NCBI GenBank assembly: GCA_029932855.1
Contig: JAOZPG010000019.1
Coordinates: 1-40,236 of the forward strand
DNA: 40,236 nt
Source: Bacteroidales bacterium
GTDB lineage: Bacteria > Bacteroidota > Bacteroidia > Bacteroidales > VadinHA17
Reading direction: 5' to 3'
Numbering within the stretch: the stretch's first letter is position 1; the number at the start of each line of letters is the position of its first letter. Below the pieces are notes generated by a model. That model made no database searches and was not told the DNA's origin. It saw nothing but the letters and a program-made list of their open reading frames with translations. A program made the translations under genes and the position numbers. Shown piece by piece: positions 1-40,236 of the stretch.

Positions 1-56
1 ATTAGTGGCTCACTTTGACCCGGAGAGGGCGGCTCACTTTAACCGGAATTTGCACA
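1..56. mobile_element. Probable end of an IS21-like insertion sequence (body outside the window)
   Basis: Two direct repeats spaced 24 bp apart begin at 7 and 31. Both read GGCTCACTTTRACC(C)GGA. They are followed by GGAATTTGCACA, after which the sequence becomes ordinary and AT-rich. From memory, IS21-family elements carry multiple terminal repeats of the type TGGCTCAATTTGACCGGAAT and end in CA, so the element edge is probably at about 54-56. No istA or istB sequence is visible because the body would lie left of position 1. Alternatives are a solo terminal remnant or an unrelated repeat. Confidence 0.45.
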
Positions 57-141
57 ATGTCGAAATTTTATATAAATGCTGGTTTTACCATGGATCTGGA
101 GATTTATAATAACCTGATAAGTAAATAGAATAATTAAAATT

Positions 142-681
142 ATGGAGGATAATACCGAAAAGGAAAAAAGCGGTTGGAGTGGATTGATGATAGCATTTTT
201 TATAATAGTGGTTATTGCTATTCCTACGATAAAGCGTACTGTGTCAACTGCGAAGATGGATTTGGAAAAAGAATCTTTGAAAGATAATACCGCACTTATT
301 AAAAATGATTCTAACACATCAAATTTTTCAGATTCCACTAAATGCATTTTTAAATATGACAAGGTAACATATGCCCAATTTGAAGGAGAAAGTATGGTCT
401 CAAGCTATGATACAACCATGGAAGGGTATGTAGTCATTAAGAAGGAGAAATTAAGAATAGGACATGTCCTCTCTCCTGAAGACTTTTACATTAATGATTA
501 TATGAAGACTTCTAATGGGGGATACCTTTTCAATACTTATGATGAGTCAGATGAGGAATGTACTGTGTCAGTGTTTAAGAACAAAGGACAAGGGTTAGTT
601 GTTATACACTATTTAGAGGATAACTTAATGATTTATTTATACGTTGATAAGGGATTTACTTTAGATTTTAAATTCTTATAA
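142..681 (+). CDS. Hypothetical protein with one N-terminal transmembrane segment
   Basis: I do not recognise this 179-residue protein. It starts with a charged stretch (MEDNTEKEKSGWSG). One hydrophobic helix follows at about residues 14-30 (LMIAFFIIVVIAIPTI), then a soluble, probably extracytoplasmic domain rich in Asp, Tyr and Ser. That pattern fits a signal-anchored inner-membrane protein. The DNA is visibly richer in A and T than the housekeeping genes to the right, and the gene sits directly beside a probable insertion-sequence end, so it may be accessory DNA. The only clear neighbour on the same strand is a 54-residue membrane peptide downstream. The reading frame is intact and the ATG is the first possible start. 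Confidence 0.6.
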   Translation: MEDNTEKEKSGWSGLMIAFFIIVVIAIPTIKRTVSTAKMDLEKESLKDNTALIKNDSNTSNFSDSTKCIFKYDKVTYAQFEGESMVSSYDTTMEGYVVIKKEKLRIGHVLSPEDFYINDYMKTSNGGYLFNTYDESDEECTVSVFKNKGQGLVVIHYLEDNLMIYLYVDKGFTLDFKFL

Positions 682-755
682 GTAAAATGCATTTAGAGTA
701 AATTATAGTTTGAGTTATCTCCCTTAGTTTTTTACAACCTGAGATTCTATAAATC

Positions 756-920
756 ATGAAAAATAAATTTTCATTAGGAGTAATATCATTTATTGTCTTA
801 TGTGTGGTACTTCTTTTGGCAGTTATCTCCTATGAGAATGGAAATGCTGCTGCTGCTTGGTCCTTATTTATTTTATGGCTTGTATTAGTTTCAATATGGG
901 CTTATGTTTCATTGAAGTAG
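756..920 (+). CDS. Small two-helix membrane protein (54 aa)
   Basis: This short frame starts ATG AAA AAT AAA and ends in TAG. It encodes a 54-residue protein with a basic N-terminus (MKNKFSLG). Two hydrophobic helices, at about residues 7-24 and 33-51, are separated by a short polar turn (YENGNAAAA). It belongs to no family I can name. It lies 74 bp after the 179-residue membrane protein on the same strand and shares its AT-rich composition, so the two may have arrived together. The two well-formed helices make chance coding less likely, but there is no homology evidence. Confidence 0.5.
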   Translation: MKNKFSLGVISFIVLCVVLLLAVISYENGNAAAAWSLFILWLVLVSIWAYVSLK

Positions 921-970
921 TGAATAATCTAAAAACATCACATATTGTTGCACACATGTTGCACGGCGAT

Positions 971-1003
971 AAAAACAAAAGGAGTTAGAATTTGTCTAAC
1001 TCC
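971..1003 (-). terminator. Intrinsic terminator after tRNA-Pro
   Basis: A perfect 9-bp inverted repeat (GGAGTTAGA at 981-989 and its complement at 995-1003, 5-nt loop) is followed on the minus strand by CTTTTGTTTTTATC. It lies 14 nt past the tRNA 3' end, in the right orientation to end the tRNA transcript. Confidence 0.8.
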
Positions 1004-1017
1004 TTTGCTATCAATGG

Positions 1018-1093
1018 TCGGGATGAGAAGATTCGAACTTCCGACCCCTCGCCCCCCAGACGAGTACTCTAAACCGGACTGAGCTACATCCCG
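1018..1093 (-). tRNA. tRNA-Pro (anticodon GGG)
   Basis: The minus strand folds as a complete cloverleaf. The acceptor arms are CGGGATG and CATCCCG, the D-arm lies around GCTC...GAGT, and the anticodon stem is CTCGT/GCGAG. The anticodon loop CTGGGGG gives anticodon GGG, which reads proline codon CCC. The T-arm is GGAAG-TTCGAAT-CTTCT with one weak pair. The CCA end is not encoded. A promoter-like pair of boxes lies just upstream and an intrinsic terminator just downstream, so this is a stand-alone transcription unit. Confidence 0.93.
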
Positions 1094-1117
1094 AAAACCA
1101 AATTTTGGTTTGGACTG

Positions 1118-1148
1118 CAAAAGTACAGAAGTATTTGAAATACTGCAA
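1118..1148 (-). promoter_or_regulatory. Bacteroidota-type promoter for tRNA-Pro
   Basis: On the minus strand TTG (1146-1148) is followed after 20 bp by TACTTTTG (1118-1125). This matches the known Bacteroidota consensus TTTG-N19-21-TAnnTTTG. Transcription would begin roughly 15-20 nt before the tRNA 5' end. Confidence 0.7.
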
Positions 1149-1217
1149 TAATTTCAGTTTTTTTAATTTGGTATGGTTATTGTCATGTTGGCGGCATAAA
1201 TATCTGTCAGCTATGAG

Positions 1218-1225
1218 TAGCTTTG
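1218..1225 (+). promoter_or_regulatory. Candidate -7 box for trxB
   Basis: TAGCTTTG matches TAnnTTTG and lies about 43 bp before the trxB ATG. No convincing TTTG is seen at the expected -33 distance, so support is partial. Confidence 0.4.
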
Positions 1226-1268
1226 CGACAGTGATTAAGTATAACATTAATATTAAAATATAAACACT

Positions 1269-2294
1269 ATGGAATTGTTTAAATCTATGGATACATCAGG
1301 GGAAGCGGGGCAGAATGAAAATGAGAATAATCTGAAACCGGTGGCTGATCAGGAGGTGGAAAAAGTACAATGCCTGATAATCGGATCGGGACCTGCCGGT
1401 TATACAGCTGCCATATATGCAGCCCGGGCCAACCTTAATCCTGTACTTTATGAAGGGCTACAGCCCGGGGGGCAGCTTACAACCACAACCGAGGTGGAGA
1501 ACTATCCGGGTTACCCTGAAGGAGTTACCGGACCTGTAATGATGGAAGACCTGAAAAAGCAGGCCGAGAGATTTGGAACGGATATCCGCTGGGGAATTGC
1601 CACATCTGTTGATTTCTCCGGTGAGAATCATATAGTTGTAATTGATAAAAAGAAGATGATTGAGGCAGAGGCAGTGATCATAGCTACAGGAGCAACTGCC
1701 AAATATCTGGGGCTGGAGGCTGAGAAAAAATATGCAGGTGGAGGGGTGTCAGCCTGTGCTACCTGTGACGGTTTCTTCTATAAAGGCAAGGATGTGGCTG
1801 TTGTTGGCGGAGGGGACACTGCTGCAGAGGAAGCTCTTTACCTGGCTGGAATTGTACGTAAGGTATATCTTATTATAAGGAAAGATTATATGAGGGCTTC
1901 AAAGGTGATGGTGGAAAGGGTTGAGAACACGAAGAATATTGAAGTACTCTATGAGCATAATACCAAAGACCTTTATGGTGAGAATGGTGTTGAAGGGGCA
2001 ATACTATTGCATAAAATGGGAACACCTGAAGAGAAGGAAGTGAGAATTGAGATAAGCGGTTTTTTTCTTGCCATAGGCCATACTCCAAATTCGGAAATAT
2101 TTAAAGATTATATTGAAACAGACGAGGTCGGTTATATAAAAACAGATGCTCCGGGATCAAAGACTACCGTTAAAGGGGTTTTTGCCTGCGGAGATGTTAT
2201 GGATTCTACTTACAGGCAGGCTGTTACGGCAGCCGGTTCGGGTTGTAAGGCTGCCATAGATGTTGAGAGATACCTTGGAGAAAAACATAGCTGA
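1269..2294 (+). CDS. trxB: Thioredoxin reductase (NADPH)
   Basis: This cytoplasmic flavoenzyme passes electrons from NADPH to thioredoxin. The FAD-binding GSGPAG motif follows the strand QCLIIGSGPAGYTAAIYAA. The redox-active pair is C163-A-T-C166 in ACATCDGFFY. The NADPH-binding loop GGGDTAAEEA comes next, and the family C-terminal motif CGDVMDSTYRQAVTAAGSGC closes the protein. At 341 residues it is about 25-30 longer than common TrxB proteins because of an acidic, Asn-rich N-terminal tail (residues 1-33) before the Rossmann fold. A start at Met7 is also possible, but the tail is in frame and free of stops. The gene stands alone between the tRNA and a strong terminator. Confidence 0.95.
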   Translation: MELFKSMDTSGEAGQNENENNLKPVADQEVEKVQCLIIGSGPAGYTAAIYAARANLNPVLYEGLQPGGQLTTTTEVENYPGYPEGVTGPVMMEDLKKQAERFGTDIRWGIATSVDFSGENHIVVIDKKKMIEAEAVIIATGATAKYLGLEAEKKYAGGGVSACATCDGFFYKGKDVAVVGGGDTAAEEALYLAGIVRKVYLIIRKDYMRASKVMVERVENTKNIEVLYEHNTKDLYGENGVEGAILLHKMGTPEEKEVRIEISGFFLAIGHTPNSEIFKDYIETDEVGYIKTDAPGSKTTVKGVFACGDVMDSTYRQAVTAAGSGCKAAIDVERYLGEKHS

Positions 2295-2316
2295 TACTTT
2301 TTAAGAGATCAGTTCT

Positions 2317-2350
2317 AAAAAAAAGGTGGCTTTTCAGGCCACCTTTTTTT
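2317..2350. terminator. Bidirectional intrinsic terminator between trxB and the oxoamine synthase gene
   Basis: The stem GGTGGC (2325-2330) / GCCACC (2338-2343) is flanked by eight A on the left and seven T on the right. It therefore has a U-tract on both strands and can serve both convergent genes. Confidence 0.88.
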
Positions 2351-2371
2351 GTTAAATATTTGTGTGTTATC

Positions 2372-3616
2372 CTATTTCACAACCATTGTACGAACTTCTG
2401 AGTATTCCCCGGCATCCAGCTTCTTTTTCACCGAAGCAAAAGCTTTTACTGTTCTTTCAACGTCTTGAAGTGTATGATCGGCTGTAGGTATAAGTCTTAA
2501 CATTATCACTCCTTTGGGAACAACCGGGTAAATTACTATTGAGCAAAATATTCCGTAGTTCTCCCTGAGGTCCATGGTTATTCCCGTGGCTTCGGGTATT
2601 CCTCCCTTTAAGAAAACAGGGGTGACAGGTGATTCTGTCTTACCCAGATCGAAGCCATTTTCTTTTAGCCCTTTCTGCAGGGCATTTACCACGCTCCAGA
2701 GATTTTCTCTTAATTCTGGCATATTCTTCAACATTTCCAGTCGCTTAATTGCACCCATTACCATTGGCATGGGCAATGATTTTGCATATATCTGCGACCT
2801 CATGTTATACTGAAGGTAATCCACAACATCTTCATCACTGGCAACAAAGCCGCCAATACCGGCCATAGACTTGGCAAAGGTTGAGAAGTAAACATCTATC
2901 TTATCCTGAACGCCATAATGTTCTCCTGTTCCCGCACCTGTTTTGCCCATTGTCCCAAAGCCATGAGCATCATCAACCAGTAGCCTGAAATTAAAATCTT
3001 TCTTAAGGTCTGTAATAGCTTTAAGGTTCCCCAGGTCTCCTGCCATGCCGAATACACCTTCTGTAATTACCAGGACTCCGCCACCTGTTTTTTCAGCCAG
3101 TTTGCTGGCCCTTTCAAGTTGCTTCATCAGGTTTTCTATATTATTATGCGGAAATACATAACGTTTCCCCATATGCATTCTAAGACCGTCAAGTATGCAG
3201 GCATGTGATTCGGAGTCGTAAACAATAACATCGTTACGGCCTGCAAGGGCATCAATAATGGAAGTCATTCCCATATAGCCGTAATTTAACAGGTAAGCAC
3301 GTTCCTTGCCTGCAAATTCTGCCAGCTTTTTTTCCAGTTCTTCATGTTTTGATGTCTGGCCACTCATCATTCTGGCACCCATAGGATAGGCCATACCCCA
3401 GTCTTTTGCTCCTTTTGCATCTTCTTTACGAACCTCAGGATGATTGGCCAGTCCCAGATAATTATTAAGGCTCCAGGTAAGGACCTCTTTTCCCATAAAT
3501 TTCATATGAGGCGAAATTTCTCCTTCCAGTTTAGGGAACATAAAATAGCCTTGACCCTGCTTCTGATATTGTCCGAGTTCACCCCTGTTTTTTCTGATCT
3601 TATCAAATATATCCAC
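2372..3616 (-). CDS. PLP-dependent alpha-oxoamine synthase family enzyme (KBL / serine palmitoyltransferase type)
   Basis: This fold-type I pyridoxal-phosphate enzyme of 414 residues belongs to the family that condenses an amino acid with an acyl-CoA. Visible markers are NNYLGLANHP near the N-terminus, the ring-stacking H138 in SESHACILDG, the cofactor-contacting DDAHG (residues 215-219) and the Schiff-base lysine K249 in STFAKSMAGIGG. The C-terminal YPVVPKG motif resembles glycine C-acetyltransferase, while the lysine region resembles bacterial serine palmitoyltransferase. Substrate cannot be assigned from sequence alone. Candidates are 2-amino-3-ketobutyrate formation, sphingolipid or sulfonolipid base synthesis. 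No tdh or lipid genes flank it. It has its own promoter upstream. Confidence 0.85.
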   Translation of the reverse strand: MDIFDKIRKNRGELGQYQKQGQGYFMFPKLEGEISPHMKFMGKEVLTWSLNNYLGLANHPEVRKEDAKGAKDWGMAYPMGARMMSGQTSKHEELEKKLAEFAGKERAYLLNYGYMGMTSIIDALAGRNDVIVYDSESHACILDGLRMHMGKRYVFPHNNIENLMKQLERASKLAEKTGGGVLVITEGVFGMAGDLGNLKAITDLKKDFNFRLLVDDAHGFGTMGKTGAGTGEHYGVQDKIDVYFSTFAKSMAGIGGFVASDEDVVDYLQYNMRSQIYAKSLPMPMVMGAIKRLEMLKNMPELRENLWSVVNALQKGLKENGFDLGKTESPVTPVFLKGGIPEATGITMDLRENYGIFCSIVIYPVVPKGVIMLRLIPTADHTLQDVERTVKAFASVKKKLDAGEYSEVRTMVVK

Positions 3617-3647
3617 GATGAATGATTTTATTGGTTAGTTATGGTTC

Positions 3648-3677
3648 CAAAGTTAGATAAATTTACATTACTCACAA
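3648..3677 (-). promoter_or_regulatory. Promoter of the oxoamine synthase gene
   Basis: On the minus strand TTG (3675-3677) precedes TAACTTTG (3648-3655) by 19 bp, a good match to the Bacteroidota promoter consensus. The -33 element is formed by the first bases of the 36-bp tandem repeat array. The ATG lies about 32 bp downstream of the -7 box. Confidence 0.65.
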
Positions 3678-3820
3678 GAAAACAGATTACGGAATAATCC
3701 TGTTTACCAACAAGAAAACAGATTACTGAATAATTTCGGTTACCGGCAAGGAAACGGTTTAATAAATAATTAGGTTTAGCTGTCAAGGAAACAGTTTGTA
3801 GAATGATTCCGGAATAAAGG
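3675..3820. repeat. Four imperfect 36-37 bp tandem repeats in a divergent promoter region
   Basis: Copies begin at 3675, 3711, 3747 and 3784. Each opens with CAAGRAAACRGWTT, continues with a variable middle around GAATAAT, and ends with a GG/TTTA-type tail. Copies 1 and 2 share their first 16 bases exactly. There are no spacers, so this is a degenerate tandem repeat and not a CRISPR array. It lies between the oxoamine synthase promoter and bamD. Confidence 0.8.
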
Positions 3821-3884
3821 CATAATAATTGCAGTACTGATAAGCTTTGATGAAAATATTTTCATTAATTCCGGGGAAAAAGAG

Positions 3885-3892
3885 TAACTTTG
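3885..3892 (+). promoter_or_regulatory. -7 box for the bamD operon
   Basis: TAACTTTG matches TAnnTTTG perfectly but ends only 4 bp before the first possible ATG at 3897. Transcription would start at about that ATG, so either the mRNA is leaderless or translation begins at the in-frame ATG at 3909. No -33 TTG is seen at the usual distance. Confidence 0.5.
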
Positions 3893-3896
3893 CAAA

Positions 3897-4703
3897 ATGT
3901 TTGAAAAAATGGCGAAAAATTTTATCATCTTTTTTACTCTGATCTTACTAACAGGAGCTTGCAGTGGTTATGAAAAGTTACTGAAGAGTAATGATATAGA
4001 GGCCAAGTATAAGGCAGGGATGGAATATTACGAGGAAGGTAATTATATGAGGGCTGTTACTTTGTTTGGTCAGGTGATACCCAGGCTTAAGGGGACAGAA
4101 AGGGCTGAAGAGCTGGATTATCTCTATGCCAAATGCCATTACGAGATGAGGGATTACGTGATGGCAGGTCATTATTTCAGTGAATTTGTAAAAACATATT
4201 TTACAAGTCCCCGGGCAGAGGAAGCAGATTTTATGGGGGCTTACTGTTATTATAAATTAATAGCAAGGGTGGAGCTGGATCAGACAAATACTTATAAAAC
4301 AATAAGTGCCTTTACCCTTTTTAAGACAAAATTCCCCGATAGTGACCGTATTGCCGAGGCTAATAATTATATTAAGGAATGTGAGGAATTACTGGTTGAA
4401 AAGTCTTATATTAATGCAAAATTATATTACGACCTGGAAAAATATAAGGCGGCAATTGTTGCAATACAAAACAGTTTAATAGATTATCCTGACACAAAAT
4501 ATCGTGAGGAATTATTATACCTGAAGCTCAGGTCAATTTTCCTGATGGCTGAAAATAGTGTCAGCATGAAACAGCTTGAAAGATTTCAGGATACAATAGA
4601 TGAGTATTATTCATTTATAGATGAGTTTCCTCAGACAAAGTATGCCAGGGAAGCAGAAAAGATGTATAATCGCTCATCCGATTTTCTTGGTACAAATAAT
4701 TGA
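3897..4703 (+). CDS. bamD: Outer membrane assembly lipoprotein BamD
   Basis: BamD is the periplasmic TPR-rich lipoprotein of the BAM complex, which inserts beta-barrel proteins in the outer membrane. A signal peptide with lipobox LTGAC puts the lipid-modified cysteine at residue 22. The mature part is built of TPR-like helices, for example YKAGMEYYEEGNYMRAVTLF, YLYAKCHYEMRDYVMAGHYF and a C-terminal DEYYSFIDEFPQTKYAREAE. The length of 268 residues is normal. The first ATG gives residues MFEK before the basic MAKN. The promoter box just upstream makes the ATG at 3909 (MAKNFIIFF) an equally good start. It is the first gene of the rpoZ-coaBC-DUF4835-recN run. Confidence 0.9.
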   Translation: MFEKMAKNFIIFFTLILLTGACSGYEKLLKSNDIEAKYKAGMEYYEEGNYMRAVTLFGQVIPRLKGTERAEELDYLYAKCHYEMRDYVMAGHYFSEFVKTYFTSPRAEEADFMGAYCYYKLIARVELDQTNTYKTISAFTLFKTKFPDSDRIAEANNYIKECEELLVEKSYINAKLYYDLEKYKAAIVAIQNSLIDYPDTKYREELLYLKLRSIFLMAENSVSMKQLERFQDTIDEYYSFIDEFPQTKYAREAEKMYNRSSDFLGTNN

Positions 4704-4729
4704 TTATTTTTATTAATATTTAATATAGA

Positions 4730-5056
4730 ATGGATTACAAAAAGACACAGGCACCATTTACCACTATCACAAGAGACCTCAGGGAATTTGATAAAGAAAC
4801 AGGTAATATATATGAAAGTGTAGTTGTATGTGCAAAAAGGGCTAATCAGATATCTATTGAGATTAAGCAGGAACTAAACAGGAAGCTGGAAGAGTTTGCT
4901 TATTATACAGATAATCTTGAAGAGATATTTGAGAACAGGGAGCAGATTGAAATATCCAAGTTCTATGAGAGGCTGCCCAAACCATCATTGATAGCCCTCG
5001 AGGAGTTTCAGGATCATGCTATCTATTTTCGCAGAGCTGAGGAAGAAGAAAAATAA
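4730..5056 (+). CDS. rpoZ: RNA polymerase omega subunit, Bacteroidota type
   Basis: This 108-residue protein fits the divergent Bacteroidota omega subunit, which helps assemble and stabilise RNA polymerase. The key part is the helical segment NIYESVVVCAKRANQISIEIKQ (residues 25-46), which corresponds to the omega motif that contacts the beta-prime subunit. It is followed by an acidic helical tail. The location between bamD and coaBC is the usual one in this phylum and parallels the frequent rpoZ-coaBC association in other bacteria. It follows bamD by 26 bp and precedes coaBC by 14 bp, so co-transcription is likely. Assignment rests on motif plus context. Confidence 0.85.
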   Translation: MDYKKTQAPFTTITRDLREFDKETGNIYESVVVCAKRANQISIEIKQELNRKLEEFAYYTDNLEEIFENREQIEISKFYERLPKPSLIALEEFQDHAIYFRRAEEEEK

Positions 5057-5070
5057 TATAAAATACCGGT

Positions 5071-6291
5071 ATGCTGAAAGGAAAGCATATAATACTTGGT
5101 ATTACCGGGAGCATTGCTGCCTATAAAGCGGCATTCCTGGTACGTTTGCTGGTTAAGGAAGGAGCCAGTGTTAAGATTATTATGACCCCTTTTGCTACCG
5201 GATTTATCACTCCTCTTACTATGTCAGCCCTTTCAGGGAATCCTGTAATGACGGAGATGTTTTCCAAAGACAGCGGTGAGTGGACAAGTCATGTTGACCT
5301 GGGTATATGGGCTGATCTTTTTCTTGTGGCCCCGGCTACTGCAAATACCATTGCAAAAATGGCCGGTGGAGTTGCCGATAACCTTCTTTTAACTACCTAT
5401 CTTTCTGCACGCTGTCCGGTTATGGTGGTTCCTGCCATGGATATGGACATGTATAAGCATCCTTCAACACAGGATAATATACAGACCCTTGAGGAGCGTG
5501 GTTCAACTATTGTTGATGCAGGGACAGGCGAGCTTGCAAGCGGACTTAGCGGGAAAGGACGGATGGAGGAACCCGAAGAGATCGTGAAGCAGATAAACTC
5601 TCTGTTCAAAAAAAAAACTAAAAAAATAAGCCTTCTAAGTAATCAGAAGGTTCTTGTTACTGCCGGTCCTACATACGAGGCCATAGACCCTGTGAGGTAT
5701 ATTGGCAATCACTCTTCCGGAAAGATGGGAATTAAGATAGCTGAAAAGCTTGCAGATGCAGGAGCTGAGGTACATCTTGTGCTGGGTCCCGTAAGCGAGT
5801 TTATTGACAGGGATATGATGCAGGTATATGATGTGGTTTCTGCTTCAGAGATGAGTGATAAGTGTACAGAATTGTTCCCTGCAATGAATGGAGTCGTGCT
5901 GGCTGCAGCTGTAGCCGATTTTACCCCCCTTAAGCCTGAAAAGGAAAAGTTGAAGAGGTCCGGAGATGACCTGCAGATCAGCCTGCGGCCTACAAATGAT
6001 ATAGCAGCCAGCCTGGGGAGATCAAGATCAATAAAGCAATGGCTTGTGGGATTTGCACTGGAAACGGAAAATGAACTGCCTAACGCGGCTAAGAAGCTGG
6101 AAAAGAAGAATCTCGACCTGATAGTACTTAATTCACTGAAAGATAAAGGAGCAGGATTTGGTGTGGATACCAATAAGGTGAGGATCATAGACAGGAATGG
6201 AAAAATAAGTGATTTTGGACTTAAGACCAAGGATGAGGTAGCTAAAGATATTGTAAACAGCATACAAGATTTTCTTTCTTTATCGTTATAG
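5071..6291 (+). CDS. coaBC: Bifunctional phosphopantothenoylcysteine decarboxylase / phosphopantothenate-cysteine ligase
   Basis: CoaBC makes 4'-phosphopantetheine precursor for coenzyme A in two steps. The N-terminal flavoprotein decarboxylase (CoaC, about residues 1-175) shows GITGSIAAYKA, the active-site histidine region SHVDLGIWADLFLVAPATAN and the conserved PAMDMDMY. The C-terminal ligase (CoaB, about residues 190-400) begins QKVLVTAGPTYEAIDPVRYIGNHSSGKMG, with the nucleotide-binding and dimer motif typical of CoaB, and continues with AAAVADFTP. The length of 406 residues is normal. Lys-rich sequence (KKKTKKIS) forms the linker. It is third in the bamD-recN run. Confidence 0.95.
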   Translation: MLKGKHIILGITGSIAAYKAAFLVRLLVKEGASVKIIMTPFATGFITPLTMSALSGNPVMTEMFSKDSGEWTSHVDLGIWADLFLVAPATANTIAKMAGGVADNLLLTTYLSARCPVMVVPAMDMDMYKHPSTQDNIQTLEERGSTIVDAGTGELASGLSGKGRMEEPEEIVKQINSLFKKKTKKISLLSNQKVLVTAGPTYEAIDPVRYIGNHSSGKMGIKIAEKLADAGAEVHLVLGPVSEFIDRDMMQVYDVVSASEMSDKCTELFPAMNGVVLAAAVADFTPLKPEKEKLKRSGDDLQISLRPTNDIAASLGRSRSIKQWLVGFALETENELPNAAKKLEKKNLDLIVLNSLKDKGAGFGVDTNKVRIIDRNGKISDFGLKTKDEVAKDIVNSIQDFLSLSL

Positions 6292-6318
6292 AAAGAGAAT
6301 ATTTAAATAAGCTATCCT

Positions 6319-7236
6319 ATGAGGAAAAACCTGATATCTGTTTTGTTAATCATGAGTCTTGGTATTTCAGGACTCAGGGGACAGGAACTGAAATGCAATG
6401 TACAGGTGATGACCCAGCAGATACAGGGAACCAACAAGCAGGTGTTCAGGACCCTTCAGACAGCCATGTATGAGTTCATGAATAATACAAACTGGACTAA
6501 TGATGTATATGCGGTAAGTGAAAGAATAGAATGCAATATTATGTTTAACCTTACCGAGCAAATGGGGGCAGACCAGTTTAAGGGAACCATACAGGTACAG
6601 ATGAGAAGACCTGTGTATAATACAAGCTACAATACAACTGTTCTTAACCTGGTGGATAATAATCTCAACTTCAGGTATGTTGAGTACGAGCCATTATTGT
6701 TTGATGAGACCCAGCACCTGTCAAACCTTACTTCCATACTTGCCTATTATGCTTATATAATAATTGGTATTGACTATGATTCCTTTTCGCAGGAGGGGGG
6801 AGAAAACTATTTTTCAAAAGCAGAGAATATAGTAATGAATGCCCAGAATGCTCCCGAAAGGGGTTGGAAGGCTTTTGATGCATCGGGAAATAAAAGCCGT
6901 TACTGGCTGATAAATAATATCCTGGACGATGAATACCGTCCGGTAAGGGAGTTTATGTATCGGTTCCACAGGCTTGGCCTCGATATGTTTGAAAGCAGTC
7001 CAAACCAGGCAAGGAATGAGATGGAGGAAAGCCTGAAGCAGTTGCAGAAGGTTTACAGGCAAAAACCTGATCCTTACCTTTATTTGCTGCAGGTAGTATT
7101 TGATGCCAAATCGGAAGAGTTTATTAAAGTATTCAGTGAAGCTACAGCCGACCAGAAAAGAAGAGTTTACCTTATCTTAAAGGAAATCGACCCTTCAAAC
7201 CAATCCAAATACAAGACAGCCTTCAGCCCAGGCTAA
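6319..7236 (+). CDS. DUF4835 family protein, possible type IX secretion PorD-like protein
   Basis: This 305-residue exported protein has a signal peptide (MRKNLISVLLIMSLGISGLRG, cleavage near residue 21). The mature part is Asn-, Tyr- and Gln-rich and matches my memory of the Bacteroidota DUF4835 family, which sits between coaBC and recN in many genomes. Recognisable stretches are TNKQVFRTLQTAMYEFMNNT, a Tyr-rich ILAYYAYIIIGIDYDSFS and GWKAFD. I recall this family being named PorD in type IX secretion annotation, but I cannot confirm that here. A role in T9SS would agree with two predicted T9SS cargo proteins elsewhere in the window. It is separated from recN by 36 bp. Confidence 0.75.
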   Translation: MRKNLISVLLIMSLGISGLRGQELKCNVQVMTQQIQGTNKQVFRTLQTAMYEFMNNTNWTNDVYAVSERIECNIMFNLTEQMGADQFKGTIQVQMRRPVYNTSYNTTVLNLVDNNLNFRYVEYEPLLFDETQHLSNLTSILAYYAYIIIGIDYDSFSQEGGENYFSKAENIVMNAQNAPERGWKAFDASGNKSRYWLINNILDDEYRPVREFMYRFHRLGLDMFESSPNQARNEMEESLKQLQKVYRQKPDPYLYLLQVVFDAKSEEFIKVFSEATADQKRRVYLILKEIDPSNQSKYKTAFSPG

Positions 7237-7272
7237 AATTTCATATCTTCGTGTCTGACATGCACATTTATT

Positions 7273-8958
7273 ATGCTGAAAAAACTACATATCCAGAACT
7301 ATGCACTTATCTCTGAACTTGATATGGAGTTCGATAAGGGACTTACCATAATCTCGGGTGAAACAGGAGCGGGAAAGTCTATATTGCTTGGTGCATTATC
7401 ACTGATACTGGGACAGAGGGCTGATACAGGGGTGCTGAATGATAAGACGGTCAAATGTATTGTTGAGGGCAGCTTCAGTATAGGGAAAAATGAATACAGG
7501 GAATTTTTTGACACGAACAATCTCGATCAGGATGAACTTACAATACTCAGGCGGGAAATAAATATTGCCGGTAAGTCAAGGGCATTTATTAATGACACGC
7601 CGGTGAGTCTGAATGTTCTGAGAGAGCTTGGAATAAAACTGGTGGATATACATTCTCAGCATCATAATATACTATTGGCTGATAATCGTTTCCAGCTTAA
7701 AGTTGTGGATGCTTTTGCAGGAAACGGCAAGCTGCTGGAGTCTTATGGAAAGGAATATAATAGATATAGAAAGCTGTTGACCGGCTATACCGGGCTGAGG
7801 GAGAGGAATGAAAAGGCCAGGTCGGAGCTTGACTATTTTCAGTTTCAATACAGGCAGATGGAGGAAGCAAAACTAAGGGAAGGAGAACAGCAGGAACTTG
7901 AAGAGGAGCAAAAGATATTAAATCACTCAGGAGAGATAGTTGCTTCCCTGAATGCAGTACACCAACACCTTTCATCTGAAGGAAGTGGTATGCTGGAGAA
8001 TTTAAGGGAGATAAGAAAACTTTTTGAAAAGATAAGGGAGTTCTATTCCCCGGCAGCTGAATTATATGAGCGTTTTGACAGTGTGGAGATTGAATTGTCG
8101 GATATTGATTCAGAGCTGGAAATGCTTGCGAGTAAAGTGGAAAATGATCCTTCAAGACTTGCTTTTGTTGATGAAAGGTTAAATCTTATTTACGGGCTTG
8201 AACAAAAGCATAATGCCGATTCTGTTGAACATCTCATAAAAATAAGGGAGGAGCTTAAAGAGTCTATTGAAGGGATAAGCTCATCTGATGAAGAATTGCT
8301 TGCCATGGAGGCTGAACTTGCAGAACGTAAGGCTTTGCTGGGAAAAATGGCAGGGGAGCTTTCCGGGCGGCGGACTGACTCACTCGAGGGGATAAGTGAG
8401 AGAATGATTAACATTTTACAGAAACTGGGAATTCCCAATGCGGCTTTTTCTGTTAAACAGGCAAGGCTTGAGGAACTTTCTCCCACGGGTGTGGACCGTG
8501 TTGATTTTCTTTTCTCCGCAAATAAGAACACCCGGCTTCAGGATCTTAAGAAGGTTGCATCAGGAGGAGAATTATCGCGTGTTATGTTAAGCCTTAAATC
8601 CCTGATTACTGCTGTGCCTTCTGGCAGGCAGGCTGGTTCTTCCCTCCCGACAATAATACTGGATGAGATAGACTCGGGAGTATCGGGAGATATTGCCGAC
8701 AGGGTGGGAGAGATAATATATGCCATGGCTTCAGATATGCAGGTCATAAATATCACCCACCTTCCGCAGATAGCCAGCAAGGGCCTTAAGCATTACCTGG
8801 TATATAAGTCGGATGATGAACACTCCACGCGTACAATGATAAAGCTGCTAAGCAGTGAAGACAGGCTAATGGAGATTGCTAAAATGCTTAGCGGAAAGGA
8901 AATGAGTGAAGCAGCTGTTGAAAATGCCAGGATTTTGCTTAGTAGTTCCAAAGATTGA
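7273..8958 (+). CDS. recN: DNA repair protein RecN
   Basis: RecN is an SMC-like ATPase that acts on DNA double-strand breaks in the cytoplasm. The Walker A motif GETGAGKS is at residues 29-36 and QHHN follows at the end of the N-terminal head. A long coiled-coil arm spans about residues 150-400. The ABC signature ASGGELSRVMLSLKS and Walker B TIILDEIDSGVSG close the ATPase head. The length of 561 residues is normal. An odd PSGRQAG stretch (residues 449-455) sits between the signature helix and Walker B. It is encoded by a GGCAGGCAGG-type sequence (8617-8637) and appears to lengthen a loop that is short in other RecN proteins. Last gene of the bamD run. Confidence 0.95.
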   Translation: MLKKLHIQNYALISELDMEFDKGLTIISGETGAGKSILLGALSLILGQRADTGVLNDKTVKCIVEGSFSIGKNEYREFFDTNNLDQDELTILRREINIAGKSRAFINDTPVSLNVLRELGIKLVDIHSQHHNILLADNRFQLKVVDAFAGNGKLLESYGKEYNRYRKLLTGYTGLRERNEKARSELDYFQFQYRQMEEAKLREGEQQELEEEQKILNHSGEIVASLNAVHQHLSSEGSGMLENLREIRKLFEKIREFYSPAAELYERFDSVEIELSDIDSELEMLASKVENDPSRLAFVDERLNLIYGLEQKHNADSVEHLIKIREELKESIEGISSSDEELLAMEAELAERKALLGKMAGELSGRRTDSLEGISERMINILQKLGIPNAAFSVKQARLEELSPTGVDRVDFLFSANKNTRLQDLKKVASGGELSRVMLSLKSLITAVPSGRQAGSSLPTIILDEIDSGVSGDIADRVGEIIYAMASDMQVINITHLPQIASKGLKHYLVYKSDDEHSTRTMIKLLSSEDRLMEIAKMLSGKEMSEAAVENARILLSSSKD

Positions 8959-8999
8959 GACAGTCGTTGAATTATTTTTAGTAATCAGATTATTGATTA

Positions 9000-9007
9000 T
9001 ATATTTG
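9000..9007 (+). promoter_or_regulatory. -7 box for fabI
   Basis: TATATTTG matches TAnnTTTG. The predicted transcription start is near 9013, which argues that the real ATG is at 9061 rather than 9013. The -33 region is only T-rich, without a clear TTTG. Confidence 0.55.
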
Positions 9008-9060
9008 CCTGTATGAGCGCCCCGGGGCGAAAAGAATTAAACAAGCATAAAAAGAAAAAT

Positions 9061-9894
9061 ATGTCATATCAATTACTGAAAGGGAAAAAAGGAATAATAT
9101 TCGGGGCTTTAAATGAGAAGTCTATAGCATGGAAAATAGCCGAGCAGGCATATGAACAGGGAGCCAGGTTTACGCTTAGCAATGCACCTGTGGCTTTAAG
9201 GTTTGGAGAAATAAATGAGCTTGCAAAAAAGTGTGACAGTATTGTAATACCTGCAGATGCAACTAACATGGAGGGCATCAACAAGGTATTTACAGAATCT
9301 ATGGAGTTCCTGGGAGGGAAGGTGGATTTTGTGCTTCACTCTATCGGTATGTCCCTAAATGTAAGGAAGGGCAATGTATATAATGACCTGAATTATGCAT
9401 ATTTTCAGAAAACCCTTGATGTGTCGGCCCTGAGCTTTCATAAATTATTACAAACGGCTTATAAGCTGGATGCAATAAATGACTGGGGCTCAGTTGTAGC
9501 CCTTTCATATGTGGCTGCCCAGAGAACGCTTTATGGTTACAATGATATGGCTGATGCCAAGTCATTACTTGAATCTATAGCCCGCAGCTTTGGCTATATT
9601 TATGGGCGCGAGAAGAAAGTAAGGGTGAATACTATTTCACAGTCACCAACACCCACCACGGCAGGTAGCGGAGTGAAAGGTTTTGGTTCATTGCTTGATT
9701 TTACTGAAAGAATGTCTCCTTTAGGTAATGCAACAGCCGATGACTGCGCCAATTATTGTATTACCATGTTTTCTGATCTCACCAAAAAGGTGACTATGCA
9801 GAATCTCTATCACGACGGGGGATTCTCCAGCATGGGCATGAGCCTCAGGGCAATGACCCAGTACGACAAGAGCTTTGATAACTGCGACGACTAA
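9061..9894 (+). CDS. fabI: Enoyl-[acyl-carrier-protein] reductase (NADH), FabI type
   Basis: FabI catalyses the last reduction of each fatty-acid elongation cycle. This 277-residue short-chain dehydrogenase-like protein begins MSYQLLKGKKGIIFGALNEKSIAWKIA, where the glycine-poor nucleotide loop (GALNEKSIAW) is typical of FabI. The substrate-side HSIGMS follows. The catalytic pattern is YGYNDMADAKS, in which Tyr and Lys are six residues apart as in FabI. The C-terminal LYHDGGFSSMGM matches the family. A longer frame begins at 9013, but its 16 extra residues are Lys-rich, and a -7 box at 9000-9007 would put the transcript start at that codon, so I choose 9061. Confidence 0.92.
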   Translation: MSYQLLKGKKGIIFGALNEKSIAWKIAEQAYEQGARFTLSNAPVALRFGEINELAKKCDSIVIPADATNMEGINKVFTESMEFLGGKVDFVLHSIGMSLNVRKGNVYNDLNYAYFQKTLDVSALSFHKLLQTAYKLDAINDWGSVVALSYVAAQRTLYGYNDMADAKSLLESIARSFGYIYGREKKVRVNTISQSPTPTTAGSGVKGFGSLLDFTERMSPLGNATADDCANYCITMFSDLTKKVTMQNLYHDGGFSSMGMSLRAMTQYDKSFDNCDD

Positions 9895-9979
9895 GAGGGC
9901 TTATGCCTGAAACAGTATTATGCTTTTAGTATGAGCCCGGGGATGTAAGAATAGCCGGGAAGTTATCATAGGCACCTGG

Positions 9980-11344
9980 CTAAAACAGGTAGTTAAGTCC
10001 TATATACATTCCACTGTCTCCGTCCCTTTCATCAAGAGAGAAACCATAATCCAGTGCCACGATAAAGTTCTGGTTCATGGCAATGCGGAACCCGCCTCCT
10101 GCTGCATTATGAAATGAGTCTTTTTCCTCGTCGAAATAATCGCTGTATTCATCCGAGCCAAAATCCAGGCTGTTTAAGTCAACATTATAATCATATGCCT
10201 TAAGTGTTCTCCCGGTATCGAAAAAGCCGTTAAGGGCCAGATAAATATTCTGGTTAAGCACTTCAAATCTTACGAATTTCCATCTGAGTTCAAAATTACC
10301 ATATACAAAGGCATCACCTACTACCCTGTCCCTCATAACACCCCTCAGCGTTTTTCCCCCGCCAAGTCCGGAGGCAAGCATACCTTTATAAAAAGAAAAG
10401 GCCATTAAAGGTTCGGTATAGAATGATGATTTTCCGGCAAGAGTAGTCTGAAAGCCCAGACGGTATGCAAATGACAGGTTTCTTGGGATAATTGTAAAAT
10501 ACTGCCTGTGTGTAACTGCAAGTTTAAGGTTGGCATAATCTCCGTTTCCGAGAAAACCGGGTGCGGCCCTGAACACAACTTCAGTCCAGATACCTTTCAT
10601 CGGATTTGCCTCGTTATCGCGGGAGTCCCAGATAAGTCCACCCGACAGGTAGTTATAATTGCCTCCATCGGCTTCATCTTCCTGTATTATTCCCCATTCA
10701 ACATATTTGTCATAAAGGCCCGGAGTATGCGGCAGTGTGTCTGCCGGATCTTTCCCCTCATTCATCTCATCAATATTTACCGATCCTATTTTGCCACTTG
10801 CTATATTAAAACCGGCATACCACAACAGGTTCTCACCTGTCAGTTTGCCCTGGAAATCCATTTTGAACCTGAAAAGCTTTCTTGAATGCCTGTAAAACAT
10901 CCTGCTTCGGTATTCATCACTTAACATATCTTCCCATCCGGGATTGTACTTTGCTTCATAGCCGTTAAAGCCATAGAAGTCAAGACCTTTTTCCGTAAGG
11001 TAACTCAAATCTGCAGTAAGCCTGATACCGGGGATAAGGGTCTTTGAGTCGAAAGCTATACGGTTAATGCCGCTGCCCTTGGTAAAACGCGACCATTCGA
11101 TATACAGGGAATGATCATAATCGGGATATCTTACACCATCATCTCCGTAATAGAAGAAGTTTACAAGTCCGCCGTACTGGAAACCAAGGTCGGAATCAAA
11201 TGAAATTGTAGGCAGTGGTCCTGCTGTCCATCCGCTTTTTACTATATCTCCCGATACAGTGTCGCGTGCAGATTCTTTAGTATCCTGTGAGTATGCCAGG
11301 GAAACAGAACTTATTAGCAGTAATGAGATAAAAAGCTTTTTCAT
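9980..11344 (-). CDS. Outer membrane beta-barrel protein of the Omp85 / BamA-TamA C-terminal type
   Basis: This 454-residue protein has a clear signal peptide (MKKLFISLLLISSVSLAYSQ, cleavage after residue 20). The rest consists of alternating aromatic beta strands typical of an outer-membrane barrel, and it ends in LNYLF. Internal features resemble the bacterial surface antigen (Omp85) barrel, such as GGGKTLRGVMRDRVVGDAFVYGNFELRW, which resembles the lid-lock VRGF/Y region, and an FFDTGR strand. There are no POTRA repeats before the barrel, so it is not BamA itself. Such short Omp85 barrels are common in Bacteroidota and their cargo is unknown. It is divergent from hutI and convergent with fabI. 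Confidence 0.75.
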   Translation of the reverse strand: MKKLFISLLLISSVSLAYSQDTKESARDTVSGDIVKSGWTAGPLPTISFDSDLGFQYGGLVNFFYYGDDGVRYPDYDHSLYIEWSRFTKGSGINRIAFDSKTLIPGIRLTADLSYLTEKGLDFYGFNGYEAKYNPGWEDMLSDEYRSRMFYRHSRKLFRFKMDFQGKLTGENLLWYAGFNIASGKIGSVNIDEMNEGKDPADTLPHTPGLYDKYVEWGIIQEDEADGGNYNYLSGGLIWDSRDNEANPMKGIWTEVVFRAAPGFLGNGDYANLKLAVTHRQYFTIIPRNLSFAYRLGFQTTLAGKSSFYTEPLMAFSFYKGMLASGLGGGKTLRGVMRDRVVGDAFVYGNFELRWKFVRFEVLNQNIYLALNGFFDTGRTLKAYDYNVDLNSLDFGSDEYSDYFDEEKDSFHNAAGGGFRIAMNQNFIVALDYGFSLDERDGDSGMYIGLNYLF

Positions 11345-11496
11345 CTTTAGTTAGTTATTTGGTTTTTAAGAAAAATATTTGACTAATATACAATATAAAT
11401 TTATAGATGCTAAAAGCCGGTATCCGTTTTTTTGAACCATCAAGCATCCCCTGCCAGTGGTTTTTTTCTTAATTTAGCAGGTAAATAATTCCATAT

Positions 11497-12741
11497 ATGC
11501 TACTTATAAAAAATATTAAACAGTTGCTGCAGGTCAGGCAGGAAAGGCTTAAATGGCTTGCGGGCAGTGAAATGGCCGGGCTTCCTTTCCTTGAGGATGC
11601 CTATTTGTATATAGAGGGGGATAAGATTGTTGACTTTGGAGTGATGGAGGATATTAAACCGGGATATCTTAAAGCTGAAATAATCGATGCTGAGGATAAG
11701 TTGGTAATGCCATCCTTTTGCGACTCGCATACTCACCTGGTGTATGCAGGAAGCAGGGAAATGGAATATGTTGATAAGATAAAAGGTCTTAGCTACGAGG
11801 AAATAGCAAAAAGAGGAGGAGGCATACTAAATTCAGTCAAGCTTCTGCAGGATACAAGTGAAGATGAGCTTTTCAGGCAGTCGCTGCCCAGGATTAAGGA
11901 AATAATAAGAATGGGAACCGGGGCTGTGGAAATTAAGAGTGGCTACGGGCTCACGACCAAAGATGAACTGAAAATGTTAAGAGTGATTAAGCGACTTAAT
12001 CAGGAAACAGATCTGAGTATAAGATCAACATTCCTGGGTGCCCATGCAGTGCCGGCTGCGTTTAAGAACAGGAGGGATGATTATGTGAGCATAGTCATTA
12101 ATGAGATGATCCCTGCCGTGGCTGCTGAGGGACTTGCAGATTTTGTGGATGTGTTTTGCGACAGGGGTTTTTTTACGGTTGAGGATACGGATAAGATATT
12201 AAGTGCTGCTGCCGGCTATGGCTTAAGACCAAAGATCCATGCAAATGAACTCGATTACTCCGGCGGGATACAGGTGGGCGTTAAACATGATGCCCTGTCT
12301 GTTGATCATCTTGAATATACCGGTGAGAAGGAGATTGACAGCTTGCTTGGTTCTGAAACCATGCCAACCCTGTTGCCCGGGGCATCTTTCTTTCTGGGAA
12401 TGGTAAACCCTCCGGCCCGAAAAATGATAGATGCAGGATTACCCATTGCCCTGGCTTCTGATTTTAATCCGGGCTCTTCCCCTTCGGGAAATATGAAAAT
12501 GATAATGTCATTTGCCTGTGTTGACCTGAGAATGACCCCTGAAGAAGCAATTAATGCAGTTACCATAAATACTGCATATGCAATGGGGCTTGAGAAGGAG
12601 ATGGGCAGTATCAGCAGGGGCAAGACGGCCAGCCTGATAATTACTAAAAAAGTTCCGGGCTACCAGTTCCTGCCCTATGCTTATGGCAGCGATCTGGTAG
12701 ATACGATTATTCTGAATGGCAAAATAAATGCTGAGACATAA
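11497..12741 (+). CDS. hutI: Imidazolonepropionase
   Basis: HutI hydrolyses 4-imidazolone-5-propanoate to N-formimino-L-glutamate in histidine breakdown. It is a metal-dependent amidohydrolase. The metal site HTH is at H78-T-H80 in PSFCDSHTHLVYAGSRE. The family signature YEEIAKRGGGILNSV, the substrate region EIKSGYGLTTKDELKMLRVI and the metal ligands in FLGAHAVP and KIHANELDYSGG are all present. ALASDFNPGSSPSGNM supplies the C-terminal catalytic Asp. The length of 414 residues is normal. The next gene acts on its product, formiminoglutamate. Genes for the first two histidine-degradation steps (hutH, hutU) are not in the window. Confidence 0.95.
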   Translation: MLLIKNIKQLLQVRQERLKWLAGSEMAGLPFLEDAYLYIEGDKIVDFGVMEDIKPGYLKAEIIDAEDKLVMPSFCDSHTHLVYAGSREMEYVDKIKGLSYEEIAKRGGGILNSVKLLQDTSEDELFRQSLPRIKEIIRMGTGAVEIKSGYGLTTKDELKMLRVIKRLNQETDLSIRSTFLGAHAVPAAFKNRRDDYVSIVINEMIPAVAAEGLADFVDVFCDRGFFTVEDTDKILSAAAGYGLRPKIHANELDYSGGIQVGVKHDALSVDHLEYTGEKEIDSLLGSETMPTLLPGASFFLGMVNPPARKMIDAGLPIALASDFNPGSSPSGNMKMIMSFACVDLRMTPEEAINAVTINTAYAMGLEKEMGSISRGKTASLIITKKVPGYQFLPYAYGSDLVDTIILNGKINAET

Positions 12742-12756
12742 ACTCTTACATTTTAA

Positions 12757-12764
12757 TATATTTG
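12757..12764 (+). promoter_or_regulatory. Candidate -7 box for ftcD
   Basis: TATATTTG matches TAnnTTTG just after the hutI stop. It would give ftcD its own transcript with a leader of about 145 nt. No good -33 box is visible. Confidence 0.45.
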
Positions 12765-12918
12765 TGTTTTTTAAATCAATAAAGAGGATAATTTAAATTA
12801 AGCAAGTGGCAGGAGTGACCCTGACTATAGAGGAGAAGGGTGGTCGTAGACAAGATAGCAGGTGGCTGTTTATTGCGGGAAATCAGGCTGCAGTGTAGCT
12901 AAATTAAATAAGAAAGCA

Positions 12919-14604
12919 ATGAATAAACAATTAATAGAATGTGTCCCGAACTTTAGTGAGGGACGGAATATGGATATCATTAAGCAGATTACAGACAGTA
13001 TTAAAGCTGTGGAAGGGGTGAAGCTGCTTGATGTGGATCCAGGTAAAGCAACAAACAGGACTGTAGTGACAATGGTAGGTGAGCCTGAGAATATTATAGA
13101 AGCGGCCTTCAGGGCTGTGAAGCAGGCATCTGAACTGATAGATATGAGTCAGCACAGTGGAGAACATCCGAGGTTTGGAGCCACAGATGTATGTCCCCTG
13201 GTGCCGGTATCCAATATCAGCATGGAAGAGACTGTAGAATATGCCCATAAACTGGCCCAAAGAATTGGTGAGGAACTGGCTATCCCGGTATATTGCTATG
13301 AGAATGCAGCACGGATAGAGAAAAGAAAAAACCTCGCAACTGTACGTTCGGGTGAATATGAGGGATTGGAGGAGAAGCTGAAAGATCCGGAGTGGAAGCC
13401 GGATTTTGGTCCCGCAATATTTAATAAATCTGCCGGTGCAACTGCTGTAAGTGCCAGGGACTTCCTGGTTGCCTATAATGTGAATTTAAATACTACCAGC
13501 ACAAGGAGGGCAAATGCCATCGCTTTTGACGTACGTGAGAGGGGACGGGTGAAACGGGAAGGGGATCCTGTTACGGGAAAGATAGTAAAGGATGATAAAG
13601 GCAATCCTGTTTATAGTCCCGGCTCCCTGAAGGCGGTTAAGGCAATTGGCTGGTTCATTGAAGAGTTTGGAGTGGCACAGATATCAATGAACCTGACAAA
13701 TATTTCAGTTACTCCTGTTCATCTTGCATATGATGAGGTTTTTAAAAGAGCTGAAGCCCGTGGTATAAGGGCCACGGGATCGGAGCTGGTGGGACTTATT
13801 CCCTTGAATGCCATGCTTGATGCAGGCAGGTATTTTCTTAGGAAACAACAGCGTTCCACGGGAGTGTCAGATAAAGAGCTAATTAAGATAGCAGTTAAAT
13901 CCATGGGCCTGAATGAGCTGTATCCTTTTAAGCCGGAAGAAAAGATCATTGAATATATGATTGAAGACAAAGGGGCAGGGAAACTTATTGATATGAGCCT
14001 GGAGGCTTTTATGGAAGAAACCGCATCGGAGTCGCCTGCACCCGGGGGAGGTTCTGTATCTGCATATATGGGTGCAATAGGCGTTGCTCTTGGTACTATG
14101 GTGGCAAACCTTTCATCCCATAAAAGAGGCTGGGACGACAGGTGGGAGGAATTCTCCGACTGGGCAGAAAAGGGAAAAGCATACCAGGAAAGGCTTCTGA
14201 GACTTGTGGATGAAGATACGGAGGCTTTTAACAGGATAATGTATGCTTTCCGCCTTCCGCAAAAAACAGGGGATGATAAAGCTGTCAGGAAGACCGCTAT
14301 TGAAGAAGCAACTAAAAATGCAATAATGGTGCCTTTAAGCGTAATGGAAACTGCTTTAAACTCTATGGAAGTGATGGCTGCCATGGCCGGATCGGGCAAT
14401 CCGAATTCTGTGTCAGATGCAGGCGTTGGTGCACTTGCTGCAAGGGCATGTGTCAGGGGAGCCTATCTTAATGTAAAGATAAATTCGGCAGGACTTGCTG
14501 ACAGGGTATTTATAAATGATGTGATGAACAAGGCAGGACAGATAGATGAGTCTGCACGGAAGAAGGAAGAGGATATATTGAAAACTGTAGAAGAGAAACT
14601 TTAG
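12919..14604 (+). CDS. ftcD: Bifunctional glutamate formimidoyltransferase / formimidoyltetrahydrofolate cyclodeaminase
   Basis: This 561-residue fusion transfers the formimino group from formiminoglutamate to tetrahydrofolate and then releases ammonia, linking histidine breakdown to one-carbon metabolism. The formiminotransferase part (about residues 1-325) starts MNKQLIECVPNFSEGRN and includes QHSGEHPRFGATDVCPLVPV and NINLTNISVTPVH-like sequence. The cyclodeaminase part (about residues 355-555) shows SPAPGGGSVSAYMGAIGVAL and the helical bundle ending NSVSDAGVGALAARACVRGA. The fused form is usual in Bacteroidota and animals. A longer frame from 12862 adds 19 Cys/Lys-rich residues with no family support, so I choose the ATG at 12919, where the conserved N-terminus begins. 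Confidence 0.94.
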   Translation: MNKQLIECVPNFSEGRNMDIIKQITDSIKAVEGVKLLDVDPGKATNRTVVTMVGEPENIIEAAFRAVKQASELIDMSQHSGEHPRFGATDVCPLVPVSNISMEETVEYAHKLAQRIGEELAIPVYCYENAARIEKRKNLATVRSGEYEGLEEKLKDPEWKPDFGPAIFNKSAGATAVSARDFLVAYNVNLNTTSTRRANAIAFDVRERGRVKREGDPVTGKIVKDDKGNPVYSPGSLKAVKAIGWFIEEFGVAQISMNLTNISVTPVHLAYDEVFKRAEARGIRATGSELVGLIPLNAMLDAGRYFLRKQQRSTGVSDKELIKIAVKSMGLNELYPFKPEEKIIEYMIEDKGAGKLIDMSLEAFMEETASESPAPGGGSVSAYMGAIGVALGTMVANLSSHKRGWDDRWEEFSDWAEKGKAYQERLLRLVDEDTEAFNRIMYAFRLPQKTGDDKAVRKTAIEEATKNAIMVPLSVMETALNSMEVMAAMAGSGNPNSVSDAGVGALAARACVRGAYLNVKINSAGLADRVFINDVMNKAGQIDESARKKEEDILKTVEEKL

Positions 14605-15238
14605 CTTCTCTCTCTATTTTCTTTTACACTACAAGAATTGTAATCCGGACTTACGCGCAACCATTTTGACTGCTTATACATCTTTTTGTAGTAATTTGGA
14701 CAGATGAAATATGGATATATCAGCTGCAGGTAAGTAACAATTATATGGAAAACAGGGATTATTTAGATTATTTCTAATTAAGTTATAAATTAGCTCAATA
14801 AGGGTATTTGTAATTATTTAAGCATCAGTAATATACATTTTGTAAGCTTTAATAAAAATATCTCAAAAAGCTTTGAAAAGCCTGATATCCTTACATTGTC
14901 TAATTTTTTACTAAATTTGTTTAACCAAAATTTAAATTTATTTAACAGTTTATACTTTATACCCTTAATAAAACAACTTAAAATCAATCTATGACAAAAA
15001 CCCCAGACTCATTTTTCTTTTTTTATTCCGGCTTAATTAAAGCTGGTGTTTTTTAGTTAAGATCATAATTACCGTTTACGAAACTTAAAAAGACATTATG
15101 TTTTCTTTATTGTTTTGTGATAGTGTATTTATATTATAATGTTATCCAAATGTTCTCAACCTGCCGGCTGGCAGGAAGTAATATAGTGAATTACTAAATT
15201 TTAAGCTCTTAATTTTTATAAACCTAAATTTTTTATCT
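14605..15238 (+). other. 634-bp non-coding leader region upstream of susC
   Basis: No credible gene is seen here. The stretch is AT-rich. It contains a -7-like TAAATTTG (14912-14919), an intrinsic-terminator-like hairpin (15028-15055) and a perfect palindrome CCTGCC-GGCT-GGCAGG (15160-15175). A CCCCAG (15001-15006) and a CTGGTG (15043-15048) flank the terminator and could pair in an alternative fold. Such a long leader before a SusC gene leaves room for regulatory RNA or attenuation, but no known RNA family was recognised. Confidence 0.5.
15028..15055 (+). terminator. Possible intrinsic terminator or attenuator in the susC leader
   Basis: The stem CCGGCTT (15028-15034) pairs with AAGCTGG (15040-15046), including one G-T pair, and is followed by TGTTTTTT. 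It sits about 190 bp before the susC ATG on the same strand. Confidence 0.45.
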
Positions 15239-18200
15239 ATGAAAAAAGTTTCAGTTTTATTAACATTTTTGGTGTTTCTTGGCTTACAACTTGTACAGGC
15301 TCAGACCCAGCAAATCACAGGTACTGTAACCAGTGCCGAGGATGGTTTGGGTGTTCCGGGTGCAAGTATTGTTGTTCGGGGAACTACCATTGGTACAGTT
15401 ACTGATATAGATGGTAACTATACACTTGCTGCTCCTGCAGATGCAACCTGGCTTATCTATAGCTTTATTGGTTTGAAAACTCAGGATGTTAGCATTGATG
15501 GTCGTGGTACTATTGATGTAGTACTTGAAGCTGACCAGTTTAAACTTGATGAAGTTATTGTTTCAGGTGTGGCATCCGGAACTCCCAGGAAAAAGCTTTC
15601 GGTATCGGTTGCCAAAGTTGGTGAGGAAGCCCTTAAGGAAGTTCCCGCAACATCTGCAGCCAGTGCTTTATCAGGTAAAGTTGCCGGTGTTACAGTTGTT
15701 CAGGCAACAGGTACTCCTGGTAGTGGTGCAAACATTCGCCTGCGTGGTGCCACCAATATTTATGGCAACTCCTATCCATTGATCATTGTTGACGGTGTAC
15801 AGATGGAAGGTTCTCTTGCTGAAATAAATGTGGACGATATTGAATCTATGGAGGTTGTAAAAGGAGCCTCAGCTTCTGCCCTTTATGGTTCAAAGGCCGG
15901 TAATGGTGTTATTGTAATCTCTACAAAGAGAGGCTCAGGTCTGGCTAAAGGACAGACTGTTGTAACCCTGCGTTCGGAATATGGAAAATCTCAGATTGCC
16001 CATATGATGGAGCTTACTGAGCATCATGCATTTACCCTTAGCGACGACTATGCTTCAGAATCCCGCTATACCAAGTATGACGGTGCTACTTTTTATGGTG
16101 ACGACCCATCACAGACAAATCCCGACAGTATTGGTAAATTATTGTCAGGTTCACGTAACCTTGATCCTGACGGCTATATGGACAATCCTTATGGTGTTTA
16201 CAGGGATCCTATGGGTGAGGCATTTCAAGGTGGTAGCTACTATACTTTATATGCAAACGTAATGGCAAATACCGATAAGACCAACTTTAGTGTTTCTTTC
16301 GAGAATTCAAGCCAGAGTGGTATTATCTATAAGCTTACCGGTTTCCAGCGTCAGAACTTCAGGTTTAATGTTGACCACAGGTTCTCAGAGAAGTTCTCGG
16401 TTTCATTAAGTAATATGTATATACTTTCCAAGACCGATAATAAGGCCTTTAATTTCTTTGACCTCTATCATCAGGCTCCCGATACTGACCTTAACAGGGT
16501 TGGTCCTGACGGTAAGAAGTATGATATAAGGTCAGACCCCTTTACAACAGAGGCAAACCCATTGTATGCTCTTGAATATTCTACAGACGAACAGACAAGA
16601 AACCGTTTTATGGGTGCATACAGCTTTGCATATACCCCTGTTGACTGGTTGAAGTTTGACGGTCATTACAGCTTTGAAAAGATAGACAGGCGCCAGAACT
16701 ATCTGGAACCTTTAGGATACATGAATTGGGGATCTTACCCTGATGTGACAAAAGGAAGAATGACTAAAAACTACAGGGATGATTATTCTCAGGCCCTGCA
16801 GTTTACTGCAAACCTGAACAAGATGTTCGGTGATATTACCTTTAAGGCAAAAGCCAGTTATCGTCTTGAGCAATACGAATGGAGTGGCTTCAATACAGGT
16901 GGCCGTGATTTCCGTGTAACTAATATTCCTGACTTTAACGGTATGGACCAGGCCAAAGCCTATAATGGTTCATATATGGGAAAAACAGTTGCCGAGAACA
17001 TATTCGGAATTGTTGACGTGGACTACCAGGCCAAGTATATTGGATCATTCCTTTACAGGTATGACGGAGCATCACAATTTGGTGAGAACGAGAGATGGCA
17101 ACCATATTACAGGGCTTCAGGTGCATGGCGTATAACCGAGGATTTTGATATTCCGGGTATAAGTGAATTAAAGATACGTGCCGCACACGGAACTTCCGGT
17201 AACCGTCCTCCCTGGTATGCACAATATGAAACATGGAGTTTTGTGGGTGGTAACCCTGTGAAAAGCACACTGGGTAACAAAGACCTCAAGCCTTCTAAGA
17301 TAATAGAAACAGAGATTGGTTTGAATATGGAATTCCTTGATATGTTTGAATTTGAATTTGTTTATTCAATGACTGATGCCAAAGATCAGTATTATGCTGT
17401 TCCTCTTCCGGCCGGATCGGGTTATCCCTACCAATGGCGGAATATGGCTACATTGAGTTCTACAGCACTTGAAGCAACTCTTGGTGCTCATCTGATCAAT
17501 ACACCTGATTTTACCTGGAACATGAATATTACATGGGACAGGATACGCCAGGAAGTCACGGAAATGCTTGTTCCTCCGTTTACTATGGGAGCAAGGGGAA
17601 ACAGTACCGATCCAGGAGCATACTATGTTGCTGAAGGATATGTATTCGGTACTATTTATGGCATTAAGTTCTTGAGAGATCTTGATGCCATGGCTGATCA
17701 GCTGGCAAGGACAGAATCAACAGAGACCATTGATGATTACACACTTAACTCTGACGGATATGTGATTCCTGCAGGAACAGAAGGTACAAGGTATGAATCT
17801 GCTGTAGTTGAGACCGATGATGACGGTAATAACCTGGTTCAGACTATTGGTGATGCAAATCCCGATTTCAGACTGGCTTTTGCAAATACACTGTCATTCA
17901 AAGGATTTACACTTTATGCACTTATTGACTGGAAGCAGGGTGGTGATATTTATAATATGACCAACCAGTGGAACTACAGGGATGACCTGTCTGCTGACGA
18001 GGATATGTTTGACGTGCCTGATGCACAAAAGAAAACAACAGCATACTTCCAGTCACTGTATCATGTAAATGATCTAAACTCTCACTTTATTGAAGACGGA
18101 ACCTATGTTAAGATTAGAGAACTTTCTCTATATTATACTATTGATAAGGAATTCTTCAATTTCTTTAAGAATCTGAGAATTGGTGTTATCGGAAGGAACC

Positions 18201-18343
18201 TTTATACTTTCACCAATTACAGGGGCTTTGATCCGGAGATCGGTTCATCAGAAGGGGATGGTAACTCTACCATACAGGCTTATGATGATTTCCAGTATCC
18301 TAACTTCAGGACAATTTCTGGTTCCATAGAGCTTAAATTTTAG
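15239..18343 (+). CDS. SusC/RagA-family TonB-dependent outer membrane receptor
   Basis: This 1034-residue receptor imports substrates across the outer membrane with energy from TonB. In order it has a signal peptide (MKKVSVLLTFLVFLGLQLVQAQ, cleavage near residue 22) and a carboxypeptidase-regulatory-like Ig domain (QQITGTVTSAEDGLGVPGASIVVRGT, residues about 24-100). A TonB-box-like LDEVIVSG comes next, then the plug with the SusC signature (ALSGKVAGVTVVQATGTPGSG and RGATNIYGNSYPLIIVDGVQ). A 22-strand barrel ends in FRTISGSIELKF, with a terminal Phe as expected for outer-membrane insertion. It is paired with SusD 20 bp downstream. The substrate is unknown, and the neighbouring arylsulfotransferase-fold proteins hint at a sulfated compound. 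Confidence 0.95.
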   Translation: MKKVSVLLTFLVFLGLQLVQAQTQQITGTVTSAEDGLGVPGASIVVRGTTIGTVTDIDGNYTLAAPADATWLIYSFIGLKTQDVSIDGRGTIDVVLEADQFKLDEVIVSGVASGTPRKKLSVSVAKVGEEALKEVPATSAASALSGKVAGVTVVQATGTPGSGANIRLRGATNIYGNSYPLIIVDGVQMEGSLAEINVDDIESMEVVKGASASALYGSKAGNGVIVISTKRGSGLAKGQTVVTLRSEYGKSQIAHMMELTEHHAFTLSDDYASESRYTKYDGATFYGDDPSQTNPDSIGKLLSGSRNLDPDGYMDNPYGVYRDPMGEAFQGGSYYTLYANVMANTDKTNFSVSFENSSQSGIIYKLTGFQRQNFRFNVDHRFSEKFSVSLSNMYILSKTDNKAFNFFDLYHQAPDTDLNRVGPDGKKYDIRSDPFTTEANPLYALEYSTDEQTRNRFMGAYSFAYTPVDWLKFDGHYSFEKIDRRQNYLEPLGYMNWGSYPDVTKGRMTKNYRDDYSQALQFTANLNKMFGDITFKAKASYRLEQYEWSGFNTGGRDFRVTNIPDFNGMDQAKAYNGSYMGKTVAENIFGIVDVDYQAKYIGSFLYRYDGASQFGENERWQPYYRASGAWRITEDFDIPGISELKIRAAHGTSGNRPPWYAQYETWSFVGGNPVKSTLGNKDLKPSKIIETEIGLNMEFLDMFEFEFVYSMTDAKDQYYAVPLPAGSGYPYQWRNMATLSSTALEATLGAHLINTPDFTWNMNITWDRIRQEVTEMLVPPFTMGARGNSTDPGAYYVAEGYVFGTIYGIKFLRDLDAMADQLARTESTETIDDYTLNSDGYVIPAGTEGTRYESAVVETDDDGNNLVQTIGDANPDFRLAFANTLSFKGFTLYALIDWKQGGDIYNMTNQWNYRDDLSADEDMFDVPDAQKKTTAYFQSLYHVNDLNSHFIEDGTYVKIRELSLYYTIDKEFFNFFKNLRIGVIGRNLYTFTNYRGFDPEIGSSEGDGNSTIQAYDDFQYPNFRTISGSIELKF

Positions 18344-18363
18344 TAATATATAATAAAATAAAT

Positions 18364-19890
18364 ATGAAGAATATGAAAACAAATTTCTTTAAATACTTAC
18401 TAATACTGGCTATGGCTTTCACCACCTACAGCTGTGCTGATCTGGAGGTTGAGAACCTTAATGAGCCGGATGCGGCCACTGCCCTGGGATCGACTGATGA
18501 TGTGGTCAGCCTTGCAGGAGGTACTTTCCGTGCATGGTTTATGGCAGTTCAGGACTATGATGGTCCTGGGATGGCTATGGCTACAATGGCGGACCAGAGT
18601 ACATGTTCCTGGGGTAATGCAGGGATGAAGGACATGTCATCAGAACCGAGGATTGGCTGGAATAATAATGTTACCTACGGAAACGCTGTTATTACCCTTA
18701 CTTTCTGGAATAACAGTTACAGTGCAATTTCAGCTGTAAACGATGTTCTTGCCAGGTTTTATGACCCTGACGATCCAATGGAACTTGATACACAGGCTGA
18801 AACAGATGCTATTAAAGCATGGAGTCTTTTCGTTTCAGGTGTTGCTCATGGTTACCTAGGTCTTATCTTTGATAAGGCTATCCTTATCAACTGGGATACA
18901 GATGTAAATAATCTTGAGTATGTTGATTATACTGCCATTCAGGCAGGTGCACTTGCAATGTTTGATGAGGCTCTTGCAATACTGGATGCTGCAGATGATT
19001 TTACTCTTCCAGACGGATTTATTCTGGGTCAGACTATAACAAGGGATGATCTTAAGCAGTTGGTTCACAGTTTTTATGCGCGTTTATTAGCATATACACC
19101 CAGGAATGCTGCACAAAATGATGCTGTTGACTGGGATGCAGTTAAGACTCATGCAACTGCCGGACTTAATGGATGGGACCTTGCCCCGGTGATGGATGAT
19201 GTTTCATGGTGGAACCTCTTATCTACATATTTGATTTACGGTGGATGGGCGAGAATAGACCACAGGATCATTAACCTGATGGATGTGGATTACCCATCAA
19301 GATGGCCGAGTGATAATAACTGGCCGGCCGGAGTTCCTGATGAAGCAAGCTCAGACGATGGACGACTGGCTTCTGATTATCAGTTTTTGCTGTCAAATAA
19401 CTTTATCCCCAGCCGTGGTTATTATCATTTCTCACATTACAGGCTTAGCAGGTATGATGCATATCTTTCTACATGGACTGAACCCACACCTATTTTTTAT
19501 GAGTGGGAAAATGACATGTTGTTAGCAGAAGCTTATGTAAGAACAAATGACATACCAGCTGCAGTTGCTATACTTAATGATGCCAATGGAGCCCGTAAAG
19601 TGCGTGGAGGATTGGCAGATGTTGCTCCGGGTACTACAGAAGCGGCTCTCGACCTGATATTTTATGAAAGGGATGTTGAATTTCCTGTAACTCAAACAGG
19701 AACAAGCTTCTTTGATATGAGAAGAAGAGATATGCTTCAGAGTGGGACGCCTCTTCATTTCCCAATACCGGGAGGAGAGCTTGAGATTACCCAGTATCCA
19801 TGGTACACCATTGCAGGTGCTCCTGACGGAATTAATATTTCAGATGGTTCATGGACAGGAAAAGATGGTTTAGTATCACCTGAAAATTAG
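18364..19890 (+). CDS. SusD/RagB-family substrate-binding lipoprotein
   Basis: SusD proteins form the surface lid over their SusC partner and capture substrate. This 508-residue protein has a lipoprotein signal peptide with the modified cysteine at residue 24 (TTYSCADLEVENLNEPD), which is the classic SusD N-terminus. The NEPDAA segment and TPR-like helical core (DAIKAWSLFVSGVAHGYLGLIFDKA) follow. The C-terminal RagB motif is also seen (FYEWENDMLLAEAYVRTNDIPAAVAILNDANGARKVRGG and ERDVEFPVTQTGTSFFDMRRRDML). Many aromatic residues in the middle fit a binding surface. It follows susC by 20 bp. A hairpin after the stop may reduce expression of the next gene. Confidence 0.94.
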   Translation: MKNMKTNFFKYLLILAMAFTTYSCADLEVENLNEPDAATALGSTDDVVSLAGGTFRAWFMAVQDYDGPGMAMATMADQSTCSWGNAGMKDMSSEPRIGWNNNVTYGNAVITLTFWNNSYSAISAVNDVLARFYDPDDPMELDTQAETDAIKAWSLFVSGVAHGYLGLIFDKAILINWDTDVNNLEYVDYTAIQAGALAMFDEALAILDAADDFTLPDGFILGQTITRDDLKQLVHSFYARLLAYTPRNAAQNDAVDWDAVKTHATAGLNGWDLAPVMDDVSWWNLLSTYLIYGGWARIDHRIINLMDVDYPSRWPSDNNWPAGVPDEASSDDGRLASDYQFLLSNNFIPSRGYYHFSHYRLSRYDAYLSTWTEPTPIFYEWENDMLLAEAYVRTNDIPAAVAILNDANGARKVRGGLADVAPGTTEAALDLIFYERDVEFPVTQTGTSFFDMRRRDMLQSGTPLHFPIPGGELEITQYPWYTIAGAPDGINISDGSWTGKDGLVSPEN

Positions 19891-19896
19891 TATTTT

Positions 19897-19935
19897 GATG
19901 GGAAGTGCCTATGTACTTCCCATCTACTGATTTTT
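19897..19935 (+). terminator. Hairpin and T-tract between susD and the following lipoprotein gene
   Basis: A perfect 10-bp stem GATGGGAAGT (19897-19906) / ACTTCCCATC (19915-19924) with an 8-nt loop is followed by TACTGATTTTTTG. It lies 7 bp after the susD stop, so it may act as a partial terminator or an mRNA 3'-end stabiliser inside the operon. Confidence 0.6.
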
Positions 19936-19969
19936 TGTTAATTATTAATAAATTTAAAAAACGAAAAAC

Positions 19970-20773
19970 ATGAAATATAAAATATTAAGTGCTTTCGGAT
20001 TAATCATGGCAACTGCTCTTATCTTTTCAGCCTGTACAAAGTCTGAGATTGAAAAGGCAAATGATGCCTATGACTGGTCGAAAGTTCAGCCAATGATCTT
20101 TAGTTTTTCCGGACCTACAACCGGAGCTGCTTCAGGACTTGCTGCAGTTAAATATTCTGTAGCCCCCAGGGGTGGTTCTATTTATACTTTCGAGACCTCT
20201 GGTCACGGTTCAACTATTGAGATAGATGAAGACTGGCCTCATATAGCATGGGTAACATGGGATCAGTCCAGTGTGGACGTTAATGCCATGATAACAGTGT
20301 ATGAAACCACAGCTGCAGGTCTTAGTTCAGACAAAGATACTCTGAATGTTGCACTGGGGGCCTTCTGTCCCAAGGACTTTACAGATTTTGTCGGAACATG
20401 GGTCGGAACTGAGACAGGACATAGTGAGATTGATCCTTTTACAGTGACCTTTGTAGCTGGTGAAGGAAACACACTGGTTGCTGAAGCAACAGCTGGAACA
20501 CCTGCATTTCTTTCCAAGGTCTTTTTAGGCTGGGGTGAAACATTCCAGGCAGGCCACGGTAATGAAGGTGATATCAATCTTGAAATAGATTTGCTTACAG
20601 GAGCTGTTACCATACCTAACGAATACTGGGGACAGACTTTACCAGGTCCGTATGACTACAGAGTTCATGGAGGTGGAAGCTGGTCAGGATGCGGTTCCTT
20701 TACCATGGAATTTGATGTGTTTATGGATGATTCAGGATGGAGATCAAGCCATGTTGTAATAACAAAGCAATAG
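19970..20773 (+). CDS. Hypothetical lipoprotein, likely third component of the SusCD locus
   Basis: This 267-residue protein has a lipoprotein signal peptide with Cys22 (ALIFSACTKSEIE). I do not recognise a specific family. The mature part is rich in beta-forming, Gly, Ser, Thr and Trp residues. It appears to have two halves: an Ig-like first half (PMIFSFSGPTTGAASG...TVYETTAAGLSSDKDTLNVAL) and a beta-barrel-like second half (DFVGTWVGTETGHSE...FTMEFDVFMDDSGWRSSHVVITKQ). That layout resembles accessory surface lipoproteins (SusE/SusF-like or other glycan-binding proteins) in such loci. Its position right after susD supports surface binding of the same substrate. A strong terminator follows immediately. 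Confidence 0.65.
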   Translation: MKYKILSAFGLIMATALIFSACTKSEIEKANDAYDWSKVQPMIFSFSGPTTGAASGLAAVKYSVAPRGGSIYTFETSGHGSTIEIDEDWPHIAWVTWDQSSVDVNAMITVYETTAAGLSSDKDTLNVALGAFCPKDFTDFVGTWVGTETGHSEIDPFTVTFVAGEGNTLVAEATAGTPAFLSKVFLGWGETFQAGHGNEGDINLEIDLLTGAVTIPNEYWGQTLPGPYDYRVHGGGSWSGCGSFTMEFDVFMDDSGWRSSHVVITKQ

Positions 20774-20790
20774 AATAATCTCTTATAGAA

Positions 20791-20824
20791 AAAAAGCAAT
20801 GGCCAGTCCATTGCTTTTTTTTTT
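20791..20824 (+). terminator. Strong intrinsic terminator after the SusCD-lipoprotein genes
   Basis: A 12-bp stem AAAAAGCAATGG (20791-20802) / CCATTGCTTTTT (20808-20819) with a 5-nt loop runs into a long T-tract ending at 20824. It lies 20 bp upstream of the start of the next coding frame. Confidence 0.88.
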
Positions 20825-20843
20825 ATCTTCAGTTTTTTAAAGC

Positions 20844-22535
20844 TTGAAGCAAATTTCAGATATAATATTATTTACGAGAAGGCTGATCATTGGTTTAATG
20901 ATTATTCTTGCCTGTGTATCGAAAAGCAAAGCACAGTTTCCTGAATTTGAACTTGTATCTCACAGGGAATACCCCCCGGCTTATTTTATGTTTGATGCTT
21001 CACCTTACCTTGGGATTATAGACATATATGCAAAGCCCGTTTTCTACATCGATGTTCCCGGAGGAGTAAGGAATTTTAGTCCCCAGCCTGGGGGCAAATA
21101 TTCATTTTACGGCAATAAGGGAAGGAAATTTTATGTAATGGACAGTGAATACAGCCTGGTTGACAGCTTTGAAACAGTAAATGATGTTGCATGCGATTTT
21201 CATGAATTTGTATTGACTCATGATGGAACGGCCATAATGATGGGAAGCGGGCTTGTGACCATGGATATGAGTGAGCTGGTTGAAGGGGGTAAGGAGAATG
21301 CTACTGTTCTTGAACTTGTAATACAGGAATTTTCTGTGAATAAGGAGCTTGTTTTTGAATGGAGAAGCCTTGATCATATTGCTGTTACCGACTGTGATAC
21401 AGAACTTGTGGATCTCAGGCTTAGCACAATTGATTATATACACGGGAACTCAATATTTGTTGATACAGATGAAAACCTTATTGTTTCATGCCGGAATACC
21501 AGTGGGATAATTAAGATAAACAGGACAACAGGGGATATTATATGGCAGCTTGGAGGGAAGAACAATGAGTTCAGTTTCCTTACAAGCGGCTCGCAGTTCT
21601 CAGGCCAGCATTCGGTTTTCAGGAAAACGAATGGTAATCTGTGCATATTTGACAACGGGCTGCACAATGAGTCAGGGTATTCCAGGGGACTTGAGTATGA
21701 GTTCCATGAATATTCCAGGGAACTTGAGCTTCTTAAGGAGTATAAGACAGGCACGGGGACTTATGCCCCAGTAATGGGCAGTTTCAGCGAGGCAGGAGAT
21801 ACAGCTATGCTTATAGGCTGGGGAAAGAATCAGACAAATGATCTTTTAACGCTTTTTGATAGCTCTGCAGGAATAATTTTGTCAGTATCTTATAAACCGG
21901 AGACCCCGGGATGGAGTTACGGGCTGTCATATCTGGACTCAGTAGGTGATATATTTGTGACTGACAGGGATACTCTTTTTTTTGATTCCACCGAGGCTGG
22001 AGATTCTCTTGTGATGGAAATAGAACTTAGTAATAATTCAGATTGCAGCTCAGTCCTTTATGATTATGAATCAGGAGATGAGGTATTTAGACTAAACACA
22101 AAATTACCCCTGGATATTCCTCCCGGCGGATCAGAAAATATTTCTGTGCTTTTTAGTCCCCGGGCTGAAGCTTCGTTCTTAGCGCCGCTTCACCTTTATT
22201 TAAGGAAAGACTCACTGCCTGGCAGGGATCATATGCTGGGACTGAGTTTTATAGCCAGTGGGACATCTGTAAGTCCTGCTGTTATTGCTACAGATCCGGG
22301 TTGTAAGATAAAACTCTTTCCAAATCCTTTTAATGAAAGGATAAGTATCCGGACTGAGGGCAGGATAATAGATGAATTGCAGCTATGGCGCTATGATGGA
22401 ATGCTCATGTTAAGAAAAAATATAAGCGGGGAATTTGTTGAAATTGACTCCCGTTGTTTTGATCCAGGATTATATATTTTATCTTTAAAAATGAAAGACG
22501 GAAATTATTATTACAGGAAATTATTAAAAAACTGA
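20844..22535 (+). CDS. Secreted arylsulfotransferase-fold protein with T9SS C-terminal sorting domain (copy 1)
   Basis: This 563-residue protein resembles bacterial aryl-sulfate sulfotransferases (ASST), which move sulfate between phenols without PAPS. A signal peptide covers residues about 1-31 (RRLIIGLMIILACVSKSKAQ). The propeller region shows DYIHGNSIFVD, GIIKINRTTGDIIWQLGGKNN, GQHSVFRKTNGNLCIFDNG and a YEF repeat strand, all ASST-like. An Ig-like domain (about 385-475) and a type A sorting domain starting LFPNPFNERI (about 489-563) follow. The start is TTG, because it gives a complete signal peptide with arginines. The first ATG (20898) would leave none. The residue that aligns with the catalytic His of E. 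coli ASST appears absent. Activity is therefore uncertain. Confidence 0.75.
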   Translation: MKQISDIILFTRRLIIGLMIILACVSKSKAQFPEFELVSHREYPPAYFMFDASPYLGIIDIYAKPVFYIDVPGGVRNFSPQPGGKYSFYGNKGRKFYVMDSEYSLVDSFETVNDVACDFHEFVLTHDGTAIMMGSGLVTMDMSELVEGGKENATVLELVIQEFSVNKELVFEWRSLDHIAVTDCDTELVDLRLSTIDYIHGNSIFVDTDENLIVSCRNTSGIIKINRTTGDIIWQLGGKNNEFSFLTSGSQFSGQHSVFRKTNGNLCIFDNGLHNESGYSRGLEYEFHEYSRELELLKEYKTGTGTYAPVMGSFSEAGDTAMLIGWGKNQTNDLLTLFDSSAGIILSVSYKPETPGWSYGLSYLDSVGDIFVTDRDTLFFDSTEAGDSLVMEIELSNNSDCSSVLYDYESGDEVFRLNTKLPLDIPPGGSENISVLFSPRAEASFLAPLHLYLRKDSLPGRDHMLGLSFIASGTSVSPAVIATDPGCKIKLFPNPFNERISIRTEGRIIDELQLWRYDGMLMLRKNISGEFVEIDSRCFDPGLYILSLKMKDGNYYYRKLLKN

Positions 22536-22539
22536 TTTT

Positions 22540-24594
22540 ATGATTATGAAGAGATATTATTCTACGAGATCATTATTTTGTCTTGTACTAATATTATTTA
22601 TGGCAGGCACGAAGCTTTATAGCCAGTCCTCCCTGCTTGATTATTTTCCGGATATTGATATTCTCCAATCCAACGGGCCTTCACCCGGCTATTTTGTTCT
22701 GGGTACAAAAAAATTCAGTTCGGATTCTGGGTCCAATTATATTGCCGTAATAGACAATTATGCTACACCACTGTATTTTCGCCTTCAAAATGGTGCGGCA
22801 GCCAGTATATCCACGATGCTGGAAGATCATATAATTATTAATGAGGGGAATCCTAAAGTTTTTCATGTTTATGATAGCCTTATGCAGGTTGTTGATACTT
22901 TAAATACTGAAACATACTCTCTTGACGGACATGACTTTGATATAGATAGTAAGGACCATGTACTTTTACTTGGAAATAACAGGATTAAAATGGATCTTAC
23001 TGAATATGGTGGTGTTTCAGATGCTACCATAAGAGATAAGGTGGTTCAGGAATTTGATAATGAGGGGAATCTGCTTTATACATGGAAGGCCCTTGATCAT
23101 TACCAGATCACTGATGCTAATCTTGAGTCTCCGCTCGTGGACCTTACAGCAAGCACTGTTGATTATATTCATGCTAATTCACTGTGTTTTGATTCAGACA
23201 CAAGCTTCCTGCTTTCAGCCAGGCATTTTGATGAAATAACCAAGATAGACAGACGTAGCGGTGATATTATATGGCGCCTGGGAGGGAAAAACAATGTATT
23301 TACATTTATAAATGACAGTTTGCAGTTTTCACATCAACATAGCATACGTAAGCTGGAGAATGGAAATATTTTATTATTTGATAATGGGAATATGCATTAT
23401 GAACAGTTTAGCAGCATTGTTGAGTATGAACTTGACGAGGCTGCCCTGACTGCCACCCTGGTAAAACGTATTGTGCACACCCCCCGGATATATGCTGATC
23501 ATGCCGGTGGACAGGAATTGCTTAAAAACGATAATTATTTGGTTTACTGGGGTATGGAATCGCCATCTTTTACTGAGTATCACCCCGACGGCTCAGTTGC
23601 TCTTGAAATGGATTTTTCAGCTCACAGCTTCAGTAACAGGATAGCTAAGTCTGACTGGAATCACAGGATGTTTGTTACAAATACAGACAGCGTGAACTTT
23701 GGGATGTGGGATGGATATACAGAAAGTCCTTACCTTTTAGGACTAAGGAATAATACAGACTCTGTTATTGTACTTACCGGATACTCTACACATACTCCAT
23801 ATTTCTATATCCAGGATCCCTTCCCGGTAGAACTGCCTCCAAAAGCTGAGATACAGCTTACAATTATATATTACCCCGAAGGGGCCGGTACAGGATATAT
23901 TCAGGATATTATGACAATTAATTCGCTCTCCCCTGATCTTCTTATTGCTCAGCAGGTTTACCTGGAAGGGAGGAAACAGGATGAAGAGTCCCCGGAATAT
24001 GAGATAATGCCTGATTCTGTAAATGTTGCACTGGATGTGGTACCCAGTATTAGTTTTTCAGAGCCTGTTAGAATGCCTGACGGAAGCGAGATAACTTATT
24101 TGAATTCATCCGAGCTTATAGTATTCAGGGAAGGAGGAGCAAGTGGTACCGATATTGCTTTTCATTCTGTAATAAGTACGGATAAGAAAATAATAAGTAT
24201 TACACCTGATGAATTATTGCAGGAGGATAAGACATATTATATTGCATTAGCTGCAGGGGTGGAAGATTATTCGTCTAATTCCGTTCAGCCGGGCAGTGTT
24301 CTTTTTTCAACAGGGGAAACTATTAGTTCTTATGGAGATAATGAATATACTGATCTTGCAGAGATATTCCCCAATCCCAATAATGGCAACTTTTCCATAA
24401 GCTTTAAAAGCCAGGCTGTGAGGTCTGTACAACTGTATTCTTCTACAGCTATACTTATTTATTCATCATCAGGTATCATGGATAACAGGCTTGATCTAAG
24501 CATGCCCGGTCTTAGCAGGGGGCTTTACCTGCTAATTATTAGAGATGCTGAAGGGAATATTATAAGCAGGCATAAAATGATTATTCAGGAATAA
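22540..24594 (+). CDS. Secreted arylsulfotransferase-fold protein with T9SS C-terminal sorting domain (copy 2)
   Basis: This 684-residue paralogue begins 4 bp after copy 1, so the two are translationally close. It has a signal peptide (MKRYYSTRSLFCLVLILFMAGTKLYSQ, starting at either Met1 or Met3). The ASST-like core carries DYIHANSLCFD, ITKIDRRSGDIIWRLGGKNN, HQHSIRKLENGNILLFDNGN and VEYELDE. A linker beta domain is followed by a bacterial Ig-like domain (about residues 484-600, with SISFSEPVRMPDG and PDELLQEDKTYYIAL, like Big_5). A type A sorting domain starts IFPNPNNGNFSIS at about 608. Export through type IX secretion to the cell surface or medium is expected. It is clearly related to copy 1 but diverged and longer. 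Confidence 0.78.
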   Translation: MIMKRYYSTRSLFCLVLILFMAGTKLYSQSSLLDYFPDIDILQSNGPSPGYFVLGTKKFSSDSGSNYIAVIDNYATPLYFRLQNGAAASISTMLEDHIIINEGNPKVFHVYDSLMQVVDTLNTETYSLDGHDFDIDSKDHVLLLGNNRIKMDLTEYGGVSDATIRDKVVQEFDNEGNLLYTWKALDHYQITDANLESPLVDLTASTVDYIHANSLCFDSDTSFLLSARHFDEITKIDRRSGDIIWRLGGKNNVFTFINDSLQFSHQHSIRKLENGNILLFDNGNMHYEQFSSIVEYELDEAALTATLVKRIVHTPRIYADHAGGQELLKNDNYLVYWGMESPSFTEYHPDGSVALEMDFSAHSFSNRIAKSDWNHRMFVTNTDSVNFGMWDGYTESPYLLGLRNNTDSVIVLTGYSTHTPYFYIQDPFPVELPPKAEIQLTIIYYPEGAGTGYIQDIMTINSLSPDLLIAQQVYLEGRKQDEESPEYEIMPDSVNVALDVVPSISFSEPVRMPDGSEITYLNSSELIVFREGGASGTDIAFHSVISTDKKIISITPDELLQEDKTYYIALAAGVEDYSSNSVQPGSVLFSTGETISSYGDNEYTDLAEIFPNPNNGNFSISFKSQAVRSVQLYSSTAILIYSSSGIMDNRLDLSMPGLSRGLYLLIIRDAEGNIISRHKMIIQE

Positions 24595-24649
24595 TATTCT
24601 GTGAATACTTCATATCAGGGTGAAATGCTGAGTATTTCTATATTTTAGT

Positions 24650-24657
24650 TAATTTTG
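24650..24657 (+). promoter_or_regulatory. -7 box for cysD-cysN
   Basis: TAATTTTG matches TAnnTTTG and lies 26 bp before the cysD ATG, so cysDN can be transcribed independently of the upstream genes. The -33 position holds CTG, an imperfect match. Confidence 0.5.
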
Positions 24658-24683
24658 CAGAACTTTTGTAAATAACAGTATAT

Positions 24684-25589
24684 ATGAACGGGTATAATCT
24701 AAATCATTTAAGGGAACTTGAATCGGAGTCGATATTTATTATCAGGGAGGTGGCGGCCCAGTTTGAAAACCCTGCCCTCCTGTTTTCGGGAGGCAAGGAC
24801 TCAATTGTAATGTTCCACCTCGCCAGAAAGGCTTTCTGGCCTGCTAAGATCCCTTTCCCCATGCTGCATATAGATACCGGTCATAATTTTCAGGAAACCC
24901 TGGACTTCAGGGACAGGCTGATGAAGGAAACCGGCACAGAGTGCATTGTGGCCATGGTGCAGGATAGTATTGATGAGGGTAAGGCTGTGGAGGAAACAGG
25001 TGTTAATGCTAGTCGCAATAAACTGCAAACAGTAACCCTGCTTGATGCCATTGAAAAGCATAAGTTTGATGCTGCCCTGGGTGGTGGCCGCAGGGATGAA
25101 GAGAAGGCCAGGGCCAAGGAGAGGTTCTTTTCCCACAGGGATGATTTTGGGCAGTGGGATCCAAAGAACCAGAGGCCTGAGTTGTGGAACCTGTTTAACG
25201 GTAAGAAGAATATGGGTGAGCATTTCAGGGTATTCCCGCTGAGTAACTGGACGGAGATGGATGTGTGGCAGTATATCTTTATGGAGAATGTTGATGTACC
25301 AAGCCTTTATTTTACACACAAGAGGGAAGTTTTCAAGCGCGACGGTGTATGGCTGGCAAAGGCTCCTTTTATGGAGCTTAAGGATGGGGAAGAAGTGAAA
25401 GTTATGGATGTCAGATGCCGAACCATTGGTGATATAACATGTACAGGGGTTACTCTTTCCAAGGCAGACAACCTTGAAGATATAATTAAAGAGGTTGCAG
25501 CAACACGCGAAACGGAAAGGGGTGGCAGGGCCGATGACAAGCGTTCGGAAGCTGCCATGGAAGACAGGAAAAAAGAAGGTTACTTTTAA
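24684..25589 (+). CDS. cysD: Sulfate adenylyltransferase subunit 2
   Basis: CysD is the catalytic subunit of ATP sulfurylase, which activates sulfate to adenosine 5'-phosphosulfate (APS). The PP-loop SGGKDS is at residues 35-40 in PALLFSGGKDSIVMFHLARKAF. The family motifs LHIDTGHNFQETLDFRD, GGGRRDEEKARAKERFFSHRDDFGQWDPKNQRPELWNLFNG and FRVFPLSNWTEMDVWQYI are present. The length of 301 residues is typical. Its partner, cysN, lies 143 bp downstream across an unusual palindrome-rich gap. No sulfate reductase (cysH, cysIJ) or APS kinase (cysC) is in the window. Confidence 0.96.
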   Translation: MNGYNLNHLRELESESIFIIREVAAQFENPALLFSGGKDSIVMFHLARKAFWPAKIPFPMLHIDTGHNFQETLDFRDRLMKETGTECIVAMVQDSIDEGKAVEETGVNASRNKLQTVTLLDAIEKHKFDAALGGGRRDEEKARAKERFFSHRDDFGQWDPKNQRPELWNLFNGKKNMGEHFRVFPLSNWTEMDVWQYIFMENVDVPSLYFTHKREVFKRDGVWLAKAPFMELKDGEEVKVMDVRCRTIGDITCTGVTLSKADNLEDIIKEVAATRETERGGRADDKRSEAAMEDRKKEGYF

Positions 25590-25600
25590 CCGGGAACCGG

Positions 25601-25690
25601 AGCGCTCACAAGCGCAGTGAGTAAACAAACTAAGGAGCTTACGAGCGACTTTAGCCTGTGGGTAACATAAGGCCGAAGCTGTATGAATAA
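25601..25690. repeat. Palindrome-rich element in the cysD-cysN gap
   Basis: The gap contains CTCAC/GTGAG (25605-25621), CTAA...TTAG pairing around GAGCTTACGAGCGAC (25635-25649), and a GC-richer tail. The GAGCTYAYGAGC core also occurs in the 53-bp repeats at the window end. It looks like a small interspersed, REP-like element, but two sites are too few to be sure. Confidence 0.4.
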
Positions 25691-25732
25691 AGTGAGGAAT
25701 ATATAGGTACTGAATTTTGAATTAGGAACAAA

Positions 25733-27007
25733 ATGAACGAAGTAACAAAGGGATATTTGAATATGGAGCTGCTGCGCTTTACTACTGCAGGTAGTGTTGA
25801 TGACGGAAAAAGTACCTTGATAGGCAGGCTATTATACGACAGTAAAGCCATATTCGAGGACCAGATGGAGGCTATTGAGCGTGCCAGTAAGAAAATGGGA
25901 GAGGATGAAGGAGTAAACCTGGCTTTGCTTACAGACGGACTGAGGGCCGAAAGGGAACAGGGAATAACCATTGATGTGGCTTACCGCTATTTTGCCACAC
26001 CACGCAGGAAATTTATTATAGCCGATACACCCGGCCATATACAGTATACAAGGAATATGGTAACAGGTGCTTCAACTGCCAATGTTGCCTTAATTCTTAT
26101 TGATGCCAGGAACGGTGTGATAGAACAAACAAACAGGCATGCTTATATTGCATCCCTGCTTCAGATACCTCATATCATTGTTTGTATAAACAAGATGGAC
26201 CTGGTAGATTACAGCGAGGAGATTTTTGAAAAAATAAAACTTGAGTTTAAGAATATCTCCACAAAACTGGATGTTAAAGACATTAGGTTCCTTCCTATTA
26301 GTGCCAAGCTTGGAGATAATGTTGTGGACCGCTCTGAAAAGATGAAATGGTATGACGGGCCCACACTTATGTATCTGCTTGAAACAATACATATATCTGC
26401 CGACTATAACCAGTTGCACCAACGTTTCCCGGTACAGTATGTTATAAGGCCCCAGAAAGATGAATACCATGATTATCGTGGCTATGCCGGAAGGATTGCC
26501 AGTGGGATATTTAAACCGGGAGACCGGGTGAAGGTACTTCCAAGTGGTATTAAGACAAAGATAAAGGGAATAGATTTTATGGAGGAGAAGCTGGATGTGG
26601 CAAGTGCTCCCCAGTCGGTTACCATAAGCCTGGAAGACAATATTGATATAAGCAGGGGCGATATGATAGTGGGCGAAAACAAGGCGCCTGAAATGGGTCA
26701 GGAGATAGAGATGATGATATCATGGCTCAGTGAAGATGCGATGAAAATGGGCGGGAAATACATTCTCAGGCATACTACTAATGAACTGCGATGTGTGATA
26801 AAGGAAGTTAAGTATAAGATAGATATTAATAGCCTTGAGAAGAATTTTGATGACAAAAGCATAAGTCTTAATGAAATAGCCCGGATAAGCATTAAAACTA
26901 CCAAGCCGATATACTACGATCCCTACAGGCTTAACAGGATTACCGGAAGCCTTGTGCTTATAGATGAAGCTACGAACAATACTGTTTGTGCCGGGATGAT
27001 TATTTGA
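25733..27007 (+). CDS. cysN: Sulfate adenylyltransferase subunit 1 (GTPase)
   Basis: CysN is the regulatory GTPase of ATP sulfurylase. GTP hydrolysis drives the unfavourable APS synthesis by CysD. The G1 loop GSVDDGKS is at residues 20-27, followed by DTPGH (G3) and NKMD (G4), then two beta-barrel domains. The protein ends at residue 424 right after the conserved SLVLIDEATNNTVCAGMII strand. No APS kinase domain is fused (CysNC would be about 200 residues longer) and no separate cysC is seen. E. coli CysN is about 50 residues longer, so this version is compact. The start MNEVTKGYLNMELLRF is the only one that keeps the region before the P-loop. Confidence 0.95.
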   Translation: MNEVTKGYLNMELLRFTTAGSVDDGKSTLIGRLLYDSKAIFEDQMEAIERASKKMGEDEGVNLALLTDGLRAEREQGITIDVAYRYFATPRRKFIIADTPGHIQYTRNMVTGASTANVALILIDARNGVIEQTNRHAYIASLLQIPHIIVCINKMDLVDYSEEIFEKIKLEFKNISTKLDVKDIRFLPISAKLGDNVVDRSEKMKWYDGPTLMYLLETIHISADYNQLHQRFPVQYVIRPQKDEYHDYRGYAGRIASGIFKPGDRVKVLPSGIKTKIKGIDFMEEKLDVASAPQSVTISLEDNIDISRGDMIVGENKAPEMGQEIEMMISWLSEDAMKMGGKYILRHTTNELRCVIKEVKYKIDINSLEKNFDDKSISLNEIARISIKTTKPIYYDPYRLNRITGSLVLIDEATNNTVCAGMII

Positions 27008-27019
27008 AAAAATATATCT

Positions 27020-29167
27020 ATGAAGACGCTAAAATTCTTTTTTAAAAACTATTATAAGGGATTAATAAGGGCTCTTATGTTTTTGTCGGCAATATTGCTG
27101 ATTGTTTATCTTTTTCCCGGGGAGTCGAAGTTTAAATATGAATTCACTAAAGGAAAACCATGGATGCATGAGGACCTGATAGCTGAATACGATTACCCTA
27201 TTTATAAAACAGATAGCGAACTGGCTGCCGAAAGAGACAGCATACTAAGGGAGCATAAGCCTTTTTTCCGCCTTGATACTACTACTGTTACCCGTCAGAT
27301 TACAAACTTTGTTAATGATTTTGAACTCAAATGGAAAAAGTATCTGCTTGAGGAGTATGATCTTAAGGAACCTCTTAGCAGTTATTACTCTAAGCAAAGA
27401 AAACTGATAAGGGAGAAAGAAGCATACCTGCTTTTTGGAAGAGATTTGCTTGACTTTATTTATTCAAAGGGAATAGTTGAGGTTACAGATGTTCTTGACC
27501 AGGTTGATAATGAGAATTTCACTATAGTTGTTATGACAGGCAATATGGCTGTTGACAAGAGCTACTCTGAAGTATTTACACAGAAATCGGCCTATGAGTA
27601 TGTTGTTTCAAAGCTTGCTGAGCAAAACTGGGATGATAATTATGAAACGGATGCTACTTTCCTGAAAGACCTTAACCTGAATAATTATCTTGAGTCTAAC
27701 CTTTTTTATGACATGGAGACCTCTGATAAGGAAAAGCAAAGCCTTGTTGAGTCTATCTCCCTTACTGCCGGTATGATACAGAGAGGGGAGAGGATAATAT
27801 CAAGGGGAGAGGTTGTTTCGCAGGCCAGGTATCGTATGCTTGAATCACTTAAGCGTGAATTCCAGTCAAAGTCAGGCATAATAGGAAATAGATTTATGAT
27901 TTACCTGGGCCAGTTTCTCCTTGTTTTTGCGAGCATGGTGATGTTGTTTCTGTTTTTGTATAACTTCAGAAGGGAGGTGTACAATAATAACCTGCATAGC
28001 TTTTTTATAATACTCCTGATAGTATTATTTGTGCTTGCTGTATTCCTGTCACTTAAGACCGGTGTTATAAGCCTTTACCTTGTCCCCATTGTTATTGTCC
28101 CTATTATCATACGTGTATTTTTCGATTCCAGGCTTGCCCTGTTCATTTATTTTATTCTCTTAATGCTTACCGGTTTCCTGGCGCCTAATTCATTTGAATA
28201 TATATTTCTCAGTTTTAATGCAGGTGTTGTGGCTATTTTTACTTTAACTGATATTTACAGGCGGGGAATATTGTTCCTTACATCTTTTCTTGTGGCTTTA
28301 ACCTATTCTTTATTGTATTTTGGACTTGTTATCATACAGGAAAGTGACCTGGGAAGCATAGAATGGGTAAATTTTGCATGGTTTGCAGGGAACGGGATGC
28401 TGGTTTTACTGACGTATCCCCTTATTTATATTTTTGAGAAAATATTCGGATTCCTTTCAGATGCAACATTAATGGAGTTGTCAGATACCAACCAGTCATT
28501 GCTCAGGAAGCTTGCCGACAAGGCTCCCGGGACTTTTCAGCATTCATTGCAGGTAGGGAATCTTGCTGAGGAGGCAATGCATGCACTTGGTGGCAATCCT
28601 TTGCTGGTTCGTACAGCTGCCCTTTATCATGATATCGGAAAGATTGAAAATCCACTCTATTATATAGAGAACCAAACTTCAGGCTATAATCCTCATGATA
28701 AGCTAAGTTTTGAGGAGAGCGCTACCATGATAATTGCACATGTTGAAAAAGGTGTGCAGCTGGCCCAGAAGAATAAACTGCCATCACAGCTTATTGATTT
28801 TATCCGTACTCATCATGGCAGCTCCAAAGTTCAGTATTTTTATCGTTCATATCTTAAAACCTACCCCGACGAAGTGGTGGATGATGATAAGTTCTCATAT
28901 CCGGGACCCAGACCCTTTTCAAAGGAGATGGCTGTTCTTATGATGGCGGACTCTGTTGAGGCGGCATCCAGAAGCCTTAAGGAGATCAATCATGACAGCA
29001 TAAGGGAGCTGGTTGATAAAATAATCGATTCACAGCTCTTTGAAGGGCAGTTTAATGAGTCTCCTGTAACACTGGTTGAGATAAATGAGGTTAAAAAGAT
29101 ATTCAGTAAAAGGCTAGCAAATATTTATCATGTACGGATAGCCTACCCCGAGACAGAACAGGAATAA
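27020..29167 (+). CDS. pgpH: 7TM-HD family phosphodiesterase, PgpH-like (probable cyclic-di-AMP hydrolase)
   Basis: This 715-residue inner-membrane protein has the layout of PgpH: one N-terminal helix (residues about 16-33), a large extracytoplasmic 7TMR-HDED domain, a block of hydrophobic helices (about 290-470), and a cytoplasmic HD domain. The metal-binding HD pair is H537-D538 in ALYHDIGKIENPLYYIENQ, preceded by GTFQHSLQVGNLAEEA and followed by HHGSSKVQYFY. In Firmicutes PgpH cleaves cyclic di-AMP, so a signalling role is likely here, but the family is also called simply HDIG. It follows cysN by 12 bp and may be co-transcribed, with no obvious functional link. Confidence 0.85.
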   Translation: MKTLKFFFKNYYKGLIRALMFLSAILLIVYLFPGESKFKYEFTKGKPWMHEDLIAEYDYPIYKTDSELAAERDSILREHKPFFRLDTTTVTRQITNFVNDFELKWKKYLLEEYDLKEPLSSYYSKQRKLIREKEAYLLFGRDLLDFIYSKGIVEVTDVLDQVDNENFTIVVMTGNMAVDKSYSEVFTQKSAYEYVVSKLAEQNWDDNYETDATFLKDLNLNNYLESNLFYDMETSDKEKQSLVESISLTAGMIQRGERIISRGEVVSQARYRMLESLKREFQSKSGIIGNRFMIYLGQFLLVFASMVMLFLFLYNFRREVYNNNLHSFFIILLIVLFVLAVFLSLKTGVISLYLVPIVIVPIIIRVFFDSRLALFIYFILLMLTGFLAPNSFEYIFLSFNAGVVAIFTLTDIYRRGILFLTSFLVALTYSLLYFGLVIIQESDLGSIEWVNFAWFAGNGMLVLLTYPLIYIFEKIFGFLSDATLMELSDTNQSLLRKLADKAPGTFQHSLQVGNLAEEAMHALGGNPLLVRTAALYHDIGKIENPLYYIENQTSGYNPHDKLSFEESATMIIAHVEKGVQLAQKNKLPSQLIDFIRTHHGSSKVQYFYRSYLKTYPDEVVDDDKFSYPGPRPFSKEMAVLMMADSVEAASRSLKEINHDSIRELVDKIIDSQLFEGQFNESPVTLVEINEVKKIFSKRLANIYHVRIAYPETEQE

Positions 29168-29184
29168 GTTACTTATTTGCGGCT

Positions 29185-29844
29185 TTATCTTAAATCAATG
29201 ATTTCCACTTCCGGATGAGCGGAAGAATTAAAGGCAAAGATGTCATCAGGCAGTTCTTTGACTTTAAAATCCAGTATTTTTATAGTATAATGTATTTTAT
29301 TCTTACCAAAATACCTGGCAGAGAATAATTCATAATTGTTTTTACTTATCATTAACCTTATTCTGGTAAAATCTCTTTCTGTGTCACCCGGATAAAGGTC
29401 AATTACATATAGCTGCCTGCCATCAATAATATCCGGGCCTATATATTCATAGAAAAAGTCTTTTTCGTAAACTGAAAAGGATTGTACAGGATTCTCGATG
29501 AAGGAGTCAGTATCTTGTTCTTTGGGGGCTGTCATAATATTTACCTCTTCTGCTTCAACAATATAATTCCATATTGTTTTACCATTGAAATATATTTCAA
29601 TATCCTTCATCACCAGCTTGTATTTTTCTCCTTTAAAGAGAAAAGAGCCATTTATTGTGCTTTCAGCGTTCTCATTAATATCTGTTATCTTAAGTTCAAA
29701 GTCTGATTCCGCACCGGGAAGTGCTTTTGTTCTTTCGCTGAACTCCTTAAGTATACGGCCTGCTTCCTTGTCTTTTTTCTGGGCTGATGCAGGGAGAAGA
29801 GTTGAAATTAACAAGACAGATATTATGACTATGCTAGTCTTCAT
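29185..29844 (-). CDS. LolA-like outer membrane lipoprotein carrier protein
   Basis: This 219-residue periplasmic protein has a signal peptide (MKTSIVIISVLLISTLLPASAQ, cleavage near residue 22). The mature part follows the LolA fold pattern: FSERTKALPGAESDFELKI, GSFLFKGEKYKLVM, NGKTIWNYIVEAEEVNIM, and DLYPGDTERDFTRIRLMISKNNY. In Gram-negatives LolA moves lipoproteins from the inner to the outer membrane, and Bacteroidota homologues are divergent, so the exact role is an inference. The start overlaps the end of ftsK by 11 bp, which indicates one operon and translational coupling. It is convergent with the HD-domain gene, 17 bp apart, with no strong terminator hairpin noticed. Confidence 0.82.
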   Translation of the reverse strand: MKTSIVIISVLLISTLLPASAQKKDKEAGRILKEFSERTKALPGAESDFELKITDINENAESTINGSFLFKGEKYKLVMKDIEIYFNGKTIWNYIVEAEEVNIMTAPKEQDTDSFIENPVQSFSVYEKDFFYEYIGPDIIDGRQLYVIDLYPGDTERDFTRIRLMISKNNYELFSARYFGKNKIHYTIKILDFKVKELPDDIFAFNSSAHPEVEIIDLR

Positions 29845-32236
29845 CTTTTTCTTTATCTAATTCATTCAAAAACCGTTCCAATGAGTATTCATCTGCTATA
29901 AGCACCTTCCTGGCTTTACTCCCTTCAAATGCTCCGACTATATTTGCAGCTTCGAGCTGATCTATTATCCTGCCCGCCCTGTTATAACCTATGGAGAGTT
30001 TTCTTTGAATAAGGGATGTGGAACCTTGCTGGTGCAGGACAACAAGCCTGGCAGCTTCTTCAAAGAAGGAATCCCTTTGCCGGGGATCTATATCGCCTGT
30101 ATCCATATTGTCATCTCCGCTATATTCAGGAAGCAGGAAGGCAGTTGGATATCCTCTCTGGGAACCAATGAATTCAGTTAGCCTGTCGAGTTCGGCAGTA
30201 TCTATAAAAGCGCACTGTATACGGGTCAGGTCGCTGCCTTCGCTTATAAGCATATCGCCCCTGCCTACCAGCTGGTTGGCCCCGGGACTGTCGAGTATGG
30301 TCCTCGAATCTACCATTGAGGTAACCCTGAATGCCATTCTGGCCGGGAAGTTAGCCTTAATAACTCCTGTGATAATATTGGTTGTCGGCCTCTGTGTGGC
30401 TATTACAAGGTGTATGCCTATGGCTCTGGCTATCTGGGCAATACGTGCCAGGGGAGCTTCGATTTCCCTCCCTGCTGTCATTATCAGGTCGGCAAACTCG
30501 TCTATTACCAGTACAATGTAAGGCAGGTAGCGATGTCCGTTTTCAGGGTTCAGGTTACGTTTTATGAATTTATCATTGTATTCCTTGATATTTCTTACAT
30601 GTGCTTTTTTAAGAAGGTCATACCTCGAATCCATCTCTATGGTAAGGGAGTTAAGGGTATTTATTACTTTTTGTGTATCGGTAATTATTGCGTCATCCAT
30701 ATCCGGCATCTTGGCAAGGAAGTGCCTTTCAATTTTGGAGTAAAGAGTTAGTTCTACCTTCTTGGGATCAATGAATATGAATTTCAGCTCTGCAGGATGC
30801 TTTTTATACAGCAGGGAGGAGATTATTACATTCAGACCCACAGATTTTCCCTGTCCTGTTGCTCCGGCAACCAGGATATGAGGCATCCTGGTAAGGTCGA
30901 GAATAAAAGATTCATTTGATATTGTCTTACCAATTGCAATTGGAAGTTCATATTTTGTTTCCTGGAACTTAGACGAGCTGATCATTGATTTCATAGATAC
31001 TATCTCGGCCTTTTGATTAGGCACCTCTATCCCTATTGTACCTTTGCCCGGTATTGGAGCTATTATTCTTATTCCAAGTGCAGACAGGCTGAGGGCTATA
31101 TCATCTTCCAGGTTCTTTATTTTTGATATCCTGACTCCCGGGGCGGGCACTATTTCATAAAGGGTAATGGTAGGACCTATTGTAGCCTTTATCTTTTTAA
31201 TGCTTATCTTATAGTTGTCGAGGGTTTCTACGATACGGTTCTTATTATTTATAAGCTCTTCCTTGCTTACCATGGAATCGCCGCTATGATGGTCCTCCAG
31301 AAGGTCTATGGTGGGTGCCTGGTATCCTGCAAGGTCTAGTGTGGGATCGTAATTAGATGTTTGAAGAGGTTTAAGTTCTGATAGTTCTTTTTCTCCTGCT
31401 GATTTTTCTACTGTTAGTTCCACCCCGTCTTCCTGCTTATCTTTCCTGCCTGCCGGTATGGTACCCGGCATGCCCTGCCCGTCTGCATTTAGAGTCTTCG
31501 TACTGAGATCAGGATCAAGATCTTTACTGCCTGTTTCACTTGCTTTATCTTTAGTATCATCCTTGCCGCTTAGTGTATCTGTCCAGCTGTTTGTTTCATC
31601 TTGTATTAAATCCTGTTCTTCAGCAATGATTTCCGTTTTCTTTCTCCTGAACCATTCTATGGCAGGTTTGTATGAAAAAAGAAGATAAGCGAAGTCGGTG
31701 AACAGTATAAGCAATCCTGCACCGGTCATTCCAAGGAATGATTTTAGCCAGCTGCTTATAAACAGGCCATGGGCTCCCCCGGGACCGTTTCCCAGGAATA
31801 CGGAGTTTTCACCTGAGAGGTATGACATGCTAACAGACAAAAGTATAAGTCCTGCCAGACTAATGCGAAGCGTACGCCAGATGGGCAACAGTTTTATTTC
31901 CAGAGAAAAGAGTCCAATAAGAAACAATAATCCCGGAAATATAAATGAGGCAAGTCCAAACCATTGATAAATTAATGTGTAGGCAAGGAATGCACCGGTT
32001 TTACCGGCCCAGTTTTCAACCATTATTTCCTGCGATGAGAAAACTTTCTGGAACTCAAAGCTCTGGTCAACTTGCCATGTAAACAGGTATGAGATAAGAG
32101 CCATTAAAAGGTAGAGGGCGAAGAGTATGAAAAACAAAGCTGTGACAAGTCTGACTCTTTCGTCACGGACAAAGTTTATGATTTTTCCAGGTCCCTGTTT
32201 CTTTTTGCCTGACTTTTTTTTCTTTTTCCCTGCCAT
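29834..32236 (-). CDS. ftsK: DNA translocase FtsK/SpoIIIE
   Basis: FtsK pumps chromosomal DNA at the division septum and links segregation to cell division. The 800-residue protein starts with a Lys-rich tail and about four transmembrane helices (residues about 30-190). A low-complexity cytoplasmic linker (about 200-320) follows. The motor domain has Walker A GATGQGKS (458-465), Walker B YIVLVIDEFADL and the IATQRPTTNIITG stretch. A C-terminal winged-helix gamma domain (QRKLSIGYNRAGRIIDQLEAANIVG) reads orientation sites. The length is normal for Bacteroidota. The linker contains an IPAGRKD stretch encoded by the same GGCAGGCAGG-type sequence seen in recN. Confidence 0.95.
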   Translation of the reverse strand: MAGKKKKKSGKKKQGPGKIINFVRDERVRLVTALFFILFALYLLMALISYLFTWQVDQSFEFQKVFSSQEIMVENWAGKTGAFLAYTLIYQWFGLASFIFPGLLFLIGLFSLEIKLLPIWRTLRISLAGLILLSVSMSYLSGENSVFLGNGPGGAHGLFISSWLKSFLGMTGAGLLILFTDFAYLLFSYKPAIEWFRRKKTEIIAEEQDLIQDETNSWTDTLSGKDDTKDKASETGSKDLDPDLSTKTLNADGQGMPGTIPAGRKDKQEDGVELTVEKSAGEKELSELKPLQTSNYDPTLDLAGYQAPTIDLLEDHHSGDSMVSKEELINNKNRIVETLDNYKISIKKIKATIGPTITLYEIVPAPGVRISKIKNLEDDIALSLSALGIRIIAPIPGKGTIGIEVPNQKAEIVSMKSMISSSKFQETKYELPIAIGKTISNESFILDLTRMPHILVAGATGQGKSVGLNVIISSLLYKKHPAELKFIFIDPKKVELTLYSKIERHFLAKMPDMDDAIITDTQKVINTLNSLTIEMDSRYDLLKKAHVRNIKEYNDKFIKRNLNPENGHRYLPYIVLVIDEFADLIMTAGREIEAPLARIAQIARAIGIHLVIATQRPTTNIITGVIKANFPARMAFRVTSMVDSRTILDSPGANQLVGRGDMLISEGSDLTRIQCAFIDTAELDRLTEFIGSQRGYPTAFLLPEYSGDDNMDTGDIDPRQRDSFFEEAARLVVLHQQGSTSLIQRKLSIGYNRAGRIIDQLEAANIVGAFEGSKARKVLIADEYSLERFLNELDKEKDED

Positions 32237-32242
32237 TTATGC

Positions 32243-32941
32243 TTATTCAGTATCGAGGAGTTTAAATAAAACAGCTTCCATATATTCTTTGGTTGCTTTT
32301 TGATAGCCTTCCTTTTTTCGGAATACTTGTTTGGAAACAGGCTTCTCGTAAACATTGCTTGCTGTAAGTTTCATTTCTACCTTATGTAATTGAAGGTATA
32401 ACTCCAGCAGAACACCATCAATATCCCTATAGGGGGTGGAGATATTGGAATTATTAAGAGGTATTTCTTTCGTGTAGTATATTTTTAGTGTATCTGTCCT
32501 AGGATCTTTGGGAAATGTTACAAGGCTTTCATTACACTCATAACCACAAATAAGCTTGGTGTTCCCGGTAGGGTGGAATTCCATTTCAGGCATCATGCCA
32601 AAACCAACTGCAGGCTCATACATGCTTCCCTCATAATAAAATTTCTTACTTAATACTGTTAGTTCCGATCTGTTTACTGATTCTCTGGGATTTACAACAT
32701 TAGATATTTTGAATAAACCAAAGAACCCGTCTATTTCAAATGTAAAGGCATCATTACGATACCGGGTCACCATTTTTTTAGGCATCATGTCAACCGATAT
32801 CTTACTGAGGTTGTTTTCTATATATTCAATATCATATATAATTTCTCCCTCTCTTTTTGAAAGAAGTCCTGAATTTCTGTCACAACTGGTTAAAGTTATA
32901 AGAATAACTCCTACCACGATATATAATGCCCTGGTATTCAA
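32243..32941 (-). CDS. Hypothetical lipoprotein, DUF4412-like
   Basis: This 232-residue exported protein has a lipobox (ITLTSC, Cys20). The mature chain contains repeated beta hairpins (GEIIYDIEYIENNLSKISVDMMPKKMVTRYRNDAFTFEIDG), and its overall pattern recalls DUF4412-type periplasmic proteins that bind through a LolA/LolB-like sheet. The family assignment is tentative. A pair of cysteines (CGYEC) is visible mid-protein. It lies 6 bp upstream of ftsK on the same strand and is likely the first gene of the lipoprotein-ftsK-lolA operon, a combination that fits envelope maintenance but gives no specific function. Confidence 0.6.
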   Translation of the reverse strand: MNTRALYIVVGVILITLTSCDRNSGLLSKREGEIIYDIEYIENNLSKISVDMMPKKMVTRYRNDAFTFEIDGFFGLFKISNVVNPRESVNRSELTVLSKKFYYEGSMYEPAVGFGMMPEMEFHPTGNTKLICGYECNESLVTFPKDPRTDTLKIYYTKEIPLNNSNISTPYRDIDGVLLELYLQLHKVEMKLTASNVYEKPVSKQVFRKKEGYQKATKEYMEAVLFKLLDTE

Positions 32942-33100
32942 TTAATTAAGCCTATTTCTTTTTAAATTTTTATAATTATGAAATATATTCAATTCTGCTT
33001 ATGAAAACAAATTATTTTGTTGAAATGCTGTATTTAATGGATAATTGCATCTTTTTCTTATATCATGATGAGTATTATTTTTTTTAGAATAAAAAAAATG

Positions 33101-33108
33101 TAGATTTG
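33101..33108 (+). promoter_or_regulatory. -7 box for arcC
   Basis: TAGATTTG matches TAnnTTTG and lies 33 bp before the carbamate kinase ATG. The region around -33 is T-rich without a clear TTTG. Confidence 0.5.
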
Positions 33109-33141
33109 TATAGATAGGAAATAAATAGTAACATACAGGAT

Positions 33142-34092
33142 ATGAGTAAGTTAGCGCTTGTTGCCCTTGGGGGGAATGCTTTGTTGAGAGGAGACCAGCT
33201 GGGCACTATTGAGGAGCAGGAGAAAAATACTACTGATACGCTTGAAAATCTTGTTCATCTTATTAAGGATGGATATAATCTTGTGATAACACATGGTAAT
33301 GGGCCCCAGGTGGGAAACATACTAATGAGAAATGATGCTGGCGAAAGTATGTACTCCATAGCTCAGATGCCCCTGGATATTTGTGTTGCAGATTCACAGG
33401 GGGGGATTGGTTATATGATAGAGAGAATGATGCATAATGTTTTACGTAAGCATGGTATTAACAGGGAAATAGTAACCCTGGTTACTGAGGTTGTTGTGGA
33501 GAAGAATGATCCTGCTTTTAAAAATCCGGAAAAACGCATTGGAAAGATATATGACCGTCAGAAGGCTGAAATGCTTGAAAAGGAAAAAGGATGGGTGTTT
33601 AAGGAAGAAGTTAAATCGGATGGAGGCTGGAGAAGGGTTGTTCCTTCTCCAAAACCAATAAGGATAATGAATGAAAAGCTCATAAGGATACTGGCAAATG
33701 AGGGACACATAGTTATTGCTGCAGGTGGAGGAGGCGTTCCGGTATATATTGATAAAAAAAATCGTGTACGACCGGTTGAGGCAGTGATTGATAAGGACCT
33801 GGCTTCCTCCTTGCTTGCAAGCAGGATAGGGGCTAATGAGTTTTATATATTAACGGATGTTTCCTATGTATATATAAATTACAAGAAAGAAAACCAGGAA
33901 ATAAAAGAGTTTCTTGACAGGAAAGATACATTGAAATATCTCAATGAGGGAATGTTCTCTAAAGGGAGCATGGCTCCAAAGATCAGGGCTTCCCTGTTTT
34001 TTATTGAGAATGGTGGTGAGAAAAGCGTAATAACAGAAGCAAAGAAACTGGAGGATAAAAGCTATGGAACAAAAATCACCATGGAATATTAA
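33142..34092 (+). CDS. arcC: Carbamate kinase
   Basis: Carbamate kinase makes ATP from carbamoyl phosphate and ADP, releasing carbamate. The 316-residue protein has the amino-acid-kinase-like fold with MSKLALVALGGNALLRGDQ at the N-terminus, the substrate loop VITHGNGPQVGN, and AGGGGVPVY and DKDLASSLLASRIGANEFYILTDV in the nucleotide half. The C-terminus has GSMAPKIRA. It is followed after 85 bp by an ornithine carbamoyltransferase, giving a two-step route from citrulline to ATP. Arginine deiminase (arcA) is absent nearby, so the supply could be citrulline or another ureido compound. The gene has its own promoter box. Confidence 0.94.
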   Translation: MSKLALVALGGNALLRGDQLGTIEEQEKNTTDTLENLVHLIKDGYNLVITHGNGPQVGNILMRNDAGESMYSIAQMPLDICVADSQGGIGYMIERMMHNVLRKHGINREIVTLVTEVVVEKNDPAFKNPEKRIGKIYDRQKAEMLEKEKGWVFKEEVKSDGGWRRVVPSPKPIRIMNEKLIRILANEGHIVIAAGGGGVPVYIDKKNRVRPVEAVIDKDLASSLLASRIGANEFYILTDVSYVYINYKKENQEIKEFLDRKDTLKYLNEGMFSKGSMAPKIRASLFFIENGGEKSVITEAKKLEDKSYGTKITMEY

Positions 34093-34177
34093 TTGAACAT
34101 ATTAAGTATTAATGCATGTGCAGCTGTGTTTTATTTAAATATTTATAAAAAGACTGAAACAAAAAAATCATAAGGAA

Positions 34178-35176
34178 ATGCCATATAATTTAAAAAACAG
34201 AAGCTTTGTGAAGCTGCTTGATTTTACCCAGGGTGAAATAAAATATTTACTGGAGCTTGCGGCTGAGCTGAAAAAGGCCAAATACGAGGGGACCGAGAAA
34301 GTTGCACTTGCAGGAAAGAATATTGCATTGATATTTGAGAAATCTTCAACCCGTACACGTTGTGCTTTCGAGGTTGCTGCTTACGACCAGGGAGCTAATG
34401 TAACTTACCTTGGGCCCTCGGGATCACAGATAGGGTATAAAGAATCTATGAAAGATACAGCAAGGGTGCTGGGCAGAATGTATGACGGTATCGAGTACAG
34501 GGGTTTTGGCCAGGAACGTGTTGAAGAACTTGCCGGGTATTCCGGTGTGCCTGTATGGAACGGACTCACAGATGAATTTCATCCTACACAAGTACTGGCG
34601 GATATTCTTACAATGACAGAACATAGTAATAAACCATTGGCTGAGATCAGCTATTGTTACCTGGGCGATGCAAGGAATAATATGGCAAATTCATTGTTGG
34701 TGGGAGCCTCATTGCTGGGTATGGATTTCAGGATTGCTGCTCCAAAAAGCGTGCAGCCGGATGAGAAGCTTGTAACACAATGCCGTGATATAGCTAAAGA
34801 CACAGGTGCCGGCATACTTATTACAGATGATCTTAAGCAGGCTGTTACAGGAGCTGATTTCCTTTATACAGATGTATGGGTGTCAATGGGAGAGGCCGAT
34901 GATGTGTGGGAAGAGAGAATAAAATTGCTCAGGCCATACCAGGTAAACTCCGCGCTAATGAAGATGACTGCTAATGAAAATGTTAAGTTTCTTCATTGTC
35001 TGCCTGCCTTTCATAACAGGCAGACCAGGGTTGGGGAAGAGGTGTACCGGAAATTCGGACTTGAAGCTATGGAGGTTACGGAAGAAGTGTTTGAATCAGA
35101 TCAGTCCATAGTTTTCGATCAGGCAGAGAACAGGCTTCATACAATTAAGGCGATTATGGTGGCTACTTTAGGCTAA
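34178..35176 (+). CDS. arcB: Ornithine carbamoyltransferase (catabolic type by context)
   Basis: This 332-residue transferase interconverts ornithine plus carbamoyl phosphate with citrulline. The carbamoyl-phosphate loop STRTR is at residues 57-61, with HPTQ in [21 protein letters not shown] and the ornithine-side HCLPAFH (H273-C274-L275-P276). [10 protein letters not shown] is also seen. No feature of the succinyl-ornithine variant stands out. The neighbour arcC suggests a catabolic direction, but an anabolic argF role is possible because the family is reversible. The ribosome-binding region reads ATAAGGAA just before the ATG. A perfect 9-bp inverted repeat (34998-35006 / 35017-35025) falls on the [10 protein letters not shown] codons. 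Confidence 0.92.
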
Positions 35177-35245
35177 ATGAGAACTGTGAGGTAGCTTATT
35201 CAGGCTAATTGTAAACTGTGCGGCAGTCCAGGTACTGACAATAAA

Positions 35246-35725
35246 TCAGAAAAGCCCGGTAACAAAATAGTAGCTCATAATGAAGGATGATATGAGCTTG
35301 ATGCCTATGCCCATCATGAAGCCGATAAGTGAGCCCATTCCTGCCTTAAAAGATTTCTTAAATTCCTTACCCTTCATAGACTCGGCTACAATAGCTCCAA
35401 TAAGGGGACCAAAAATAATCCCTATGGGAGGGAAGAAGAATATGCCAATAATAAGGCCTATTGTGGCTCCCCAGATACCGGCTTTTGATCCGCCCATTTT
35501 TTTTGTGCCCCACACAGGAACAATATAGTCGATAATGCTTACAGTAACAGCAATAAATGCCATAAGTATAAGGAAGCCCTGGCCAAAATCGGCGAATCTG
35601 GTGAAATGCAGTGTCAATAATCCGAAAAAACTAATTGGGGGACCTGGTATAACCGGTAACACACATCCTATAAGTCCTATTATCATAAGTATGACAGCAA
35701 GTCCTAAAAGCAGGTAATCAATCAT
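35246..35725 (-). CDS. DUF456 family membrane protein
   Basis: This 159-residue protein is very hydrophobic, with three or four membrane helices and the Gly-rich pattern of DUF456: LLLGLAVILMIIGLIGCVLPVIPGPPISFFGLL at the N-terminus, then GTKKMGGSKAGIWGATIGLIIGIFFFPPIGIIFGPLIGAIVAE. The function of this family is not known to me. It is the last gene of the minus-strand run starting at feoAB, 12 bp from the PepSY-type gene. It is convergent with the carbamoyltransferase gene, and no terminator hairpin was seen in the 69-bp gap. Confidence 0.8.
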   Translation of the reverse strand: MIDYLLLGLAVILMIIGLIGCVLPVIPGPPISFFGLLTLHFTRFADFGQGFLILMAFIAVTVSIIDYIVPVWGTKKMGGSKAGIWGATIGLIIGIFFFPPIGIIFGPLIGAIVAESMKGKEFKKSFKAGMGSLIGFMMGIGIKLISSFIMSYYFVTGLF

Positions 35726-35737
35726 CAGTATAAATAA

Positions 35738-36289
35738 TTAAAGCATAAAATACAGAATAAAAAGAGGAACAACCAGTCCGGCAATTGTTAGCCAGGCACC
35801 TCTTCCTGTAATTCCATTTTCTCCTTTTAAAATAAATAATCCCGTTACAGCCAGGAGTGCCAGTGCCCCGGCATAAATGTCAGAGAACCATGTCCACCAT
35901 CTTCCCGGGTTATAATGCAGATAGTTAAGGTCATGAAATACAGGTCTTCGCCTGATAGTTTCAATATATCCCGAACCTGTATCCAGGTCAATAAGCATTA
36001 AGCCGCTATCAAGGAATATCTTCAGCATGTTTGGTTTTGGAAAATAGAATTTTTTAAAATTTTTCCTGTCGTCGTATTTGTCAATCAATGACAGTACCCA
36101 GTCTTCATTTAGCTCTTCTTTCTGAAAGTTATCCGTCAGCTTAAATTCACTATTGTTAATAATATAATTAGGGTTCCAGTCGTCAAGATGATTCAGTGCT
36201 ATACCTGAAACTGCATATATGATTGATGCTGCAGCAAAAAAATATCCGAAATCACGATGTAATACCCTGTTGAGTTTTCTCCAGTTCAT
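35738..36289 (-). CDS. PepSY-associated transmembrane protein
   Basis: This 183-residue inner-membrane protein starts with MNWRKLNRVLHRDFGYFFAAASIIYAVSGIALNH, the HRDFGY-containing first helix typical of PepSY-associated TM proteins. An extracytoplasmic domain ends in the conserved HDLNYLHYNPGRWWTWFSDIYAG, followed by two more helices. In Bacteroidota this kind of protein often accompanies iron uptake genes, and here it shares a strand with feoAB, 4 bp from the OB-fold lipoprotein. It might have a redox or iron-handling role, but this is inference. Several membrane-edge His residues (H11, H34, and the H-x6-H pair in HDLNYLH) could bind heme or metal. Confidence 0.8.
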   Translation of the reverse strand: MNWRKLNRVLHRDFGYFFAAASIIYAVSGIALNHLDDWNPNYIINNSEFKLTDNFQKEELNEDWVLSLIDKYDDRKNFKKFYFPKPNMLKIFLDSGLMLIDLDTGSGYIETIRRRPVFHDLNYLHYNPGRWWTWFSDIYAGALALLAVTGLFILKGENGITGRGAWLTIAGLVVPLFILYFML

Positions 36290-36293
36290 GTCC

Positions 36294-36800
36294 TTATTTA
36301 ATTTCTTTCAGTTCGGAGCATTTAATAGCATAGAATGACAAATGATCATTATCACATGCTTTTAGTTCCTTCTTCAAATTATCTATCTGTCTTTTTTCAG
36401 ATTCCAGCTCTTCCCCTGTCAGCTTCGACGAGCCAATATTATTCTCCATTTGTGCTATATATTCTTCATCTACTTTCAATTCTTCTATCAAAATACCCCT
36501 GATAGCTATATCGCTTCCCTCAAGCTCAGGCTTAAAACTGCTCATTTTATCATCGGGAATAATCTTTATCCTGTCCTCAGGTGATTCCCCGAATACGAAT
36601 AACTTTCTTCCTCCATGCTTACAAACATGGTCAACCGTGCCTTCAATGCTTAGGGATTTGCCAATATATGATTCAGTATCAATAAGTATGTCATGTATGC
36701 TTACCTGAATGTTTTCAGTGCTCTCTGCCTGCTGAGGGCTTTGGTTCTTACACGAGAATATCAGTACTGTCAGGCCAAGGAAAATTAAAATATTTTTCAT
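36294..36800 (-). CDS. Hypothetical OB-fold lipoprotein
   Basis: The 168-residue protein has a lipoprotein signal (MKNILIFLGLTVLIFSC, Cys17). It has an OB-fold-like domain of the tRNA_anti-like type (about residues 32-110: SIHDILIDTESYIGKSLSIEGTVDHVCKHGGRKLFVFGE...ELEGSDIAIRGILIEELKV). A helical C-terminal tail (SEKRQIDNLKKELKACDN) follows. The Cys-Lys-His-Gly-Gly stretch (CKHGG) inside the OB domain could be a metal or redox site. It lies 4 bp from the PepSY-type gene and 41 bp after the FeoB-associated gene, so it probably belongs to the iron operon. No specific function can be given. Confidence 0.65.
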   Translation of the reverse strand: MKNILIFLGLTVLIFSCKNQSPQQAESTENIQVSIHDILIDTESYIGKSLSIEGTVDHVCKHGGRKLFVFGESPEDRIKIIPDDKMSSFKPELEGSDIAIRGILIEELKVDEEYIAQMENNIGSSKLTGEELESEKRQIDNLKKELKACDNDHLSFYAIKCSELKEIK

Positions 36801-36841
36801 GATAATTATTTTTTTAAGGAATAAAAACTTAGGATTTATAT

Positions 36842-37012
36842 TTATAAGCGCTTCAAAGATAAGTAAGCCCGCTTATCTTTAATTTTTGTCTTACACCCGG
36901 CAGAACATGAGCTGCATACATCTTCCTGTCCGTGTATAAAAAAATATACTATTTTATATACGGTATACACGACTGATGAAATAAGTATTATTACTACTGC
37001 TGCCTGCTGCAT
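36842..37012 (-). CDS. FeoB-associated cysteine-rich membrane protein (56 aa)
   Basis: On the minus strand a 56-residue frame runs from the ATG at 37012 to TAA at 36844-36842. One membrane helix (QQAAVVIILISSVVYTVYKIVYFF) is followed by a cytoplasmic cysteine cluster (CSSCSAGC at residues 33-40) and a Lys/Arg-rich tail. This is the pattern of the FeoB-associated small Cys-rich proteins (FeoB_associated family). It starts 10 bp after the feoAB stop, which fits co-translation. The family is thought to help FeoB, perhaps through an iron-sulfur or metal site, but that is not proven. Confidence 0.85.
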   Translation of the reverse strand: MQQAAVVIILISSVVYTVYKIVYFFIHGQEDVCSSCSAGCKTKIKDKRAYLSLKRL

Positions 37013-37022
37013 ATTATTGTTT

Positions 37023-39440
37023 TTAAAAACCTAAAAATTTACCTCCCTGGTAAACGATAAATGACATTATCCATGCAAGGGAGGTAGTATAAAAAACAGT
37101 GAATAATGCCCATTTCCAGCTTCCCGATTCCTTACGTATAGTTGCAATTACGGCAACGCAGGGGAAATAAAGGAGGATGAAGATCAGGTAGGATAATCCC
37201 ACAAGAGGTGAAAATACTTTTTGTCCTTTTTTCGGGCCTGAAGTATATCTTTCCGTCTGCAGGTTTTGGATAAGGCTTTCTGAGCTCTTGTGTGCTGCCT
37301 CACTACCATGGTAAAGTACACCCATAGTACTTACCACCACTTCCTTTGCAGTAATTCCTGTAAGCAGGCTGATGCTCATCTTCCAGTCGAAACCAAGAGG
37401 CTTTAACAGGGGTTCGACAAAATGTCCTATCTGCCCTATATAGGATTTTTCAAGTGAACGGGCAGCAAGTTCGGTTTGCGATATATTCTTCTCCGCCTGC
37501 ATGTTATTAGTTTCTGTATTACGGGGGTAATAACCCAGGCCCCAAATCAGCACGGAAGCAATTAGAATTACTCCCCCCATTTTTTTCAGGTATTGCTCCC
37601 CCTTATTCCACATATGTTCAAGGCTTGACCTCAGTGTTGGCACCCTGTAAGGAGGGAGCTCCATAACGAAGGGTATCTCATCTGATTTGAAAATGGTCTT
37701 TTTAAATAATATCGCAATGAATGCTGCAACCATTATTCCAAGTCCGTACAATACAAACAATATTAGCCCGGGATGGTCCGGAAAGAAGGCTCCTATAATA
37801 AGTATATAGACCGGTAGCCTGGCACTGCACGACATAAACGGATTAATAAGAATTGTAAGCAGGCGGTTATTCCGGTTTTTGATAATCCTTGTTGACATGA
37901 TTGCAGGTACATTACATCCAAAACCCATTACCAGGGGTATAAATGACCTCCCGTGTAATCCTATCTTATGCATTATCCTGTCCATAATAAATGCTGCCCT
38001 GGCCATGTATCCCGTATCTTCCATCAAGGAGATAAAGAAGAACAGAATAAGTATGTTGGGAAGGAAAACGATTACACTTCCAACACCGCCTACAATGCCG
38101 TCAACTATCAGGTCTGTGAAGGGTCCGGGAGTAAGGTGTGTGCTTAGGAAGCCTGAAAAGATGCTTACCAGGGAATCGAGCCATTGCATAGGATACCTGC
38201 CAATTTCAAATGTTGAAAAAAAGCTTGCAAAGAGTATGAACATCAATATTGGAAGTCCGAACAGTTTATGAGTAAAAATTTCATCTATCAATTCTGAAAC
38301 TTGTATCCTTTCTTCAGGATTTTTCTTATAGGTTTCTTTCAGGGCACCTGCAATAAAACCGTAGCGTGCATCCGTTATTATATTTCCGGGATCTTCCCCG
38401 ACAATGGATGTGAGCCTGTGTATTTCTTTTTTTGAGATGGTCTCAATATCACTGAAATTATCCAGAACGGAGAGTGAGAAAGTTGCTGCTTTATCTTTTT
38501 CAAGCAGCTTAATGGCATAATATCTTGATGAGAACTTATCAGTATATGTCCTGTTTTTCCTTATATGATCCTGTATGGCATTAATAGACTTTTCAGTTTC
38601 TGTCCCGTAATTTATATGAATATGCCTTAGTGATTCATCCCTGTCCTCATAAACATCTATCACTCTGTTGAGCAGCTGTTTGATCCCTTTGCCTCTGGAT
38701 GCTACCGTGGGTACAAAGGGAGTTCCCATCATCCGGCCCAGGGATTCATGGTCGAAGTTATCTCCTGATTTTTCCAGTTCGTCGTGCATATTCAGAGCTA
38801 TGATCACCCTTATATCCATATCTATCAGCTGTGTGCTCAGGTAGAGATTGCGCTCAAGGCTGGTTGAATCAACCACATTAATAACTATATCCGGCATTTC
38901 ACCCAGAATATATTTCCTGACATATAGTTCATCGGGAGTATAATCGGTTAATGAATAGCTGCCAGGCAGATCGGTGAGTTGTATCTGATAGTCCTTGTAT
39001 TTAAAAACTGTATTTTTTGAATCTATGGTTACCCCGCTGTAGTTGCCAACGTGCTCATGTGAATGAGAGGCCTGGTTGTATAAGGTTGTTTTTCCAGAAT
39101 TGGGGTTCCCTACAAGTGCTACATGAATAGTTTTGTGTCTATGTTTGGGTCTGTTCCGAATTGGCTCGTTGGATAAAGAACCATTGCCACTTACTGAAAG
39201 GCCATTACCGGCATCAGTAGCAGGGATTACTTCTATAAGGCTGGCTTCACTTCTCCTGAGGCTGATATTGTAGTTCATTATCCTATATTCAATAGGATCT
39301 TTCAGGGGGGCATTTTTTATGACAATTACCATTTGTCCTCTTACGAATCCCATTTCCAGGATTCTTTTCCTGAACGCACCTCTTCCTCTTACTTTTGTAA
39401 TATAAGCTCTGTCTTTATTTTTTAATTCGGCCAGATTCAT
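37023..39440 (-). CDS. feoB: Ferrous iron transporter FeoB with fused N-terminal FeoA domain
   Basis: This 805-residue inner-membrane protein imports Fe(II). A FeoA-like SH3 domain (about residues 1-73, MNLAELKNKDRAYITKVRG...RRSEASLIEV) is joined by a Ser/Asn/Gly-rich linker (75-100) to the FeoB G-domain. G1 is GNPNSGKT (111-118) and G3 is DLPG (157-160), with NMHDE (G4). A helical GDI domain and FeoB core helices with MGFGCNVPAIMSTR and SCSARLPVYILIIGAFF follow. The C-terminal helices close the protein. FeoA-FeoB fusions are common in Bacteroidota. It has a good promoter (39463-39492) and starts a run with the FeoB-associated protein, an OB-fold lipoprotein, a PepSY-type protein and DUF456. 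Confidence 0.95.
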   Translation of the reverse strand: MNLAELKNKDRAYITKVRGRGAFRKRILEMGFVRGQMVIVIKNAPLKDPIEYRIMNYNISLRRSEASLIEVIPATDAGNGLSVSGNGSLSNEPIRNRPKHRHKTIHVALVGNPNSGKTTLYNQASHSHEHVGNYSGVTIDSKNTVFKYKDYQIQLTDLPGSYSLTDYTPDELYVRKYILGEMPDIVINVVDSTSLERNLYLSTQLIDMDIRVIIALNMHDELEKSGDNFDHESLGRMMGTPFVPTVASRGKGIKQLLNRVIDVYEDRDESLRHIHINYGTETEKSINAIQDHIRKNRTYTDKFSSRYYAIKLLEKDKAATFSLSVLDNFSDIETISKKEIHRLTSIVGEDPGNIITDARYGFIAGALKETYKKNPEERIQVSELIDEIFTHKLFGLPILMFILFASFFSTFEIGRYPMQWLDSLVSIFSGFLSTHLTPGPFTDLIVDGIVGGVGSVIVFLPNILILFFFISLMEDTGYMARAAFIMDRIMHKIGLHGRSFIPLVMGFGCNVPAIMSTRIIKNRNNRLLTILINPFMSCSARLPVYILIIGAFFPDHPGLILFVLYGLGIMVAAFIAILFKKTIFKSDEIPFVMELPPYRVPTLRSSLEHMWNKGEQYLKKMGGVILIASVLIWGLGYYPRNTETNNMQAEKNISQTELAARSLEKSYIGQIGHFVEPLLKPLGFDWKMSISLLTGITAKEVVVSTMGVLYHGSEAAHKSSESLIQNLQTERYTSGPKKGQKVFSPLVGLSYLIFILLYFPCVAVIATIRKESGSWKWALFTVFYTTSLAWIMSFIVYQGGKFLGF

Positions 39441-39462
39441 AAAAGCCTCTGTTTCAGGGCAA

Positions 39463-39492
39463 CAAAATTACTATTTTCATATTTCTTAGCAA
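39463..39492 (-). promoter_or_regulatory. Promoter of the feoAB operon
   Basis: On the minus strand TTG (39490-39492) precedes TAATTTTG (39463-39470) by 19 bp, matching the Bacteroidota consensus. The -7 box lies 22 bp from the ATG, leaving a very short leader. No Fur-box-like palindrome was recognised. Confidence 0.7.
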
Positions 39493-39520
39493 TACCCAAT
39501 AATAGGTATATTAATACGAA

Positions 39521-39551
39521 ACCACCCTGGGCATTATTGCTGCAGGGTGGT
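39521..39551 (-). terminator. Candidate terminator after the PUR-family gene
   Basis: A 9-bp inverted repeat ACCACCCTG (39521-39529) / CAGGGTGGT (39543-39551) with a 13-nt loop lies 30 bp past the stop of the PUR gene and upstream of feoAB. The following minus-strand tract (TTCGTATTAAT) is only moderately T-rich. Confidence 0.55.
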
Positions 39552-39580
39552 AATAAGGCTTGTCTTGTTATTTGAATATG

Positions 39581-40012
39581 CTATTCTTCGGTCTTTTCTC
39601 CAAGATCATCAAATTCAACATTTGTATATTCTCCGCTGGTATTTAGTTCTTTGTTTTTCTCTTCCTGTTTTGCCTGCTCATCTTTAGTCGCAGCCTGTAC
39701 GGGTTTCTCATCAGGATCAAGTATTACCGGGTTAGCCTTTTTAATATACCTGATCACATCTTCCAGTCCTTCAGTAAACTTCTCAAAATCTTCTTTGTAC
39801 AGGAAAATTTTATGTTTCTCAAAGTATGGTTTTCCATCATGGCTGAATCTCTTTTTGCTCTCTGTCAGTGTCAGGTAGTAATCATTTCTCCTGGTGGCCT
39901 TTACATCAAAGAAGTAAGTTCGCTTTCCTGCCCTTACCACATTAGAATAAATGTCCTGACGATCATAGTTCTCATTTCCCTCTTTTTTCTCTGTTAAGTC
40001 TTCCATGTTCAT
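39581..40012 (-). CDS. PUR-family nucleic-acid-binding protein (DUF3276, BpuR-like)
   Basis: This 143-residue protein has one PUR domain (residues about 19-92): DIYSNVVRAGKRTYFFDVKATRRNDYYLTLTESKKRFSHDGK, then KHKIFLYKEDFEKFTEGLEDVIRYI. This matches the Bacteroidota and Spirochaete PUR proteins (DUF3276), which bind single-stranded DNA or RNA. The C-terminal 45 residues are acidic, Lys/Glu/Gln-rich and probably disordered. The first Met (MNMEDL) and Met3 are both possible starts. The known homologue BpuR regulates gene expression in Borrelia, so a post-transcriptional or DNA-binding role is plausible. It stands alone, upstream of the repeat-rich right end of the window. Confidence 0.88.
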   Translation of the reverse strand: MNMEDLTEKKEGNENYDRQDIYSNVVRAGKRTYFFDVKATRRNDYYLTLTESKKRFSHDGKPYFEKHKIFLYKEDFEKFTEGLEDVIRYIKKANPVILDPDEKPVQAATKDEQAKQEEKNKELNTSGEYTNVEFDDLGEKTEE

Positions 40013-40088
40013 TATTGTTAATTGTTAGGATCCATTAATTGAGGATAAAATTAAAAAATATATTTTAGATTGTATCCAAATTAAGCGA

Positions 40089-40108
40089 ACATGAGTATTA
40101 ACTCATGT
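40089..40108. repeat. Perfect hairpin next to the 53-bp repeats
   Basis: ACATGAGT (40089-40096) and ACTCATGT (40101-40108) form a perfect 8-bp stem with a 4-nt ATTA loop. It borders the left edge of the 53-bp tandem repeat and shares its CATGAG word. Confidence 0.7.
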
Positions 40109-40122
40109 GAGAGCGAACCGAG

Positions 40123-40236
40123 GAACGGAGTGACGAGCTCATGAGCAACACAAAGTTGCGAATAACCTGCTCATAGAACGAAGTGACGAGCTCATGAGCA
40201 ACACAAAGTTGCGAATAACCTGCTCATAGAACGAAG
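40123..40236. repeat. 53-bp tandem direct repeat running off the window
   Basis: Two full copies (40123-40175 and 40176-40228) differ at a single base (GAACGGAG versus GAACGAAG). A third copy starts at 40229 and is cut by the window edge. Each unit contains a 10-bp palindrome GCTCATGAGC and a hairpin GCAAC-ACAAA-GTTGC. The GAGCTCATGAGC core is related to GAGCTTACGAGC in the cysD-cysN gap. No coding frame is apparent. Total copy number is unknown. Confidence 0.9.

Follow-up and report, generated by a model that had tools for sequence, protein, structure and literature searches.

Palindromic repeats that lie inside conserved genes have been described before, most closely in Rickettsia. In excerpts of two papers, Rickettsia palindromic elements (RPEs) are reported to occupy intergenic positions and also to sit in frame within conserved protein genes, with repeats also found in RNA genes, and their lengths are given as 105-146 bp and ~150 bp (PMC2229807, PMC10969869). 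The unit described here is similar as far as those excerpts go, being palindromic, in frame in conserved genes, and also present in RNA genes. However, it is only 20-21 bp long, is a near-perfect palindrome, and is found in Bacteroidota as well as in other contigs.

REPs form a second point of comparison. They are characterized in an excerpt of PMC3733652 as dispersed palindromes of 20-40 bp, of which some lie in DNA-repair genes and some inside other palindromes, and some RPEs are counted there among the short REPs. On this partial account, the REPs of the GTAG/CGTC type resemble our unit, which is likewise a short dispersed palindrome and lies inside a repair gene. By contrast, the unit carries neither a conserved tetranucleotide tag nor a tail, and it has no clear cognate RAYT. 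The small dispersed repeats of cyanobacteria are likewise very short and are inserted into genes as well as RNA genes, and by this general description, our unit is like them in both size and location. Finally, excerpts of PMC10969869 and PMC2229807 present MITEs as short, non-autonomous, and at times fused in frame. Our unit differs from a MITE in lacking any inner sequence flanked by terminal repeats. A further difference may be the target duplication, which is at most 1 bp at the three sites that could be resolved to the base, although longer direct repeats stand at RecN (4 bp) and possibly at a tRNA (3 bp).

Neither the DNA letters of the unit nor its peptide was found in the open-licence full-text papers searched. 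The kind of element is already known, because in-frame palindromes have been described for Rickettsia and intragenic REPs, including those in repair genes, are reported in the excerpt of PMC3733652. Yet, the unit does not fit this kind plainly, and we regard it as a variant: it is untagged, no Y1 gene is clearly its cognate, and its form is very short and sharp-ended. Our main reading, to which we assign a probability of roughly 0.85 on the basis of assembled sequence, is that the segment inside recN represents a single copy of a mobile palindrome that is non-autonomous and very short.

The recN insertion and its counterparts in other genes

The host gene occupies positions 7273..8958 on the forward strand of the window (the whole 40,236-nucleotide stretch of DNA that was analysed). 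It is an open reading frame of 561 aa with a phmmer match to RecN 4ad8 (E 1.1e-48). The 21-bp insertion lies at 8611..8635 (forward strand), counting the 4-bp direct repeat GCTG at each end, and the extra DNA reads, in order, GCTG (8611-8614), TGCCTTCTGGCAGGCAG (8615-8631), and GCTG (8632-8635). Because GCTG stands at both ends, the insert can be placed in five equivalent ways, from 8611-8631 through 8615-8635. Its palindromic core on the same strand, TGCCTTCTGGCAGGCAGG at 8615..8632, pairs as the hairpin TGCC-TTCT-GGCA and has one mismatch to the palindrome TGCCTNCCGGCAGGCAG, from which TGCCTTCTGGCAGGCAG also differs at one position. The hairpin is a weak fold (z -1.1). Codons 8617-8637 encode P449-S-G-R-Q-A-G455, and seven residues are gained with the reading frame unbroken. 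Removing the 21 bp leaves a single open frame that reads SLITAGSSLPT, with the spacing seen in relatives such as LITKSVSMPT.

The original prediction was that the loop before Walker B is longer here than in other RecN proteins. Alignment with relatives bore this out: the seven residues were missing, and the loop correspondingly shorter, in all 61 other rows that covered the site, representing fewer than 61 distinct genomes because at least three genomes were present in both of the collections used. This alignment included the window protein and 64 loci, 30 of them from a set of 80 genomes (own included; 76 with a match) and 34 from a genome contig collection. One of these loci (L031) came from the window's own genome, and two (L091 and L093) stopped short of the site. 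The other two genus members (G001 and G002) also lacked the insert in RecN, and the RecN proteins of Deinococcus (4ad8, 4aby) showed a gap at the same place when aligned with the window RecN. The segment is therefore not shared by all RecN orthologues of the phylum, as it is absent from the aligned relatives.

An AlphaFold2 model of RecN (23 sequences; mean pLDDT 87.2, pTM 0.67) placed residues 449-456 in a coil that connects helix 431-447 to strand 460-464. This was the only segment of at least three residues with a pLDDT below 50. We take the SGGELS upstream of the insert to be the ABC signature and the strand downstream to be Walker B. Because SGGELS stands before the insert and the Walker B strand after it, the insert extends a loop. 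Judging from the model, RecN may tolerate the insert because the loop into which it falls, after the ABC-signature helix and before Walker B, is floppy.

Three more genes carried inserts of seven residues. A 252-aa 2Fe-2S protein of the own genome reads KDEK[DLPAGSQ]GRSIF, and the bracketed residues were missing in 11/11 close relatives. A glycosyltransferase-like protein of the same genome reads LP[PFLPAGS]D, with the insert missing in 5/5 orthologues. The tail of ribosomal protein L22 ended in [AMPAGRQ] or a variant of it in all three genomes of the genus, and this was absent in the two other genomes fetched. We note that the labels glycosyltransferase-like and L22 were given in this analysis and that the 2Fe-2S protein was called NuoG/HoxU-like from its motifs. 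Together with RecN, each of these genes gains seven residues and reads the palindrome in the frame LPAGRQ, meaning that an in-frame palindromic repeat stands in several unrelated protein genes and is absent in their orthologues. The addition of seven LPAGRQ-like residues follows from the inserted length of 21 bp in this genus, and none of the three translated forms of the unit has a stop codon, whichever frame is read. The best reading is thus the one first proposed for recN, a small palindromic element inserted in frame, given that the segment is absent in relatives, matches a dispersed palindrome, and has counterparts of equal length in three more genes.

A suggested relationship to FtsK is less clear. 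The codons for IPAGR are present in the ftsK linker (31445..31459, reverse strand) and contain the 10-mer GGCAGGCAGG at 31445-31454. The linker is variable, and around the match it is locally 11 residues longer than in G001 and G002, which is suggestive but does not allow the match to be called a clean insertion. Palindrome matches in a DegP-like protein and a LysM protein, compared with one and five orthologues, respectively, also fell in variable stretches.

Filled and empty sites and the ends of the unit

The exact ends of an insertion are known only from sites where filled and empty forms agree to the base. At one such site (L258), 21 bp stand between CACCAGGCTTC and AGCCTGGTG, at the centre of a hairpin. 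Six of the seven aligned, unfilled siblings of this repeat lacked exactly 21 bp (five in G002 and one in G001), and the seventh (L334) lacked 11 bp. Two further filled copies were found at L286/L332 and L288/L326, and the filled copies of one repeat may reflect a single shared insertion event. The repeat itself (L258, L334-L350) is an interspersed element of ~240 bp that carries a CACCAGGCT/AGCCTGGTG hairpin. It is abundant in G002, and G001 also has some copies. At a second site, in G001 (L265), CCTGCCTGCCGGACAGGCAGG was inserted between the hairpin arms CCTGAACTTG and TTTCAGGAT, and the empty form of this hairpin occurs elsewhere, in L311 of G002.

The third base-exact site was in an RNA gene. 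Acido-Lenti-1 RNAs with 20 bp inserted were found in L204 at 2657 and 10699, alongside intact Rfam matches (one in L204 and two in L213, L213:8814-8859), all in one viral-binned contig. At all three sites, any target duplication was at most 1 bp. Direct repeats elsewhere measured 4 bp at RecN and possibly 3 bp (AGG) at a tRNA in L208. This tRNA-Met (L208:2239-2330) holds the 20-mer in its variable arm and was recognised by both ARAGORN and Rfam. A similar site in L187 has seemingly lost the T arm and was not recognised as a tRNA.

Other RNA features were also observed. A tRNA-like 5' part at L217:495-560 has the 20-mer at the D-loop position and then continues into other sequence, with no tRNA called. 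A group I intron was called at L217:1182-1416, and a group II intron match lies at L189:6857-7077 in a viral-binned contig.

To describe the edges of the unit across many sites, we used the viral-contig collection, where "viral" is the collection's label. The 18-mer CTGCCTGCCGGCAGGCAG was found in 35 stretches of this collection, yielding 38 sites with different surroundings, a few of them in related contigs. In 36/38 sites, a C preceded and a G followed the 18-mer, completing a 20-bp palindrome. The base beyond these 20 bp was a purine on the left at 31/38 sites and a pyrimidine on the right at 27/38, and none was conserved further out. The sharp edge of the 20-bp palindrome is what should be expected of a mobile unit. 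Overall, the unit recurs at unrelated sites, relatives or sibling repeats provide the empty counterparts, and its copies occupy loops of proteins and RNAs as well as one protein tail.

Sites in G002, L265, and Acido-Lenti-1 had suggested that hairpin loops are a general preferred target. We rejected this idea, as flanks with a stem of at least 6 were rare: 1/38 viral-contig sites, 0/9 own sites, 4/14 sites of G001/G002 (a pattern that caught 14 sites from 27 loci), and 4/19 sites of G034 (cases that come from arrays of neighbouring copies), compared to a control level of ~2%.

Spread of the palindrome and competing explanations

Among relatives, the pattern CTGCCN{0,12}GGCAGGCAGG was present in 28/60 genomes (own included), with one control match in all. 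The largest counts, which include overlapping matches, were 91 (G034), 50 (G059), and 30 (G001). Across the phylum, CTGCCN{0,6}GGCAGGCAG was found in 169/395 genomes, reaching 56 (G086), 49 (G373), 35 (G178), and 34 (G128), and low counts should not be over-read because control matches exceed matches in some genomes (e.g., G426).

The alternative that survives best, though we consider it unlikely, is that the segment belongs to a REP system, in which a RAYT (Y1/TnpAREP) transposase resident in the genome would mobilise it as a REP. The REPs placed inside repair genes by the excerpt of PMC3733652 would fit this explanation, as would a Bacteroidetes TnpAY1 subclass flanked by atypical structures, described in an excerpt of PMC6006769. 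Within the family, the number of Y1_Tnp genes also correlated with the palindrome count (Spearman 0.55, 36 genomes, kinship ignored), compared to 0.08 in 24 genomes outside the family. This correlation could possibly arise from a shared cause, such as general repeat load. At 45 Y1 loci, CTGCC..GGCAG occurred 5 times in the 33.9 kb lying within 400 bp of a Y1 gene and 3 times in the 79.8 kb further away, a ~4x difference in density. In G059, one Y1 gene (L165:1373-2171) has near-identical repeats on both sides, including TGCCGTAGGCA.

However, three other G+C palindromes clustered much more strongly around these Y1 genes, with near/far counts of 14/1, 10/2, and 9/2 (a fourth was without matches), and CTGCC..GGCAG was found on both sides of a Y1 gene at none of the 45 loci. 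While 47/60 genomes have a match to PF01797 (Y1), none was detected in the window's own genome (G000, 96% complete) or in G002 (89%), yet G002 contains near-perfect palindrome copies together with empty siblings. Moreover, no conserved GTAG or CGTC tag adjoined the unit across the 38 viral-contig sites. We set aside RAYT as the probable cognate enzyme, since the flanks of Y1 genes in relatives show mainly other hairpins, even though the count correlation remains.

It is improbable that the recN segment instead arose locally, through slipped-strand or template-switch events at a GGCA/GGCT-rich spot, with its resemblance to sequences elsewhere reflecting codon and composition bias. The 4-bp direct repeat and GGCA tandem at RecN are in line with such an origin, as is the commonness of GGCAGGCAGG. 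This 10-mer occurs at 37 sites in the genome, where first-order, second-order, and third- or fourth-order models expect 4, 12, and 29-36, respectively. It looks rarer than it really is under a backward control (0) and under dinucleotide shuffles of the window (0.02 expected, 2 seen). Its enrichment is weak once third- or fourth-order composition is allowed for, and GGCAGGCAGG alone therefore means little. In the genome search, the longer palindrome is the more telling sequence; the 10-mer by itself was barely above composition.

A local origin is also in keeping with two genes in which matches arose without a gain of seven residues. A helicase-like gene (L099, G000:C9:160547) contains a perfect 17-mer palindrome at unchanged length compared to four orthologues, and the match in pyrC of G034 involved no length change beyond 1-2 residues. 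These cases indicate that a match to the palindrome is not always an insertion. The remaining in-gene copies of G034 were discarded as candidates, as most of their open frames look spurious.

Against a local origin stands the number of close matches to the full unit, a dispersed palindrome of ~20-21 bp close to CCTGCCTNCCGGCAGGCAGG. Clear copies are few in the own genome. At 0, ≤1, ≤2, and ≤3 mismatches to TGCCTNCCGGCAGGCAG, a manual count of the listed places gave 1, 5, 10, and 57 unique sites, compared to means of 0.125, 0.25, 4.6, and 42 (range 31-48 at ≤3) in eight genomes simulated with a third-order Markov model trained on the window. Sites with at most one mismatch are therefore more than chance would provide (5 vs. 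0.25), and the excess at ≤3 mismatches is modest. We did not use the raw ≤3-mismatch count (77 rows vs. 2 in a control) as a measure of enrichment, as it comes down to these 57 unique sites against a simulated 42. One possible intergenic copy in the window, CCTGCC-GGCT-GGCAGG at 15160..15175 (no strand assigned), lies ~60 bp upstream of the open reading frame at 15239, and 15157-15178 contains 3-mismatch matches to the palindrome, a degree of similarity that chance often produces. Four genes with seven-residue insertions of the same letters, and the sharp 20-bp ends at 36 of the 38 sites in mostly unrelated contigs, also argue against a local event.

Least probable is that the RecN segment is ancestral and was lost by relatives, or is an ordinary lineage-specific loop extension of non-mobile origin; protein loops do vary in length and a single genome carries the RecN insert, but it is absent in both other genus members and every other aligned row, and its letters match the dispersed palindrome.

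Proposed movement and significance of the unit

If the recN segment is a copy of a mobile palindrome, as we favor, the copies would have spread by copying and near-blunt insertion. Our best guess as to how, offered tentatively and at somewhat less than even odds, is a step through single-stranded DNA, for which an enzyme of the HUH/Y1 type or one associated with replication would act in trans. A more specific proposal, for which we see the odds as only just short of even, is that the 20-21-bp perfect or near-perfect palindrome is itself the mobile unit and would rank among the smallest known. Such a unit would have sharp ends, near-blunt insertion, and a purine|pyrimidine preference, without a tag or a transposase of its own. 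It would also be free of stops in all frames, be dispersed across Bacteroidota, reach virus-binned contigs, and be able to lengthen proteins by seven residues and give a tRNA an additional arm.

Rickettsia and the tagged REPs account for most descriptions of in-frame palindromes in conserved genes. Such a short family, whose filled and empty sites can be compared to the base, would offer a clean system for studying the movement of the smallest repeats and the gain of short loops by proteins and tRNAs. Furthermore, this palindrome family would explain LPAGRQ-like stretches in metagenome proteins that could otherwise be mistaken for functional motifs.
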